A stretch of 64,000 bases of DNA from Desemzia incerta (GTDB taxonomy: Bacteria; Bacillota; Bacilli; Lactobacillales; Carnobacteriaceae), in contig NZ_FOXW01000001.1 of the NCBI RefSeq assembly GCF_900115825.1, positions 248,001-312,000 of the forward strand, given 5' to 3'. The translations under genes and the position numbers were made by a program. Under the pieces are notes generated by a model. The model searched no databases. It worked only from the letters and a program-made list of their open reading frames with translations, and was not told the DNA's origin. Within the stretch, counting starts at the first letter, position 1; the number at the start of each line of letters is the position of its first letter. Below, piece by piece: positions 1-64,000 of the stretch.

Positions 1-1
1 T

Positions 2-184
2 GAAGACTATCCAAATTTAGAAATAATAGGGGACTGGGAAAATTATGGAAAAAACAGTTACCGCATATGGGCTAGTATTTCGCCAGAAGAATTCAAACAG
101 TTTATTATCCAAGAACTAGCGATTCCAGAAGATAGTTTCACTATTTATTCACCTGCCGACCTGATATGGACAAGATTGTTGTAA
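2..184 (+). CDS. C-terminal end of an unrecognised protein (partial)
   Basis: An open frame enters from the left edge and stops with TAA at 182-184, giving about 60 residues that end in a Trp-Thr-Arg-Leu-Leu tail. The start lies outside the window. The fragment is acidic and soluble-looking, with no membrane segment and no motif I recognise. Codon use matches the neighbours, so it is probably the real end of a gene. No function can be assigned. Confidence 0.5.
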   Translation, partial: EDYPNLEIIGDWENYGKNSYRIWASISPEEFKQFIIQELAIPEDSFTIYSPADLIWTRLL

Positions 185-317
185 ACTGACAGGAAATGTT
201 ATTGGCTTCTGTTACAACCTTTAAGAATTGTCTTATATGACAAGGTTTTTCTAATCCTATTCAAGATAGAGTATGATGGAAGTATATTAGAGCGTGCGTA
301 GCAGAGGAGGAGATGGA

Positions 318-986
318 ATGGCATTTTCGACATGGATTCAAGCAGAGCAATTTTATAATCGTACAGTGATGTGGATAGCTTTAGGCAGTATAGTTATTAT
401 CTTTATCGGGTTGTTTATTGTTTTTTATGCGGAGAGAAAAAAGGCTGTACGTTACATTGGGGTTTTGACTATCTTTCTAGCAGTGTTAGGATTTTGGACG
501 TACGAACAACATCAAAAGTATGCTTCTTATATAAAGGAATACAGTTTGATCAGTCCACTAATCAGAGACCGACAAGCTGATGCGATTGTTCCTGTTTTTT
601 ATTCGGAGCGCGAAAAAAAAGTTTACGCGCGCTTGAATGATTTAGAAAGTTTACAAGAACTTAGTCTGTATGAAGAAAAAGACAATTCTATACCAATCCA
701 TTATCTTGGAGAAAGTCAATTTTTGCACTATTTTGAATACGAAGGAAAGATCTTCCATACTTCAAGCAGAATCCTCTATACGGATGATGTTTCGGATGCG
801 CAAATAGTAGGAAGTGAATTTACATTAAAAGATCCTAGATATATGGAAATCGGGTTCAATAATGATTTAAACACAATGTTCCGTGCCATCGAAGTAAATG
901 AAAAAAATAGACAGAAAAGTTATACTCCTGAAGCGGGGCAATACATTCCATCAATAAAAGAAGTTTTCCATCAATGGAATTTTTAA
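318..986 (+). CDS. Hypothetical membrane-anchored protein
   Basis: This is a 222-residue protein of unknown function. Two hydrophobic segments lie near the N-terminus (about residues 15-35 and 40-58, separated by a short Lys/Arg-rich turn). A hydrophilic domain of about 160 residues follows, rich in Glu, Tyr and Asp, probably extracytoplasmic. The ATG at 318 is preferred over an in-frame GTG at 294 because a GGAGG site lies just upstream of the ATG, inside the longer frame. No catalytic motif is visible. It appears monocistronic; the first terminator downstream is nearly 300 bases away. Confidence 0.7.
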   Translation: MAFSTWIQAEQFYNRTVMWIALGSIVIIFIGLFIVFYAERKKAVRYIGVLTIFLAVLGFWTYEQHQKYASYIKEYSLISPLIRDRQADAIVPVFYSEREKKVYARLNDLESLQELSLYEEKDNSIPIHYLGESQFLHYFEYEGKIFHTSSRILYTDDVSDAQIVGSEFTLKDPRYMEIGFNNDLNTMFRAIEVNEKNRQKSYTPEAGQYIPSIKEVFHQWNF

Positions 987-1182
987 GGACAACGCACTAC
1001 TGATTCAGCTTTTTTTCTGGTTCGTTTTTCAGTTTTCAGCTCTTTATAAGATTCAAAGATATCTAAGACAACCAGCAAATAAACAACTAGATTAAACAAG
1101 TGCAACGTGTAACCAGTTAGAAAATCGAGCTGAATATTGGACAAGTAAGTGATATAAAAAACAATCTAAATAAGATCCTCAT
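983..1182 (-). pseudogene. Possible frameshifted small membrane protein gene
   Basis: On the minus strand an ATG at 1182 opens a frame that soon stops. If the run of six A (plus strand, 1156-1161) held one more base, it would join a second frame ending at 983. The product would be about 65 residues with two hydrophobic stretches and a Lys/Arg/Glu-rich tail. The second frame reads like protein but has no good start of its own. The nearest strong ribosome site (GGAGG, minus strand) is too far upstream of the ATG. It could be a decayed gene, a programmed slip or chance. Confidence 0.25.
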
Positions 1183-1273
1183 TTTTCTAAAAATGGTTAA
1201 CACCTCCAGAGTCATAAATACAGTTTAGAACAACTATTTAGAAATAGATAGCATTTAAATACCAATCCATAGT

Positions 1274-1315
1274 GAGAATCTGACTATTTTGATGAAAATA
1301 GCCAGGTTCTTTTTC
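1274..1315 (+). terminator. Intrinsic terminator, nearly 300 bases past the nearest gene
   Basis: GAGAATCTGACTATTTT pairs with AAAATAGCCAGGTTCT around a 4-base loop, followed by a T-run. The interval 987-1424 holds this hairpin, the possible broken minus-strand gene and the promoter of the next operon; nothing else was recognised there. Confidence 0.7.
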
Positions 1316-1345
1316 GGTTTATATAACAAGTTCATAGCACATTAA

Positions 1346-1374
1346 TAGACGTTCCAATCTGACTGGGGTATAAT
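1346..1374 (+). promoter_or_regulatory. Promoter of the polymer glycosylation operon
   Basis: A TAGACG -35-like box and a perfect TATAAT -10 box (1369-1374) are separated by 17 bases, about 50 bases before the glycosyltransferase start. Confidence 0.6.
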
Positions 1375-1424
1375 CTGAGGGATGAAATAAAATGTGAAAG
1401 ACAAAGACTGAAAGGTAGTTATCA

Positions 1425-2441
1425 ATGAAAACTATTACAATTTTAGTTCCAGCATACAATGAAGAAGAGGTACTTGAACAGATGTATAGTGTGTTGGTCT
1501 CTGTTTGCAATCAATTGACCAACTACAAATTTGAGTTTCTTTTTGTGAACGACGGTAGTAAAGATCGAACGTTAGAAATTGTTAAACAACTGAAAGAAAG
1601 AGATGCCCGTGTAGAATACGTAGATCTTTCACGCAATTTCGGAAAAGAAATAGCCATGTCGGCTGGGTTTGATTATGCCAGCGGAGACGGCTTGATTATT
1701 ATGGACGCTGATCTGCAGCATCCTCCAGAAGTCATTGAAGAGATGATTTACTGGTGGGAACAGGGATACGACGATGTTTATGCGATTCGCAGAAAACGTG
1801 AAGGGGAAAGCAAGTTGAAAAAGCTGACCTCTAAAACGTATTACAAACTGTTGCAGAAAGTGTCTAAAGAAGAGATCATTCCAGATGCAGGGGACTTCCG
1901 CTTGTTAGACAAAAAATGTATCGAAGCCTTATCTCAGTTGAGAGAACATGCTCGTTATACCAAAGGAATGTACAATTGGATTGGTTTTAAGAAAAAAGAA
2001 ATCAGTTATGATGCAGACCCAAGAGCTGGTGGTGAAACGAAGTGGAAGTTCAGTGCGTTACTGACTCTGGCAATCAATGGGGTGACGTCTTACAGTACGC
2101 TGCCGTTGAAAGTGTGGTCTATAGTAGGGGTTATTATTTCGTTATTAGGATTTATTTATTTGTTTGTCGAAATCATGCGCACGATTTTTATGGGCAATTC
2201 AGTGGCGGGATATCCTTCTTTAATTGCAGGTATTCTATTCCTTGGTGGAATCCAATTGATTTCTCTTGGGGTAATCGGAGAGTATTTAGGGCGAGTGTTT
2301 GTTGAAACGAAAGACCGTCCGCTTTATTTTGTTCAAGAGACCTCAGAAGAAAAGAAACAACGGGAGAAGAGAGAAGTTTCTCATACTTTGAACGAACAAG
2401 AAAAAACAGAAAGCGTTGGTCATGACAAATGGAATTCATAA
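1425..2441 (+). CDS. GT2 glycosyltransferase, CsbB/GtrB type (undecaprenyl-phosphate sugar synthase)
   Basis: The 338-residue protein has a GT-A fold N-terminus with a PAYNEEE motif, a VNDGSKDRT nucleotide-binding segment, and a DADLQHPP metal-binding motif near residue 92. Two C-terminal membrane helices lie at about 230-255 and 265-290, followed by a charged tail. This is the layout of CsbB/GtrB/DPM1-type enzymes that move a sugar from a nucleotide donor onto undecaprenyl phosphate at the inner leaflet. Its end overlaps the next gene by 13 bases, indicating translational coupling. The GtcA-like and YfhO-like neighbours support a role in glycosylating a wall polymer or lipoteichoic acid. The sugar cannot be told from the sequence. 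Confidence 0.88.
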   Translation: MKTITILVPAYNEEEVLEQMYSVLVSVCNQLTNYKFEFLFVNDGSKDRTLEIVKQLKERDARVEYVDLSRNFGKEIAMSAGFDYASGDGLIIMDADLQHPPEVIEEMIYWWEQGYDDVYAIRRKREGESKLKKLTSKTYYKLLQKVSKEEIIPDAGDFRLLDKKCIEALSQLREHARYTKGMYNWIGFKKKEISYDADPRAGGETKWKFSALLTLAINGVTSYSTLPLKVWSIVGVIISLLGFIYLFVEIMRTIFMGNSVAGYPSLIAGILFLGGIQLISLGVIGEYLGRVFVETKDRPLYFVQETSEEKKQREKREVSHTLNEQEKTESVGHDKWNS

Positions 2442-2839
2442 AAAAAATGTATGTTAAATACGAAGAAGCCATTATTTATTTAGTGTTTGGTGTGTTAACG
2501 ACAGTCGTCAATATCGTGTCGTTTTATTTATTAGACACGGTGCTAGGTGTACAATATTTGATCGCGAATTTAGTATCGATCATCGTATCGATTCTTTTTG
2601 CCTTTTTTACGAATAAGAAATATGTGTTCAAATCAAAATCAGAGAGTTTCCAGAGTTGGATGAAAGAATTTATTTTGTTCTGCAGTTTTAGAGCTCTTTC
2701 AGGTGTATTTGATATGTTGAGCATGTGGATATTGGTAGATTTCCTTACTCTCGATACAAATATAGCTAAGATAGCTACCCAATTTATTGTGGTTGTGCTG
2801 AATTACTTTTTCAGTAAATTCTTTGTATTCAAAAGATAG
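2429..2839 (+). CDS. GtrA/GtcA-family membrane protein (probable lipid-linked sugar flippase)
   Basis: A 136-residue protein with four predicted membrane segments and the family pattern of an early FGVLTT motif and FFxNKKYVF before the third segment. GtrA/GtcA proteins are proposed to flip undecaprenyl-phosphate-sugar to the outer leaflet. It overlaps the upstream glycosyltransferase gene, lacks a strong ribosome site of its own, and precedes a YfhO-type protein. That is the usual three-component layout: donor synthase, flippase, outer-leaflet transferase. Confidence 0.85.
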   Translation: MEFIKKMYVKYEEAIIYLVFGVLTTVVNIVSFYLLDTVLGVQYLIANLVSIIVSILFAFFTNKKYVFKSKSESFQSWMKEFILFCSFRALSGVFDMLSMWILVDFLTLDTNIAKIATQFIVVVLNYFFSKFFVFKR

Positions 2840-2886
2840 TATTTACTGAAAAATAATGAAGAGAAAAGAGATTGGTGGTTAGCGTT

Positions 2887-5640
2887 ATGGAACAAATTCA
2901 ACGAAGCACGAAAAAGAATACCTCAAAAGAAATTTTGTGGTATTCTCTTTTATTTTTGATTACAATGGCATCCATCTATGGATACTTCATGGTTAGCGGA
3001 ACTTCCTTTATATGGGAAAGTGACGGATTTACTCAACATTATTTATTGTTTAAAGATTATGTAGGCATGTGGCAAGAATTTATCCAACACCCGTCTGGCG
3101 GGTTCCAAAATTGGGATTGGACAATAGGTCTGGGCGCTGATGTGATCAGTTCTTACGGATATTATGTAGTAGGAGATCCGTTCGTTTATTTAGGGTTATT
3201 GTTTCCGCAGTCGATGATGGAGTTTGCCTTTCACTTTTTGATTGTTTTAAGAATCTACTGTATTGGTTTGGCATTTATGTTTTACGCACGTAAAATGAAT
3301 GTCAGCGGAGCAGGATTATTGGTAGGGACTTTTGTTTACACGTTCTCTCATTACGTGACACTGAATGCTACAAGGCACCCATTCTTTTTAATGCCGATGA
3401 TTTTCTTTCCGCTGCTTTGTTTAGGAGTAGAAAAAATATTGCGCAAAGAGTCTGCGTTGTTGTTCGCTGCCGTAGTGTGCGTCAGTGCCACAAGCAACTT
3501 TTACTTTTTTTATAAATTGACCGTCTTGATTTTTATTTATGCCATTTTCCGTTATTTCGAGTTGGGCATACCGCTGAAAAAAATCTGGAAGTATTTCTGG
3601 AAAGCCTTGTCTCACTATTTAATTGGAGTGTGTATGTCAGCAGTGGTATTGTTTCCTGTGATCTGGGGATTTCTACAATCTTCCAGAGAACCAGGAACGT
3701 TTGCCAGCGGAATGACAGTGTACCCATTACAGTATTACGTTAACCTTTTAGCAAATATCTTTATTTCAGAAAGTTACTTGTGGACAGTTTTGGGATTTGC
3801 CGGAATCGTGATGTTAGTGATTCCATTGTTCTTTGTTAGACGGAAAGTTTTTGGAGCTATTCCTTATATGATGGTGTTATTCTTGGTTATGCTTCTATTC
3901 CCGGCATTCGGCTCCGTTATGAATGGATTATCTGGTCCATATAATCGTTGGACATTCGTTATCCCTTTGCTGTTGGGAATAGCGGTAGCGCGGTTGTATC
4001 AGTACCGATTTGACTGGAACAAAAAAGACCGCTTAGCAATGTTTGTGGGGTGGCTGTTTTTTGGTGGGATAGCACTTGGTCAGCAAATCCTTAGCGATTT
4101 TTCATGGGCTAGGACAGTACCGGTGATAGCCGCTTTTCTAGTATGGGCATTATTAGAACTAACAGCTCGTAGGAAAGAAAAAGGCAAACTGACAAATGGT
4201 TGGGAAAAAGTTGTTTCAGCTGTTATTTTCTTGTCAGTGATCGGTAATGTGATTTTCAATGCTCAAGAATATTATTATCCTATGGGACAAAACAAAGTAG
4301 CTGCCTTACTGCCTTATGGAACAGCAAATGACCAGTATGAGCAAGTATTTGATGAAATTGAAAAAGAGATTCCTCCTGTTTCAAAAGACGACATTTTCCG
4401 TATTGGGCTTACAGCTAAAGACAATCACATCCGCAATGATATGGTTTATTTAGAACGGATGGGGATGAACTCCTATCTTTCTATCACCAATGGGTCGGTG
4501 GCGCAGTTTGCTCGTCAACTGGAACTGGGCTCGTTTCAATTGATCCAACCGGTACGAAATGGAATGGATGACCGAAGAATAGCAAATCATATGTTAGGCG
4601 TGCGGTATATCGTGACAGAGGTTTCGAATGAAAAATATTTGCCGTACGGCTACGAAGTGATTTCACGTTCTGAGGGAGAGAACGCTCATTTGATCGCAGA
4701 GACAGATCAATCTTATCCTTTTGCATATGCAAATTCTGTTGTGATGGATAACGAGGAGTTTGAAAAACTGAATCCTGTAGAAAAAGAGGAGTTTTTATCT
4801 ATAGGTTTTACTGCAGCAGCAGATGAAGCTGACATCAATCAGTTAGATCCGTTTGATTCATCACTTTCGACAAAAGAAATTGCGCACACGGTTCGCAGTG
4901 AGGACGAAAATAAACTCACTATTGAAAATGACCAAGTGCTCGTTCAAGACAGTGATGGCAAATTACTGATCGAATTAGAGGATGTAAAGGATATTCAACA
5001 GTCAGAAGTATACGTACACTTAAAAGGAATGGATTTTGAACCTAATCCAAGTAAAACGTATCATCGAGTGAATACCGGCTTTAATACTAAAGTAGCCTTT
5101 AATGGACGAACTAAAACAATTCATCAATCAGACAAGCAGAGTTTCAGTTCATACATTCATCGTAAAAAGATGTTGTTTAACTTAGGTTATCAAGCAGAAT
5201 CTGAATCTAATACCATCACGGTCCAATTTGAAAAGCCTGGAGCCTATGATTTAGAAGACATCACGATTTATGCTTTGCCGGTAGATGAAGAGAGCTACAA
5301 TGAAAAAGTAGCTGAGAAATCAGCGCATCAATTAGATGTGACGACATTTGAGAACGAATCTATAGAAGGGACGATCACTCAAGAAGAGGACGCTGTTTTA
5401 GTGACAAGCATTCCTTATTCTGTAGGGTGGTCAGCTGAGGTGAACGGGGAAGAAGTAGAGACCATAAAAGTCAATTATGGATTTATCGGGATTCCTTTAA
5501 AAGCAGGAACTTCTCAAGTAGCATTTTCTTACGAAACGCCGTTCTTAAAAATCGGCTTCATTATCACCTTGATTGGTATTGGACTGTTTACAGTTGAATA
5601 TGTTAGACATAAAAAGAAGAGTGGAAAAAAAGGCGTTTAG
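2887..5640 (+). CDS. YfhO-family membrane glycosyltransferase (GT-C type)
   Basis: A protein of about 917 residues. The first ~460 residues hold roughly a dozen membrane helices, including an early ESDGFTQHYLLFKDY segment typical of YfhO/GT-C proteins. A large extracytoplasmic domain of about 400 residues follows, then one final helix and a Lys-rich tail. In Bacillus and Listeria, YfhO-like proteins transfer the sugar from the lipid carrier to lipoteichoic or wall teichoic acid. ATG at 2887 is chosen because GGTGG at 2874-2878 fits it; TTG at 2872 is possible. A terminator follows directly. Confidence 0.85.
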   Translation: MEQIQRSTKKNTSKEILWYSLLFLITMASIYGYFMVSGTSFIWESDGFTQHYLLFKDYVGMWQEFIQHPSGGFQNWDWTIGLGADVISSYGYYVVGDPFVYLGLLFPQSMMEFAFHFLIVLRIYCIGLAFMFYARKMNVSGAGLLVGTFVYTFSHYVTLNATRHPFFLMPMIFFPLLCLGVEKILRKESALLFAAVVCVSATSNFYFFYKLTVLIFIYAIFRYFELGIPLKKIWKYFWKALSHYLIGVCMSAVVLFPVIWGFLQSSREPGTFASGMTVYPLQYYVNLLANIFISESYLWTVLGFAGIVMLVIPLFFVRRKVFGAIPYMMVLFLVMLLFPAFGSVMNGLSGPYNRWTFVIPLLLGIAVARLYQYRFDWNKKDRLAMFVGWLFFGGIALGQQILSDFSWARTVPVIAAFLVWALLELTARRKEKGKLTNGWEKVVSAVIFLSVIGNVIFNAQEYYYPMGQNKVAALLPYGTANDQYEQVFDEIEKEIPPVSKDDIFRIGLTAKDNHIRNDMVYLERMGMNSYLSITNGSVAQFARQLELGSFQLIQPVRNGMDDRRIANHMLGVRYIVTEVSNEKYLPYGYEVISRSEGENAHLIAETDQSYPFAYANSVVMDNEEFEKLNPVEKEEFLSIGFTAAADEADINQLDPFDSSLSTKEIAHTVRSEDENKLTIENDQVLVQDSDGKLLIELEDVKDIQQSEVYVHLKGMDFEPNPSKTYHRVNTGFNTKVAFNGRTKTIHQSDKQSFSSYIHRKKMLFNLGYQAESESNTITVQFEKPGAYDLEDITIYALPVDEESYNEKVAEKSAHQLDVTTFENESIEGTITQEEDAVLVTSIPYSVGWSAEVNGEEVETIKVNYGFIGIPLKAGTSQVAFSYETPFLKIGFIITLIGIGLFTVEYVRHKKKSGKKGV

Positions 5641-5673
5641 CCTCGACGTCCACTTCACGAGATCAATATTCAT

Positions 5674-5711
5674 AAAAAGAAGCAGAATCTATTAAGATTC
5701 TGCTTCTTTTT
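5674..5711. terminator. Bidirectional terminator between the yfhO-like gene and mgtC
   Basis: A 17-bp stem (AAGAAGCAGAATCT arm) with a 4-base loop has A- and T-runs on both sides, so it can end both converging units. Confidence 0.9.
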
Positions 5712-5720
5712 GCGTAGGCA

Positions 5721-6425
5721 TTATTTTTCCTTGAGCGTGCTGATGTGATGTACGTCATTGATAGCGATCACTTCATCAATTAATTGAGTCATCTCCATTT
5801 CCTCAGGTAAACCGATACTGTAATAATTTGAGTAATGAATTTCAGAGTCTTTGCTGTAATCTAAGCTATGTTCTTCACTAAAAACTTTTATATCATGATC
5901 CGAAAAATAACGGTTCAATTCATTTTGTGTTTCTTTGCCAGTGTATTTGATATTCACTAACCGAACATTAGGTGCTCCAAATAATCCTTTAATGATTCTC
6001 AGTACGATGAGAACAGCTAACGTACTGATGATAGCTAGAAAATAATACCCCATCCCTACTGCGATACCAATACCGGCGATCGCCCAAATCGAAGCGGCCG
6101 TAGTCAGACCTGAAACATTGCGCTTAGTGACAATGATCGTTCCAGCACCTAAAAAACCGATCCCGCTGACGATTTGAGCAGTTAATCGAATGAAATCAGT
6201 TGTCAATACACCTTCTAAATCAGGATTCTCAATGACCATTCTAATAATGTCATAACTGGCTTCTACTTGTACCATAGCGATGATAGCTGAGCCTACAGCA
6301 ACGAGCATGTGAGTTCTCAGACCGGCATTGTGCCCTTTAGCTTCACGTTCAAAACCAATAGCACTGCCGCAAATAATAGCCATACCAATTCGAATCAAAA
6401 TTTCTATATTGCTCAATTCATACAT
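5721..6425 (-). CDS. MgtC/SapB-family membrane protein
   Basis: A 234-residue protein with about five membrane segments in the first 150 residues and a soluble ACT-like C-terminal domain. The family features GFEREAKGHNAGLRTH and GIGFLGAGTI are present. MgtC proteins are linked to growth at low Mg2+ and, in some species, to modulation of F-type ATPase or cation transport; they are not Mg2+ transporters themselves. It stands alone. No Mg2+ riboswitch was recognised upstream. Confidence 0.85.
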   Translation of the reverse strand: MYELSNIEILIRIGMAIICGSAIGFEREAKGHNAGLRTHMLVAVGSAIIAMVQVEASYDIIRMVIENPDLEGVLTTDFIRLTAQIVSGIGFLGAGTIIVTKRNVSGLTTAASIWAIAGIGIAVGMGYYFLAIISTLAVLIVLRIIKGLFGAPNVRLVNIKYTGKETQNELNRYFSDHDIKVFSEEHSLDYSKDSEIHYSNYYSIGLPEEMEMTQLIDEVIAINDVHHISTLKEK

Positions 6426-6553
6426 AACAAAACCCTTTCGTAAGTAAGGATACGTGCGAAATTATCAATTGTTGTGATTTCGACTTGTTTTTCATTTTAA
6501 ATATACCTTTGAGGGTAAAAATTGTCAAAGAAAGAAACCGAGTAAGAATAAGG

Positions 6554-6567
6554 CTTAAACGCTAAGA
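6554..6567 (+). promoter_or_regulatory. Weak cre-like site upstream of fruR
   Basis: The 14 bases match about 11 of the TGWAANCGNTNWCA consensus positions, centred on CG. Its place just upstream of the fru promoter would suit CcpA control, but the match is imperfect. Confidence 0.35.
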
Positions 6568-6579
6568 AACACTCATAAA

Positions 6580-6613
6580 TTTGATTGTTTTTGAATGAAT
6601 TTGATGGTAAAAT
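6580..6613 (+). promoter_or_regulatory. fru operon promoter with three phased operator repeats
   Basis: TTTGA occurs at 6580, 6590 and 6600, exactly 10 bases apart, in decamers of the form TTTGAnnGnn. They overlap a TTGTTT (6585-6590), 17-base spacer, TAAAAT (6608-6613) promoter. Phased direct repeats are the known operator style of DeoR-type fructose regulators in lactic acid bacteria, so the product of the first gene probably binds here, with release by fructose 1-phosphate. Confidence 0.7.
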
Positions 6614-6634
6614 GAAGAGCGCAGGAGGTGGCTT

Positions 6635-7405
6635 ATGTTAACTGAAGAACGTTACCAATATATTTTGGATCAACTAACACAACATGGGTTGGTGAAGTCT
6701 CAAGAATTGATCAAAGAAATGAATTGTTCTGAATCTACGTTGCGTCGAGATTTGGATGCTCTTGAAGAAAAAGGGATGCTGGTTCGAGTTCACGGGGGAG
6801 CCAAACGTCTCTATGAGATAGAGCGAGAAATTCCTATTACCGAAAAAACGTCCAAAAACACTCAAGAAAAAAAAGAAATAGCTGAATATGCATCATCTCT
6901 TGTACAAGATGGAGACACGATTTTCTTAGATGCCGGAACAACTACATTGTATATGATTCCATTTTTGAAACAGAAAAAAATTCGTATTGTGACAAACGCA
7001 GTGCAGCATGCTCACTTATTAGCAGATCAAGAAAATGAAGTGGTTTTAATCGGCGGAGTATTAAAGAATACCACTAAAGCTGTTGTAGGAGCTGTAGGTT
7101 GTGCTCAGTTGAGCCAATACAATTTTAATAAAGCGTTTCTAGGGATAAATGGTGTAGATCTTGAATATGGTTTCACGACTCCTGATCCAGAAGAAGCAGC
7201 TATCAAGCAGCAAGCCATCAAAAATAGTGCAAAAGTATTTATTTTAACGGATAACAGCAAATTCAATACGGTCACTTTTGTAAAAGTAGAGGATATCGAC
7301 GGGGCAACGATTTTGACAAACTCACTGAACAAAAAAGAATTTTCTGCTTATTTCGAAGCAACTACGATAATGGAGGTAAAACATGATTTACACAGTAACA
7401 CTTAA
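6635..7405 (+). CDS. fruR: DeoR-family fructose operon regulator FruR
   Basis: A 256-residue regulator. It has an N-terminal DeoR winged helix-turn-helix (about residues 5-57, with ESTLRRDLDALEEKG as recognition region) and a C-terminal sugar-phosphate sensing domain carrying DAGTTT near residue 100. An AGGAGG site precedes the ATG. Its end overlaps fruK by 23 bases, so the three fru genes form one operon. Family knowledge points to fructose 1-phosphate, the product of FruA, as effector. Confidence 0.92.
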   Translation: MLTEERYQYILDQLTQHGLVKSQELIKEMNCSESTLRRDLDALEEKGMLVRVHGGAKRLYEIEREIPITEKTSKNTQEKKEIAEYASSLVQDGDTIFLDAGTTTLYMIPFLKQKKIRIVTNAVQHAHLLADQENEVVLIGGVLKNTTKAVVGAVGCAQLSQYNFNKAFLGINGVDLEYGFTTPDPEEAAIKQQAIKNSAKVFILTDNSKFNTVTFVKVEDIDGATILTNSLNKKEFSAYFEATTIMEVKHDLHSNT

Positions 7406-8297
7406 TCCATCGATTGATTACATTGTGCAACTTCCCACCGTTCAACTGGGGGAACTGAATCGCATGACAGGCGACATCAAGTTGCCAGGCGGAAAAGGTA
7501 TCAATGTTTCGCGTGTATTAAACAATATCGGGCAAGAATCCACAGCGTTAGGTTTCATCGGAGGCTTTACAGGACGATTCATTACGGATTGGCTGAAAAA
7601 AGAAGCTGTTGGGACAGACTTTGTTGAGATCGAACAAGATACGCGAATCAATGTAAAAGTAAAAGCAGATATCGAAACAGAAATCAATGCAGCAGGACCA
7701 GCAGTCTCCGAAAAAGAGTCTGAACAATTATTGCAGCAAATGGATGCTTTAACTGCAGACGATATCGTTGTTTTATCAGGAAATAAACCGCCAACATTGC
7801 CAGAAGATTTTTACCAGCAAATGGTTAAAAAAATCTCAGCGGCTGGAGCAGATTTCGTGATTGATACTACTGGGAAAGAATTGATGAATGCAATCGGTTC
7901 TCGTCCGTTGTTGGTTAAACCAAACCATCACGAGTTGGCAGATTTGTTTGAAACAACTTTTGACTCTGTGGAAGACATCATTCCATACGGCAAGAAGTTG
8001 ATTGAATTAGGTGCAAAATATGCGGTTATCTCTATGGCAGGTGACGGAGCATTGTTCTTTACTGAATCAGCGGCTTACCGAGCTACGGTACCTAAAGGAC
8101 AAGTGAAGAATTCAGTTGGTGCTGGAGACTCTATGATCGCTGGATTTATCGGCGCATTAGTCAGCACTAAAGATCCATTAGAAGCTTTCAAAAAAAGTGT
8201 GGCAACAGGAAGCGCCACAGCATTTTCAGACGACTTAGCTACTAAAGAAGCTATCGAGGCATTAGTAGAACAAGTAGAAATCAAAAAGATTGATTAA
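7383..8297 (+). CDS. fruK: 1-phosphofructokinase
   Basis: A 304-residue PfkB-family kinase converting fructose 1-phosphate to fructose 1,6-bisphosphate. It shows the N-terminal TLNPSIDYIV start, the LPGGKGINVSRVL glycine motif (about residue 35) and the C-terminal anion-hole/catalytic motif GAGDSMIAGF with the catalytic Asp (about residue 248). The start lies inside the end of fruR, with a TGGAGG-like site upstream. The position between the fructose regulator and the fructose PTS makes FruK more likely than tagatose-6-phosphate kinase. Confidence 0.93.
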   Translation: MIYTVTLNPSIDYIVQLPTVQLGELNRMTGDIKLPGGKGINVSRVLNNIGQESTALGFIGGFTGRFITDWLKKEAVGTDFVEIEQDTRINVKVKADIETEINAAGPAVSEKESEQLLQQMDALTADDIVVLSGNKPPTLPEDFYQQMVKKISAAGADFVIDTTGKELMNAIGSRPLLVKPNHHELADLFETTFDSVEDIIPYGKKLIELGAKYAVISMAGDGALFFTESAAYRATVPKGQVKNSVGAGDSMIAGFIGALVSTKDPLEAFKKSVATGSATAFSDDLATKEAIEALVEQVEIKKID

Positions 8298-8324
8298 CCA
8301 AAACTTACAGGAGGATAAAAAAAG

Positions 8325-10226
8325 ATGAAAATGAAAGACATTTTAATCAAAGATGTTATGATCATGGATCTAAAAGCTCAAACTAAAGAAACTGCTATCG
8401 ACGAAATGATCGCCAGCTTAAAAGAAAACAACCGTATTAGTGACGTAGAAACGTTTAAAGAAGGTATCTTGAATCGTGAGAGCCTTTCTTCAACAGGTCT
8501 TGGAGACGGAATCGCAATGCCGCATGCGAAAAACAAAGCGGTTAAGGAAGCAACAGTTTTATTTGCTAGAAGCAACTCAGGTATTGATTACAATTCTTTA
8601 GATGGTCAACCAGCTTTCTTGTTCTTTATGATTGCAGCTCCAGAAGGGGCTAACGATGTTCATTTGGACGCATTGGCGAACCTATCTCGCTTATTGATCC
8701 GTCCGGATTTTGTAGCATCATTAAAAAATGCTTCTACTGCTGATGAAGTTCAAGAATTGTTTACAGCAGCAGAAGAAGTGGAAGAAGAATCAAATACTGT
8801 AGAAGAAACTACAGCACCTGCTGCAGAAGAAAGACCTTATGTCGTAGCTGTAACAGCTTGTCCTACAGGTATTGCGCATACCTTTATGGCTGAAGATGCT
8901 TTGAAAAAGAAAGCAGCTGAAATGGGCGTAGACATCAAAGTAGAAACAAACGGAAGCGGCGGAATCAAAAACCGTCTGACAGCTCAGGATATCGAACGTT
9001 CTGTTGGTGTTATCGTAGCTGCGGATAAACAAGTTGAAATGGCTCGTTTTGATGGCAAACCTGTATTGCAACGTCCAGTAAGTGATGGAATCCGCAAAAC
9101 AGAAGAATTGATCACAAAAGCGATCAACCAACAAGCACCAATTTATTCAGCTGGTGATCGTAAAGCTGAAGCAAGTAATGACAATGAAGAAAAAGGTTCT
9201 GTATGGAACAAAGTTTATAAAGATTTGATGAACGGAATTTCTCACATGCTGCCATTTGTAGTCGGCGGCGGAATCTTAATGGGTCTTTCATTCTTATTTG
9301 AAAGCTGGTTAGGTAAAGAGAGTGAAATCTTCTTATTCTTGAACTCAATCGGAAGCCAAGCGTTTAATTTCTTGATTCCTATTCTAGCAGGTTACATTGC
9401 ACTTAGTATTGCTGACCGCCCTGCATTGATGCCTGGTATGGTTGGTGGAGCGATGGCTGTTGCCAGCAACGCTGGATTCTTGGGTGGTTTAGTAGCTGGT
9501 TTCTTAGCAGGTTACTTAATGATCGGCTTGCAAAAAGGTTTGCGCAACTTGCCTAAATCGCTAGAAGGTATCAAATCAATCTTGTTGTTCCCAGTACTTG
9601 GTTTATTGCTGATTGGATTAATAATGTATTTCGTTGTTGGACCAATTTTTGGTACGATCAATGAAGCAATGATTACATTCTTAGAAAACCTTGGAACTGG
9701 AAATGCAGTTATTCTGGGAGCTCTATTAGGTGGAATGATGTCCATCGATATGGGTGGTCCATTCAATAAAGCTGCATACGCATTTTCTATCGGTATCTTT
9801 ACGGATACAGGTGACGGAAGCTTGATGGCTGCTGTTATGGCCGGAGGAATGGTTCCGCCGTTAGCTATCGCATTAGCAAGCACATTGTTCAAAAACAAAT
9901 TCAATGCAGACGAAAGAAAATCTGCTTTGTCTAATTACGTTATGGGAATTTCATTCATCACTGAAGGTGCGATTCCATTTGCCGCAGCTGATCCATTGCG
10001 CGTCATTGGTTCTTCAGTAGTCGGGTCTGCTATTGCAGGTGGATTGACTCAATTATGGAATGTCACTGTACCAGCACCACACGGTGGAGTATTCGTAGCT
10101 GGTCTTTCTAATCATGTTGGATTGTTCCTTCTAGCAATCTTAATCGGGATGGTTGTAGGGGCTGTTATCTTGGGACTATGGAGAAAACCAGTTGAAAGCA
10201 ATGATTCAGGATTAGAACTAAAATAA
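8325..10226 (+). CDS. fruA: Fructose-specific PTS enzyme IIABC
   Basis: A 633-residue three-domain transporter importing fructose as fructose 1-phosphate. IIA is at residues 1-150 with the phosphorylated His in GIAMPHAKN (His67). A Glu/Thr-rich linker follows. IIB is at about 170-270 with Cys179 in TACPTGIAHTFMAEDAL. IIC is at about 290-625 with some ten membrane segments and the GITEGAIPF-type motif (here SFITEGAIPF). It is 27 bases after fruK, with its own AGGAGG site, and a strong terminator ends the operon. Confidence 0.94.
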   Translation: MKMKDILIKDVMIMDLKAQTKETAIDEMIASLKENNRISDVETFKEGILNRESLSSTGLGDGIAMPHAKNKAVKEATVLFARSNSGIDYNSLDGQPAFLFFMIAAPEGANDVHLDALANLSRLLIRPDFVASLKNASTADEVQELFTAAEEVEEESNTVEETTAPAAEERPYVVAVTACPTGIAHTFMAEDALKKKAAEMGVDIKVETNGSGGIKNRLTAQDIERSVGVIVAADKQVEMARFDGKPVLQRPVSDGIRKTEELITKAINQQAPIYSAGDRKAEASNDNEEKGSVWNKVYKDLMNGISHMLPFVVGGGILMGLSFLFESWLGKESEIFLFLNSIGSQAFNFLIPILAGYIALSIADRPALMPGMVGGAMAVASNAGFLGGLVAGFLAGYLMIGLQKGLRNLPKSLEGIKSILLFPVLGLLLIGLIMYFVVGPIFGTINEAMITFLENLGTGNAVILGALLGGMMSIDMGGPFNKAAYAFSIGIFTDTGDGSLMAAVMAGGMVPPLAIALASTLFKNKFNADERKSALSNYVMGISFITEGAIPFAAADPLRVIGSSVVGSAIAGGLTQLWNVTVPAPHGGVFVAGLSNHVGLFLLAILIGMVVGAVILGLWRKPVESNDSGLELK

Positions 10227-10234
10227 TCAACTAA

Positions 10235-10285
10235 AAAAAGTTGCTCCCGCATGAAGAGTTGATCTTCATAGGGGGCAACTTTTTT
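10235..10285 (+). terminator. fru operon terminator
   Basis: A long hairpin: AAAAAGTTGC pairs with GCAACTTTTT, continued by an ATGAAGA/TCTTCAT inner helix, with a T-run. Confidence 0.9.
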
Positions 10286-10320
10286 AGGTGTTTTCCAGTT
10301 TGGTGTGAAGGCGGAAATCG

Positions 10321-10457
10321 GCCATCAGCTCCTAGAAACAACTGCTCATGGCTGAAAAATAATTTAAAAAGGTCATGAGGACGATTTAGTACCGTCTCAT
10401 GGCTGAACAATCATTTTTTTCGGTCATGACGCATCATATTTACTGGTTCATGGCTGA
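10321..10457. repeat. Tandem hairpin array A: three 51-bp units, GCCATGAG/CTCATGGC family
   Basis: TCATGGCTGA recurs at 10346, 10397 and 10448, exactly 51 bases apart. Each copy is the right arm of an imperfect hairpin whose left arm is GGCCATCAG (10320), GGTCATGAGGACG (10371) or GGTCATGAC (10422). The units sit between the fruA terminator and the chromate transporter genes, separated by AT-rich linkers. No open frame runs through. The same arms recur at 34858-34995. Confidence 0.8.
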
Positions 10458-10474
10458 TAATGTGCTGATCTGCT

Positions 10475-11041
10475 TTAAAGAATAACGTAATAGATCAAGA
10501 TTCCGGCGAAACCTGAAAGGATCATAACGTGAATCGGACCAAGCTTGGTTTTGCGCAAAATGGCCAAACCGATACTAAACAGGATTACTGAGATCCAGTT
10601 TAAGTCGCTGAAAGCAATAGGGAAGCTTTCTGCACCAAACATAGCCGTCAAGAAAATCGTCAATCCAGCAGAAGCAATCAGTGCCACTACAGCTGGACGC
10701 AACCCTTGAAGGATACCATCCATAAGAGGGATTCCTTTATATTTGTAATATACTGTAGCTAGTATGATCACTATGATGCAAGATGGGGCGATACATCCAA
10801 GAGTAGCAACAATTGAACCTGGAAGTCCGGCCACTTTTGTACCGACAAAAGTAGAAGTATTAATGGCTATCGGACCAGGAGTCATTTGAGAAATCGTAAT
10901 GATGTCAACGAACTCTGTACTCGACAACCAATTGTTTTGGTGGATAACTTGTTCTTCGATCAAAGGCAAAGCAGCATATCCGCCGCCAAAACTGAATAAA
11001 CCAACTTGGAAGAAACTCCAAAATAATTGTAAGTAAACCAT
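10475..11041 (-). CDS. Chromate transporter, short-chain ChrA subunit (downstream gene)
   Basis: A 188-residue single CHR domain with about five membrane segments and the family motifs FSFGGGYAALPLIEEQV near the N-terminus and TPGPIAINTSTFVG near residue 55. Short ChrA proteins occur as adjacent pairs that work together, in contrast to fused ChrA of about 400 residues. It follows its partner with a gap of 3 bases. The substrate is presumed to be chromate or a related anion. Confidence 0.88.
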   Translation of the reverse strand: MVYLQLFWSFFQVGLFSFGGGYAALPLIEEQVIHQNNWLSSTEFVDIITISQMTPGPIAINTSTFVGTKVAGLPGSIVATLGCIAPSCIIVIILATVYYKYKGIPLMDGILQGLRPAVVALIASAGLTIFLTAMFGAESFPIAFSDLNWISVILFSIGLAILRKTKLGPIHVMILSGFAGILIYYVIL

Positions 11042-11044
11042 GAT

Positions 11045-11617
11045 TTATGAGTCCCCCTTTTGATTACGAGATCCGCGTAGGGACGTATAAGCACCTACAG
11101 CACCGCATATCAATAAAATAATAACGATGTTGATGTTTAATAAGATAGCGGCTATAAAAGCTAAAATCATCATGACGATGGGCAAAACTTGCTTGGCTTT
11201 AATGATTTTTGCAGCCATATCGATTACAACGCTCACAATAACGGCTGCAACTCCAGCCTGCATTCCTAAAAGGAGAGCACTGACCACTGGATTATCTCTA
11301 AAAGCTTGATAAAAATAAGAAATAATCGTAATGATGATCAGAGGAGGGAAGATAGTACCTACGACTGCTATCAAAGAACCTAAGATCCCAGCCATTCTGT
11401 ACCCCACAATAATAGAGGTGTTTACGGCTATAGGGCCGGGAGCAGATTGACCTATTGCGACCAGATCCAGCATTTCCTCTTCATCGATCCATCGCAATTC
11501 TTTAACGAACCGTTTTTGCATGAGGGGCACAATAACATAACCCCCGCCAAATGTAAAAGCACTTAATGTAAAAGTAGAAAGAAATAATGTCCAATAAAAT
11601 TTAATATCTTTTTCCAT
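11045..11617 (-). CDS. Chromate transporter, short-chain ChrA subunit (upstream gene)
   Basis: A 190-residue partner of the preceding entry, with the same CHR features (FTFGGGYVIVPLMQKRFV and SAPGPIAVNTSIIVG) and a short charged C-terminus. It is first in the two-gene unit; its AGGAGG-type site lies on the minus strand at about 11624-11630. A TATAAT-like -10 on the minus strand near 11660 may drive the pair. Confidence 0.88.
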   Translation of the reverse strand: MEKDIKFYWTLFLSTFTLSAFTFGGGYVIVPLMQKRFVKELRWIDEEEMLDLVAIGQSAPGPIAVNTSIIVGYRMAGILGSLIAVVGTIFPPLIIITIISYFYQAFRDNPVVSALLLGMQAGVAAVIVSVVIDMAAKIIKAKQVLPIVMMILAFIAAILLNINIVIILLICGAVGAYTSLRGSRNQKGDS

Positions 11618-11868
11618 TTGAACCTCCTATATAAATAATGACAATGTGTACTTTGTTTATTATACCGTAAATGAGAAGAGGTTTCATTTCATGGAAGGTG
11701 AATATTCTTTATTTTATACAAATGAAAACAAAAAGGGCTCCCTTTCATTGCAAATATGATATGCTTAATGAGGAGAAAGATATCAATAGATCAATAAAAG
11801 TATGATGAGATAGAAAAGAAGCAATGCCTGTCTGGAGGAGCTTCGATCATATAAGTAGGAGATCAAAA

Positions 11869-12723
11869 ATGAATGTATTAGTGACGTGTAATGAAAATTA
11901 TATTCCGCCCCTTAAAACCATGTTGTGGTCATTATTCAAATCGAATAAAGGGGAACAGTTTACCATTTATTTTATGCACAATAATATGGCAGAGAATAGA
12001 TTGGAAGAATTAGATTTATTCATTAAGAGAAACGGCCAGGAATTTTATCCAATTGATGGCAGTGGCTTATTTGAAGAAGAAACGACGGTAAATCGTTATT
12101 ATTCGATTGAAATGTATTATCGATTATTAGCGCCGTTTGTTTTGCCAGATGAAGTAGATCGGATTCTTTATTTGGATCCAGATATCATCAACTTAAACCC
12201 TGTTTCTGATTTCTACCATCAAGATTTCAAAGGGAATTTGTTTGTGGCGACCACTCATGATTATTTGACGAAATGGATACAGCCAATCAATAATATTCGG
12301 TTGAATACTTTGGAATCAAAAGGGTATTTCAATACGGGGATATTATTGATGAACTTGCCTGCCATTCGCTTGAGCAAAACAAAAGAAGACATCTTTTCTG
12401 GAATCGAACTGAATAAGAATCGATTACTGCTGCCAGATCAAGATGTATTCAATCATCTATATTGGGACTCTATTCTAGAAGCGGATTGGAGAATCTATAA
12501 TTTAGACCCAAGGTACTATTCAAAAGCCAATGTGGTTTTTCCAAAAGATTACAATTTGGAATGGGTAGAAGAAAAAGTGGTGTTCATACATTATTGCGGC
12601 AAACAAAAGCCTTGGAATAAAAAAGAGGCTTACAAATACAAGCTTGGTCATTATTATGATCAATATGAACAAGAACATCTACAAGGATTCCCTCAATCGT
12701 TAGATTTTGTCCTTGAAGAATAG
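11869..12723 (+). CDS. GT8-family glycosyltransferase
   Basis: A 284-residue galactosyl/glucosyltransferase of the glycogenin/LgtC family. It has the N-terminal [11 protein letters not shown], the metal-binding DXD region in [10 protein letters not shown] (about residue 105), a NTGILLMNL motif, and a C-terminal HYCGKQKPW segment typical of the family. ATG at 11869 is preferred to one at 11824 because TAGGAG directly precedes it. It is monocistronic and the acceptor is unknown; a surface glycan is likely. Confidence 0.85.
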
Positions 12724-12770
12724 TAGAAAACTCGTTAACCTATAGAAAACAGAGAAAGAAGGAAATTAGA

Positions 12771-14123
12771 ATGTCAAAACATTATGATTACATTGCTATT
12801 GGCGGCGGTAGTGGAGGAATTGCTTCAATCAATCGTGCGGGAATGCATGGAGCCAAAGTGGCACTCGTAGAAGCTAACGAACTTGGTGGAACGTGTGTCA
12901 ACGTCGGTTGTGTACCTAAAAAAGTAATGTGGCATGGTGCTCAATTAATGGATGAAATGAAATTGTATGCTGAAGATTACGGAATCAGCTATTCAGACAT
13001 GCAAGTAAACTATTCAAAATTGGTCTTGAACCGAGAAAAATACATCGACCGTCTGCATACAGTTTACAAAAAAGGCTTGGACAGCAACGGAGTCGATTTG
13101 ATCAAAGGATTTGCTAAGTTTGTAGATAACCATACGATTGAAGTGAACGGCGAACAGTATACAGCTGATCACATTTTGATTGCAACAGGGGGCTATCCTG
13201 AAAGACCGAACATTCCAGGACAAGAATACGGTATAGATTCAGACGGTTTCTTCGCTTTAACAGAATTGCCAAAACGAGTGGCTATTATCGGAGCAGGATA
13301 CATTGCTGTTGAATTGGCTGGTGTGACTCACGGACTAGGTGCAGATACTCATTTATTTGTGCGCAGAAATGCACCGCTTAGAACATTTGATTCAATCATC
13401 AGTGAAGGACTTGTAGAAACGATGGAAAGAGAAGGAGCAACTCTGCACACTCATTCTATTCCGAAAAAAGTAGAAAAAAATGAAGATGATAGTCTAACAA
13501 TTTACTTTGAAGACGGTTCTTCTCACACGACAGATACGATTATCTGGGCTATTGGCCGTAAACCAAATACCGCAAACTTGAATTTAGAAGCTACAGATGT
13601 TGAATTGAACCCAGAAGGCTATATCAAAGTAGATGAATACCAAAATACTAACGTAGACGGGATTCACTCTATTGGAGATGTAACTGGACGCATTGAGTTG
13701 ACTCCAGTAGCTATTGCAGCTGGACGACGTTTGTCAGAGCGCTTGTTCAACGGAAAAACGAATGAAAAGTTAGACTATACGAACATCCCGTCTGTGATTT
13801 TCAGCCATCCGCCTATCGGAACGATTGGTTTTACAGAAGAAGAAGCCATCGAAAAATACGGTTCTGAAAACATCAAAATCTATCAAACAAAATTCACTTC
13901 GATGCACAGTGCAATCACGAAAAATCGTCAACGGACATATATGAAATTAGTCTGCTACGGTAAAGAGGAAAAAGTTATTGGATTGCATGGTTTAGGAAAT
14001 GGAATGGATGAAATGCTTCAAGGTTTTGCAGTAGCGATTAAAATGGGTGCTACAAAAGCTGATTTTGACAATACAGTTGCCATTCATCCTACCGGAGCAG
14101 AAGAATTTGTAACAATGAGATAA
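12771..14123 (+). CDS. gor: Glutathione-disulfide reductase
   Basis: A 450-residue pyridine nucleotide-disulfide oxidoreductase reducing oxidised glutathione with NADPH. It shows an N-terminal FAD-binding GGGSGG, the redox pair [14 protein letters not shown] (Cys42/Cys47), an NAD(P)H-binding [11 protein letters not shown], a second FAD contact SIGDV, and the C-terminal catalytic HPTGAEE. Length matches lactic acid bacterial Gor. A terminator follows immediately. Confidence 0.93.
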
Positions 14124-14129
14124 TAGAGC

Positions 14130-14163
14130 AAAAAGAACGGTTGAGTTTCAGCCGTTCTTTTTT
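14130..14163 (+). terminator. gor terminator
   Basis: AAAGAACGGTTGA pairs with the TCAGCCGTTCTTT arm around a short loop, followed by a T-run. Confidence 0.9.
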
Positions 14164-14230
14164 GTGCACATAAACAATAGGTAAACACGAACATTAAACG
14201 GTTTTTTATTATTAATTATATGACTTTGTC

Positions 14231-14259
14231 TTGTCATTTTCCAAAATACCGGCTATAAT
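14231..14259 (+). promoter_or_regulatory. Promoter of the purine permease gene
   Basis: TTGTCA and TATAAT are separated by 17 bases, placing the transcription start near 14266, just before the riboswitch aptamer. Confidence 0.8.
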
Positions 14260-14277
14260 GATGGAGCAAAAGGAAAA

Positions 14278-14346
14278 TCTAATATAATTTAAGCGATATG
14301 GGCTTTGAAGTTTCTACTGAACACCGTAAAAGGTTCAACTATTAGA
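14278..14346 (+). promoter_or_regulatory. Purine riboswitch (guanine/hypoxanthine class)
   Basis: The aptamer shows P1 (TCTAATA with TATTAGA), the L2 loop GATATGG, the joining strand AGTTTCTAC, the L3 loop ACCGTAAAA, and the J3/1 strand AACTAT. The residue equivalent to position 74 is C, which selects guanine or hypoxanthine rather than adenine. A hairpin at 14366-14391 (ATCAAGCTG arms) followed by GTTTTAATT is a possible expression-platform terminator. It lies about 200 bases before a hypoxanthine/guanine-type permease, a classic target. Confidence 0.92.
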
Positions 14347-14551
14347 GAAATAAATAGAGCGTGTGATCAAGCTGATGATATGCAGCTTGATGTTTTAATT
14401 GTGGATCAGTTTTATGGTTCTTATTGTTTTTTTATTTTTTTCCACAAAGACACCAGTGTTTCTTTAAAGAGACTTTATGACCCTTTTTCTTACTTTATAA
14501 AAGAGCGAATACTTCTTTTGTAAACTATAAAAAAGGCAGGGTACTTATTCA

Positions 14552-16015
14552 ATGGATAATTTTTTTAAGTTTAAAGAAAATAATACAACTATCTCAACAG
14601 AAATCATGGCAGGTTTGACAACTTTTTTTGCGATGTCTTATATCATATTTGTGAATCCCGCCATTCTTTCTATGACAGGAATGCCCACACAAGCAGTCTT
14701 TTTATCTACATTGATCGCAGCCGCAATTGGAACTTTAGTGATGGGGTTATTCGCTAATGTACCGTATGCTCAAGCACCTGGAATGGGATTGAATGCATTC
14801 TTTACATACACAGTTGTTTTTGCACTAGGTTTTACTTGGCAAGAAGCTTTAGCAATGGTCTTTATTTGCGGGATCTTTAATATCTTGATCACAGTAACAA
14901 AAGTCCGTAAAATGATCATCCATTCGATTCCTATGAGTTTGCAACATGCAATCAGCGGAGGAATCGGAGTATTCGTTGCTTACATCGGAATCAAAAATGC
15001 GGGATTCTTACAGTTTACTTCAGAACCAGGAAATATCCAAAGTATCAATAATGCTCCATTCGATGCCGCAGCTACCACTTACGAAGGCGGTATTACCAGC
15101 ATAGTGAGTGGCGGAGGAATTGTTCCAGCATTAGTAAACTTTACTAATCCAGGGTCTCTTTTAGCTTTATTCGGGTTGATCATTACGGTTATTTTGTTGG
15201 TATCAAAAGTGCGCGGAGCAATTTTGATTGGAATCGTAGCAACGACTATTCTAGGAATTCCGATGGGTATCGTAGATTTGTCAGGTATTTCAAATCCAGC
15301 AAATTCTTTAGGCAGTGCTTTTTCTGAATTAGGTGTTACTTTTGGAGCAGCTTTTGGATCAGAAGGTATGGCTTCTTTGTTTGGAGATGTATCTCGTCTG
15401 CCGTTAGTTTTGATGACGATTTTTGCATTCAGTTTATCTGATGTGTTCGATACGATTGGGACATTTATCGGTACTGGACGGAAAACTGGTATTTTCTCAC
15501 AAGAAGATGAGTTGGCTTTGGATAACAGCACTGGGATCAAAACAAAAATGGACAAAGCATTATTTGCAGATGCGATCGCAACGTCTGTAGGGGCTGTTTT
15601 TGGAACATCTAATACCACAACATACGTTGAAAGTGCTGCTGGTATTGCAGCTGGCGGACGTACAGGCTTTACGAGTGTAGTTGTTGCAGGTATGTTCTTA
15701 TTGACTAGTTTGTTCTCACCATTGGTAGCGATTGTTCCAGGACAAGCTACTGCACCGGCGTTGATTATGGTAGGGATTATGATGATGTCTTCTCTATTGG
15801 AAATCAACTGGGATGATTTAGAAGAAGCTATTCCTGCATTCTTCGCTTCTATTTTTATGGGTCTGGCTTACAGCATCTCTTATGGAATAGCAGCTGGTTT
15901 CATTTTTTACATCATTGTAAAACTAGCTAAGAGCAAAATAAAAGATGTTCATCCTGTATTAGGAGTATCTACAGCATTATTTGTCTTGAATTTCCTAATT
16001 CTGGCATTTATTTAA
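14552..16015 (+). CDS. NCS2-family purine permease (PbuG/AzgA type)
   Basis: A 487-residue H+-coupled permease for hypoxanthine/guanine/adenine, with 12-14 membrane segments. AzgA-subfamily features include the early MAGLTTFFAMSYIIFVNP, QAPGMGLNAFF, and FDTIGTFIG plus TTTYVESAAGIAAGGRTG in the core. The guanine-class riboswitch upstream supports a hypoxanthine/guanine role. It is monocistronic with a strong terminator. Confidence 0.92.
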   Translation: MDNFFKFKENNTTISTEIMAGLTTFFAMSYIIFVNPAILSMTGMPTQAVFLSTLIAAAIGTLVMGLFANVPYAQAPGMGLNAFFTYTVVFALGFTWQEALAMVFICGIFNILITVTKVRKMIIHSIPMSLQHAISGGIGVFVAYIGIKNAGFLQFTSEPGNIQSINNAPFDAAATTYEGGITSIVSGGGIVPALVNFTNPGSLLALFGLIITVILLVSKVRGAILIGIVATTILGIPMGIVDLSGISNPANSLGSAFSELGVTFGAAFGSEGMASLFGDVSRLPLVLMTIFAFSLSDVFDTIGTFIGTGRKTGIFSQEDELALDNSTGIKTKMDKALFADAIATSVGAVFGTSNTTTYVESAAGIAAGGRTGFTSVVVAGMFLLTSLFSPLVAIVPGQATAPALIMVGIMMMSSLLEINWDDLEEAIPAFFASIFMGLAYSISYGIAAGFIFYIIVKLAKSKIKDVHPVLGVSTALFVLNFLILAFI

Positions 16016-16030
16016 AACACTTATTTCACT

Positions 16031-16070
16031 AGGAGTCGAGGCAACTTAAAGTTGCCTCGGCTCCTTTTTT
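16031..16070 (+). terminator. Terminator of the purine permease gene
   Basis: An AGGAGTCGAGGCAACTT arm pairs with AGTTGCCTCGGCTCCT, followed by T6. Confidence 0.92.
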
Positions 16071-16156
16071 GTATTACGCACCTGATTCTTTGAATTACAA
16101 AAGATAAAAACATATAATGAAAGTGAAATGAAGAAAAGAGAAAGCGGGTGGTTAGT

Positions 16157-18832
16157 ATGGAAAGAAAAGAACAACTAAAGAAACCATTTTTTGCTCAAGA
16201 TATCTCCAAAGTTTTTCAAACGTTCGAAACGTCTGAAAAAGGTCTTACGACTGCAGAAGCAGAGAAAAGAATCGAATCTTATGGCCACAACCAGTTAAAT
16301 GAAGAAAAGAAAAAAAGTATCTTGGTTAAGTTTTTTGAACAGTTTAAGGACTTTATGATTTTAGTCTTGATAGCAGCAGCTTTGATCTCGGCTTTTTTCG
16401 GCGATGTAGCAGATGCCGTAATCATTTTAGCCGTAGTTATTTTAAATGCTGTGTTGGGCGTCTTTCAAGAAGCAAAGGCGGAAGAAGCAATCGATTCATT
16501 GAAGAAAATGTCTTCACCTGAAGCACGTGTCCGGCGAGATGGTTCTGTCGTACATATCAAAAGTGAAGAATTGGTTCCAGGAGACATTGTGTTGCTGGAA
16601 GCTGGAGATGTAGTGCCGGCTGATATGCGTTTGTTCGAAAATGCATCGCTTAAAATTGAAGAGTCGGCATTAACAGGAGAATCTGTACCGGTTGATAAAG
16701 ATATCGCTGTCGTTACTGACGAAAATGCAGGAGTCGGCGATCGGAAGAATATGGCGTTCATGAACAGCAATGTCACTTACGGACGCGGAGAAGGTGTGAT
16801 TGTTGGAACAGGAATGGCGACAGAAGTAGGGAAAATCGCTGAAATGCTGGCATCTTCCGAAGAAACGATGACACCATTGCAACGCAACTTGAACCGCCTT
16901 GGGAAATATTTGACCATTGCAATCATTGTTATCGCAGTTTTGATGTTTATTGTTGGTTTAACAAACGGCAGAGATGTAGTAGAAATGCTGCTGACTTCGA
17001 TTTCACTGGCTGTAGCAGCTATTCCTGAAGGATTGCCTGCTATCGTAACCATCATTCTTTCACTAGGAACACAAAAGATGGCGAAGAGAAAAGCCTTAGT
17101 CCGTAATTTGCCGGCTGTAGAAACACTGGGAAGTACAGATATTATTTGTTCAGATAAAACAGGTACGTTGACGATGAATCAAATGACAGTTGAAAAAGTC
17201 TATGCGAACAATCAACTGCAAGATGCAGCTGACGTTGAAGTAAAAGATCTGCCTGTCATGAAAGTCATGATGTATGCGAATGATACGAATATTTCTGGAG
17301 AAGGAGAACTGATTGGTGATCCGACTGAAACGGCATTGATTCAATATGCTTTAGATAAAGATATCGATGTACAAGCTGCTTTAGCAAAAGAACCTCGTGA
17401 AGCAGAAGTTCCATTTGAATCAGAACGGAAATTGATGTCTACCATTCATAAAATGACTGATGGAATGTACTTTATAGCGACTAAGGGAGCACCAGACGAG
17501 TTGTTGAAACGATGTACTAAAATCGACATCAATGGCGAACTTCACACATTGACTGATGAAGACCGTAAAGCTATTTTGGACAGCAACCATGATATGGCGA
17601 CGCAAGCCTTGCGTGTATTGGCTATGGCTTACAAAATCGTCAGTGCTGTTCCAGACGAGGTAAACACGAACACTGTGGAAACAGAATTAGTGTATGCAGG
17701 AATGGTCGGGATGATCGATCCGGAAAGAGAAGAAGCGAAAGACTCTATTGCTGTTGCTAAAACGGCCGGTATTCGTTCGATCATGATCACGGGAGACCAC
17801 AAAGATACAGCTTCTGCGATCGCTCAACGATTAGGCATCATTGAGGAAGGAGAAACAGATGCGGTTATCACCGGTGCAGAATTGGATCAAATCGATGATG
17901 CAACATTTGCGAAGACTGTGAAGAAATATTCTGTCTATGCTCGAGTATCTCCCGAACATAAAGTAAAAATTGTTAAAGCTTGGCAAAAAGCCGGCAAGAT
18001 CGTAGCGATGACAGGGGATGGTGTAAATGATGCGCCAGCATTGAATACGGCCGATATCGGTGTCGGGATGGGAATCACAGGGACTGAGGTTTCTAAAGGA
18101 GCCAGCGACATGGTTTTAGCCGATGACAACTTCGCGACCATTGTAGTAGCTGTAGAAGAAGGACGAAAAGTATTTACCAACATCCAAAAAGCGATCCAAT
18201 TCCTGTTGTCAGCCAACTTAGGAGAAGTGTTGACATTGTTTATTGCTACATTACTAGGATGGAGTGTATTATCTCCTGTGCATATTTTATGGATCAATTT
18301 AGTGACGGACACTTTCCCTGCAATCGCACTAGGATTGGAGCCTGGCGAGAAAGATATCATGCAGGAAAAACCACGTGGAAAAGAAGCCACGTTCTTCTCG
18401 AATGGAGTCTTACCAAGCATCGTATATCAAGGAATATTAGAAGGTACGATCACATTGATGGTTTACTGGTGGGCAACGCATAACCCAGTTCATGCTGGAA
18501 ACGAAGAATTGATCCACTTAGATGCATTGACGATGACATTTGCCACGTTAGGACTGCTTCAACTTTTCCATGCCTTTAACGTGAAATCAATCGAAAAATC
18601 GCTGTTTACCGTAGGACTATTTAAAAATAAAATGTTCAACTTGGCAATTGTCACTTCAGGAGTTCTTTTGGGAATGGTCATTTTGATTCCTGGATTGAAC
18701 AGTTGGTTCAACGTGACGACATTGAACATGGAACAATGGTTAATTGTATTGGGAGCAGCTTTTTCAATCATCCCAATCGTTGAGATCATTAAGTTCTTTA
18801 TCCGAAAATTCAGTAAGAAAAACAACAAATAA
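16157..18832 (+). CDS. Cation-translocating P-type ATPase (Ca2+/PMCA type)
   Basis: An 891-residue P2-type ATPase with an N-terminal cation-ATPase domain, a TGES actuator motif, PEGLPA in the fourth membrane helix (Ca2+-type site), the phosphorylated Asp in DKTGTLTMNQ near residue 333, a KGAPDELL nucleotide-binding motif, GDGVNDAPAL in the hinge and six C-terminal helices. The ATG at 16157 has GGGTGG just upstream; an in-frame GTG lies at 16148. Ca2+ export is most likely; other P2 substrates cannot be excluded. Confidence 0.9.
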   Translation: MERKEQLKKPFFAQDISKVFQTFETSEKGLTTAEAEKRIESYGHNQLNEEKKKSILVKFFEQFKDFMILVLIAAALISAFFGDVADAVIILAVVILNAVLGVFQEAKAEEAIDSLKKMSSPEARVRRDGSVVHIKSEELVPGDIVLLEAGDVVPADMRLFENASLKIEESALTGESVPVDKDIAVVTDENAGVGDRKNMAFMNSNVTYGRGEGVIVGTGMATEVGKIAEMLASSEETMTPLQRNLNRLGKYLTIAIIVIAVLMFIVGLTNGRDVVEMLLTSISLAVAAIPEGLPAIVTIILSLGTQKMAKRKALVRNLPAVETLGSTDIICSDKTGTLTMNQMTVEKVYANNQLQDAADVEVKDLPVMKVMMYANDTNISGEGELIGDPTETALIQYALDKDIDVQAALAKEPREAEVPFESERKLMSTIHKMTDGMYFIATKGAPDELLKRCTKIDINGELHTLTDEDRKAILDSNHDMATQALRVLAMAYKIVSAVPDEVNTNTVETELVYAGMVGMIDPEREEAKDSIAVAKTAGIRSIMITGDHKDTASAIAQRLGIIEEGETDAVITGAELDQIDDATFAKTVKKYSVYARVSPEHKVKIVKAWQKAGKIVAMTGDGVNDAPALNTADIGVGMGITGTEVSKGASDMVLADDNFATIVVAVEEGRKVFTNIQKAIQFLLSANLGEVLTLFIATLLGWSVLSPVHILWINLVTDTFPAIALGLEPGEKDIMQEKPRGKEATFFSNGVLPSIVYQGILEGTITLMVYWWATHNPVHAGNEELIHLDALTMTFATLGLLQLFHAFNVKSIEKSLFTVGLFKNKMFNLAIVTSGVLLGMVILIPGLNSWFNVTTLNMEQWLIVLGAAFSIIPIVEIIKFFIRKFSKKNNK

Positions 18833-18868
18833 AGACATAACTGTTTTGCTTCACAAGTAAAAAGTATA

Positions 18869-18905
18869 AAAGACCAGCTTCTATTTTAAGAAGTTGGTCT
18901 TATTT
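18869..18905 (+). terminator. Terminator of the P-type ATPase gene
   Basis: AAGACCAGCTTCT pairs with AGAAGTTGGTCTT around a 6-base loop, followed by a short T-rich tail. Confidence 0.8.
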
Positions 18906-18981
18906 GTCTGATTCGATTGCTTTTTCAGGCAAAAACAGTTACTATTTATAAGTCACTGAAATTTTTACTATTGAATTTCAG

Positions 18982-19048
18982 GACTGCCAGTCGGAAAGCT
19001 AGGCAGTCTGGGACCTTTAATCTTATGATATAACATTGCTTGCCAGTC
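18982..19048 (+). promoter_or_regulatory. tcyP promoter with inverted-repeat operator candidate
   Basis: An inverted repeat GACTGCC-N13-GGCAGTC (18982-19008) lies over the -35 region of an extended -10 promoter, TGATATAAC (19026-19034). TGCCAGTC, part of the left arm, recurs at 19041-19048, at the expected transcription start. This layout suits a repressor sensing sulfur status; the regulator is unknown. In RNA the repeat would also form a 7-bp stem. Confidence 0.5.
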
Positions 19049-19080
19049 ATAGGGAAGCGGCCATTAAAGGGAGGATTTAT

Positions 19081-20472
19081 ATGACAGTAGTATCAATTAT
19101 TTTAGTTTTATTATTATTTATCGCTGTTTTGTTTGGTTTATGGAAAATGCAAGCGAAACATGTGAAATTTTCAACTCGTGTTTTTACAGGTTTAGGAGCA
19201 GGGGTAGTATTTGGAGGACTGCTGCAGCTGATTTTTGGAGCTGACGGTGCAGTTACTACAGAAGCTATCAGCTGGATCAATATCGTAGGTCAAGGATATG
19301 TAAGATTCTTGCAAATGTTGATTATGCCATTGATCTTTGTTTCTATTATCGGAGCGTTCACTAAAATTGAAACGAACAAAAACTTAGGAAAAATCAGTAC
19401 TTCAGTATTGACTACATTATTAGCGACAACAGCAGTCTCTGCTTTGATCGGTATGGGTAGTGTAATGTTGTTCAACTTAGACGGAGCTGAATTTGTCCAA
19501 GGAACAGCAGAAACAGAACGTATTGAACAAATCACAGAAACTTCAGCACAAGTTGCTGATTTATCTATTCCGGAACAAATTGTCAACTTTATTCCAAACA
19601 ACTTTTTCGCAGATTTAGCTGATTCAAGAGATACAAGTACAATTGCAGTGGTTATCTTCTCAGCATTTGTCGGTATTGCTTACATGGGGATTTCTAGAAA
19701 AGACCCTGAAAATGCATCATTCTTCAAAAAAATCATGGATAGCTTATATACTATCGTTATGCGAATCGTAACATTAGTTTTACGTCTGTCACCTTATGGT
19801 ATTTTTGCTTTAATGACAAAAATGTTAGCTACAAGTGATTTCAATGCATTAGTAAACTTAGGTGTTTTTGTAATTGCTTCTTATGCAGCAATCATCGTGA
19901 TGTTCATCATCCACATGTTGATTTTGACTGGATTCAAAGTCAGCCCGATTGCTTATTTGAAAAAAGCATTGCCAGTATTGAGCTTTGCATTTACTTCTCG
20001 TTCAAGTGCAGGAGCTTTGCCATTAAATATTGAAACACAAACGAAAGCATTAGGTGTGGATAGTGCATCAGCAAACTTCTCTGGATCATTCGGATTGTCG
20101 ATTGGTCAAAATGGATGTGCTGGTATCTACCCTGCAATGTTGGCAACGATTGTTGCACCAACTGTAGGAATCGACATCTTCAGTCCAGCTTACATTTTAA
20201 CTTTGATGGCAGTTGTGACGATCAGTTCATTTGGAGTTGCTGGAGTCGGTGGAGGAGCAACATTTGCTGCTTTGATCGTTCTAGGAGCTATGGATCTGCC
20301 AATCGCAATCGTTGGATTGTTGATCTCTGTTGAACCAATCATCGATATGGCTCGTACAATGTTAAACGTAAATGACAGCATGATTGCTGGAGTAGTTTCA
20401 TCTAGAGTCATCAAGACATTAGATGAAGACGTATTGAACAACGACGAAGCTATCGTAACTAGTGAATACTAA
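19081..20472 (+). CDS. tcyP: L-cystine/proton symporter, TcyP family
   Basis: A 463-residue dicarboxylate/amino acid:cation symporter family member, the same length as Bacillus TcyP as I recall it. It has about eight membrane helices plus re-entrant hairpins, with the substrate and ion site in SFAFTSRSSAGALPLNIETQ and the following GLSIGQNGCAGIYPAM. ATG at 19081 is chosen over one at 19036 because GGGAGG precedes it. Cystine import would supply cysteine for glutathione, which the gor gene would then keep reduced. Confidence 0.88.
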   Translation: MTVVSIILVLLLFIAVLFGLWKMQAKHVKFSTRVFTGLGAGVVFGGLLQLIFGADGAVTTEAISWINIVGQGYVRFLQMLIMPLIFVSIIGAFTKIETNKNLGKISTSVLTTLLATTAVSALIGMGSVMLFNLDGAEFVQGTAETERIEQITETSAQVADLSIPEQIVNFIPNNFFADLADSRDTSTIAVVIFSAFVGIAYMGISRKDPENASFFKKIMDSLYTIVMRIVTLVLRLSPYGIFALMTKMLATSDFNALVNLGVFVIASYAAIIVMFIIHMLILTGFKVSPIAYLKKALPVLSFAFTSRSSAGALPLNIETQTKALGVDSASANFSGSFGLSIGQNGCAGIYPAMLATIVAPTVGIDIFSPAYILTLMAVVTISSFGVAGVGGGATFAALIVLGAMDLPIAIVGLLISVEPIIDMARTMLNVNDSMIAGVVSSRVIKTLDEDVLNNDEAIVTSEY

Positions 20473-20480
20473 TTTAAATC

Positions 20481-20516
20481 AAGCTGAGATGCCCAACAGG
20501 TATCTCAGCTTTTTTG
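20481..20516 (+). terminator. tcyP terminator
   Basis: AAGCTGAGAT pairs with ATCTCAGCTT across an 11-base loop, followed by T6. Confidence 0.92.
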
Positions 20517-20539
20517 TTTTATTTATCATCTTCTAGCGT

Positions 20540-20780
20540 TGGCAAGGAAATGTCCTCCGGTCTATGGGATGACTTACGGAGAGCCATGGGACCGCCTTGA
20601 GCCAAAGAGCGTCTCAAGTGCTTGCAAGCTTTGCCATAGCCGTTGGAGTGTTAGCGACTTACGGATATGGTATGCGTAGCGCAGCAGAGAACAAACTTAG
20701 TGTAACGGCTGAAGCCTAACACTAAGTAATTCACATTGCATCCTTCTTCATGGCTACAAGCCACCCCATATTCCTCCGGG
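20540..20780. other. GC-rich structured intergenic element, unidentified
   Basis: This non-coding stretch has roughly 50% GC against the low-GC surroundings and many self-complementary parts. They include CTTAGTGT/ACACTAAG (20696-20726) with a GGCT/AGCC inner helix, CTTGAG/CTCAAG, the palindrome GCTTGCAAGC, and CGGTC/GACCG with ATGG/CCAT. GACTTACGGA occurs twice (20571 and 20656). No open frame with a ribosome site was found. It lies between two converging units that already have terminators. It resembles a mobile intergenic repeat or an RNA gene; orientation is unknown. Confidence 0.55.
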
Positions 20781-20937
20781 AATTTCTAGGGATAATTTTC
20801 TAATGAACTGAACCAAAAACTTAGTTTTTACTCATCATTCATAAATGTTTTAGAATTCGTTATCTGTACAAATTTAATCGGGAAACGCTGGGCCGAAAGG
20901 ATAAGAAATTTGCGTGCCCTTTTTTCAAATTTTTAGC

Positions 20938-20972
20938 TAGAATCGGTACGTAAACCTCAAATTCCGATTCTA
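20938..20972. repeat. Perfect 9-bp inverted repeat
   Basis: TAGAATCGG (20938-20946) and CCGATTCTA (20964-20972) flank a 17-base AT-rich centre, just outside the ABC operon terminator. A T-run precedes the left arm on the plus strand. It may be a second terminator on the minus strand or a remnant of a repeat element. Confidence 0.5.
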
Positions 20973-20977
20973 AAGGA

Positions 20978-21018
20978 TAAAAAAGAGGTGTCTATGAACT
21001 CGTCATAGACACCTCTTT
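20978..21018 (-). terminator. Terminator of the MacB-like ABC operon
   Basis: AAAGAGGTGTCTATGA pairs perfectly with TCATAGACACCTCTTT; on the minus strand it is followed by a T-run. Confidence 0.92.
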
Positions 21019-21029
21019 AAAAGAAAATC

Positions 21030-22256
21030 TTATTCGTATCTTAAAGCTTCGATTGGATCTAATTTGGCAGCTTTACGGGCCGGGTAGATTCCAAAGAAAA
21101 TACCAACGGCACTCGAGAAGAAGAGCACCAATAAGACTGAACCGAGTGTAATATTTGGCACGATATTTAAAGCATTAGAGACTCCCGTTGCCAATCCGAT
21201 ACCTAAAATCAGACCGATGATTCCGCCAATCAAACAAAGGATAACAGATTCCATTAGGAATTGAACCAATATCGTTCCTGTAGTAGCTCCTAAAGCTTTA
21301 CGAGTACCGATTTCGCGAGTACGTTCCGTAACAGAAACGAGCATGATATTCATAACTCCAATACCGCCTACCAGTAAAGCAATAGCGGCTACTGCTGCGA
21401 TAAAGTTGATAAACAAACTCAATACTTGATCCACTTGATCTAAAGCTTGTAAGAAGTTGGTTGCTGAGTACCAATTTTCTCCAACCGCATCATGACGAGT
21501 TTCCAAAATACGCACGATCTGTGTTGAAACAGATTCGATAGCATCTTTGCTGGAAACTTGAACGGTCAAACTTTCTAAACCGCCGATGTTAGGATCCAGT
21601 TTTTCCATCGTTGTTAAAGGGAGTGCAGTATATACGGGCATTTGGCTTAAATCAAATGAACCTTGCAGATCTTGAAAAGTTCCTTCAACGACACCAATGA
21701 CGGTTAAATCTAATTGGTTTCCAGACTCTCCATCAAGACTGATTTGTTCGCCTAAAACATCTGTACGTCCGTTAAATAAAGCAGAAGCTGTATCTTCACT
21801 AATGACGACAACATTTTTACCGTCCGCATAATCAGTCTCATTGAAGTATCTCCCGTGGACGATCGTACTTTCCATAGCTTGGTTTGTGTACTGAAGGTCA
21901 GGCGTACCATAAGAAACGACTGATTGCCGGCTTTCAAAATCTGAACTCACACCTGTAAAAGTTGTGGCATCAGGAGAGATACGTTCGATTTCCGGAATAG
22001 CATTTTTCAATGCCATAATATCATTTTCTGTAATAGCCTCATCATCAGTGGCTTCTTCCGTTACTGACAACGAAATCGTAGAAGCTCCAAGATTGTTGAA
22101 TGTCCCGGTGATTTCTTCGGTGGCTCCATTCCCGACACCTAAAATAGCAATAACAGCAGCTATACCAATAATGATTCCCAACATGGTTAGAAAGGAGCGC
22201 ATTTTATTGGCCATAACACTATCGATCGCCATTTTAAAATTTTCACTAAAATTCAA
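21030..22256 (-). CDS. MacB-like ABC exporter permease
   Basis: A 408-residue permease with an N-terminal membrane helix, a large extracytoplasmic MacB periplasmic-core-like domain (about residues 45-270), and three C-terminal FtsX-type helices. The signature VTERTREIGTRKALGAT lies near residue 310 and DPIEALRYE at the end. It is last in a three-gene unit of membrane fusion protein, ATPase and permease. Such systems export peptides, antibiotics or lipids; no peptide gene or two-component system is adjacent, so the substrate is unknown. Confidence 0.9.
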   Translation of the reverse strand: MNFSENFKMAIDSVMANKMRSFLTMLGIIIGIAAVIAILGVGNGATEEITGTFNNLGASTISLSVTEEATDDEAITENDIMALKNAIPEIERISPDATTFTGVSSDFESRQSVVSYGTPDLQYTNQAMESTIVHGRYFNETDYADGKNVVVISEDTASALFNGRTDVLGEQISLDGESGNQLDLTVIGVVEGTFQDLQGSFDLSQMPVYTALPLTTMEKLDPNIGGLESLTVQVSSKDAIESVSTQIVRILETRHDAVGENWYSATNFLQALDQVDQVLSLFINFIAAVAAIALLVGGIGVMNIMLVSVTERTREIGTRKALGATTGTILVQFLMESVILCLIGGIIGLILGIGLATGVSNALNIVPNITLGSVLLVLFFSSAVGIFFGIYPARKAAKLDPIEALRYE

Positions 22257-22273
22257 AGCGTAACAGCTCCTTT

Positions 22274-22963
22274 CTAAACTAATTTTTGTTCTTGCAGATG
22301 GTCATTTTGAATTTCTCCATCTTTGAATAAAACGATTCGTTTTGTGTATTCAGCAACTTCTGGTTCATGAGTGACCATAACGACAGTAGTCCCTTCATTA
22401 TTGATCTCTTGGAAAATACGCATGATCTCTAAAGTTGTTTTGGAATCCAAGTTACCCGTAGGCTCATCCGCCATCAACACGGAAGGTTCATTGACGATGG
22501 CACGAGCAATCGCAACACGTTGTTTTTGTCCACCAGATATTTCATTGGGACGGTGTTTTACTCGATTGCCTAAGCCAACCCGCTCCAAAGCTTTCATTGC
22601 TCGCTCGCGGCGTTCTTTTTTAGGAACGTTTGCATAAACCATCGGCAATTCTACATTTTCAAGGATAGTCATACGGGGCATCAAGTTGAAAGATTGAAAG
22701 ACGAACCCGATTTCTTTGTTTCGTACATGAGCACTTTCATTGTCAGACAAATTGCTGACATCTTGACCATTTAAAAAGTACGTTCCGCCATCAAAACGGT
22801 CCAGCAAACCCAAAATATTCATCATTGTAGATTTCCCTGAACCACTTGGTCCCATGATTGAAGTAAATTCTCCATCTTTTATCGTTAAAGTAATATTGTT
22901 TAGGGCAGTAAGAGATTCACCGCCAGTATGATACGTTTTAGTGATTCCTTTAATTTCAATCAA
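22274..22963 (-). CDS. MacB-like ABC exporter ATP-binding subunit (LolD type)
   Basis: A 229-residue ATPase with Walker A GPSGSGKST near residue 40, the Q-loop FVFQSFNLMPRMT, the signature SGGQKQRVAIARA, Walker B VLMADEPTGNLDS and the H-loop His in VTHEPE. This is the FtsE/LolD/MacB class. It lies 13 bases after the fusion-protein gene and 17 before the permease gene. Confidence 0.93.
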   Translation of the reverse strand: MIEIKGITKTYHTGGESLTALNNITLTIKDGEFTSIMGPSGSGKSTMMNILGLLDRFDGGTYFLNGQDVSNLSDNESAHVRNKEIGFVFQSFNLMPRMTILENVELPMVYANVPKKERRERAMKALERVGLGNRVKHRPNEISGGQKQRVAIARAIVNEPSVLMADEPTGNLDSKTTLEIMRIFQEINNEGTTVVMVTHEPEVAEYTKRIVLFKDGEIQNDHLQEQKLV

Positions 22964-22976
22964 TGTTATCTACCCT

Positions 22977-23843
22977 CTATTCTTTTTCTTGAGTTGTGAC
23001 AGTGATTCCATTTTTGACATCTTCGCTCGGAGAAAGAACAACCGTTTCATCGGCTGCTAATCCAGATAAAATTTCCACTTTTGTAGCAGATTGGATGCCG
23101 ATTTCGACTGGTTTAGATTTGATGACATCATTTTCTACAGTGTATACGAAAGGCTCATTATTGTTATCGTATACTAGCGCTTCGATAGGAATCGTCATAG
23201 CATTTTCAGATGTATTCGTTGTAATCTCAACATCGATATCAAAACCTGCAATCAGGTCTTCAGGATTTTCATCAAATGAAACCACAGCATTTAATAATTG
23301 AGTGTTTCCAGTAGCACCAGGAGTACTTGTAGCTACAGGGTCTACTTGTGAAACTTTACCAGAATAAGTCTGGTCTCCGCTTGTCAATGTAGCTGTTTGA
23401 TCAGCTTTAACTAATGGAGCATCCGTTTTTGTTAGTTGAATAGCTACTTCTAATTGAGACAAATCAGCTAAAACGACTGCTGGAGTCCCCGTTTGTGTGC
23501 TGGTATCAGGTTCGCCTTCAGTAGCGTTGACAGCTGTAACTGTGCCTGAAAAATTGGCTTCAATTGGTACACCGCTGAATGAGATTAGTGTATCGCCTTC
23601 TTCAACTGTATCGTTGACTGCAACCGGCAGATCTGAGACCGTTCCTTGACCATATACTTCTTGTGTTTCTCCAGGTTCAACCATTCCGGTCAAATTCAAT
23701 GTCTCATTAATGGTTTCTTCTGTTACTTTTCCTGTACGGACAGACAGCACCTCTTCTTTGTTATTCGCGAAAATGACCGTGTATCCAATAAAGGCAACCG
23801 CTGCAATCGCAACCAGAATACCGATAATTTTTTTCCAATTCAT
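22977..23843 (-). CDS. ABC exporter membrane fusion protein (HlyD/RND type)
   Basis: A 288-residue protein with one N-terminal membrane anchor (about residues 5-25) and a short biotinyl-lipoyl-like hairpin split around an adaptor region, lacking a long coiled coil as in other Gram-positive MacA-like proteins. The C-terminal beta-barrel carries GLAADETVVLSPSEDVKNG. ATG at 23843 is preferred because the GGAAG site lies between it and an upstream GTG at 23861. It is first in the operon. Confidence 0.87.
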   Translation of the reverse strand: MNWKKIIGILVAIAAVAFIGYTVIFANNKEEVLSVRTGKVTEETINETLNLTGMVEPGETQEVYGQGTVSDLPVAVNDTVEEGDTLISFSGVPIEANFSGTVTAVNATEGEPDTSTQTGTPAVVLADLSQLEVAIQLTKTDAPLVKADQTATLTSGDQTYSGKVSQVDPVATSTPGATGNTQLLNAVVSFDENPEDLIAGFDIDVEITTNTSENAMTIPIEALVYDNNNEPFVYTVENDVIKSKPVEIGIQSATKVEILSGLAADETVVLSPSEDVKNGITVTTQEKE

Positions 23844-24016
23844 TTCAAAACTTCCTTTCACTATCTATTAATGTACATACTTCATTATTATAGAGTGAAA
23901 ATAGAGTGCCGTCTATTGTAGTGCCTAATCTTAAGAATTAATTTAAAGTCTAATTTTTAACCTATTTCGTAAATTTCTGTATAATTAGAGTATCAAAATA
24001 AGAGAGGCGTTGCTTT

Positions 24017-24745
24017 ATGAAACAAGACGTTTTTGTCATCGGAGACATTCATGGAGAAATCACCTTGTTTAAAGAAATGCTGAAGTACTGGGATGAGAAG
24101 ACACAACAACTGGTATTGATTGGTGACTTGGGAGATCGGGGGGAAAATCCAAAAGAATGCTTTCAGTTAGGGTATCAATTAGTCAATGAAAAGGGTGCTG
24201 TCTGTTTAAAAGGAAACCATGAAGACATGCTGCTGCGGTTTTTGCATGATCCAGAAGAAAATTATTCCCTTTACGCTCTAAACGGGGGGCTAAAGACAAT
24301 TGAGACTTTTTTGCATACAGGCGCTGAAGCAGAATATTCTCCAACAGAGATGGCTAGTATGATCAAAAGTCATTATCCTTGGTTAGAATCTTTTTTAGAA
24401 AATTGTTTTCTTTATTTTGAATGGAACGATTACATCTTTGTTCATGGCGGAGTAGATTTGTCTAAAAAAGATTGGAAGAAAACATCTGATGAGGATTTCG
24501 TATGGATCAGGGAAGGCTTTTATGACCAACATAATCACACAGGTAGAAAAATCGTGTTCGGACATACGATCACACCTATGTTATATGGAGACAACCAAAC
24601 GACTGATTTATGGATCAAAGAGGATTTGATCGGTATTGATGGAGGAGCCGTTTACGGAGGAACGTTGCATGGGGTACATTTTGATCGAAGCGGGATCGTG
24701 CGGGATTATCGAATCGACAACCAAGCAAAAAAATTATGGCAATGA
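24017..24745 (+). CDS. Metallophosphoesterase, PPP-type Ser/Thr phosphatase family
   Basis: A 242-residue protein with the PPP metal motifs GDIHGE (residue ~8), GDLGDRG (~38), GNHED (~67), an HGG motif (~143) and a late FGHT. This matches bacterial lambda-phosphatase/PrpE-like enzymes acting on phosphoproteins or on diadenosine tetraphosphate. No kinase is adjacent, so the substrate is open. A TATAAT box lies about 25 bases upstream of the RBS. A hairpin follows the gene. Confidence 0.85.
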   Translation: MKQDVFVIGDIHGEITLFKEMLKYWDEKTQQLVLIGDLGDRGENPKECFQLGYQLVNEKGAVCLKGNHEDMLLRFLHDPEENYSLYALNGGLKTIETFLHTGAEAEYSPTEMASMIKSHYPWLESFLENCFLYFEWNDYIFVHGGVDLSKKDWKKTSDEDFVWIREGFYDQHNHTGRKIVFGHTITPMLYGDNQTTDLWIKEDLIGIDGGAVYGGTLHGVHFDRSGIVRDYRIDNQAKKLWQ

Positions 24746-24759
24746 TGGAAAATGTGTAA

Positions 24760-24808
24760 AACCCCAGAAATTCTTGTTTTAAAACGTTTGGAGTTTCTGG
24801 GGTTCTTG
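24760..24808 (+). terminator. Probable terminator after the phosphatase gene
   Basis: AACCCCAGAAA pairs with TTTCTGGGGTT across a long loop; the tail GTTCTTG is T-poor, so it may be weak. Confidence 0.6.
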
Positions 24809-24869
24809 ACGAGTAATAATAAAAGATGTTTATGGAACAATATTATAGAAGAAACTAAAGGAGAACATT

Positions 24870-25841
24870 ATGATTCTATTTGAAAATGTATCTAAAGAAT
24901 ATCAAGAAAATAAGCCAGTAGTTTCAGAATTAAACTTCGAAATTCAAGATAATGAATTTTTTGTCCTTATTGGGCCAAGCGGAAGCGGAAAGACTACTAC
25001 GTTAAAAATGATCAATCGACTGATTTCGTTGACGAAAGGCTACATTCGCATCAATGGAAAAATGATCAGTGAATACAAACTGAATGAACTGAGATGGAAC
25101 ATTGGGTACGTTTTGCAGCAAATTGCATTATTTCCGCATATGACGATAGAAGAAAATATTACAATTGTACCGGAAATGAAAAAATGGTCCAAAGATGAAA
25201 TGAAAGATAGGGTGACAGAGTTGTTGGAAAGTGTCGGATTAGACCCGGATACTTACCGCAATAGGAAGCCTTCTGAGTTGTCAGGAGGAGAACAGCAGCG
25301 GATCGGAATCGTTCGGGCGTTAGCAGCTGATCCAGATATTATTTTGATGGATGAGCCGTTCAGTGCTCTTGATCCCATCAGCAGAGCGGGCCTTCAACAA
25401 GATTTATTAGAGATGAAAAAGAACCTGAATAAGACGATCGTTTTTGTGACCCATGATATTAGTGAAGCATTGTTATTGGGAGATCGGATCTGTCTGTTCA
25501 ATAAAGGGAAAGTTGTGCAAATTGGTACTCCAAAGGAAATCGTCCAACAACCTGCAGATGACTTCGTGAGATCATTTTTGAAAGCTGGAAATGTACAGCC
25601 TAAATACCAAAAAACAGTAGCAGATGTGATCCAAAGAGGTTACATAAATAAAGAACTTACATTGCCAGTCAATGAGACGATTGTGACAGTGACAGATCCA
25701 ATCGAAAAATTGATGACCGTTTTGTCTATGCAAACTGAAGTTGCGGTGGTCGATGATCAAGTCGATGTTTTGGGAACTATTTCGCAACAACAATTTCTTT
25801 CGTACCTGTCTCAAGATATGCAGGAAGGGGAGAATGAATAA
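24870..25841 (+). CDS. OpuC/EgtU-type ABC transporter ATP-binding subunit
   Basis: A 323-residue ATPase of the quaternary amine/ergothioneine uptake family. It shows Walker A GPSGSGKTT (~residue 37), the signature SGGEQQRIGIVRA, Walker B IILMDEPFSALD and an H-loop VTHD. The ~80-residue C-terminus resembles a single shortened CBS domain, whereas OpuCA-type proteins usually carry two. Its stop codon overlaps the next start (TAATG), so the two genes are translationally coupled. Confidence 0.9.
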   Translation: MILFENVSKEYQENKPVVSELNFEIQDNEFFVLIGPSGSGKTTTLKMINRLISLTKGYIRINGKMISEYKLNELRWNIGYVLQQIALFPHMTIEENITIVPEMKKWSKDEMKDRVTELLESVGLDPDTYRNRKPSELSGGEQQRIGIVRALAADPDIILMDEPFSALDPISRAGLQQDLLEMKKNLNKTIVFVTHDISEALLLGDRICLFNKGKVVQIGTPKEIVQQPADDFVRSFLKAGNVQPKYQKTVADVIQRGYINKELTLPVNETIVTVTDPIEKLMTVLSMQTEVAVVDDQVDVLGTISQQQFLSYLSQDMQEGENE

Positions 25842-27358
25842 TGCAGACTTTTATTGATACATTAATAGAACGAAAAGACCAATTGTTATCTACAGTGATT
25901 GAACACATTCAACTTTCATTAATAGCCTTATTGATCGCTGTTTTTATCGCTATCCCAGTAGCAATCGCATTGACCTATCGCAAAAAACTCGCAAATCCAG
26001 TCATTCAAGTCACAGCTATTTTCCAAACGATTCCTTCATTAGCTTTACTAGGACTGTTGATTCCCTTAGTAGGAATCGGTCGGGTGCCTGCAACGATTGC
26101 ATTGGTGATGTACGCCTTGCTTCCGATTTTAAGAAATACATACATCGGTATTGCAGAGATTGATCCTTCCTTGATCGAAGCAGCCGATGCAATGGGAATG
26201 AATGCTTTCCGCAAATTGATCAAAGTACAGATTCCAATGGCTTTACCGGTCATTATGGGCGGGATTCGCAATGCAATGGTGCTGATTGTTGGAACAGCAA
26301 CGATTGCTTCACTGATTGGTGCCGGAGGATTGGGAGATCTGATTTTGCTGGGAATCGACAGAGGGGATAATGCTTTAATTTTATTAGGAGCTGTTCCAGC
26401 TGCTTTACTGGCTATTTTATTCGATATCTTGCTGGGGGTATTAGAAAAAATATCCTTCAAAAAGTCTTTATGGATCTTAGGTGTTGGGGTTTTGCTTATT
26501 CTGATAGTATTTATCAGTTCATTCTTTTCAAATAACGAAGAAAAAATTGTGATTGGCGGAAAGTTAGGTGCAGAACCGACGATTTTGATGCACATGTATG
26601 AAGATTTAATTGAAAGCCAAACAGATATCTCTGTGGAATTGAAACCTAATTTAGGAAAAACAACGTTCAACTTCAATGCGCTACAATCTGGAGATATCGA
26701 TATTTACACAGAATACACTGGGACTGTGTTAGCAACTTTTTTAAATGAGCCGCTTGATTCATCTGATGGAGAAGCTGTTTATGAACAAGCTAAAACCGGT
26801 CTAGAAGAACAGTATGATATGACATTGTTAGAACCGATGGCATTCAATAATACGTATGTATTGGCTGTCACAGAAGAAATGGCAGAACAATACGAGTTAG
26901 AAACGATTTCTGATTTGATTCCTATTGCTGATGAAATCAAAGCTGGTTTTACATTAGAGTTTTCTGACCGCAAAGATGGTTATTTAGGGATACAAGAATT
27001 ATATGGATTAACATTTGAAAATATGGAAACTATGGAACCGAATATCCGCTACCAAGCTGTAGAAACAGGAGATGTGAATTTGGTAGATGCGTATTCCACA
27101 GACAGTGATATCGAGAAATATGGGCTGGTCCAGCTAGAAGATGATCAAGGACTTTTCCCTCCATATCAAGGGGCTCCGCTGTTATTGATGGAAACGCTAG
27201 AAGAATATCCAGAGTTGGAAGAGATTTTAAATCAGCTAGGTGGGAAAATAACAGACGACGAGATGCGTAAAATGAATTATGCAGTAGATGTTGAAGGCAA
27301 ATCAGAAGATGAAGTAGCCAGAGATTTTCTGATTCAAACGAATTTATTGGAAGAATAA
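25841..27358 (+). CDS. OpuC/EgtU-type fused permease and substrate-binding protein
   Basis: A 505-residue fusion. Residues 1-210 form an inner-membrane permease with five or six helices and the EAADAMGMNAFRKLIKVQIP ATPase-contact loop. A linking helix spans about 213-235. Residues 238-505 form an OpuAC-type binding domain with the DIYTEYTGT motif. Such fusions serve glycine betaine, carnitine, choline or, in the EgtU branch of streptococci and Listeria, ergothioneine. The length is close to streptococcal EgtUBC. Substrate not decidable by eye. Confidence 0.88.
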   Translation: MQTFIDTLIERKDQLLSTVIEHIQLSLIALLIAVFIAIPVAIALTYRKKLANPVIQVTAIFQTIPSLALLGLLIPLVGIGRVPATIALVMYALLPILRNTYIGIAEIDPSLIEAADAMGMNAFRKLIKVQIPMALPVIMGGIRNAMVLIVGTATIASLIGAGGLGDLILLGIDRGDNALILLGAVPAALLAILFDILLGVLEKISFKKSLWILGVGVLLILIVFISSFFSNNEEKIVIGGKLGAEPTILMHMYEDLIESQTDISVELKPNLGKTTFNFNALQSGDIDIYTEYTGTVLATFLNEPLDSSDGEAVYEQAKTGLEEQYDMTLLEPMAFNNTYVLAVTEEMAEQYELETISDLIPIADEIKAGFTLEFSDRKDGYLGIQELYGLTFENMETMEPNIRYQAVETGDVNLVDAYSTDSDIEKYGLVQLEDDQGLFPPYQGAPLLLMETLEEYPELEEILNQLGGKITDDEMRKMNYAVDVEGKSEDEVARDFLIQTNLLEE

Positions 27359-27436
27359 AATCATCTGGCATTTATTGTCTGGATGATATAGGCTGATAGA
27401 AGCGAGTGATATAAAAAGAAGTAAAGGACGTAATAT

Positions 27437-28261
27437 ATGAAGATAGGCGTTATTTCGGATATCCACATTGATTCAAATAAAAAAGTCGTTCCTGAAGGCA
27501 GCACATTTGCAGAAATTCTAGGCAATCAACTTAACCAACAGCAAATAGAATTGTTGCTATTAGCTGGAGATATCAGCAGCGACTATCTGTTGTCTCAACA
27601 GTTTATAGACGAATTGAAAAGCCAAACGAAGTGTCGGATTTTATTTGTCCCGGGTAATCATGATTACTGGTCTAGGAAAAACGGCGAAGAAGATACGAAC
27701 AAAATCTATCAATTCTTCAAAGCAAAACCAGAAAGTGTACTGGAAAGACCTTATATCATCAATGATGAGTGGGCGGTAGTAGGGAACTCCGGGTGGTACG
27801 ATTATGGGTACGCAGATGGTGAACAGTATACAGAAGAAGATTTTGACCGTATGAAATACCGTGTGGGAGCTTGGAATGACAAGTACTATGTACATTGGAA
27901 TGAAGGAAATCAAGCAGTTGCCCAATGGATGATGGATAAGATCGAAGAGGATATGAAAGCGGTCGGTGACAGAAAAGTAATTCTAATGACGCACGTTGCC
28001 ATGCATCCGCAATTTGTTATTCCTTTACCGCATCGTATTTACGATTATTTCAATGCGTTTCTAGGCAGCTCATCTTACGAATGGTTGTATACTAAATATC
28101 CGATCAAATACAGTATCATGGGGCATGTCCATTTTAGGAAAATTGTACGTGATGAAGAGCGGACCTACATTACTGCTTGTTTAGGCAATAAAAAGCATTG
28201 GGGAAAAAAGGACTTAGAAGCAGAAATCAAGCGGACCATGGTGACGTTTGAAATTGAATAG
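27437..28261 (+). CDS. Metallophosphoesterase, calcineurin-like
   Basis: A 274-residue phosphoesterase with the metal motifs ISDIHID (residue ~6), LAGDIS (~44), PGNHDYW (~70), MTHVAMHP and GHVHFR. It belongs to the YkuE/Icc-like branch rather than the PPP branch upstream. No signal peptide is seen, so it is cytoplasmic. Its start is about 80 bases after the transporter operon, so readthrough is possible. A terminator follows. Substrate unknown. Confidence 0.8.
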   Translation: MKIGVISDIHIDSNKKVVPEGSTFAEILGNQLNQQQIELLLLAGDISSDYLLSQQFIDELKSQTKCRILFVPGNHDYWSRKNGEEDTNKIYQFFKAKPESVLERPYIINDEWAVVGNSGWYDYGYADGEQYTEEDFDRMKYRVGAWNDKYYVHWNEGNQAVAQWMMDKIEEDMKAVGDRKVILMTHVAMHPQFVIPLPHRIYDYFNAFLGSSSYEWLYTKYPIKYSIMGHVHFRKIVRDEERTYITACLGNKKHWGKKDLEAEIKRTMVTFEIE

Positions 28262-28272
28262 ATCAACCATCA

Positions 28273-28308
28273 AAAAGCAGCAAGTCTAATTTAGACTTGC
28301 TGCTTTTA
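28273..28308 (+). terminator. Terminator after the phosphoesterase gene
   Basis: AAAAGCAGCAAGTCTAA pairs with TTAGACTTGCTGCTTTT, a nearly uninterrupted palindrome that could also serve the converging gene. Confidence 0.88.
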
Positions 28309-28364
28309 TAAGTATATGAATTTATCTCTATTCTCTATGTTAAGATTTAATTTCTTTATACACA

Positions 28365-28778
28365 TTAAGGAGCGAAACCGTAAAAAGTTAGCATAAAAAG
28401 GATATATCCTAAAGCAATTATTCCTGACATTATAAAGATAGCTCCAATACTGATCACATATTTTAGAGAAACCAAATAGATATCTGCTTTCATTATGAAG
28501 TTTCTAAACAGGAGTATCAAGGTTACTCCTAGAGGAATAAACAACAAAAAATACAACGCAGCTAAACCATTGTAGTAGAGGCTTATTCCTTGGTTAGGCA
28601 AAGATGTTTTAAAAAATAGAGAAAAGGCTAATAGAAATACAATAAAGATTAAATTGACTACAACAGAATAAAGATGAAACGGCTTTTTGTATTTGTTCGG
28701 TAATTTAAGGCCGAAAGAGATCGAAACGCATACAATAGAAATGACGACTGCAACAATAATATTTGATGGAAACTGCAT
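28365..28778 (-). CDS. Hypothetical four-helix membrane protein
   Basis: A 137-residue protein with four predicted membrane helices (about 6-23, 37-57, 69-91 and 106-132) and short polar loops. No known family was recognised. The ATG has a strong AAGGAGG site with good spacing, so it is likely expressed. An 18-bp perfect palindrome lies just upstream of the ribosome site. It is monocistronic. Confidence 0.7.
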   Translation of the reverse strand: MQFPSNIIVAVVISIVCVSISFGLKLPNKYKKPFHLYSVVVNLIFIVFLLAFSLFFKTSLPNQGISLYYNGLAALYFLLFIPLGVTLILLFRNFIMKADIYLVSLKYVISIGAIFIMSGIIALGYILFMLTFYGFAP

Positions 28779-28791
28779 ATGGATCCTCCTT

Positions 28792-28809
28792 TTCAGATCT
28801 AGATCTGAA
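28792..28809. promoter_or_regulatory. Perfect 18-bp palindrome upstream of the membrane protein gene
   Basis: TTCAGATCTAGATCTGAA reads the same on both strands, centred at 28800/28801. It lies between a possible minus-strand -10 (TAAAAT, 28812-28817) and the ribosome site, where a repressor would act. Nothing else was recognised between here and the tex promoter region near 29069. Confidence 0.45.
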
Positions 28810-29111
28810 TGATTTTAGATATGTATAGTGCGTGGTTTATTTAAGATTAGATTGTTGGATTCATTATATAACAAAAACTACTTTATAAATAGCAACAAAC
28901 AGTTTACATGGCGCAACCATAGGCTTACATTTTCTTTTTAAATGCGTAAACACATTGTTGATCAAAGATGTATGACCTAACTCAAACTGTTGGGTAAAGC
29001 CCACCTGCTTGTTAGGATTTTCTTACAACTTAAAGCCTAAACGGTTTGCTCCACTCTCTTGTCTTTTATGATAAAATAGGGTGTATGTGTTTTATAGAGA
29101 GGGAGATAGTA

Positions 29112-31292
29112 ATGGTTGAAATGAATGGAAATCGTGTATTAGAATTGTTGAATGCTGAATTGACGGCATACTCAAAAAAACAAATTACTACCGTATTGAA
29201 CCTGTTAAAAGAGGGAAATACAGTTCCTTTTATTGCTCGTTACCGTAAAGAAATGACTGGAACATTAGACGAAGTACAAATTCGTGAGATTGAAGAGAGA
29301 CATGCCTACTTAGAGACTTTAGAAAAACGTAAAGTAGATGTCCTAAAAACGATTGAAGAACAAGGCAAACTAACGCCTGAACTTGAAAAAGAAATCAAAC
29401 AAGCAGATAAAATGCAATTGGTAGAAGATTTGTATCGTCCGTACAAACAAAAACGCCGGACAAAAGCGACCATTGCAAAAGAAAAAGGACTTGGTCCGTT
29501 AGCAGGCTGGTTATTAGCTTTTCCAAAAACAGATGTAACAGCAGAAGCTGAAACATATATTAATGAAGAACAAGAAGTCTTAACAGCTGAAGATGCTCTG
29601 GCAGGTGCACACGAAATTTTAGCCGAGACATTTGGCGATGAACCTGATTATCGTCAATGGATTCGGGATTTCACGTTCAATAATGGACGGGTTGTTTCTA
29701 CGGTCAAAGATGAAGAAGCAGACGAAAAAGGCGTTTTTGAAATGTACTATGACTACAGCGAACCGATTAAATCAGTGGTATCGCATCGAGTTTTAGCAAT
29801 GAATCGTGGAGAAAAAGAGAAAATATTGAAAGTCGCTTTAGAAGTGGATGAAGAGCAGATATTTGCTTATTTAATGAAGCAAATCGTCAAAGATTCATCT
29901 GCAACATCAACTCCTTACCTTCAAGAAGCTTATATGGACAGCTATAAACGATTTATCGGACCAGCGATCGAACGGGAAATTCGTTCATCGTTGACGGAAG
30001 TAGCAGATGAACAAGCTATTGCCATCTTTGGTGAGAACCTGCGCAACTTGCTATTGCAACCGCCTTTGAAAGGGAAAGTCGTTCTAGGCTTTGACCCCGC
30101 TTACCGTACGGGCTGCAAATTGGCTGTGGTGGATGCAACTGGAAAAGTGTTATCCATTGATGTGATCTACCCGCATAAACCAGCTGGTGCTAGACAGCGT
30201 GAAGAAGCAGCTGTGCATTTCAGAAAATTAGTTGAGACATATGGTGTAGAGATGGTGGCTATCGGAAACGGAACAGCCAGCAGAGAATCAGAATCCTTCG
30301 TAGCGGAAAACTTGAAACAAGTTGACCGAGAAGTGTATTACGTCATCGTGAATGAAGCTGGAGCTTCTGTGTATTCAGCCAGTGAAGAAGCACGGAACGA
30401 ATTCCCTGATCTGGAAGTAGAAAAGAGAAGTGCAGTCAGCATCGGACGTCGTTTGCAAGATCCATTAGCTGAATTGGTGAAAATCGATCCTAAATCTGTT
30501 GGAGTTGGACAATACCAGCATGACGTTTCTCAAAAACGTTTGGAAGAACAGTTGGACTTTGTTGTGGAAACAGCTGTTAACCAAGTTGGTGTAAATGTGA
30601 ATACCGCTAGTCCTTCATTGTTGCAGCGTGTAGCCGGTTTGACGAAAACAACGGCTAAAAACGTTGTAGCTTATCGTGAAGAGAACGGCAGCTTTGAAAA
30701 GAGAAATCAATTGAAAAAGGTCCCTCGTTTAGGACCTAAAGCTTACGAACAAGCAATTGGATTCTTGCGGATTATTGGTGGAAAGAATGTACTAGATAAT
30801 ACAGGCATTCACCCGGAATCTTATGCAGAAGCAGAGCAAGTCTTAGAGTACGCTGGATTGACGTTGAAAGACGTGGGAACAGAGGCTGCTAAAGAAGCTT
30901 TAGCTAAAGTGGATATCGCTGAACTTTCAGATAAAACTGGGTTAGGAAACGAAACCTTAAAAGATATTCTAGATGCCTTAGTAAAACCAGGTCGAGATTT
31001 ACGTGACGATATGGCTGCGCCTTTACTGCGTCAAGATGTCTTGTCTATGGAAGATATCCAACCTGGGATGAAGATGGAAGGTACAGTTCGTAACGTAGTT
31101 GACTTTGGAGCGTTTGTGGATATTGGAGTCAAACAAGACGGATTGGTTCACATTTCCAAATTGAGCAATCGTTTTGTCAAGCATCCAACCAATGTGGTTG
31201 CTGTAGGAGATATCGTAACAGTATGGGTAGATCAAATCGATGTCAATAAAGGACGTATTTCTTTATCGATGATTGACCCTCAGAAAGCCTAA
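29112..31292 (+). CDS. tex: Tex-family RNA-binding transcription accessory protein
   Basis: A 726-residue Tex protein: N-terminal helical region, a YqgF/RNase H-like domain (about residues 330-450, with VVLGFDPAYRTGCKLAV), two helix-hairpin-helix elements (about 490-600), and a C-terminal S1 domain (about 650-720, GTVRNVVDFGAFVDIGVKQDGLVHIS). ATG at 29112 has GAGAGGGAG upstream and is preferred to an ATG 66 bases earlier. An extended -10 TGATAAAAT lies at 29069-29077. The sprT-like gene follows at 21 bases, a common Firmicute arrangement. Confidence 0.93.
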   Translation: MVEMNGNRVLELLNAELTAYSKKQITTVLNLLKEGNTVPFIARYRKEMTGTLDEVQIREIEERHAYLETLEKRKVDVLKTIEEQGKLTPELEKEIKQADKMQLVEDLYRPYKQKRRTKATIAKEKGLGPLAGWLLAFPKTDVTAEAETYINEEQEVLTAEDALAGAHEILAETFGDEPDYRQWIRDFTFNNGRVVSTVKDEEADEKGVFEMYYDYSEPIKSVVSHRVLAMNRGEKEKILKVALEVDEEQIFAYLMKQIVKDSSATSTPYLQEAYMDSYKRFIGPAIEREIRSSLTEVADEQAIAIFGENLRNLLLQPPLKGKVVLGFDPAYRTGCKLAVVDATGKVLSIDVIYPHKPAGARQREEAAVHFRKLVETYGVEMVAIGNGTASRESESFVAENLKQVDREVYYVIVNEAGASVYSASEEARNEFPDLEVEKRSAVSIGRRLQDPLAELVKIDPKSVGVGQYQHDVSQKRLEEQLDFVVETAVNQVGVNVNTASPSLLQRVAGLTKTTAKNVVAYREENGSFEKRNQLKKVPRLGPKAYEQAIGFLRIIGGKNVLDNTGIHPESYAEAEQVLEYAGLTLKDVGTEAAKEALAKVDIAELSDKTGLGNETLKDILDALVKPGRDLRDDMAAPLLRQDVLSMEDIQPGMKMEGTVRNVVDFGAFVDIGVKQDGLVHISKLSNRFVKHPTNVVAVGDIVTVWVDQIDVNKGRISLSMIDPQKA

Positions 31293-31312
31293 ATTTAGGA
31301 GGTGTTCAACAA

Positions 31313-31783
31313 ATGAGTGCGGAGGAGTTGCAACAGTTAGTAGAAGAGGTTTCTCTGACTTATTTTAACGCACCTTTTCAACATCAAGCTATTTTTAATC
31401 AGCGATTGAAAACAACTGGCGGACGTTACCATTTTGCCACGCACCATTTAGACTTTAATCCCAAGATCTTAGAAGTTTTCGGAGAAGAAGAGTTCTTAGG
31501 TGTTGTGAAGCATGAGCTGTGTCATTATCATTTGCATTTGTCTGGTAAAGGGTATCGGCATAGAGACCGTGACTTCAAAGAGTTGTTGAAACAAGTCGGC
31601 GGGTCTCGGTTCGTGCAGTCATTGAGGGAACCGAAACCGGAAAAGACCTATTGGATCTATGAATGCAAGAAGTGTCAGCAAAAGTTGTATCGACAAAGAA
31701 GGTTTAATACCAGCCGCTACATTTGTGCAAAATGTAAAGGAAGTTTCCAGTTGATGACAACGGAAAAAACAACAGTAGAATAA
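31313..31783 (+). CDS. SprT-like zinc metalloprotein
   Basis: A 156-residue SprT-family protein with the metalloprotease-type motif HELCHYH near residue 66 and a C-terminal zinc ribbon with two CxxC pairs (CKKC and CAKC). Often annotated SprT-like/YdcK. The AGGAGG site and close spacing show it is co-transcribed with tex. Its substrate in bacteria is not established. Confidence 0.9.
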   Translation: MSAEELQQLVEEVSLTYFNAPFQHQAIFNQRLKTTGGRYHFATHHLDFNPKILEVFGEEEFLGVVKHELCHYHLHLSGKGYRHRDRDFKELLKQVGGSRFVQSLREPKPEKTYWIYECKKCQQKLYRQRRFNTSRYICAKCKGSFQLMTTEKTTVE

Positions 31784-31790
31784 AAAGTTT

Positions 31791-31831
31791 AAAGAGGCGA
31801 GGCAGATAAAAAGATGCTGCTCGCCTCTTTT
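31791..31831 (+). terminator. tex-sprT terminator
   Basis: AAAGAGGCGAGGCAG pairs with CTGCTCGCCTCTTT, followed by TTTG. Confidence 0.85.
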
Positions 31832-31876
31832 GCTACAATAAGGACAATGAGAATGCCCAGAAAGGAAGCGAAGAGT

Positions 31877-33289
31877 ATGGCGGATATCGGTTTGGAAAAT
31901 GAACGATTGATTATGGAAAAGTTGCCTGAGTATATAGATCCAGTTAAGAAAAAACAAGCTCTTCAAGAAACAGAAAAAATATTTCGCTCATTGGAAGATA
32001 TGCCTCAACGTTCCAAGAAGTGGCAAGACTTTTTGTATATGCCTTTGCTTACGAAACCTAAAACAGACTACCATTCAGTTGTGCCGGTCACGATTGAGAA
32101 AAGCAACCGTGTTCGTCCATACTGGAAAAGCTTGTTGGACCAGGCGCTAAAACCTTTGGATGAATTTGAACTTGTTTCAGTAGCTGATTACGGAGCTGTC
32201 GGTGATGGAAAAACGGACTGTACAGAAGCTTTCAAAGCAGCCATCGGCAAAGGGAACCGCAGAGTGTTCGTCCCTGCAGGAGTTTACAGCATACGCGGGT
32301 TGAAGCTGCCATCCTATACGGCGTTAATCGGATCCGGAGTCGAGCGTACGATATTAAAACTGGCTGACGGAGCACCGAAGAAAGAAAAACTGATCACAAA
32401 TCAGAACTATGTTAAAGGAAATCAATGTTTGAAAATTTCTGATCTGACACTGGATTGGAATGTGGAGAGGCTGTCTAAAAACGAGAACACTTCAGCCGGT
32501 GGAACGTCTTCAAGCGGTATAACCTTAGCTCATGTGCAATTTGCGTGTATTCAACGTGTGAAAATCATCAATCCCGGATTGCATGGAGTCGATATTACTT
32601 CCATTCGATACAACTATTTTGGCGATGGCAGGCGGTCTGTTTTGGGCAGCCGTTTTGTCTGGGTTGATCAGGTCGAAGCTAGCGGATTTGGAGACGATGG
32701 TATCACGACGCATCACAGCGATGATGTCTGGATCTCTAATAGTTATTTGCACCACCCGAGTGGAAGAGCGCATGAAAAAGGCTACTCTAACTCTAATGGG
32801 ATTGAAGTGGATGACGGATCTCAGCATGTGGTTTTATCCAATAATCGCACCGCTTACTGTTTTGGTGGAGTCGAAATCAAAGCGCATGCTACCAGTTCTG
32901 CTGCATCAGACACTCAAATCGTTGGACACTACTCAAAACAGGATAACCGAGCCTATAATTTCCGACACATCGGTCATCATCGAGATGAAGATCGATATTC
33001 GCAATCTGCTTACAGCATCCGAGCGACTTATTTAGTAGCGGATTCCCCGCAAAAAACAGAGTTGTATGTTGGGTCAGCACCTCGAGCATTAGTTGTTTCA
33101 GCGTATCAAAAAGTGGCTGTTCATCATTTTGTTGCGATAGAAACCAGCCTTGAAAAAGATCCGATAGCCGTTTCAGTTCAGTATCGAGCTAATCAAGTTC
33201 GATTGAAGAATGTGCAGTTAAAAGGATACGAACGAGCTGGAAATCCAATCAGAATTGCTAGAACAACTGAGAACATAAAAATCGAATAA
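31877..33289 (+). CDS. Right-handed beta-helix protein (pectate lyase 3/GH28-like)
   Basis: A 470-residue protein. After about 100 residues of helical N-terminus it begins with VADYGAVGDGKTDCTEAFKAA, the hallmark of pectate-lyase-3/GH28-like beta-helix proteins. Repeated beta-helix rungs include several HH/DD-rich turns (GFGDDGITTHHSDDVW, about residue 275). No signal peptide is seen, so it may be cytoplasmic or released another way. ATG at 31877 is supported by AAGGAAG upstream. The substrate is probably a polysaccharide. Confidence 0.75.
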   Translation: MADIGLENERLIMEKLPEYIDPVKKKQALQETEKIFRSLEDMPQRSKKWQDFLYMPLLTKPKTDYHSVVPVTIEKSNRVRPYWKSLLDQALKPLDEFELVSVADYGAVGDGKTDCTEAFKAAIGKGNRRVFVPAGVYSIRGLKLPSYTALIGSGVERTILKLADGAPKKEKLITNQNYVKGNQCLKISDLTLDWNVERLSKNENTSAGGTSSSGITLAHVQFACIQRVKIINPGLHGVDITSIRYNYFGDGRRSVLGSRFVWVDQVEASGFGDDGITTHHSDDVWISNSYLHHPSGRAHEKGYSNSNGIEVDDGSQHVVLSNNRTAYCFGGVEIKAHATSSAASDTQIVGHYSKQDNRAYNFRHIGHHRDEDRYSQSAYSIRATYLVADSPQKTELYVGSAPRALVVSAYQKVAVHHFVAIETSLEKDPIAVSVQYRANQVRLKNVQLKGYERAGNPIRIARTTENIKIE

Positions 33290-33326
33290 AAAAAGATTCC
33301 CTTTTGAATGAAGGGAATCTTTTTTA
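33287..33326. terminator. Bidirectional terminator
   Basis: AAAAGATTCCCTT pairs with AAGGGAATCTTTT; A- and T-runs on both sides fit termination of both converging genes. Confidence 0.9.
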
Positions 33327-33332
33327 TTGAGA

Positions 33333-34565
33333 TTAAGCTTTAACAGGTTTAGTGGCAATTGATTTGTAGGCTTCAGGTTTAAGACCAGGAATCGTCAGCA
33401 TAATCGTGAAGCTTGCGAGATATAAAACGGAGAGGAATCCCATAACGATCACTAAGCTGTAATTGTCCATCAGAAAACCAATTACAAGTGAAGAGAATCC
33501 GCCGATTGCTCGACCTACATTCAGCACTGCATTGTTGGCAATGGAGTGGATGCGAGCGGGGTAAAGCTGACTCACGATAGCGCCATACCCTGGAAACATC
33601 CCATTCACGAAGAATCCTACGAATGCTCCGCCGAATAAAAGGGTCAGTTGGCTGTTTGCATAAACGAATAAGAATACCGATGCTGCTGAGATCAAAAGGA
33701 AAACGGCGAAGATATTACGCGGACCAAATTTGTCCAGCAAACGGCCGAACGTCAGCATCCCAGCACACATTCCGGCGATTGTAACGACCATCCATAATGA
33801 CGATCCGGTAACAGTCAAACCGATTTGCTGCTGCAAAATGGAAGGCAGCCAGTTCATTAATCCGAAGTAACCGGCGATTTGGACGGTTGTCATAAACATT
33901 AGTGAAAGAGTGGTGCGTGTTAATTCTTTAGTTTTAAACAATTCTTTTAGAGAAGGTTTTTCTTTATTGATCTCTTCAGTAGACGCCATCAGTTCAAACT
34001 CTCCGTCTAGTGAAGTGTGCAGCCAAATGACAAGTAGGATAGGAATCAAACCGAATAAGAATAAGGCTCTCCAACCGAACAGCGGAATCATGGCACCTGC
34101 TAATAAAGCTGCAGCGATGGAACCAATTTGCCCAGCGACTCCGTTCCAAGATGACATCACGCCTAATTTTTCTGGAGGGGAGACTTTAGCGATGATACTA
34201 ATGGCGATCCCGTATTCTCCACCAGCTCCGATTCCTGCGATGAAGCGAAGAAGACAAACCCAGAAGAACGAATCAGCAAAAAACAAAGCGGCGGTAGCGA
34301 GTGAAAAAATGATGATGGACCATTTGAACAACTTCAGGTTGCCTCTGCGATCGGCTAAAACTCCGAATACCAAACCGCCAAGCAGCATACCGAGGTTGGT
34401 GATGGTAGAAATAAACCCTCCTTGCGTCCCTGTAATACCAAGATCTGTGATGATAGAAGACAAAGCGAATGACAAAAACATGACATTCAAATCGTCCATC
34501 CCAGAACCGGCTAAGGCAGCAAAGAGGGCTTTCTGTTTATTTTTGGGCATAGTTGTACTAGCCAT
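33333..34565 (-). CDS. MFS transporter, AAHS/sugar-porter-like
   Basis: A 410-residue 12-helix major facilitator. The loop 2-3 motif VFGVLADRRGNLKLF and GAGGEYGIAISIIAKVSPPEKLG are typical of the aromatic acid:H+ symporter/sugar porter-like branch. A central cytoplasmic loop of about 30 residues separates two six-helix halves. No metabolic gene adjoins it, so the substrate is unknown. Confidence 0.82.
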   Translation of the reverse strand: MASTTMPKNKQKALFAALAGSGMDDLNVMFLSFALSSIITDLGITGTQGGFISTITNLGMLLGGLVFGVLADRRGNLKLFKWSIIIFSLATAALFFADSFFWVCLLRFIAGIGAGGEYGIAISIIAKVSPPEKLGVMSSWNGVAGQIGSIAAALLAGAMIPLFGWRALFLFGLIPILLVIWLHTSLDGEFELMASTEEINKEKPSLKELFKTKELTRTTLSLMFMTTVQIAGYFGLMNWLPSILQQQIGLTVTGSSLWMVVTIAGMCAGMLTFGRLLDKFGPRNIFAVFLLISAASVFLFVYANSQLTLLFGGAFVGFFVNGMFPGYGAIVSQLYPARIHSIANNAVLNVGRAIGGFSSLVIGFLMDNYSLVIVMGFLSVLYLASFTIMLTIPGLKPEAYKSIATKPVKA

Positions 34566-34666
34566 AACGACATCTCTCCTTAAAATGGATGCTCTCTGTC
34601 ATCCTTTATTTTAGTTCCAACACAGTATAGCCATTATTTTTTGATCTGGCAAGTATTTTTTTTGCA

Positions 34667-34695
34667 TTGACATCTGCAAATCGATTCGCTAAGAT
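34667..34695 (+). promoter_or_regulatory. pyrFE promoter
   Basis: A consensus TTGACA and a TAAGAT -10 are separated by 17 bases, giving a start near 34702 and a leader of some 360 bases before pyrF. Confidence 0.8.
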
Positions 34696-34719
34696 TAGAC
34701 ACAATGAAAATAAATGATT

Positions 34720-34817
34720 TCCTTAATTGAGTCCTGTGAGGCTGAAAGGAAGTGCGGAAAAGTACGAATATCCTAGCGCTCCTATGCCCTTTTTTACATG
34801 CAGGAGCGCTTTTTTTG
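34720..34817 (+). promoter_or_regulatory. PyrR-dependent attenuator of pyrFE
   Basis: The PyrR-binding stem-loop is formed by TTCCTT and AAGGAA arms around GTCCTGTGAGGCT, matching the conserved purine-rich loop of pyr leaders. A strong terminator follows at 34775-34817 (AGCGCTCCT/AGGAGCGCT plus T7). By family knowledge, UMP-bound PyrR stabilises the first stem and lets the terminator form. No pyrR gene lies in the window. Confidence 0.88.
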
Positions 34818-34857
34818 CTGCAAAAACGTATTTTTAACCTTAGCAGATGAGTTTATC

Positions 34858-34995
34858 GGCCGTCAGCATCCCTGCATGGTGCTTCATGGAAGTAATTTCT
34901 TGATAACTCAGCCATGAGCGACAATTCAGACCGACTCATGGCGGAAAGTGAACAGGAATTCAGCCATAAGGATCCACTTTCAGTCCTTCATGGCC
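34858..34995. repeat. Tandem hairpin array B: three 52-bp units, GCCATGAG/CTCATGGC family
   Basis: Left arms GCCGTCAG, GCCATGAG and GCCATAAG start at 34859, 34911 and 34963; right-arm TCATGG starts at 34884, 34936 and 34988. Every step is exactly 52 bases. The middle unit is a perfect 8-bp stem. The array lies between the pyr attenuator and the pyrF ribosome site, so it becomes part of the mRNA leader when the attenuator is read through. It shares arms with array A. Confidence 0.8.
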
Positions 34996-35063
34996 AATAA
35001 TTTTATTTTTCAAGCATTCAAAAGAGTTTTACCAACAAATCAACTGACCATGGAGGCTAGAAC

Positions 35064-35777
35064 GTGCTGACAACAAAACCTATTATCGCATTAGATGTTT
35101 CTTCAAAAGAAGAGGCAACAGATTTTTTGAAAAAATTTGATCAAGAATCATTGTGTCTAAAAGTCGGGATGGAACTTTACTACAGCGAAGGTCCGCAACT
35201 GATTCGAGAACTGAAAGCAGCAGGTCACCAATTATTTTTGGATTTAAAGTTACATGATATCCCAAATACGGTTTACAGTGCTATGAAAGTACTGGCTAAG
35301 TTGGAAGTAGATATGGTCAATGTGCATGCGGCTGGCGGAAAAGAAATGATGGCAGCTGCATTAAAAGGGCTGGAAGAAGGAGCTCCAGCAGGGAAAAACA
35401 GACCGCTATTGATTGCTGTGACGCAATTGACTTCTACGACAGAACACCAAATGCAAGAAGAACAGCTGATTGAAAAAACGCTGGATGACAGTGTAGCTCA
35501 CTATGCAAAATTAGCTGAAGAAGCAGGGTTGGATGGTGTAGTCTGTTCTGCATTTGAAGTCCCAAAAATTCATGAAGCTACCACAAAGTCGTTTTTATGT
35601 GTCACTCCAGGAATCAGACCTGAAGGAGACAAAGTGGGTGATCAAAAACGAGTTGCGACGCCAGAATTTGCCCATAAAGCAGGTGCGTCCCACATCGTTA
35701 TAGGACGTCCAATCACAAAAGCAACGGATCCAGTAACAGCTTATACAAACATTACACAACAATGGAGAGGGGAATAA
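35064..35777 (+). CDS. pyrF: Orotidine 5'-phosphate decarboxylase
   Basis: A 237-residue TIM-barrel enzyme making UMP from OMP. The catalytic Lys/Asp network is seen in [14 protein letters not shown] near residue 60, with the phosphate-binding C-terminal TPGIRP and IVIGRPIT motifs. It starts at GTG with GGAGG 7 bases upstream. It is separated from pyrE by 2 bases, and both lie behind the PyrR attenuator. Confidence 0.95.
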
Positions 35778-35779
35778 CT

Positions 35780-36412
35780 ATGGAACAAGCCGAAAAAATT
35801 GCAGGTTTACTACTAGAATGCGAGGCTGTCAGTTTGAATCCGAAAGAGCCTTACACTTGGGCCAGCGGTATCAAAAGCCCTATCTATTGTGATAACCGAA
35901 TCACGATGAGCTATCCAGCTGTACGTAAAGAAATTGCTAAGGGATTAGCGGATATCATTCGAAAGTTCTACCCAGAAACAGAAGTCATCGCAGGAACGGC
36001 AACAGCAGGGATTCCTCATGCAGCTTGGGTAGCAGAAGAGTTGGATTTGCCTATGATCTATATCCGCAGCAAAGCCAAAGGACATGGTAAACAAAATCAA
36101 ATCGAAGGACGTTTAACCGAGGGGCAAAAAGTAGTGTGTATCGAAGATTTGATTTCAACAGGCGGAAGTGTGATCGATGCAGCATCTGCTGTCCAACAAG
36201 CAGGAGGCGCGGTATTAGGATGTGCAGCGATCTTTAGTTATCAGCTGGATGCAGCAATGGATAATTTCCAAGAAGCTGATTTACCGATATATACATTATC
36301 GAATTACTCTGCCTTGATCAAAGCAGCCGTTGAAAAAGGGATTATCAAATCTGAAGACAAAATGTTGTTGAACGAATGGCGAGATGATCCAGCTGAATGG
36401 GGAAGAGCTTAA
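35780..36412 (+). CDS. pyrE: Orotate phosphoribosyltransferase
   Basis: A 210-residue type I phosphoribosyltransferase converting orotate and PRPP to OMP. It shows TWASGIKSPIYCDNR near the start, the catalytic loop with RSKAKGHGKQNQIEG, and the PRPP-binding motif VVCIEDLISTGGS. ATG at 35780 has GAGAGGGG upstream; a longer in-frame ATG at 35762 lies inside pyrF with no site. Together with PyrF it performs the last two steps of UMP synthesis. Confidence 0.95.
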   Translation: MEQAEKIAGLLLECEAVSLNPKEPYTWASGIKSPIYCDNRITMSYPAVRKEIAKGLADIIRKFYPETEVIAGTATAGIPHAAWVAEELDLPMIYIRSKAKGHGKQNQIEGRLTEGQKVVCIEDLISTGGSVIDAASAVQQAGGAVLGCAAIFSYQLDAAMDNFQEADLPIYTLSNYSALIKAAVEKGIIKSEDKMLLNEWRDDPAEWGRA

Positions 36413-36478
36413 AAAACGTTTATCAGGATGCCTTTACAATTTTTTGCAACACTGGTAAAATAATCAGTGTTGTGACAT

Positions 36479-36562
36479 GCGGTTGTGGCGGAATGGTAGA
36501 CGCGCTGGCTTGAGGGGCCAGTGGGAGAATCTCCCGTGGAAGTTCGACTCTTCTCAGCCGCA
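36479..36562 (+). tRNA. tRNA-Leu (anticodon GAG)
   Basis: The acceptor stem GCGGTTG pairs with CAGCCGC and leaves discriminator A. The D-arm region GGCGGAATGGTAGACGC is typical of tRNA-Leu. The anticodon stem CTGGC/GCCAG holds the loop TTGAGGG, giving GAG. A long variable arm (GGGAGAATCTCCC) confirms class II, and a GTTCGACTC T-loop is present. CCA is not encoded. It sits alone between pyrE and nox with its own terminator. Confidence 0.95.
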
Positions 36563-36580
36563 TATATATACGAAACTGAT

Positions 36581-36625
36581 AGGTCCTATTAATTAGTCTA
36601 ATAGCTAATTAAAGGGGCTTTTTTT
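36581..36625 (+). terminator. tRNA-Leu terminator
   Basis: An ATTAATTAG/CTAATTAA stem with an 8-base loop is extended by AGGTCCT/AGGGGCT pairs, then a T-run. Confidence 0.8.
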
Positions 36626-36677
36626 GTTTATATATCAAGGTTTAATTCGTTTATTTTTAATTTTCCACTAATAATTT

Positions 36678-36705
36678 TATCATTTTATATGCATATCATT
36701 TTATA
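36678..36705 (+). promoter_or_regulatory. 12-bp direct repeat upstream of nox
   Basis: TATCATTTTATA occurs at 36678-36689 and 36694-36705, a 16-base step, about 65 bases before the nox start. It may be a regulator site or AT-rich chance similarity; no clear Rex palindrome was seen. Confidence 0.35.
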
Positions 36706-36767
36706 AAAATTCAGATTAGTGATATGGTACACTTTGTAATAAAAAATTATTATTGGGGGCATTTTAA

Positions 36768-38114
36768 ATGAAAGTTATTGTCGTAGGAACATCACATGCT
36801 GGTTATGAAGCCATTCAGACATTGATAAAAGAACAACCAGACGCTGAATTGCATTTGTACGAACGTGGAGACACAGCATCGTTCTTGTCTTGTGGAATCC
36901 AAAGTTATTTAGAAGGGATCGCAGAATCTCTTGATAGCTTACACTATGCAACAGAAGATTCATATATCGAGCAAAACGTTAACGTACATATGAATAGTGA
37001 TGTTGTTGGGATCAATCCAGAAGCTAAAACGATTACGGTAAAAACAACCGATGGAGAAACTGAAGAAAGTTATGACAAATTGATCATCTCTCCAGGTGCA
37101 ATGCCAGTTCGTATTCCTATTCCTGGTACTGACTTAGACAATATTTTCTACGTACGTGGCCGTAACTGGGCTGAAAAAGTTAAAAACCGCATGAATCACT
37201 CGAAAAAAGCTGTTGTTGTAGGTGGAGGATACATTGGTATTGAGGTTGCTGAAGCCTTTACTAAAGCAGGTATCGAAACAACGGTCATTGATTCTCTTGA
37301 TCGAGTATTGAACACTTATTTAGATAAAGAATTTGTAGATGTATTAAACGAAAATATGGAACAAAATGGATTGACTGTCCGTACAAGTGAAATGGTTAAA
37401 GAAGTTATTGGAGAAAACGGAACTGTTACTAAAGTCATTACAGATAAAGGTGAATACGAAGCAGATACAGTAATTATGGCTGTAGGTGTTCGTCCAAATA
37501 CAAAATGGTTGCAAGGCATCGTTGAATTGAATCAAGACGGAACAGTAGTAGTTGACGAGTATTTAGAAACGTCTGCAAAAGACATCTATGCAATGGGAGA
37601 CGCGACTAAGATTCCATTTGCTCCAAACCATGGTTCCAAATTGATTGCTTTAGCTTCAAACGCTCGTCGCCAAGGTGTGATTGCAGCTAAGAACATTATG
37701 GAGAAAAAAGTTAAAATGCCGGAAGTTTCTGGAACGTCAGGATTAACGTTGTTTGATTACAAGTTAGCTTCTACAGGTGTAAAAGATATTGATCAAGATT
37801 CAATTGGCGCTGAAGTAGAAAGTACATTCGTAGTAGAAAACATTCGTCCTACATTTATCGATGACGAAAAAGTAATGATGAAGATTCACTTCGAAAAAGA
37901 AAGTCACCGTATCGTAGGGGCACAATTGATGTCGACTTACGATGTGACAGCTTCAATCAATGTGATTTCTGTAGCGATTTCTTCTGGCTGGACATTAGAG
38001 CAATTAGCGTTTGCTGATTTCTTCTTCCAACCAGGATTCAACCGTCCATGGAACTACTTGAACGTTTTAGCGCAAAAAGCTTTAGACGGTAACTTTGATA
38101 ACGAGAAACTGTAA
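36768..38114 (+). CDS. nox: NADH oxidase (H2O-forming)
   Basis: A 448-residue FAD enzyme of the NADH oxidase/CoA-disulfide reductase family. The paired active-site residues His10 (GTSHAG) and the single redox Cys42 (SFLSCG) match lactic acid bacterial Nox and Npx. It has GGGYIGIEVAEAF for NADH binding and AMGDATKI for FAD. It regenerates NAD+ with oxygen. NADH peroxidase is the main alternative; the sequence by eye favours Nox but does not prove it. Confidence 0.88.
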   Translation: MKVIVVGTSHAGYEAIQTLIKEQPDAELHLYERGDTASFLSCGIQSYLEGIAESLDSLHYATEDSYIEQNVNVHMNSDVVGINPEAKTITVKTTDGETEESYDKLIISPGAMPVRIPIPGTDLDNIFYVRGRNWAEKVKNRMNHSKKAVVVGGGYIGIEVAEAFTKAGIETTVIDSLDRVLNTYLDKEFVDVLNENMEQNGLTVRTSEMVKEVIGENGTVTKVITDKGEYEADTVIMAVGVRPNTKWLQGIVELNQDGTVVVDEYLETSAKDIYAMGDATKIPFAPNHGSKLIALASNARRQGVIAAKNIMEKKVKMPEVSGTSGLTLFDYKLASTGVKDIDQDSIGAEVESTFVVENIRPTFIDDEKVMMKIHFEKESHRIVGAQLMSTYDVTASINVISVAISSGWTLEQLAFADFFFQPGFNRPWNYLNVLAQKALDGNFDNEKL

Positions 38115-38125
38115 AAATAAATACA

Positions 38126-38167
38126 AAAATAGCGTTAAACTGATTTGAATCAGTTTAACGCTATTTT
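38126..38167. terminator. Bidirectional terminator between nox and the AEC transporter
   Basis: AAAATAGCGTTAAACTGATT pairs perfectly with its complement around a 2-base loop, with A/T runs at both ends. Confidence 0.92.
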
Positions 38168-38173
38168 CTATAC

Positions 38174-39091
38174 TCAAGAAAACAACATATTCGAAATCGT
38201 TAATGTTATAGGAAGAGTGATAATCGAAAGCAGCGTGGATAAAACAACGATTCTAGCCCCGTACTCATAATTCCCGCCATAAATTTGAGAAAAGAGAGCA
38301 GTATTGATGGCTGAAGGTGCAGCAGAAGCAATCGTCAGAACCATTAAAATCAAATAATTATCGATTGGCAATATCCATAATATAAACATTCCTACTAAAG
38401 GGTAAAGGATCAATCTCAAGAACGTGGTCCAATAAGCCGCTTTTGAATTGAAGATATCAATCAGATTGCTCTTAGCGATGTAACTACCTAATAAAATCAT
38501 GGCTAAAGGAGTATTTAGTGAACTTAAATCATTAAACGCTTCTGATAAAACGAAAGGCAAAGGGATTTGAGTCAGATAGAAAAATAAGCCGACATACAAC
38601 CCGATAAAAGCTGGGTTAAGCAAAGCATTTTTTAACTGCACCATTCGTTTATCTCCAGTAACGGTATAGATACCATAAGTCCATTGAAAAGTAATGGAAA
38701 CTACCATAAAACCAGTCATAAAGAAGACACCTTCATAACCCAAAACAGACATCACCAAAGGAATTCCCATGAAGTTTGAATTGGAAAAAGTAGCAGCAAA
38801 TTTATCGATCCGTTGTTCTTTTTTTAACAAGAAATGATTTAAAAAAGCTCTTGAAGAGAGCAACAGGAAAGATACACCCATTGTCATTATCAACAAACCC
38901 ATTTGGTTAGATTCAAAATCTTGTGTAAATGCATTGATCAAAATGATAGGCGTTATGTACTTAGTCAGCATATTAGCAATTTGCTGAGTACCATCATCAT
39001 TTAAAATATTTTTTTTCATTAAAAAATAGCCAAAAAAGATCAGCAGAAACATAATGCTCATTTGTCCAACAATAATAGCGGAAATATTCAT
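38174..39091 (-). CDS. AEC-family transporter (auxin efflux carrier fold)
   Basis: A 305-residue protein with ten predicted membrane helices in two repeats of five and the mid-protein TPLAMILLGSYIA motif typical of the AEC family. Lactic acid bacterial members are often annotated as malate permeases. There is no malolactic gene next to it, so the substrate is open. It is monocistronic. Confidence 0.85.
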   Translation of the reverse strand: MNISAIIVGQMSIMFLLIFFGYFLMKKNILNDDGTQQIANMLTKYITPIILINAFTQDFESNQMGLLIMTMGVSFLLLSSRAFLNHFLLKKEQRIDKFAATFSNSNFMGIPLVMSVLGYEGVFFMTGFMVVSITFQWTYGIYTVTGDKRMVQLKNALLNPAFIGLYVGLFFYLTQIPLPFVLSEAFNDLSSLNTPLAMILLGSYIAKSNLIDIFNSKAAYWTTFLRLILYPLVGMFILWILPIDNYLILMVLTIASAAPSAINTALFSQIYGGNYEYGARIVVLSTLLSIITLPITLTISNMLFS

Positions 39092-39313
39092 CTAATTAAA
39101 ATTCCTTTCTTAATCTGAAATAAAACACTATTAGTACTAGTATACGGGTCATTGGCAAAATAAAAAAGGGAATTCATTTATTTATCTGGCTTAGAAAATA
39201 GTATAAAAGAAGAACAGAACAAGTATTGGTTTTGAAAAGTATTTATAGCTGTGAGGCATAAAATATTTTATTTGATGCATTAAAAAAGACTGTCTAACTG
39301 TACAAGAAATAAA

Positions 39314-39342
39314 AGAAGAGCAGAATAATAATCTGCTCTTCT
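39314..39342 (-). terminator. Minus-strand terminator of a small-gene locus
   Basis: AGAAGAGCAGA pairs with TCTGCTCTTCT; on the minus strand a T-rich tail follows. It implies a minus-strand transcript crossing 39343-39513, where no other gene was found. The stretch 39092-39313 holds nothing recognised. Confidence 0.65.
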
Positions 39343-39512
39343 GGTTAGTTTATTGAATTCAATTTCCTATGTTACCAATCTTTCAGCTGTTAACGTACAG
39401 CCAGACGAGATAGTTGGATCACCTTAACCTTTCTTTTTGGAGTAGAAACTCAAAAGATTAATGACAGTCCCCTCCTTTTGATTAAGTAGAGTGAATAATA
39501 ATCCGCCAAAGG

Positions 39513-39608
39513 TTATGGAGTTGGGTTTGGAGGTTTATTACGTCTAGCCAATGAATCCAATAACATAGATGAGATAAGTTCAGTAAAAGGATGCGCTTGG
39601 TTGACCAT
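39513..39608 (-). CDS. Micro-ORF, 31 residues, unknown
   Basis: An ATG at 39608 is preceded on the minus strand by AAGGAG with 7-base spacing. The product has an amphipathic start (HPFTELISSMLLDSLARR) and a Pro/Asn-rich tail ending NKPPNPTP. There is no clear membrane helix and no Cys. It lies between two minus-strand terminators. It could be a signalling peptide precursor, a leader or chance. Confidence 0.35.
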   Translation of the reverse strand: MVNQAHPFTELISSMLLDSLARRNKPPNPTP

Positions 39609-39635
39609 TTGACCACTCCTTTATTCTATGTTTAT

Positions 39636-39671
39636 AAAAAAACAGCCTCTAGCACAAGGCTAAAGACTGTT
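39636..39671 (-). terminator. Terminator of the 52-residue protein gene
   Basis: On the minus strand a hairpin with GCCT/AGGC and AACA/TGTT helices is followed by T7. Confidence 0.7.
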
Positions 39672-39675
39672 TCAT

Positions 39676-39834
39676 TTATCTAAGGTTATTGTATCGTCTG
39701 TCTACAGAGTCACGGGCTTGTACGCGTACGCGAACAGCTTTTCTTTTTAACATAGAAAAGTGAGCACGCAGGAAAAGTGCTGAGGTTACAAACATCATGA
39801 ATCCTGAACTGAAAATCAATGTTTCTGTGTTCAT
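39676..39834 (-). CDS. Small membrane protein, 52 residues, unknown
   Basis: The ATG at 39834 is preceded by AGGAGAGAGGATG. The product starts MNTETLIFSSGFMMFVTSAL, has one membrane helix (about residues 4-23), then a strongly basic tail (KRKAVRVRVQARDSVDRR). A leader hairpin (AAAGTAAA/TTTACTTT at about 39889-39910) precedes it and a terminator follows. The layout of one helix plus basic tail recalls small regulatory or toxin-like membrane proteins, but no antitoxin RNA was seen. Confidence 0.6.
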   Translation of the reverse strand: MNTETLIFSSGFMMFVTSALFLRAHFSMLKRKAVRVRVQARDSVDRRYNNLR

Positions 39835-40089
39835 ATTTCTCATCCTCTCTCCTAAAAATCCTTCGGTCCTGCTGCACTTAAAGTAAAAACCATTTACTTT
39901 TATTACACCTTCATTATCTCTTATTCATCGGAATACTTCAACAAAAACACTCACTTTCTTTTTTTAAATTAAAAGCATAGGCGATAAGTTGTATTAAGCA
40001 GCTCAAAACAGAAAAGTTTCTTAAAAAATATGTAAACGGATTCTTTAATGGTATAATGAAAAAGAATTCTAGTATGATGGGGTGTTCAT

Positions 40090-41031
40090 ATGAAATATAG
40101 TGTATTAGATTTTTCTTCTCAAGAAACGACTGTTTCAGCAAAGAGAAATCTCAATGAAAGAATCAAATTAGCCAGATTGACAGAATCTATGAATTACCAT
40201 CGTTTTTGGATCTCGGAAAATGAAGCCAATTCAGTACTGGTTGGAAGTACGCCAGAGTTGATCATGGCTCATTTGGCATTAGCCACAGATGAAATACGGA
40301 TTGGATCTGCAGGTATCATGCTGCCTTACTATAGTGGAGAAAAGATTGCGGACACTTTTAAAACAATGGATGTGGTCAGGAACAATCGAATTGATGTAGG
40401 TGTGGGGCAAGCTGCTGGAAAAAATTGGTTTTCAAAAAAGCTGAATGAAGATCCAACTGACTATCATGTGTTTGAAAGAGAAATGAAAGAGGTACAGCAT
40501 TTGCTGGAAAAAACGAATCATATGAAAGCCGAAAATGCGTACAGTTCTTTAATGAAAAACGGAAACCCCAAAATTTTTATCATCAACAGCAATGCAAGGA
40601 ATACCTCCATCACAGCTGAAATAGGGGCAGGTTTTTTCGCACCATATTATTTGAATTCATCCGAAGAATTAAAGGATGCAATCCGCTATTATCAAGAACA
40701 TTTTGTCCAATCTAATATATTGGAAAAGGCCCACGTTATGCTGGGTGTTTTTGTCGCTATTGGCAGTGCACCGCAAGAAATCGAACAGTTAAAGAGCGAT
40801 TTCAATCAGTGGGACGAATTGCAGCAGGCATCTGATAGAGAAAGAGACCCAAATCGTGCTATTATTGGGACTGGGAAAGAAGTGGTGGAACGAGTCAGTG
40901 AGTTAGCTAAAGACTATTTGGCTGATGAAGTCATGCTGATCCCCAATATAGAGAACAATCAAAAAAGAGCCGGAACGATTCAATCGTTTGCAGAAGCGTT
41001 AGCGGAACATAGAAGAGCTCTTTTTGGATAA
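40090..41031 (+). CDS. LLM-class flavin-dependent oxidoreductase (MsnO8 family)
   Basis: A 313-residue luciferase-like TIM-barrel protein with MKYSVLDFSSQ, the YHRFWISENEA segment, and GSAGIMLPYYSGEKIADTFKTMD, as in the MsnO8 subfamily. These enzymes use reduced FMN; the physiological substrate is generally unknown. It is followed by an aldo/keto reductase gene at about 48 bases, possibly in the same transcript. Confidence 0.82.
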   Translation: MKYSVLDFSSQETTVSAKRNLNERIKLARLTESMNYHRFWISENEANSVLVGSTPELIMAHLALATDEIRIGSAGIMLPYYSGEKIADTFKTMDVVRNNRIDVGVGQAAGKNWFSKKLNEDPTDYHVFEREMKEVQHLLEKTNHMKAENAYSSLMKNGNPKIFIINSNARNTSITAEIGAGFFAPYYLNSSEELKDAIRYYQEHFVQSNILEKAHVMLGVFVAIGSAPQEIEQLKSDFNQWDELQQASDRERDPNRAIIGTGKEVVERVSELAKDYLADEVMLIPNIENNQKRAGTIQSFAEALAEHRRALFG

Positions 41032-41079
41032 ATAAGTTATTGTTTATTAAATAATAAAGAAGATTGAAGGAGAGATAGG

Positions 41080-42081
41080 ATGAGTTACCAAGCAGCAGAA
41101 AATCGTTACGATAAAATGATCTATAATCGAGTAGGAAAAAGCGGGCTGAAATTGCCGGCTGTTTCGCTAGGAATGTGGCACAACTTTGGAGACGTAGATT
41201 TATTTGATAAAAGCCGAGCTATTGTCACGAGAGCATTTGACTTAGGAATCACTCATTTTGACTTGGCAAATAACTACGGTCCTCCAGCCGGAAGCGCTGA
41301 AGAAAACTTCGGCAGAATTTTTGAAAAAGATTTAAAACCGTATCGTGATGAACTGATTATTTCCAGTAAAGCCGGGTATTACATGTGGCCAGGTCCTTAT
41401 GGAGAGTTCGGATCGAAAAAGAACTTAACGGCCAGCATTGACCAAAGCCTGAACCGTATGGGATTGGATTATGTAGATATCTTTTATTCTCATAGACCAG
41501 ATGTCAATACACCATTTGAAGAGACTGCTCAAGCATTGGATTTGATGGTGCGCCAAGGAAAAGCTTTGTATATTGGGATCTCTAATTACTCTGCAGAACA
41601 AACTGCTGAAATCAGCGCTATCTTTAAAGAACTGAAAACACCATTCATTATCCACCAACCTTCTTACAGTATGTTCAATCGTTGGATTGAAGACGGATTG
41701 CAAGATGTCTTGAGTGAGAATGGAACAGGAACGATTGCTTACAGTCCATTAGCACAAGGATTGTTAACAGACCGTTATCTAGATGGAATCCCAGAAGATT
41801 CACGAGCTGGACGTTCTTCAAGTCCGTTTTTACAAGAAGACCAAGTTCATGAAAATATTGCAAAATCGAGAGCGTTAAATGAAATTGCCAAACGACGTGG
41901 ACAATCATTAGCTCAAATGGCTGTAGCTTGGATCTTGCGCGACCAAAAAGTTACCAGTGTATTAATAGGTGCAAGTCGTGTTGCTCAATTGGAAGACAAC
42001 GTAAAAGCCTTGGACAACATTCATTTCACAGCTGAAGAGTTGAATGAAATTGATGCTATTTTAAACGAGTCGAAAAAATAA
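41080..42081 (+). CDS. Aldo/keto reductase, YghZ type
   Basis: A 333-residue NADPH-dependent reductase. The catalytic Asp and Tyr lie in FDLANNYGP, the Lys in ISSKAGYYMWPGPYG and the His in IFYSHRPD. MWPGPYGEFGSKKNL is typical of YghZ/GpR, which reduces L-glyceraldehyde 3-phosphate and methylglyoxal. A methylglyoxal detoxification role would fit the glyoxalase-like genes just downstream. Confidence 0.9.
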   Translation: MSYQAAENRYDKMIYNRVGKSGLKLPAVSLGMWHNFGDVDLFDKSRAIVTRAFDLGITHFDLANNYGPPAGSAEENFGRIFEKDLKPYRDELIISSKAGYYMWPGPYGEFGSKKNLTASIDQSLNRMGLDYVDIFYSHRPDVNTPFEETAQALDLMVRQGKALYIGISNYSAEQTAEISAIFKELKTPFIIHQPSYSMFNRWIEDGLQDVLSENGTGTIAYSPLAQGLLTDRYLDGIPEDSRAGRSSSPFLQEDQVHENIAKSRALNEIAKRRGQSLAQMAVAWILRDQKVTSVLIGASRVAQLEDNVKALDNIHFTAEELNEIDAILNESKK

Positions 42082-42094
42082 AGTTCTACCAATT

Positions 42095-42132
42095 AGTCTC
42101 TTCATTCAATATACTGAATGAAGAGACTTTTT
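42095..42132 (+). terminator. Terminator holding a possible promoter in its loop
   Basis: AGTCTCTTCATTCA pairs perfectly over 14 bp with TGAATGAAGAGACT around ATATAC, with T5 after. The loop and right arm read TATACT (42110-42115), a near-consensus -10. The next gene's AGGAGG begins only a few bases after the T-run. Transcription starting near 42122 would skip the left arm and so escape termination; the -35 match is poor. Confidence 0.8.
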
Positions 42133-42150
42133 ATTGCAGGAGGAAATCAA

Positions 42151-42531
42151 ATGAACTTAAAACACATTCACCATGTCGCTATTATTGCGTCCGATTATGA
42201 AAAATCGAAACATTTTTATACTGAGCTGTTAGGATTGGAAATCATCCGTGAGAATTATCGTGAAGAAAGAGATTCATACAAGCTGGATTTGAAAATCGGA
42301 GACAGCGAGATCGAACTGTTTTCTTTTCCAAATCCCCCAAAAAGACAAAGCGGACCAGAATCTGTCGGATTAAGACACTTGTGTTTTTACGCAGATGACA
42401 TTGAAGAAACCGTAAAAGAATTGAATCAAAAGGGAATCGAAACCGAACCGATTCGAATCGATGAATTTACGGGCGGCAAGTATACCTTTTTTAAAGATCC
42501 AGACGGTTTACCGTTGGAATTGCATGAGTAA
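42151..42531 (+). CDS. VOC-family protein (glyoxalase/dioxygenase superfamily)
   Basis: A 126-residue protein with two beta-alpha-beta-beta-beta modules and metal-ligand positions at His (IHHVAIIASDYEKS), Glu (SEIELFSF), His (GLRHLCFYADD) and Glu (LPLELHE). It resembles the YaeR/SMU1112c-like subgroup. ATG at 42151 fits the AGGAGG site; an upstream ATG would place the terminator inside the coding region. Exact reaction unknown. Confidence 0.82.
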   Translation: MNLKHIHHVAIIASDYEKSKHFYTELLGLEIIRENYREERDSYKLDLKIGDSEIELFSFPNPPKRQSGPESVGLRHLCFYADDIEETVKELNQKGIETEPIRIDEFTGGKYTFFKDPDGLPLELHE

Positions 42532-42626
42532 ATTTTCAAAGTTAAACGAACATTTTTGAAAGTTTTAATGAGTTAGGTTAAAATAAAACAGGTAAGGGCA
42601 ATTTATTCGAGAAGGAGAAGGATGCT

Positions 42627-43004
42627 ATGAGTACAAAAATGATCCATACGTGCTATCGAGTACAAGATTTAGAAAAATCAGTTGAGTTCTATACAGAAAT
42701 TTTAGGGATGAAAGAAGTTCGTCGTTTAGACTACCCTGATTTCAAATTTACTTTAGTTTATTTAGCCTTTGAAGAAGGCGGCTACGAATTGGAATTGACT
42801 TACAACTACAGCGCCGAAAAATATGACCTAGGAAATGGTTATGGACACATCGCTATAGGTGTAGATGACTTAAATGCAGTTCATGAAGAATACAAAGGCA
42901 AAAACTGTGATATTACAGATATCAAAGGTCTTTCTGATGGAGCAGCTACTTATTTCTTCATCATGGATCCAGACGGCTACAAAATCGAAGTTGTACAAAA
43001 CTAA
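42627..43004 (+). CDS. gloA: Lactoylglutathione lyase (glyoxalase I)
   Basis: A 125-residue VOC protein with the glyoxalase I pattern MIHTCYRVQDLEKSVEFYTE, ELELTYNY, GYGHIAIGV and DPDGYKIEVVQ, supplying the His/Glu/His/Glu metal ligands. It would condense methylglyoxal-glutathione to S-lactoylglutathione. Glutathione reductase elsewhere in the window shows glutathione is used. It has its own ribosome site (GAAGGAGAAGG) and a terminator. Confidence 0.85.
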   Translation: MSTKMIHTCYRVQDLEKSVEFYTEILGMKEVRRLDYPDFKFTLVYLAFEEGGYELELTYNYSAEKYDLGNGYGHIAIGVDDLNAVHEEYKGKNCDITDIKGLSDGAATYFFIMDPDGYKIEVVQN

Positions 43005-43038
43005 TCCATCCCCTATGTAATAGGGATGGTTAAACACC

Positions 43039-43088
43039 AGATTCATTAAAGACTGATACAAATGGTCTTTAATGAATCTATCTTTTTA
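43039..43088 (+). terminator. gloA terminator
   Basis: AGATTCATTAAAGAC pairs with GTCTTTAATGAATCT, followed by ATCTTTTTATT. Confidence 0.88.
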
Positions 43089-43135
43089 TTTAACGAAATA
43101 ACCTAACGACTGCATAAACTATCAGGGGGAATTTG

Positions 43136-44743
43136 ATGAAATATGATGCTGGGACTTTCCATTATTCATCTAGAAGAGAATTGGTTTACGGAAAAAAAGG
43201 GATGATTTCTACGACACACCCGCTAGCTTCACAAGCTGGACTGGAAGTGTTGAAAAAAGGCGGCAATGCAATTGATGCGATCGTGGCTGCTGCAGCGGCA
43301 CTAACCGTTGTTGAACCATCTGCGAACGGAATCGGGGGCGACAGCTTTGCGATCATTTGGTACAAAGGTGAAATGTATGGTCTTAATTCAAGCGGTGCTG
43401 CTCCTGAACTGATGAAACGAGAAGCCTTCCAGCAAAAAGGAACAGAGATTCCGCGATATGGACTAGAACCGGTAACTGTTCCAGGAGTGCCTAAGGGATG
43501 GGCATCACTGGTCAATAGGTTCGGACGACTAGCGCTCAGTGAAGTGATGGAACCTGCAGCCGTCATTGCAGAAGAAGGACATCCAGTAACCAGTAAGATA
43601 GCAGAAGCTTGGGAAAGAACGTTTCACATTTTTTCCAAGCAATTGAAAGACTATCCGGTGCTTCAAACGTGGTTCGACACTTTTTGTCCAGACGGAAAAC
43701 CTCTTCAAGCAGGAGATATGTGGTTTTCAAAAGGGCATGCAAAAACGTTGCGTGAGATTGGAGCTACAGATGCAGAAGCTTTTTACACGGGCTGGATTGC
43801 TGATGAAATCGATGCTTTTTCCAAAAAATATGATGGCTACATACGAAAAAAAGATTTAGAGCAACACCAACTCGAATGGATCACACCTCTTTCAACTGCA
43901 TATAAAGGATACGATATATGGGAAATGCCGCCAAACGGACAAGGGATAATCGTGTTGATGGCATTGAATATCTTAGAAGAGTTGACATTGAAAGACAAGG
44001 AAAGTCCAGACACTTACCACAAGCAAATCGAAGCCATCAAGTTAGCTTTCAGTGATGGATTGCAGTATATTTCTGATCCACGTTCGATGAAAGCAAAAAT
44101 AGAAGACATGCTGTCCAAGGAATATGCTGCTAATAGAGCCGGACTAATCACGGAGCAAGCTCTTTCACCTGAACCTGGAAAATTCGACAACCCAGGAACG
44201 GTCTATTTGGCTGCTGCGGATGGGGAAGGAAACATGGTCTCCTATATCCAAAGCAACTATGCTGGATTTGGTTCTGGATCAGTGGTTCCTGGGCTTGGAA
44301 TCAGTCTGCACAATCGAGGCAATCAATTTTCGTTAGATGAAAACCATCCAAATGTATTGGTCCCAGGCAAGAGACCTTTTCATACGATCATTCCGGGATT
44401 TATCACTCAAAATGGAAAGCCGATCGGACCATTCGGTGTTATGGGTGGAGGAATGCAGCCTCAAGCGCACCTTCAAGTTTTGAGCAGTATGATCGATTTT
44501 CAATTGAATCCACAAGATGCTTTAGATGCTCCTCGCTGGCAATGGTTGGAAGGCAAAAAGGTTCTTGTTGAGCCGCAATTTCCTTACCCCATCATTCAAG
44601 ACTTGATAAAAAGAGGACATGAGGTACAAATTGCTGCAAGTCCTTTGTCTTTCGGGAGAGGGCAAATCATTTTGCAGCAGGAAAACGGAGTCCTCGTTGG
44701 AGGCACTGAGCCGAGAGCGGATGGACATATAGCAGTCTGGTAA
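43136..44743 (+). CDS. Gamma-glutamyltransferase-family protein (YwrD/Ggt-like)
   Basis: A 535-residue N-terminal nucleophile hydrolase. The large-subunit part has STTHPLASQAGLEVLKKGGNAIDA and GIGGDSF. The small subunit should begin at the Thr of NPGTVYLAAAD (about residue 355), followed by the glycine-rich MGGGMQPQAH. No signal peptide is present, as in YwrD, so it is probably cytoplasmic and may cleave glutathione or gamma-glutamyl compounds. ATG at 43136 fits the AGGGGGAA site. Confidence 0.85.
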   Translation: MKYDAGTFHYSSRRELVYGKKGMISTTHPLASQAGLEVLKKGGNAIDAIVAAAAALTVVEPSANGIGGDSFAIIWYKGEMYGLNSSGAAPELMKREAFQQKGTEIPRYGLEPVTVPGVPKGWASLVNRFGRLALSEVMEPAAVIAEEGHPVTSKIAEAWERTFHIFSKQLKDYPVLQTWFDTFCPDGKPLQAGDMWFSKGHAKTLREIGATDAEAFYTGWIADEIDAFSKKYDGYIRKKDLEQHQLEWITPLSTAYKGYDIWEMPPNGQGIIVLMALNILEELTLKDKESPDTYHKQIEAIKLAFSDGLQYISDPRSMKAKIEDMLSKEYAANRAGLITEQALSPEPGKFDNPGTVYLAAADGEGNMVSYIQSNYAGFGSGSVVPGLGISLHNRGNQFSLDENHPNVLVPGKRPFHTIIPGFITQNGKPIGPFGVMGGGMQPQAHLQVLSSMIDFQLNPQDALDAPRWQWLEGKKVLVEPQFPYPIIQDLIKRGHEVQIAASPLSFGRGQIILQQENGVLVGGTEPRADGHIAVW

Positions 44744-44748
44744 AATAG

Positions 44749-44788
44749 AAAGAACAATAGAAAAATATTTTTCTATTGTTCTTTTTTT
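44749..44788 (+). terminator. Terminator of the GGT-like gene
   Basis: AAAGAACAATAGAAAAA pairs with its complement around a 3-base loop, followed by a T-run. Confidence 0.9.
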
Positions 44789-44852
44789 GACGCTCTTTTT
44801 TGATTAAAATAAAGGGAAGGAATAAAAATGACGAAATGCAGGTGATTAGAAC

Positions 44853-45644
44853 ATGGGGATTACGTTAGTGAATGTCAAACATCAAGATGTTCTTCAGAAT
44901 CTTTATGAAGGATTGTATCATCAGTTAGTAGATATCAGTGATTTACCGGGCATCAATACGATTTGTGCAAAAGAAACTGTGGAGACGATACGAAACCGAT
45001 TTGATATTATCAGCCGCTCTGCAATTCATTTTTTAGGAAATGGAAATTTTCACTATTTGACACTTCCTCTGCTGCAAAAGTATAAACACCCTTTTTCGCT
45101 CATTGTATTTGATCATCACAATGATGCTGGAAAGTTGGACTATGAAGGGTTCACCAGTTGCGGTTCCTGGATAAATGAAGTGGTAAAATTGGTTCCTGCA
45201 GTCAAAAAAGTTTTCCTTGTAGGCTGCGGGGAAGAAAACGACAAGGAAATGAGTCAAGAGATAACAGAAAAAATCATCATTATTCCAGAAAGAGAACTAA
45301 ATCCTTTGAAATTGTATCAAGTGTCTAAAATGATTCCGACAAAAGACATTTATTTTAGTGTTGATCGAGATGTTTTAACACCTAAAGAAGTACAGACCAA
45401 TTGGGATCAAGGAAATGTGTCAACTGAAGAACTAATCGATTACATCAAGATTCTGTCAAATGATCATGCGTTAATTGGTGCCGATATTTGCGGAGATTTG
45501 GACTGGGATTACAATATGAGTAAAGAATATAAAAAAATTCCAGCTCGAGAACAAGCCTATCACGTTAATAGACAGTTGTTTGAAACGTTCGAAACGATAT
45601 TGAAGAAAACAGAAACTTTTCCTTCAGAACAACAAATCGTTTAA
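44853..45644 (+). CDS. Divergent arginase/agmatinase-fold protein
   Basis: A 263-residue protein, shorter than the usual ~300. The ureohydrolase metal ligands can all be placed: His in GNGNFHY (in place of GGDHS), Asp-His-Asp in FDHHND, and the two Asp of SVDRD. Flanking motifs differ strongly from arginase or agmatinase, so the substrate is probably another guanidino or amidino compound. It stands alone before the galactosidase operon. Confidence 0.72.
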   Translation: MGITLVNVKHQDVLQNLYEGLYHQLVDISDLPGINTICAKETVETIRNRFDIISRSAIHFLGNGNFHYLTLPLLQKYKHPFSLIVFDHHNDAGKLDYEGFTSCGSWINEVVKLVPAVKKVFLVGCGEENDKEMSQEITEKIIIIPERELNPLKLYQVSKMIPTKDIYFSVDRDVLTPKEVQTNWDQGNVSTEELIDYIKILSNDHALIGADICGDLDWDYNMSKEYKKIPAREQAYHVNRQLFETFETILKKTETFPSEQQIV

Positions 45645-45677
45645 TTAGTATATACAAATGGTGTGAAAAACCTATCT

Positions 45678-45748
45678 TTGAATAAAAAATTATGTATAAT
45701 ATAATTTGTGCACTACTAATATTCACTACAAAAATGAAAGCGATTTAA
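45678..45748 (+). promoter_or_regulatory. Promoter and cre site of the alpha-galactosidase operon
   Basis: TTGAAT (45678-45683), a 16-base spacer and TATAAT (45700-45705) form a promoter. TGAAAGCGATTTAA at 45735-45748 matches 13 of 14 cre positions and lies downstream of the expected start, where CcpA acts as a roadblock. Confidence 0.75.
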
Positions 45749-45792
45749 AACTTGTTGTATCATCAAATGAAGGAAAAGCGAGGTATTTTTTA

Positions 45793-48051
45793 ATGGAAAA
45801 AATGCAGTTGATCCACATCAATGAAGAAGCCAAGGAATTTCATTTAAGCAACGGTCAAGTGAGTTATATTTTTAGAGTAGAACCTAAAATCAAACAGCTA
45901 GAGCAATTTTTTTTTGGTAAGAGCATCAAACACAGAGAATCGTTTTCTTATTTAGTCGAACGGGAAAATCGTCCGGCGAATAATTTATATGAAGGTGATC
46001 ACACCTCAGCTCTTGAGCACATTAAACAAGAATATCCTGGGTTTGGGACCACAGATTTCAGGTATCCGGCTCATCAAGTAAAATGGCCAATAGGAGACCG
46101 GGTGACCCACTTGGAATATTCTTCTCACAAAGTAAGGAAAGGAAAGCCGGTTTTAGAAGGCTTGCCAGCTACATACACTGAAAACGATACAGAAGCAGAG
46201 ACATTGACAATAACGTTGAAAGACGCCTATTCTGAGTTAGAAGTCTATTTAAACTACACGATTTTTGCAGCATTGCCTGTAATCACTCGCAGCACTTGTT
46301 TTGTGAATCAAGGTTCAGAAACTATTGAGTTGGAGAATGTCATGAGTGCGAGTGTCGATTTGCCGGATGCCAACTATGATTTGCTTCATTTGAATGGAGC
46401 TTGGGCAAGAGAAACCCATGTGGAACGTAAGGCTCTTCATACAGGTCTGCAATCAGTCTCTAGTGCCAGAGGAGCAAGCAGTCATGCTCATAATCCGTTC
46501 ATGGCGTTAGTCCGTCCAGACAGCACAGAAACGGTTGGAGAAGTCTATGGTTTTAGTTTAGTTTACAGCGGAAACTTTTCTGCACAAGTAGAAGTTGATA
46601 CGTATCATGTGACGAGAGCAATGATTGGAATCAATCCGTTCCGCTTCAATTGGCAGTTGGATCCCAACGCTTCTTTCCAAACTCCTGAAGCTGTCATGGT
46701 CTATTCGGATAAAGGGCTGAACGGAATGAGTCAGGCTTTTCACGAATTGTATCGCACTCGATTAGCCAGAGGTGTGTGGAGAGACAAGGAACGCCCAGTA
46801 CTGATCAACAATTGGGAAGCGACTTATTTTGATTTTAATGAAAACAAAATCCTGGAAATTGCAGAAAATGCTGCTGAATTAGGAGTAGAGTTGTTTGTAT
46901 TAGATGACGGCTGGTTTAATAAGCGGAATGATGATTCAACTTCTCTAGGAGATTGGTTTGAAGACGAGTCGAAGTTGCCTAATGGGATCAAAGGATTGTC
47001 AGAAAAAATCCATCAATTAGGATTGAAGTTCGGGTTATGGTTTGAGCCTGAGATGGTCAATAAAGACACAACACTTTATGAACAACACCCAGACTGGATC
47101 ATCCAAGTGCCTGGGAAAAATGTTTCTCATGGACGAAATCAATTTGTATTGGATTTTTCTCGTCCAGAAGTGGTAGATAATTTGTTCCAGCAAATGGACA
47201 CGATCATTGAAGGTTCTCAAATCGACTACATCAAGTGGGATATGAACCGCTATATTTCAGAAGCCTTCTCCATCAGTTTGCCTGCGGATAGACAAGAAGA
47301 GCTTTATCACCGCTATATCTTAGGTGTTTATGATTTATATGAACGATTGATCGCCAAGTATCCAGAGATTCTGTTTGAATCTTGTGCGGGCGGCGGAGCG
47401 CGTAATGACCCTGGAATGTTGTATTATGCACCTCAAGCTTGGGCGAGCGACGATACAGATGCAGTGGAACGATTGAAGATTCAATATGGAACGTCGATGG
47501 TTTATCCGATCTCCAGTATTGGAAGTCATGTTTCAGCAGTTCCTAATCATCAAGTAGGGCGTATGACCTCAATGGATATGCGTTCTCATGTGGCTTATTT
47601 TGGGACATTTGGTTATGAGTTGGATATTACAATGCTCAGCCACGAAGAAACAGAATCGATTCAGCAGCATATTCAGTTCTTTAAAAAACACCGCAAGTTG
47701 ATCCAACAGGGAGATTTTTATCGTTTGAAATCACCGTTTGAAGGAAACCATACGGCTTGGATGATCGTTTCAAGAGATCAAGCTGAAGCTGTTGTAGGGT
47801 TTTATCAAGTTTTAGGGACACCTAATCCAGCCTATGAACGGTTGGTATTAACTGGACTAGATCCTGAAAAACGTTACGCTGTTCATCCTATGCAGCAAGA
47901 ACGTTACGGAGATGACTTGATGGCTGCTGGGTTGATTTTTGCGGATGATGTGACGACTGATCGAGGCAAAGAATGGACTTTTAATCGTCACGGGGATTTT
48001 ACGAGCAATATTTTCTATTTGACCAGTAAAAATGATTCGGAGGGAAACTGA
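45793..48051 (+). CDS. Alpha-galactosidase, GH36
   Basis: A 752-residue cytoplasmic GH36 enzyme hydrolysing alpha-1,6-galactosides such as melibiose or raffinose. It has an N-terminal beta-sandwich with the FHLSNGQVSYIF opening, the catalytic nucleophile Asp in IDYIKWDMNR, and the acid/base region ESCAGGGARNDPGM with QAWASDDTD. ATG at 45793 is chosen because GAGG lies 9 bases upstream and the family begins here; a TTG 87 bases earlier has no site. The stop overlaps the next start (TGATG). Confidence 0.92.
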   Translation: MEKMQLIHINEEAKEFHLSNGQVSYIFRVEPKIKQLEQFFFGKSIKHRESFSYLVERENRPANNLYEGDHTSALEHIKQEYPGFGTTDFRYPAHQVKWPIGDRVTHLEYSSHKVRKGKPVLEGLPATYTENDTEAETLTITLKDAYSELEVYLNYTIFAALPVITRSTCFVNQGSETIELENVMSASVDLPDANYDLLHLNGAWARETHVERKALHTGLQSVSSARGASSHAHNPFMALVRPDSTETVGEVYGFSLVYSGNFSAQVEVDTYHVTRAMIGINPFRFNWQLDPNASFQTPEAVMVYSDKGLNGMSQAFHELYRTRLARGVWRDKERPVLINNWEATYFDFNENKILEIAENAAELGVELFVLDDGWFNKRNDDSTSLGDWFEDESKLPNGIKGLSEKIHQLGLKFGLWFEPEMVNKDTTLYEQHPDWIIQVPGKNVSHGRNQFVLDFSRPEVVDNLFQQMDTIIEGSQIDYIKWDMNRYISEAFSISLPADRQEELYHRYILGVYDLYERLIAKYPEILFESCAGGGARNDPGMLYYAPQAWASDDTDAVERLKIQYGTSMVYPISSIGSHVSAVPNHQVGRMTSMDMRSHVAYFGTFGYELDITMLSHEETESIQQHIQFFKKHRKLIQQGDFYRLKSPFEGNHTAWMIVSRDQAEAVVGFYQVLGTPNPAYERLVLTGLDPEKRYAVHPMQQERYGDDLMAAGLIFADDVTTDRGKEWTFNRHGDFTSNIFYLTSKNDSEGN

Positions 48052-48962
48052 TGGGATTAGCAGTATTTGATATTGGAGGCACATCTGTGAAATATGCCTT
48101 CTGGCAAGAAGACGATTTGATTGATAAAGGCAGTTTCCCTTCTCCAACAACATGGGTTGGCATGAAACAAGAGTTGAGAAGAGTGAAGGAAAAGTATGCA
48201 GAACAATATGTGGTAGAGGGAGTAGCAATCAGTTCTCCTGGTGCGGTCAATCAGGCTGCTAGAGTGGTTGAAGGAGCTAGTGCATTGCCTTATCTGCATC
48301 ATTTTCCAATCTACGATGAATTGGAAGAAATGTTTGGATGTAAAGTGGCTTTGGAGAATGATGCGAATTGCGCTGCTTTGGCTGAAGTATGGAAAGGTTC
48401 GGCTAAAGGATTGGACAATGTATTGATGGTCGTTGTCGGCACAGGAATCGGCGGTTCTGTGATCATCAATGGTGAAGTGCAGCACGGAGCTCATTTATTC
48501 GGCGGTGAGTTTGGATTTATGCTCTTAAATGAAACGCAAACGTTCAGCCAATTGGGAACGGCCGTAAAAATGGCGCAACGTTATTGCGAGCGTAAAGGGT
48601 ATCCTATAGGGACTGTGAACGGGGAAGAGGTTTTCCGATTAGCAGAAACAGGAGATGACATAGCTGCAGAAGAAGCAGAAGTCTTTTATCAGTCTTTGGC
48701 ACGCGGCATTTACAATTTACAATACAGCTATGATCCGGATTTGATCTTGCTTGGCGGAGGCGTATCCAATAAGCCTGATATTTTAGAACAATTGGAGAAA
48801 CGCTTCGAACTTATTTTGAAACAAGTGGGTATTGCTCCATTTGTTCCTAAAGTAGAAACATGTTATTTTAAAAGTGAAGCCAATTTGATTGGGGCTGTCT
48901 ATAATTATATGCAGCAAAGTAATAAAATCAGGGGGACCGAGAATGAAACTATTGCAAAATGA
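48051..48962 (+). CDS. ROK-family sugar kinase lacking the zinc motif (BglK-like)
   Basis: A 303-residue ROK kinase with the phosphate-1 motif FDIGGTSVKYA, the catalytic Asp in ENDANCAALAE (about residue 104) and GTGIGGSVIINGE. The usual zinc site (ExGH followed by CxCGxxGC) is absent: GGEFGF replaces it. ROK kinases of this type include beta-glucoside kinase BglK. It is coupled to the galactosidase gene and overlaps the esterase gene, suggesting it phosphorylates a released sugar or intact glycoside. Confidence 0.85.
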   Translation: MGLAVFDIGGTSVKYAFWQEDDLIDKGSFPSPTTWVGMKQELRRVKEKYAEQYVVEGVAISSPGAVNQAARVVEGASALPYLHHFPIYDELEEMFGCKVALENDANCAALAEVWKGSAKGLDNVLMVVVGTGIGGSVIINGEVQHGAHLFGGEFGFMLLNETQTFSQLGTAVKMAQRYCERKGYPIGTVNGEEVFRLAETGDDIAAEEAEVFYQSLARGIYNLQYSYDPDLILLGGGVSNKPDILEQLEKRFELILKQVGIAPFVPKVETCYFKSEANLIGAVYNYMQQSNKIRGTENETIAK

Positions 48963-49575
48963 CAAAATATTGTTTTATGGAGACAGCATCACAGATGTAG
49001 GAAGGAACCGCGATGAATATGGTAATTTAGGTCAAGGGTATGCACTAATGATCGCTGGTAAGCTGCAGGCCAAATATCCTGAGTTGAACTTAACGTGTTT
49101 AAATCGGGGCATCGGTGGAGATAAAATAGCTGATTTGAAGAACCGATTGGATGAAGACTGTATTGCATTGGAGCCCACAATAGTGTCTATTTTAATCGGG
49201 ATTAACGATACTTGGCATATTGAAAATTCTCCAGCACTAGGGTCAAAAGAAGTAATGGTTCAATTTGAACAAGACTACCGTGAGGTTCTGAAACGCATTA
49301 AAGAAGAAACGACTGCACGCATCGTTTTGATGGAACCTTATGTCTTACCGTATCCGGAAGATCGTACAAAATGGAGAGTTGATTTAGACCAACGTATCCA
49401 GATCATCCGCAAATTAGCGAAAGAATTCCAGACAGAATTTATAGCGCTGGATGGACCATTAAATGCATACGGCATCAAACACAGCTTCCAATATTTAACT
49501 GGAGAAGATGGTGTGCACCCAACTGTGGCAGGACATGGATTGATTGCTGAAAAATGGTTGGAAATTTTAGAATAA
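48943..49575 (+). CDS. SGNH/GDSL-family esterase
   Basis: A 210-residue hydrolase with block I FYGDSITD (Ser), block II RGIGGD (Gly), block III IGINDTW (Asn) and block V DGVHPT (Asp/His). No signal peptide is present. ATG at 48943 fits the GGGGGACCGAG site and overlaps the kinase gene by 20 bases. Within a sugar operon it probably removes acetyl groups from imported oligosaccharides. Confidence 0.87.
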   Translation: MKLLQNDKILFYGDSITDVGRNRDEYGNLGQGYALMIAGKLQAKYPELNLTCLNRGIGGDKIADLKNRLDEDCIALEPTIVSILIGINDTWHIENSPALGSKEVMVQFEQDYREVLKRIKEETTARIVLMEPYVLPYPEDRTKWRVDLDQRIQIIRKLAKEFQTEFIALDGPLNAYGIKHSFQYLTGEDGVHPTVAGHGLIAEKWLEILE

Positions 49576-49583
49576 GAAGATAC

Positions 49584-49621
49584 AAAAAAGCGGCCGAGAG
49601 AATTCTCTCAGCCGCTTTTTT
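49584..49621 (+). terminator. Alpha-galactosidase operon terminator
   Basis: AAAAAGCGGCCGAGAG pairs with CTCTCAGCCGCTTTTT, with T-run. Confidence 0.92.
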
Positions 49622-49755
49622 CCTAGGCTAGCTTATAAACTTTTTTAAGAAATATTTTTAAAAAGTAATTAAATTGAGGGTTCTCTTTATCTTATAGAGT
49701 GGGCTCTTCTTTTTGTTTTTCGAATGATTGATTTAGGGTGATGGTTTCCTAAACA

Positions 49756-51135
49756 TCAATCTAAGTATTTTCCATTGCTTTCAATAACTTTTTTGAACCA
49801 GTCAAAGCTTTTTTTAGGAATTCTGCGCATATCCTTTAAATCGTGGTTTTCACGATTAACGTAAACGACCCCGTAACGTTTTCGCATATCGCCTTGAGAA
49901 CTTAAAATATCGATCAATCCCCAACCAAGATAACCGATACAATCTACGCCATCTAAGAACATAGCATCTTTCATAGCTTGTAAGTGATCACGATGATAAT
50001 TGATGCGATAATCATCTTGGATCAGTTCATTTTCCGGCAGTTCTTCGATTACTCCGATACCATTTTCGATAGGGAAGACAGGTAATTTATATCGATTATA
50101 CATGTCTCTAAGAATACTTCTGAATCCTATAGGATCGATTTGCCATCCCCATTCAGTAGCTTCCAGATTAGGATTAGGTTGGCCGCCAATTTCTCTGTAT
50201 TGATAAATCGGTGTATCTTTGGTGATCTTATCAGCGCTTATGACTGAACTTGCATAGTAGCTGAATGACAGCCAATCGCTTTTCATTTCTGCTAATGTTT
50301 CTTCATCGCCTTCTTCGAATTCAGGCATTAAATTGTTTTCTTTCAAATAAGCTAATATGAAAGCAGGATATTTACCGTTTGTAAATATATCCAGATGAAA
50401 TTGGTTAGTAAAGTCATCTACGAGTTGAGCAGCTAAACTATCTTCTGGTTTAGAAGTAGCTGGATAAACTTTATTATAGGCTACCATTCCGCCAATTTCG
50501 CAATTTGGTGCTGATTTGTGAAGATAATTAGCAATCTCTGCATGAGCAATTAAAGTGTTGTGCTGAAGTTGATACAATTCCTTCTCTGTTCCGTCACCTT
50601 CTAACAACCCACCTATTTGAAAACCATGAGACATAGCGAAAATGTTTTGTTCATTAAAAGTGATCCAGTATTTTACTTTGTCTTTGTAACGATCAACTAT
50701 AAGTTTTCCATAACGAACAAAAGCATCTACTACATAACGAGATAAAAATCCACGGTATTCCTCAGCTAGATGTAAAGGCATATCAAAATGATATAAACAA
50801 ATCATCGGTTCGATTCCGCGTTCCAATAAATCATCAATAAAACGATCGTAAAAGGCGAGACCTTCTTCATTAACCTCACCGTCTCCATTAGGAAACACAC
50901 GCGACCAAGAAATTTGAAAACGATAGCAATTCATCCCTAATTCTTTCATGTAGTCAAAATCTTCTTTGTATCGATGGTAGCTGTCTGTAGCCACTTTCCA
51001 ATCAGAAGCGTGTTCGCTGGCTTCTCTAATATCGTAGACTGATTTTCCTTTCCCTCCTTCGTTCCATGCACCCTCTGTTTGCATGCTGGAAACAGAATTT
51101 CCCCATAAAAATCCTTGCGGTAATTGAGATAGCAT
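49756..51135 (-). CDS. GH1 6-phospho-beta-glucosidase
   Basis: A 459-residue GH1 TIM-barrel enzyme with the FLWGNSVSSMQTEGA start, acid/base Glu in TFNEQN (about residue 168) and nucleophile in PIENGIG. Phosphate-site residues typical of phospho-beta-glucosidases seem to be present late in the chain (KRYGVVYVN region). It would split beta-glucoside 6-phosphates from a PTS; no beta-glucoside PTS is adjacent. A cre site covers its promoter. Confidence 0.88.
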   Translation of the reverse strand: MLSQLPQGFLWGNSVSSMQTEGAWNEGGKGKSVYDIREASEHASDWKVATDSYHRYKEDFDYMKELGMNCYRFQISWSRVFPNGDGEVNEEGLAFYDRFIDDLLERGIEPMICLYHFDMPLHLAEEYRGFLSRYVVDAFVRYGKLIVDRYKDKVKYWITFNEQNIFAMSHGFQIGGLLEGDGTEKELYQLQHNTLIAHAEIANYLHKSAPNCEIGGMVAYNKVYPATSKPEDSLAAQLVDDFTNQFHLDIFTNGKYPAFILAYLKENNLMPEFEEGDEETLAEMKSDWLSFSYYASSVISADKITKDTPIYQYREIGGQPNPNLEATEWGWQIDPIGFRSILRDMYNRYKLPVFPIENGIGVIEELPENELIQDDYRINYHRDHLQAMKDAMFLDGVDCIGYLGWGLIDILSSQGDMRKRYGVVYVNRENHDLKDMRRIPKKSFDWFKKVIESNGKYLD

Positions 51136-51165
51136 AACTGTAAAACTCCCTTCTATTTTAAAATA

Positions 51166-51194
51166 AGCGTAAACGTTTACAAATAAGTTGTCAA
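51166..51194 (-). promoter_or_regulatory. Promoter and cre site of the GH1 gene
   Basis: On the minus strand TTGACA (51194-51189) and TACGCT (51171-51166) are 17 bases apart. Between and over them lies TGTAAACGTTTACG (51168-51181), 13 of 14 for cre and a 12-bp palindrome, so CcpA would block polymerase directly. Confidence 0.78.
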
Positions 51195-51293
51195 TACAAA
51201 TTAAACGTAAAGTGTTGTTCTATTTAACCAATGGACAGGTGTATTATCCACACAGTTCTTTTGCTGCAAAATTACAAGAAGGTAAAATAAAAC

Positions 51294-51322
51294 TTGTGTA
51301 AAAGAAGTATTCGTGCTAATAT
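51294..51322 (+). promoter_or_regulatory. Promoter of the structured RNA
   Basis: TTGTGT and the extended -10 TGCTAATAT (TAATAT at 51317-51322) are 17 bases apart; TATAAT also occurs at 51320-51325. The expected start is near 51330. Confidence 0.6.
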
Positions 51323-51329
51323 AATCTAC

Positions 51330-51554
51330 ATGCGATGAGTTGACCGGCAATCAGATGATTTATCATTTCGCTTCGGCGACATAGTGATTGCCCAAAATTA
51401 GACAGGGCACATGTGCGTAAGCACACTGCAGGATGCAGGTGTTTGGATCCCTCTGTTTTGTGGAATTCATGGAACCTATTGAATGAAAATTGAATACTGT
51501 CGAAAAAGCTGCAAATGGTCCTTCTTAGGAAGGTATCATTTGCAGCCTTTTTTT
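51330..51554 (+). ncRNA. Structured non-coding RNA, family not recognised
   Basis: Between a promoter and a strong terminator lies about 220 bases with dense secondary structure: GGCAATCA/TGATTGCC (51346-51392) capped by TCGC-TTCG-GCGA; an outer helix CAAAA..GACAGGG with CCCTCTGTTTTG (51393-51460); inside it GTGC-GTAA-GCAC and ACACTGCA/TGCAGGTGT. No open frame with a ribosome site is seen. It ends before a minus-strand gene, so it is free-standing, not a leader. Size recalls 6S RNA, but I could not find the closing end helix expected for 6S. Confidence 0.65.
51508..51554. terminator. Shared terminator of the structured RNA and the GNAT gene
   Basis: GCTGCAAATG pairs with CATTTGCAGC, with CCTTC/GAAGG above; T7 follows on the plus strand and T5 on the minus strand. 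Confidence 0.92.
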
Positions 51555-52311
51555 ATTTCGGCGCAGAAAGTTCTTTCAATGCGCCAACTTGGTAACTTAA
51601 ATAGGTATAATTTTGTTTAAGATACATATCTTTAGGAGTGTCTTCTGCATCAGCAACCAAGATGACTGTTTTTGAACCAGCGTTTTCCATGACAAATCGT
51701 TGGATCTCTGTACCAACGCCTTGTCTTTGGTATTCTTCGAGTACAAAAAAATTGTCGATCTCAACTGTGTTCTCTTGTATCAGCAAATCAACACTGCCGA
51801 CAGGAATACCATTGAGATAAGCGATCACTTGTTGAATAGCAGAGTCATCAAAATCTTGGTCGTAAAGATCTTGCTTTTGATCTGCAAAAGTCTCACTGAT
51901 GTCAGTATCTTGTACTCGATTGATTTGTTTAAAACTCTTTAACGATTCTTCCGTAACGAATTCTACCGTCACTGCAGGATTTCTTTTGGTGGGGGTGAAG
52001 TCTTTAGGATCAATGGCATACAGCTCCAAAATCTCAATCCCATAACCATTACTTGATAAGTAATCGATGATCGGTTCAGTAAACCCATAGTCCTCTGGCC
52101 AATAAAATTTAACATGGTCCATTTCCATATCTTCATGGAACTCCAGCAATATTTTTTCGATCAGTTTAAATTCTTCTAAGGTAGGTTGGTATTTCAACCG
52201 CATAAAATTATAGTCGTACATAAAACGTGCATCGTGATTATGGTAGAGTTTATAGAATTCATTTTCTTCAATCAACTCTGTTTTCGACGTAATCATATCA
52301 AAAGTAATCAT
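51553..52311 (-). CDS. GNAT-family N-acetyltransferase
   Basis: A 252-residue protein. The C-terminal GNAT domain (about residues 115-235) has the acetyl-CoA motif EYQRQGVGTEIQRFV near residue 200. The N-terminal ~110 residues form a separate, degenerate GNAT-like half. ATG at 52311 is chosen because AAGAGG lies 6 bases upstream; a frame opening 57 bases earlier lacks a site. Acceptor unknown. Confidence 0.8.
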   Translation of the reverse strand: MITFDMITSKTELIEENEFYKLYHNHDARFMYDYNFMRLKYQPTLEEFKLIEKILLEFHEDMEMDHVKFYWPEDYGFTEPIIDYLSSNGYGIEILELYAIDPKDFTPTKRNPAVTVEFVTEESLKSFKQINRVQDTDISETFADQKQDLYDQDFDDSAIQQVIAYLNGIPVGSVDLLIQENTVEIDNFFVLEEYQRQGVGTEIQRFVMENAGSKTVILVADAEDTPKDMYLKQNYTYLSYQVGALKELSAPK

Positions 52312-52451
52312 AGTGAACCTCTTTTTCATAGTATAGGTAAGAAACTTTTTGCATAGTAGATCATACATCTTGATTATAACAGTACAAATACGAGAATGAA
52401 ATATCGGTAGAAGTTGGGAAAATTCCCAGCAAATGAGAAAAATAATTTAAT

Positions 52452-52533
52452 TGAAAGCGTTTTCCCTAATTGGTATAGGGCTGTTGTGTCTGAAAATACT
52501 AAATGATATAGTCTAATTAAGGAAGCGATTACA
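52452..52533 (+). promoter_or_regulatory. Promoter and two cre sites of the alpha-glucoside PTS operon
   Basis: TTGTGT (52484-52489), 17 bases and TATAGT (52507-52512) make a promoter. A cre site TGAAAGCGTTTTCC (52452-52465, 13 of 14) lies upstream and a weaker AGGAAGCGATTACA (52520-52533, 12 of 14) lies at the start site. The downstream one should repress; the upstream one may strengthen it by looping. Confidence 0.75.
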
Positions 52534-52621
52534 TATAGAGGAGGACAGCAGAAGATTGAACAGCTTATAGGAAATCACTGTTAAAAAGTTTTTAACTAGA
52601 GAGTAAAGGAGATGTCAGCAA

Positions 52622-54271
52622 ATGATGGAAAAATTGCAACGATTCGGTGGGGCCATGTTTACACCGGTATTATTATTCGCCTTTAACGGTATTATTTTAG
52701 CTCTTGCAATTGCAATGCAAAATGACTTGATCATGGGAGGACTTGCAGCTGATGGAAGTCTATGGTCAGAAGTCTGGTCTATTATTGAGACCGGCGGATG
52801 GACCATTTTCAACAATATGGAATTATTATTTGTGATCGGATTGCCGCTGGGATTAGCTAAAAAAGCCAGTGGTCGAGCTTCTTTAGAAGCCTTCTTGATT
52901 TATATGACATGGAATAACTTTATTGCGAAAATGCTTGAACTATGGGGACCATCTTTTGGTGTCGACTATAGCCAAGAAGTAGGCGGAGTTAGTGGTCTTA
53001 AACTGATTGGCGGTGTGAAAACTTTAGATACCAACCTTATAGGGGCTATCATTATTGCAGGTATCGTTGTTTTTATCCACAATAAATTCTTTGAAAAGAA
53101 AATACCTGATTGGTTAGGCGTTTTCCAAGGATCATCTTTAGTTGTCATCATCGGGTTTATATTGATGTTCCCATTAGCGCTTTTGACATCTTGGGGATGG
53201 CCGGCAGTTCAAGGCGTTATCGCTGCTATGCAGGGCTTCTTACAAACTTCTGGAGCATTTGGAGTTTGGATTTATGTATTCTTGGAAAGAATATTGATCC
53301 CAACTGGATTGCATCATTTCATTTACCAACCATTCATTTACGGACCAGCTGTTGTGGAGAATGGAATCACAGCTTTCTGGTTGAACAACTTAGATTACTT
53401 TGCAAGTACAGAAGGGTCTTTAAGAGAATTGTTCCCGCAAGGCGGTTTCGCATTGCACAACGTGTCTAAACTATTTGCTCCTCTTGGAATTGGGGCAGCA
53501 TTGGTAGCTACTTCAAAACCAGAAAAAAGAAAACAAACGATCGCTTTAGTAGTTCCTACTGCTATGACAGCCGTTTTAGCTGGTATTACAGAACCGTTTG
53601 AATTCACATTCTTATTCTTAGCTCCACAATTGTTTGCTGCTCATGCTGTAATTGCAGCGACATTAGGCACAACGGTCTACTTATTAGGAGTAGCAGGAGA
53701 TGTAGGTAGTGGATTACTGGCGGTCATTTCTCAATTTATTGTACCGATGTCAGCAACTCATTTAGACGCTATCTTAATTTTATTTGGTACTGGATTAGTC
53801 TTTAGCGGAATTTACTTCTTGGTTTTCCGATTCGCTATTTTAAAGTGGGACATCAAGACACCTGGCCGTGAAGATGCAGAAGAAGTAAAAATGTACCGCA
53901 AAGCGGACTACAAAGAAAAGAAAGCTCAAGATAAAAATGGAGCTACAGTTACTGCTTCTCAATCGGACGATCCTTACGCTGTAAGAGCTGCAGCATTCCT
54001 TGACGGTTTAGGCGGTCCTGATAATATCAGCCGTATCAATAACTGTGCAACTCGATTAAGAGTTAGTGTGCACGATGATTCTCTAGTCAGAGAAGATGGT
54101 TTCTTTAAGCAAAATGGTGCGCATGGTTTAGTTCGAAAAGGCAATGCTTTACAAGTCATTGTAGGGTTAGATGTTCCTCAAGTCAGAGAAAAATTTGAAG
54201 ACATGGTGAATCAAAACAGCTCCGAAACAAGTAATGAGTTGGAAGCTGATCAAGGTACAAATTTAACATAA
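52622..54271 (+). CDS. Alpha-glucoside PTS enzyme IICB (MalP/GlvC type)
   Basis: A 549-residue PTS permease. The IIC domain (about residues 1-410) has ten or so helices with PTGLHHFIYQPF and GITEPFEFTFLF, typical of the glucose/glucoside superfamily. IIB (about 455-535) carries the phosphorylated Cys in NNCATRLR. There is no IIA domain, so a IIA-Glc from elsewhere must serve. The next gene, a GH4 6-phospho-alpha-glucosidase, indicates maltose or related alpha-glucosides. Start is the first of two adjacent ATGs after AAAGGAG. Confidence 0.9.
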   Translation: MMEKLQRFGGAMFTPVLLFAFNGIILALAIAMQNDLIMGGLAADGSLWSEVWSIIETGGWTIFNNMELLFVIGLPLGLAKKASGRASLEAFLIYMTWNNFIAKMLELWGPSFGVDYSQEVGGVSGLKLIGGVKTLDTNLIGAIIIAGIVVFIHNKFFEKKIPDWLGVFQGSSLVVIIGFILMFPLALLTSWGWPAVQGVIAAMQGFLQTSGAFGVWIYVFLERILIPTGLHHFIYQPFIYGPAVVENGITAFWLNNLDYFASTEGSLRELFPQGGFALHNVSKLFAPLGIGAALVATSKPEKRKQTIALVVPTAMTAVLAGITEPFEFTFLFLAPQLFAAHAVIAATLGTTVYLLGVAGDVGSGLLAVISQFIVPMSATHLDAILILFGTGLVFSGIYFLVFRFAILKWDIKTPGREDAEEVKMYRKADYKEKKAQDKNGATVTASQSDDPYAVRAAAFLDGLGGPDNISRINNCATRLRVSVHDDSLVREDGFFKQNGAHGLVRKGNALQVIVGLDVPQVREKFEDMVNQNSSETSNELEADQGTNLT

Positions 54272-54300
54272 AGTAGTAGAACAAACTAAAACAATCATAA

Positions 54301-55662
<1,362 letters not shown>

Positions 55663-55764
55663 TTCCTTTCGTTTGAATGTAAGTTAACTCAACTCTGTAT
55701 GCCTCTGTGTTATACTAAGACTAGTTTTAATGAACAAATAGTCTTAGTATAAACGGAGGTGTTT

Positions 55765-56544
55765 TTGGTATTGGAGTTAGAAGCCTTGATCAATGCACAT
55801 TACCACGAACTAAATGAAAACGATTTACAAATTCTGTCTTTTATCGTGAACAACAAACAATCAGTTCATCAAATGACAATCACTGAATTAGCGAAATTGA
55901 CCTTAACATCTAAGTCTACGGTTTTAAGACTGACTAAAAAGCTGGGCTTTTCAGGCTATAGTGAATTCAAATACAGCTTGAGGCATGAAAAAACAAAAGA
56001 AGCTCAAGACTTGAATACCGTTAAATTTGTTGATTTGCAACGTAAAGATATAGAAACGACTAAAAAACTGTACAGTCAGACAGACATTGCTCCCATAGTG
56101 GAAGCTTTGCATCAAGCTGACCGTATTTTTTGCTATGGAACTGGTTGGGGGCAAAGAGACGTATTATCCAACTTTAGAAGGAGTATGGTTCCAGTTGGCA
56201 AGTTTCCAATAGTGTTGTCTGCATTAAAAGAATTGGAGATGGCCAGTACGACTTCTGTGACTTCAAAAGATTTAGTGATCTTCGTCTCGTTGAGCGGGGA
56301 TATTATAGAAGTAGATAAAATTATGAATGTATTGACTTTAAAAGACATTCCGATATTATCGATCACTAGTTTCCGCAATAATCAAATGGCATCAAGAGCT
56401 ACGTTTAATCTTTATTTTCAAACGACTCCTGTATTGGTACAAAACGAAGAAATTTATTCGTTTCTTCCCTTATATGTAACAACTGATTTGCTGCAACGCT
56501 CATATGTGGATCATGTGTTGTTTTCAACTGACAAAAATAACTAA
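55765..56544 (+). CDS. RpiR-family transcriptional regulator (GlvR/MurR-like)
   Basis: A regulator of about 259 residues: N-terminal RpiR helix-turn-helix (about 1-80, with TITELAKLTLTSKSTVLRLTKK) and C-terminal SIS sugar-phosphate binding domain (about 105-240). No ATG fits. The GGAGG at 55755-55759 suggests TTG at 55765, with TTG at 55771 as alternative. It probably controls the preceding PTS/GH4 genes in response to a phosphorylated alpha-glucoside; GlvR of Bacillus is an activator in a similar place. Confidence 0.87.
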   Translation: MVLELEALINAHYHELNENDLQILSFIVNNKQSVHQMTITELAKLTLTSKSTVLRLTKKLGFSGYSEFKYSLRHEKTKEAQDLNTVKFVDLQRKDIETTKKLYSQTDIAPIVEALHQADRIFCYGTGWGQRDVLSNFRRSMVPVGKFPIVLSALKELEMASTTSVTSKDLVIFVSLSGDIIEVDKIMNVLTLKDIPILSITSFRNNQMASRATFNLYFQTTPVLVQNEEIYSFLPLYVTTDLLQRSYVDHVLFSTDKNN

Positions 56545-56580
56545 AAGAAGAAGCTGGAATATTTCAGCTTCTTCTTTTAG
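56541..56580. terminator. Bidirectional terminator filling the gap between two stop codons
   Basis: A perfect 16-bp stem, CTAAAAGAAGAAGCTG with its complement, starts within the regulator's stop region and ends at the base before the lipoprotein's stop codon. Confidence 0.92.
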
Positions 56581-57321
56581 TTATTGAGCACTAGATGCAG
56601 AATCAATAATTTCTTGAGGAATGGAAATATCATTCATTTCGTTCATGTTTTTATAGGTATGATGAATCATCATTACAAGATCATGTCCATCTTGAACACC
56701 AGACAGCTCGTTAGTAACTTCTTGGATCAGCAATGTTTCTTTATCTATAGACACCATAACCTTTTGTTCTACTTCTTCAGGAGAAAGCGACCCAAAATTT
56801 AAGGAATAAGGGGATTCAAAGGATGAATACAAATCGGCATTTATCTCTTGAAAAGTATAAACGTACTCGTCCTCATTTTCAGTCAATTCACCTATTTTAC
56901 TGATAGATTCAACAATGGGAACAAGGTTAGGATAAGTTGTGCCTGTACTCTGAAAAAGAGCTTCTTGCTGATTAGACATGTCCATCCAACCTTGATCATT
57001 AAGATTCAAGTAGGCTTTGTCATCAACTGAATAATATTCTTGTGTCAAGGATTCACCAGCTGCAGACTTATTTATAGTGCCATAAGTATCCAGAGTTTGT
57101 TCATTAATGACGATATCAGATTTGCTCATGCTTTCTTGGATGACATCACCGGACTCTTGATTAGTAACGGAAATAGAAAGATCGATCAATGCACGGTAGT
57201 TTTCTACTGCAGACTCGTTTTCACTTACACCACTCACAACTTCTTCCTCACTCAAAGATCTTTCACATCCAAATAAAAAGACCGGACTGATTAAAGAAAT
57301 CCGAAGTATATTTTTCCTCAT
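56581..57321 (-). CDS. Lipoprotein, DUF6612/LppX-like
   Basis: A 246-residue lipoprotein with a basic N-terminus, a hydrophobic stretch and a lipobox ending LFGC (Cys at about residue 18). The acidic, Ser/Asn-rich mature part alternates beta strands and ends with a helical QEIIDSAS segment, like the LolA/LppX-type fold of DUF6612 proteins. ATG at 57321 fits GGGAGGAG. Function unknown; it may carry a lipid or sense the envelope. Confidence 0.75.
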   Translation of the reverse strand: MRKNILRISLISPVFLFGCERSLSEEEVVSGVSENESAVENYRALIDLSISVTNQESGDVIQESMSKSDIVINEQTLDTYGTINKSAAGESLTQEYYSVDDKAYLNLNDQGWMDMSNQQEALFQSTGTTYPNLVPIVESISKIGELTENEDEYVYTFQEINADLYSSFESPYSLNFGSLSPEEVEQKVMVSIDKETLLIQEVTNELSGVQDGHDLVMMIHHTYKNMNEMNDISIPQEIIDSASSAQ

Positions 57322-57494
57322 TGATTCTCCTCCCAACATTGTTTCAATGAGCTAGTTAAAACGTTTTGGCTTTCACCCAGTTGGTTTACTGGGAATGCCT
57401 TTTAAAGGTAACGTCATTGAAAGAGAACTTCTTTCTAAATCAAGCAAACTTATGTCATAATAAGAGCAATTGAACGTACGAAAGGAGAATGGAA

Positions 57495-58772
57495 ATGGAC
57501 AAACAACGGTTATATATTATCTCGTTAGATGCATTCGGTTCACAAGATTTGGCTTACGCGAGAACCTTACCGAATTTCAAGTATTTATTGGACAGAAGTG
57601 CGGTAATTAAACAAGTGGAGACGGTTTATCCTTCATTGACTTATATGGCTCATACTTCTGTGGTGACTGGAATGTATCCAATTAACCATGGAATCCTGAA
57701 CAATACATATCTTCAACCAAAAAGAATTTCTCCTGACTGGCATTGGTACGCGAAGGACATCAAAGTTCCTTCACTGTTTGACGCAGCACATGAAAAAGGA
57801 TACAAAACAGCTAGTTTCCTGTGGCCAGTAACTGGTCGGAGTCAGTCGATCGATTACAATTTTGCAGAAATCTTCCCTAATCGCCAGTGGCAAAACCAAG
57901 TTATGGTGTCGTTATACTCTTCTAGTCCCAAGTTTATTATGGATCTCAATCGAAAATATGGACACCTAAGAAAGGGAATCCAACAACCTGAACTGGATGA
58001 ATTTTTGACAGCCGGCATACTGGATACGATCGAAAACAAGAATCCTGATTTATTAGCGATTCATTATGTGGAATTAGATAGTATGAGACACAAATACGGA
58101 GTCCATTCTCCTCAAGCAAAAGAAGCTATTCGTAATATGGATCGCCACTTAGGACAAATCATTAAAATGATGAAACAAAAAGGAATCTTTGAAGAGACTA
58201 TCGTGGCTATTTTAGGAGATCATTACCAAATTGACACACACACTGTGATTCACTTAAACAGTTATTTTGAAACATTAGGATGGTTGAAAAAGAATCAAAG
58301 AGGTCAGATAGAAAAGTGGAAAGTTGTGGCAAAAAGCGCAGATGGGGCAACCTATATCTATACTAAACCAGGGATGGATCTGCAAACCGTAGCTGAAGCA
58401 CTTCGTAAACTTCCAGAAGGAATCGAATTTATTTATACGCAGCAACAAGCAGTAGAACTAGGAGCCGATAAGATGTGCAGCTTTTTACTTGAGGCTGAAC
58501 GAGGCTATTATTTTTCCGATAAAGATGGACCGTTGTACGAAAAAAAAAAAGGCACAGATTACCACAAAGCAGCTCATGGTTTTTCGCCGACGAAAGAAAA
58601 TTACGACACGATGATGTTCATTTCAGGTCCTGGAATCAATCAGCAGGCAAAACTCTCTTTTGCTCGACTAGTAGATGCAGCACCGACTTTATTGTACGCA
58701 ATGGGATATGAATTTACTCATGAAACAGATGGGGTTATCCTGAAAGATTTGTTTGTAGCTGCTGATGAATAA
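57495..58772 (+). CDS. ENPP-type phosphodiesterase (alkaline phosphatase superfamily)
   Basis: A 425-residue nucleotide pyrophosphatase/phosphodiesterase family protein. Metal and nucleophile sites include SLDAFG near the start, the nucleophile Thr in PSLTYMAHTSVVTG (about residue 45), HYVELDSMRHKYG, LGDHYQ and a late YHKAAHGF. No signal peptide is visible, so the enzyme appears cytoplasmic. ATG at 57495 has AAAGGAG 7 bases away. Substrate unknown. Confidence 0.85.
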   Translation: MDKQRLYIISLDAFGSQDLAYARTLPNFKYLLDRSAVIKQVETVYPSLTYMAHTSVVTGMYPINHGILNNTYLQPKRISPDWHWYAKDIKVPSLFDAAHEKGYKTASFLWPVTGRSQSIDYNFAEIFPNRQWQNQVMVSLYSSSPKFIMDLNRKYGHLRKGIQQPELDEFLTAGILDTIENKNPDLLAIHYVELDSMRHKYGVHSPQAKEAIRNMDRHLGQIIKMMKQKGIFEETIVAILGDHYQIDTHTVIHLNSYFETLGWLKKNQRGQIEKWKVVAKSADGATYIYTKPGMDLQTVAEALRKLPEGIEFIYTQQQAVELGADKMCSFLLEAERGYYFSDKDGPLYEKKKGTDYHKAAHGFSPTKENYDTMMFISGPGINQQAKLSFARLVDAAPTLLYAMGYEFTHETDGVILKDLFVAADE

Positions 58773-58818
58773 AAAGGTGTACGAAGCTGGAGACTTTAAT
58801 AAAAAATTAAAGGCAAAA

Positions 58819-58850
58819 AGAGCTGGGAATGGTGATCTCAGCTTATTTTT
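58819..58850. terminator. Terminator between the phosphodiesterase and Spx genes
   Basis: An AGCTGGGA/TCTCAGCT stem is followed by TTATTTTTG; A-rich sequence lies on the other side. Confidence 0.65.
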
Positions 58851-58855
58851 GCTAT

Positions 58856-59263
58856 TCAGTTAGCTTCTAAGGCGAGTTCTTCTTGAATACGTTGGAATTC
58901 TAATTTGCGGACGTCTCTTGGCAAGAAGCAACGGATTTCATCAGCGTTGTAACCTACTTGGATTCTTCTTTCATCCGTAAGAATAGGTCTTCTGATGAGT
59001 TCGGGATTCTTATGTATCAAATCCAACAACTTTTCCAAGGACAATTCTTCAATATCGACGGTGAGATTTTGATAAGCGTGAGAACGGTAAGAAATAATTT
59101 CTTCAGTTCCTTCTTCTGTCAAACGAAGAATATTCTTCAATTCATCAATAGATAAGGGGTTAGCAATAATGTTTTTTTCAACATACGGCAAGTGTTGTTC
59201 ATCTAACCATGCCTTTGCTTTTCTGCAGGAAGTGCAACTAGGGGTAGTATAAAGATTAATCAT
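58856..59263 (-). CDS. Spx/ArsC-family thiol-stress regulator
   Basis: A 135-residue thioredoxin-fold protein with the redox CTSC pair (Cys10/Cys13) and the RRPILTDERRIQVGYN segment of Spx. Spx binds the RNA polymerase alpha subunit and redirects transcription under disulfide stress. Lactic acid bacteria often carry several Spx paralogues, so this may be one of them. It would relate to the gor and cystine-uptake genes in the window. Confidence 0.85.
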   Translation of the reverse strand: MINLYTTPSCTSCRKAKAWLDEQHLPYVEKNIIANPLSIDELKNILRLTEEGTEEIISYRSHAYQNLTVDIEELSLEKLLDLIHKNPELIRRPILTDERRIQVGYNADEIRCFLPRDVRKLEFQRIQEELALEAN

Positions 59264-59481
59264 ATTTATCTCTCCTTTACTTATGTAGCAATTAGGGATA
59301 AAGCGATTTCAGTCATTATCATATCCCTTTTATTAAAAAAAAGCAAGAAATTTGACTTTTTTTATTTTCTGATTCTCATAGTCCCATCATTTAGCTTAGA
59401 AAAATTCGTTAGAAAAATAGTCATTGAAACTAAAAAACAACTTAAAAAAGTGTAATTTTTTTACTTAAGGACATTTCTCGT

Positions 59482-59487
59482 TATAAT
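59482..59487 (+). promoter_or_regulatory. Probable -10 box of the phasin-like/UbiB pair
   Basis: TATAAT lies about 60 bases before the ribosome site, with a T-rich -35 region (TTTACT, 16 bases away). The rest of 59264-59541 is AT-rich with no recognised element. Confidence 0.45.
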
Positions 59488-59554
59488 AAACTCAACAGAT
59501 CCTTATCTTGAAATTTTTAATAACTACTGCAAAAAATAGAAGGAGGAAATGACA

Positions 59555-59857
59555 ATGAATGATTTGAAAAAATTGATCTTAGCAAGTATTGGTGGAGTTT
59601 CAATGACGTATGATAAAGTCGAAGAAATGGTTGAAAAACTAGCTTCAAGAGGGCAAATCACTGTAGAACAAGGGAAAAAATTAAGTGAAGAATTGATGCG
59701 TAAAGGAAAACAAAAAGATGATTCAATCGATAAGGATGAAGTACAAGCTATTTTGCTTCAAATGAACGTAGCCCAACGCAAAGATATTGAAGAATTAGAA
59801 TTGAAAATTGCAGCTTTAAACGCTCAAATCGATGAGATGGTAGAAAATAACGAGTAG
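59555..59857 (+). CDS. Phasin-like small coiled-coil protein
   Basis: A 100-residue protein with a short hydrophobic start (LKKLILASIGGVSMTYDKVEEMV) and a long charged helix rich in Glu/Lys, resembling the phasin/PhaF-like family found in Firmicutes that make no polyhydroxyalkanoate. ATG at 59555 fits AGGAGG with 8-base spacing; the ATG at 59549 is too close. It is 10 bases from the UbiB gene and presumably works with it. Confidence 0.75.
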   Translation: MNDLKKLILASIGGVSMTYDKVEEMVEKLASRGQITVEQGKKLSEELMRKGKQKDDSIDKDEVQAILLQMNVAQRKDIEELELKIAALNAQIDEMVENNE

Positions 59858-59867
59858 GGGTGATTTT

Positions 59868-61463
59868 GTGCCTTCAAGTGGAGAAAGATTACGGGAAATT
59901 GTGAGGGTCTTAGCTAAATATGGTTTCGGCCATATTTATAATACACGTGTCCGCTCACGGAAAAAAGAACAGGACCCTAAAAAACTACGCCAAGCATTTG
60001 AAGAACTGGGTCCTGGCTTCATCAAGATAGGGCAGATTCTTTCTACTAGAAGAGATATCTTACCCTTGGAATACATTACTGAATTATCTAAGCTGCAAGA
60101 CGAAGCGCCCTCTTTCCCATTTGAAGAAGCAAAAGCGATTTTTGTAAAAGAATTTGGACAGAAAATAGAAGATGTTTTTGAAAGAATTGACGAAAAACCT
60201 TTAGCAAGTGCTTCTGTCTCACAAGTACATCGCGGCAAATTGTACACAGGCGAAGAGGTCATTCTGAAAGTCCAACGTCCGGATATGGAGACCACTCTTT
60301 TACAAGATATCGAGTTGTTTATTCGAATTGTGGATCGTGCGCCTAATATTTTTAAAGATTTCTTAGTGAGTCCTAAAGAAGCGTTTGAAGAAATTCGCCA
60401 AACCTCAAAAAGAGAATTAGACTTTCGCAATGAAGCCAATGCTATATTGCGCTTCAGCGAGTTGAATAAAGAAGTAGCTTGTGTAGACGTGCCGAAAGTG
60501 TTTTTATCGTTTAATTCCAAACGAGTGATTGTAGAAGAGTACATTGAAGGGTATAAAATTTTAGATATTGAATCGTTGAATGAAGCGGGCTATATCCGCG
60601 AAGACATCGGAGAAAAACTATTGTTGGCTTTTTTATCTCAAGTCTTTAAAGACGGTTTTTTCCACGGGGATCCTCATCCAGGGAATCTGATCATCAAAGA
60701 AGGAAAGATTTACTTTATTGATTTTGGAATTATGGGTCAGTTATCCAGTGAAAATAGAGAGCATTTAAATCAATTGTTGAAATCGATCGTGATGAAAGAT
60801 CTAGATCAGTTGATGAATACGTTATTAAAAATCGGTGTGCAGAAAAAGCGGATCGATCGAGCACGTTTTTACGAAGATTTGAATTATTTGGTGGAAACGT
60901 ATTTAACTGCAAGTTTCAGTTCAATCCAATTTGGCACTTTGATTGCGGATGTTTTGGATGTTACTCGAAAACACAGCATTTCAATGCCTAGCGAATACAC
61001 AGTTTTGGTCCGAGCTTTAACGATGTTGGAGGGGTTGATCACTGATCTGGCACCTAATTTGAACGTCGTACAAGTTGCAAAAGGCTACTTATCTGAGAGT
61101 GATAATTTTAAACTATTCGAGCCAATCAGCAGCGAAAAACTGTTGCTGAACTCTGTGAAATTTGCCAAAAGTATGATTGAATTGCCTCTGCAAGTCTCAA
61201 AACTTTTTGAAAACCTGAATAATGGCCGAACGAAGATCAAATTGGATCTAGTCAATATGGATGACAAATGGACTGGACTAAATAAGATGGTCAATCGCGT
61301 CGTTTTTGCATTGATTGTTTCTGCACTGATTATGTCTTCAGCATTGATTATTTTTGCTACAGAAAGAACAGGGACGTCTTTACTAGGTATCATTTTTTTC
61401 CTTGGTGCAGGATTTTTAGGGTTATGGCTGATCATTTCCATTATCCGTTCAGAAAGGTTATGA
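59868..61463 (+). CDS. UbiB/AarF (ABC1) family atypical kinase
   Basis: A 531-residue protein with the KxGQ signature (FIKIGQILSTRRDILP), the Ala-rich loop ASVSQVHRG, the Lys of ILKVQRP, EEYIEGYK, catalytic FHGDPHPGN and metal-binding IDFGIMG. Two C-terminal membrane helices (about 478-500 and 505-525) anchor it. It starts at GTG after GGGGTGA. UbiB homologues support quinone or lipid handling; lactic acid bacteria lack ubiquinone, so the role here is unclear. Confidence 0.9.
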   Translation: MPSSGERLREIVRVLAKYGFGHIYNTRVRSRKKEQDPKKLRQAFEELGPGFIKIGQILSTRRDILPLEYITELSKLQDEAPSFPFEEAKAIFVKEFGQKIEDVFERIDEKPLASASVSQVHRGKLYTGEEVILKVQRPDMETTLLQDIELFIRIVDRAPNIFKDFLVSPKEAFEEIRQTSKRELDFRNEANAILRFSELNKEVACVDVPKVFLSFNSKRVIVEEYIEGYKILDIESLNEAGYIREDIGEKLLLAFLSQVFKDGFFHGDPHPGNLIIKEGKIYFIDFGIMGQLSSENREHLNQLLKSIVMKDLDQLMNTLLKIGVQKKRIDRARFYEDLNYLVETYLTASFSSIQFGTLIADVLDVTRKHSISMPSEYTVLVRALTMLEGLITDLAPNLNVVQVAKGYLSESDNFKLFEPISSEKLLLNSVKFAKSMIELPLQVSKLFENLNNGRTKIKLDLVNMDDKWTGLNKMVNRVVFALIVSALIMSSALIIFATERTGTSLLGIIFFLGAGFLGLWLIISIIRSERL

Positions 61464-61489
61464 GGGTTAAACCAAGTAAGGTGCAACAG

Positions 61490-61521
61490 GAGAAAAGAGC
61501 AGAAACTCTTTTCTCTTTTTT
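61490..61521 (+). terminator. Terminator after the UbiB gene
   Basis: AGAAAAGAG pairs with CTCTTTTCT around 6 bases, followed by CTTTTTT. Confidence 0.88.
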
Positions 61522-61579
61522 GATGCCTCGTTTAAAGCCAGAATAGTGTATAATAAATCATGAGAGCGAGGAATTTAAA

Positions 61580-62491
61580 ATGAAAAAGCCTATGAAGAAA
61601 ACAGCAAAGAAAAAAGAGGGTAAGGTAAACTTAGTCGTAAAAGAAGAAACCGAATTATTGGATTTTCTGTTGAATCAAAAAGTAAAAAGCAGTCGAAATT
61701 CGATCAAATCTGTATTAAGCAGAGGCCAAGTAACTGTAGATGGAAAAGTAGTGAAACAATTCAACTATACTTTGACACCCGGACAAGTAGTAAAGATCGA
61801 AGACAATAAAGCTGCTCAAAAACAAAGTGAATTGGTAGGAATGTCTATTTTACATGAGGATGATCACATTATCGTTGTGGACAAAGAAGCAGGCATTTTA
61901 TCGATAGCTGCAGGACATCAAAAAGAAATGACGGCACATAGACAACTCAACATTTATGCAAAACAAGAAAATCCGAATAACCGCATATTTGTGGTGCATC
62001 GTTTAGACAGAGACACTTCTGGTGTGATGTTGTTTGCTAAAAGTGAAGAAGTTAAACAAAAAATGCAGCAAAATTGGAAGAATATTGTGAAAGAAAGAAT
62101 CTATACGACTTTAGTCGAAGGAGACGTTAAAGAAGAAGCCGGAAAAATTGAGTCTTGGCTGACAGAGAATACGAAATCGTTCAAAGTCCATTCCAGTCCT
62201 AGAGACAATGGCGGACAGCACGCTGTAAGTCATTACAAGAAGCTGCGTTCAAACGGGGTTACCAGCTTGCTGGAAGTGCAGCTGGAAACTGGTAGAAAAA
62301 ATCAGATCCGTGTGCATATGGCAGATATCGGCCATCCAGTAGTAGGAGACAAAAAGTACGGATCAACGGTCAATTACATGAAACGTTTAGGTTTGCATGC
62401 GACGACGATCGCTTTTGAACATCCAACAACAGGCGAAGTGGTGCGTTTTACTTCTCCGGTTCCAAAGGTGTTTTACACAAAAACAAAATAA
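61580..62491 (+). CDS. RluA-family pseudouridine synthase
   Basis: A 303-residue enzyme with a Lys-rich N-terminus, an S4 RNA-binding domain (about 25-85, SVLSRGQVTVDGK) and the catalytic domain with HRLDRDTSGVMLF (catalytic Asp) and GRKNQIRVHMADIGHPVVGD. It isomerises uridine in rRNA or tRNA; by layout RluD/RluC-like, but the target base cannot be told. Its own promoter lies after the upstream terminator. Confidence 0.9.
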   Translation: MKKPMKKTAKKKEGKVNLVVKEETELLDFLLNQKVKSSRNSIKSVLSRGQVTVDGKVVKQFNYTLTPGQVVKIEDNKAAQKQSELVGMSILHEDDHIIVVDKEAGILSIAAGHQKEMTAHRQLNIYAKQENPNNRIFVVHRLDRDTSGVMLFAKSEEVKQKMQQNWKNIVKERIYTTLVEGDVKEEAGKIESWLTENTKSFKVHSSPRDNGGQHAVSHYKKLRSNGVTSLLEVQLETGRKNQIRVHMADIGHPVVGDKKYGSTVNYMKRLGLHATTIAFEHPTTGEVVRFTSPVPKVFYTKTK

Positions 62492-62555
62492 TCGGTCTAA
62501 AGTTGGAAGATAAACCCTCTAGAGTTGGGTAAACTAAGTTAAGGAGGTTAGACAT

Positions 62556-63533
62556 ATGACACATCGTTTGAAAAAACTTGGAATAAAAACAGTAATGGTT
62601 ACAGGATTGGTGGGCGGCTTCATTATTAGTCCGCTTACAGCAAATGCAGCTGAAGACGGAATAGACACAACAGTAGTGAATGAAAAATGGGGAAAGCCAA
62701 CATTCGTTTATGGCGGTGGATTATCTGATACAGAAGTAGAGGAAACTGAAGAATTGATCGGCATCGAAAACCCTGAAAATGTCGTCAGCGTAAATGTCAC
62801 TGGTGACGAATTAGTCAAATACTTAGGAGCCGGTTCTGGGAACACTTCTAGTCTGATTTCATCGGTATTGGTAGAAAAAGAAGATGACGGACATGGAGTA
62901 GTTGTAGACATCAAAACGCCGGAAAACATCACACAAATTACTCAAGAGCAATATGCAAATGCTGCCATCACAGCTGGTGTTGCAGACGCAACGATCGAAG
63001 TAGCCAGCATCCGTCCGGCAACAGGTGAAAGTGCCTTAACCGGTATTTATAAAGCTTTTGATGTCAACGGAGAAGATCTGGATCAAGATCGAATGGAAGT
63101 AGCTCAAGACGAGTTGGAAACGACTAATGATATCGCTCAAGAAAACGCGGATAATGGAGAGTTTGATCCATCTAAATTAGACCAGGCCATTATTGAGATC
63201 AAACAATCGTTAGCAGAGTTGAAAGAGCAGCAAGGTGAATTGGCCACTAAAGAAGATATTGAACGTATCATCAATGAAGCTTTAGCAAACAATAACCTGG
63301 AAAATGTTGTGACCCAAGAACAGATCGATCGTTTGATGAGTTTGTTTGAAAATTATCAACAAACAGCGGCTATTGATTCTGAAGCTGTAAAAGAACAATT
63401 GAACAACTTATCTGAAGTTGTCCAATCAAAATTCGGCGACTTCATCGATAGCGCAGAATCTAGCGGGCTATTTGATAAAATCGGTAACTTCTTCAAGCAA
63501 GTGTGGGAAGCTATCACAGGATTATTTAATTAA
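62556..63533 (+). CDS. DUF1002-family exported protein
   Basis: A 325-residue protein with a signal peptide (basic MTHRLKK, hydrophobic core, cleavage after TANA near residue 31). The DUF1002 region carries YGGGLSDTEVEET and VTGDELVKYLG. A coiled-coil-like Glu/Gln-rich stretch (about 195-240) and an amphipathic C-terminus follow. The ribosome site is AAGGAGG. YpuA of Bacillus belongs here; its role is in the envelope but not defined. Confidence 0.85.
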   Translation: MTHRLKKLGIKTVMVTGLVGGFIISPLTANAAEDGIDTTVVNEKWGKPTFVYGGGLSDTEVEETEELIGIENPENVVSVNVTGDELVKYLGAGSGNTSSLISSVLVEKEDDGHGVVVDIKTPENITQITQEQYANAAITAGVADATIEVASIRPATGESALTGIYKAFDVNGEDLDQDRMEVAQDELETTNDIAQENADNGEFDPSKLDQAIIEIKQSLAELKEQQGELATKEDIERIINEALANNNLENVVTQEQIDRLMSLFENYQQTAAIDSEAVKEQLNNLSEVVQSKFGDFIDSAESSGLFDKIGNFFKQVWEAITGLFN

Positions 63534-63541
63534 ATGTAAAT

Positions 63542-63583
63542 AAAACAGAGACTGACAAGAGACATTTGTTAGTCTCTGTTTTT
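63542..63583 (+). terminator. Terminator after the DUF1002 gene
   Basis: AAAACAGAGACT pairs with AGTCTCTGTTTT across a 17-base loop, with T6. Confidence 0.88.
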
Positions 63584-63595
63584 TAGTTTGAGGGT

Positions 63596-63690
63596 TATTA
63601 GTCAAGTTGCACTTATTAAAATGCTCACTTGACTAATAGAGTGCTGCTATTGATCAAGTGGACTAGAAAAATCAGTCACTTGATTAATAG
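63596..63690. repeat. Tandem hairpin array C: two ~51-bp units with a different arm sequence
   Basis: Unit 1 pairs TATTAGTCAAGT (63596-63607) with ACTTGACTAATA (63627-63638). Unit 2 pairs CTATTGATCAAGTG (63647-63660) with CACTTGATTAATAG (63677-63690), one mismatch. The right-arm ACTTG starts at 63627 and 63678, a 51-base step; the left arms are 52 apart. The array lies between the terminators of two converging genes. Period and layout match arrays A and B although the arm sequence does not. Confidence 0.8.
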
Positions 63691-63724
63691 GACCAAATAT
63701 ACCCGTACGCTCATCAGCCAGCAC

Positions 63725-63764
63725 AAAAAAGGAAAGGGACATTTTCTGTCTCTTTCCTTTTTTG
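63725..63764. terminator. Bidirectional terminator before the flavin reductase gene
   Basis: AAAAAAGGAAAGGGACA pairs with TGTCTCTTTCCTTTTTT; runs at both ends suit either strand. Confidence 0.88.
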
Positions 63765-63780
63765 TTACTTAAGTAAATGA

Positions 63781-64000
63781 TTATAGACTAACATCGATTT
63801 TAATGAAGTTTTTGAAACGACCTACGATAGCATCGATAAATTGAACCGTCAATTCATCTGTTAATGTACCGTCTTCGTCAAATTTTTCGTGAACAGAGCC
63901 TACGAATACATCATTACCGCCAGCTGCAGGCATAACGTAAGCAGCAACGCCCAATGTATCTAAGATATCGCGTAAGTGGATTTGTGCTTTAACTGTTCCT
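63781..64000 (-). CDS. NADPH-dependent FMN reductase-like protein (partial, C-terminus)
   Basis: The frame enters from the right edge and ends with TAA at 63781-63783, giving 72 residues. The HLRDILDTLGV, YVMPAAGGNDVFVG and late helical segment ending KIDVSL resemble the end of flavodoxin-fold NAD(P)H:FMN oxidoreductases (azoreductase/chromate reductase type). The cofactor-binding N-terminus is outside the window. Confidence 0.65.
   Translation of the reverse strand, partial: GTVKAQIHLRDILDTLGVAAYVMPAAGGNDVFVGSVHEKFDEDGTLTDELTVQFIDAIVGRFKNFIKIDVSL

Follow-up and report, generated by a model that had tools for sequence, protein, structure and literature searches.

Unrelated families of intergenic inverted repeats share a 51–52 bp spacing in Desemzia incerta

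Introduction

Noc and MatP binding sites are single short palindromes, conserved across species, that lie dispersed within a confined part of the chromosome. Interspersed bacterial repeats, in turn, are usually grouped by the sequence that they have in common. Here we describe arrays of short inverted words in the genome of Desemzia incerta in which unrelated words share one distance, so that selection seems to act on the distance. The arrays resemble REP doublets and REPINs, as these appear in the cited portions of Bertels and Rainey (PMC3116915), in having short conserved inverted words that flank a spacer of constant length and lower conservation, in being intergenic, and in occurring singly or clustered in several families per genome. 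They differ in that they occur without a Y1/RAYT transposase, have a single 51–52 bp spacing across families where REP doublet spacing is family-specific (71 and 110 bp, same source), usually comprise three units, and, in the two families that we call T and G, have arms that do not covary. With BIMEs and GTAG/CGTC-tagged palindromic repeats they share alternating orientation and a location in convergent and co-directional gaps; the tagged repeats, as far as the cited sections of PMC3733652 describe them, are themselves palindromes whose dimer distances vary, mostly between 20 and 100 bp, whereas the single arms here are not palindromic and their distances are fixed. The pneumococcal BOX, RUP and SPRITE elements, small interspersed repeats of a relative that are likewise enriched in convergent gaps, are presented in the cited part of PMC3049150 as modular or MITE-like and conserved in sequence throughout (BOX, 67–637 bp), in contrast to the arrays here, which keep arms and distances alone. 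Keyword searching of the literature returned no paper on such arrays.

The focal array and its surroundings

The window, the whole stretch of DNA that was analysed, comprises 64,000 nt of the 2.33-Mb, 19-contig D. incerta genome (C6:248001-312000). Near its end, at 63595-63690, CTATTRRTCAAGTG occurs as two inverted pairs, the units of the T family, between two converging genes:

62556..63533, + strand: flanking gene, DUF1002 family (PF06207)
63542..63582: terminator-like hairpin with T-run, separating the focal array from the DUF1002 gene
63595..63639, + strand: T unit 1, with left arm 63595-63608 (+), loop of 17 nt, right arm 63626-63639 (−)
63640-63646: linker between T units 1 and 2, 7 nt
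63647..63690, + strand: T unit 2, with left arm 63647-63660 (+), loop of 16 nt, right arm 63677-63690 (−)
63723..63765: terminator-like hairpin on the other flank of the focal array, serving the converging gene
63781..64000, − strand: converging gene, NADPH-dependent FMN reductase family (PF03358), 3′ part, continuing beyond the window end

The preliminary description had reported two inverted pairs stepping by 51–52 bases, and the coordinates confirm this, with left arms 52 bp apart and right arms 51 bp apart because the second loop has 16 rather than 17 nt. It had also equated this spacing with that of the window's GCCATGAG arrays, which belong to the G family, and both of these do run at 51–52 bp:

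10319..10458, + strand: G array of three units (six arms) with steps of 26, 25, 26, 25 and 26, in a convergent gap
34857..34996, + strand: three-unit G array in a divergent gap, with decay of the first right arm

Two of the three window arrays, the focal one and that at 10319, are therefore in convergent gaps, as had been stated. Our scan for inverted pairs that recur in the window, with arms of 10 bp and up to one mismatch, had the focal array as its sole result and overlooked both GCCATGAG arrays, which are more degenerate; three first-order shuffles of the window gave no array. The alternating orientation of the arms led us to reject a CRISPR array, in which direct repeats run one way between unique spacers. 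An Rfam search returned three matches within the window and none at its three arrays. One match, to Ref68 / Lacto-3 Enterococcus sRNA, is at 51331-51468, and a purine riboswitch lies at 14260-14361. Adjoining the first G array, on the minus strand at 10475-11617, are two neighbouring short chromate-transporter half genes. In the plasmid collection the focal region was matched solely via its terminator. The DUF1002 gene has 85% identity in the congener (G001) and is also present in Desemzia sp. RIT 804.

Several arm families with one period

Searching the genome for T arms, each allowed up to one mismatch, and then reading 19 stretches, a procedure that poorer-armed arrays would escape, gave 13 arrays with 27 units (four single, four double and five triple arrays). 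Unit-to-unit spacing was 52 bp in 14 of 14 cases and the loop measured 17 nt in 26 of the 27 units, the second focal unit being the exception. A pattern of two arms with the gap between them has 18 occurrences per strand in the genome, and its reversed control has none. Nine more single arms from the genome-wide arm search lack a partner and look like chance, since the reversed pattern has 11 matches. GA is found in the left arm of 10 of 26 units versus the right arm of 1 of 26, and in the T arrays on C6, C9 and C15 GA-left always runs along the contig + strand. C6 has + as its leading strand, C9 and C15 have −, so the polarity does not track replication and we rejected a replication-oriented one. 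The exact T pattern is absent from the congener. The T pattern had no match in the genome_contigs and viral_contigs collections either, where records close to this genome may be absent.

G arrays consist of CGGCCATGAG-type arms in alternating orientation every 25–26 bp. We listed 29 of them, most with three units, spaced 51 or 52 bp; a stricter count gave 33 clusters, with three units in 23, two in 4 and one in 6. Successive units are 52 bp apart 36 times, 51 bp 14 times, and 103 and 102 bp once each, while the arm step is 26 bp inside units (74 times) and 26 (39 times) or 25 bp (12 times) over linkers. The loop centre is AT-rich, as are the bases immediately outside the arms. Searched with an exact pattern, the remaining 17 genomes of the family have no G. 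On C15, some of the arrays are embedded in longer tandem duplications of about 230–270 bp: three-unit arrays are duplicated head-to-tail at 4952-5893 and 15286-15882 of L101 (C15:80000-99999) and at 3497-4128 of L102 (C15:105000-124999), with lengths of about 267, 228 and 248 bp.

Two further families, K and X, emerged unsought from a scan for periods of 30–120 bp. In K (GGNACGCAAA / TTTGCGTNCC) steps of 15 and 36 bp add up to 51; a typical array has six arms with an unpaired half at both ends, and the K hairpins carry A and T tracts. We found K at 19 and 46 distinct places in two Desemzia genomes and its reversed pattern at none; among the 60 places from both species entered in the spacing count, all 23 close pairs were 51 bp apart, and the five omitted places contribute four further pairs, also at 51 bp. 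X (CTACTT / AAGTAG, 52 bp) forms one long tandem array per Desemzia species, with differing arms, and the congener has an additional GACAAGTCAG type at 52 bp. G, T and K arrays lie together inside 3.5 kb at C15:2796-6293 (L100), with UvdE-, VIT- and HAD-family genes between them.

The preliminary description had called for a genome scan of the period and a comparison with shuffled sequence. We observed no broad spread of periods in Desemzia. In the 30–120 bp scan, whose sample was 21 own stretches picked around T and G arms plus 20 sequences (400 kb) of relatives, every one of the 27 clusters had a period of 51–52 bp or double that, and three shuffles of the own set (464 kb) contained none. 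With periods of 30–130 bp, 4 of 5 clusters on 400 kb of the congener's contig C12 were at 51–52 bp, the fifth being AT-rich with a period of 111; in 400 kb of another genus of the same family (g3), a set partly selected around an orthologous gene, 6 of 10 were at 51, 52 or 102 bp and the rest at 121, 123, 58 and 110; more distant relatives (660 kb) had 0 of 5 at 51–52 bp. The same scan of own C8, C10, C12 and C14 with three stretches of C15 and C17 (400 kb) gave no cluster, and shuffles gave one to two per three rounds. A coincidence of periods, conceivable from a window holding three arrays only, is refuted by the Desemzia counts: T, G and K all keep 51–52 bp genome-wide and the 464 kb of shuffled sequence had no cluster, leaving chance a negligible probability. 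The data support a single 51–52 bp architecture with interchangeable, unrelated arm families.

Arm covariation and loop divergence

An inverted repeat seen in the sequence is not of necessity a hairpin, and covariation between the arms can discriminate. In 57 non-redundant G units, none of the ten arm positions departed from the base pairing expected after shuffling (lowest p 0.19), and the loop bases adjoining the arms pair more rarely than expected. In 26 T units the lone freely varying position shows six A-C mismatches and is paired in 15 units versus 13.8 expected. Pairing over the linkers gave no general signal, with 1 of 17 positions in T at p 0.042. The lack of covariation between left and right arms leaves the hairpin unsupported as the form in which T and G act. 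In K, two outer positions covary (p 0.012 and <0.0002) and two inner variable ones do not, and a second set that takes in chance matches has the same tendency; the X arms differ between the two Desemzia species by paired changes, as judged by eye. In these two families, then, pairing matters. Mean pairwise arm identity is 0.89/0.91 in T and 0.74/0.77 in G, and mean loop identity is 0.33 and 0.30 versus 0.26 and 0.25 after shuffling, a slight excess that comes from base preferences at the loop edges and centre. Of the earlier proposal of a shared architecture with interchangeable arms and several subfamilies, this much stands, for T, G, K and more types in relatives; its hairpin form is not supported for T and G and is mixed for K. 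The arms of T and G have the look of half-sites for a protein on duplex DNA, at a fixed distance and free to vary independently as in a protein-operator array, and K seems to combine sites with a stem.

Many arrays are near gene 3′ ends, where they could act as RNA hairpins in untranslated regions, that is, as terminators, stabilisers or protein-binding stems. The A/T tracts and outer covariation of K would suit this and recall the bidirectional terminators of low-GC Firmicutes in the cited part of PMC1590033. We consider it an improbable account of the arrays as a whole: in T and G the two arms change independently of each other, linkers are exact to the base, the focal array lies between two terminator-like hairpins, and no window array has an Rfam match. 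G arrays, moreover, carry T on the left flank and A on the right, the opposite of a terminator, and we rejected an intrinsic terminator for T and G, which are without a GC-rich stem followed by a T-run.

What we observe directly is fixed spacing, conserved arms that in T and G vary independently, near-random loops, intergenic siting and no Y1 transposase. Our best explanation, in which we place about even confidence, is that the arrays may be helically phased dyads for sequence-specific DNA-binding proteins, with one specificity per family. Each array would be a row of inverted half-site pairs, and a dimer of the putative reader, or a pair of subunits at a fixed distance, would touch both arms of a unit over the 16–17 bp loop. 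Adjacent complexes would pack side by side every 51–52 bp, about five helical turns, and so be in phase. The families, including those of relatives, would differ in their arms where the reader or a set of paralogues had shifted specificity with the packing distance retained. A protein row in helical register is favoured because distances stay fixed within units as well as from one unit to the next, which separate RNA stems do not explain; the base-exact linkers in particular count for phased dyads since separate RNA hairpins would not need them. Protein binding, the dimeric state and an origin of the ruler in helical phasing are all presumed here.

Genomic placement

Every classified array is intergenic. 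Convergent gaps hold 8 of 13 T arrays, 5 of 19 placed G arrays (22 without local duplicates, 3 at stretch ends being set aside) and 2 of 5 K arrays, compared with 30 of 201 gaps of at least 100 bp; divergent gaps hold 3 of 37 arrays compared with 59 of those 201. The convergent preference is clear for T and weak for G. Together with the length of about 150 bp per three units and the AT-rich phased patches, the enrichment of T in convergent gaps could also point to elements of DNA topology, either cruciforms extruded under supercoiling or wrapping sites of the gyrase type, such as have been proposed for E. coli BIMEs. Extrusion requires paired arms, though, and T and G are without paired change; nor is gyrase expected to read unrelated words of 10–14 bp. 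We hold a topological role to be quite unlikely. Ten flanking proteins belong to unrelated families, with no common functional theme found among these neighbours.

Paired-arm T and G arrays are found on C5, C6, C9, C15, C16 and C17 (1.28 Mb) and not on C8, C10, C12 and C14 (0.96 Mb). C15 carries dnaA and C17 rplB, and GC skew turns from + to − inside C10, so the terminus is probably there. For 13 T and 17 G loci this partition, drawn post hoc and with an inferred order of contigs, has a chance value of 5e-8. The origin-side confinement has an exception in one K hairpin, on C10, and the ATGGAAGAGTG type of genome G017 in g3 lends it no support, with three places only, one near the chromosome middle. 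We suggest that the phased rows may organise or insulate the chromosome between genes in its origin-side part. The regional confinement is like that of Noc and MatP site sets, and the array arms do not look like the Noc site. D. incerta has a Noc gene, as do others among the 10 of 20 genomes, array-bearing or not, with matches over the cut-off; we rejected Noc as the array reader, the gene being present in array-free genomes too and no link to the arms being found.

Arrays in relatives and the question of mobility

Seven of nine orthologous intergenic positions were comparable in the congener, and at these seven there is other sequence and no array. Intergenic DNA of the congener is not alignable base by base, and insertion points and target duplications are therefore unreadable. 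This absence, the many dispersed intergenic copies, their enrichment in convergent gaps (clear-cut placement of this kind is typical of parasitic repeats in the cited part of PMC3049150) and the several families per genome, as in REPs, would all suit mobile miniature elements (REPIN/BIME or MITE type) that a transposase disseminates, taking the arms as its recognition ends, and that are tolerated in intergenic gaps, with arrays built by repeated insertion. As in REPINs, a conserved word stands in inverted pairs around a spacer of constant length; a hairpin whose ends are kept paired is not found in T and G, and K is mixed. The Y1 transposase family of the RAYT superfamily (PF01797) had no match in D. 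incerta, the congener or six g3 genomes, in a search that detected it in 9 of the 30 relatives and in 5 of the 14 controls. Copies also share arms and lengths but hardly loops, unlike recent copies of a mobile unit, and REP spacing differs by family in the portions of PMC3116915 cited above, whereas unrelated families share one here. We therefore regard mobile elements as an unlikely source of the arrays, if less so than RNA hairpins.

A broader version of the phased-dyad reading, which we offer tentatively and think rather doubtful, is a class of intergenic elements defined by the ruler: rows of dyads at 51–52 bp, usually three, whose words would be swapped in evolution alongside fast-changing paralogous DNA-binding proteins and which would mark the origin-side chromosome in Desemzia. 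Should proteins occupy the rows, they would form a fast-changing, species-specific layer of chromosome marking in bacteria.

In g3, AACTCA/TGAGTT arrays with a period of 51 bp occur in three of the six genomes examined (G003, G013 and G017), immediately behind the DUF1002 gene that also precedes the focal array, and CACTC-type pairs at 52 bp occur in G017 and G010. Neither the X nor the g3 arrays were matched in the plasmid collection. A P-type pattern with an 11-nt loop gave no match in two genomes, the pattern being ill drawn and the array itself present there. In G013, tandem repeats with periods of 121 (L128:15151) and 123 bp (L129:16013) lie close to the 51-bp arrays.
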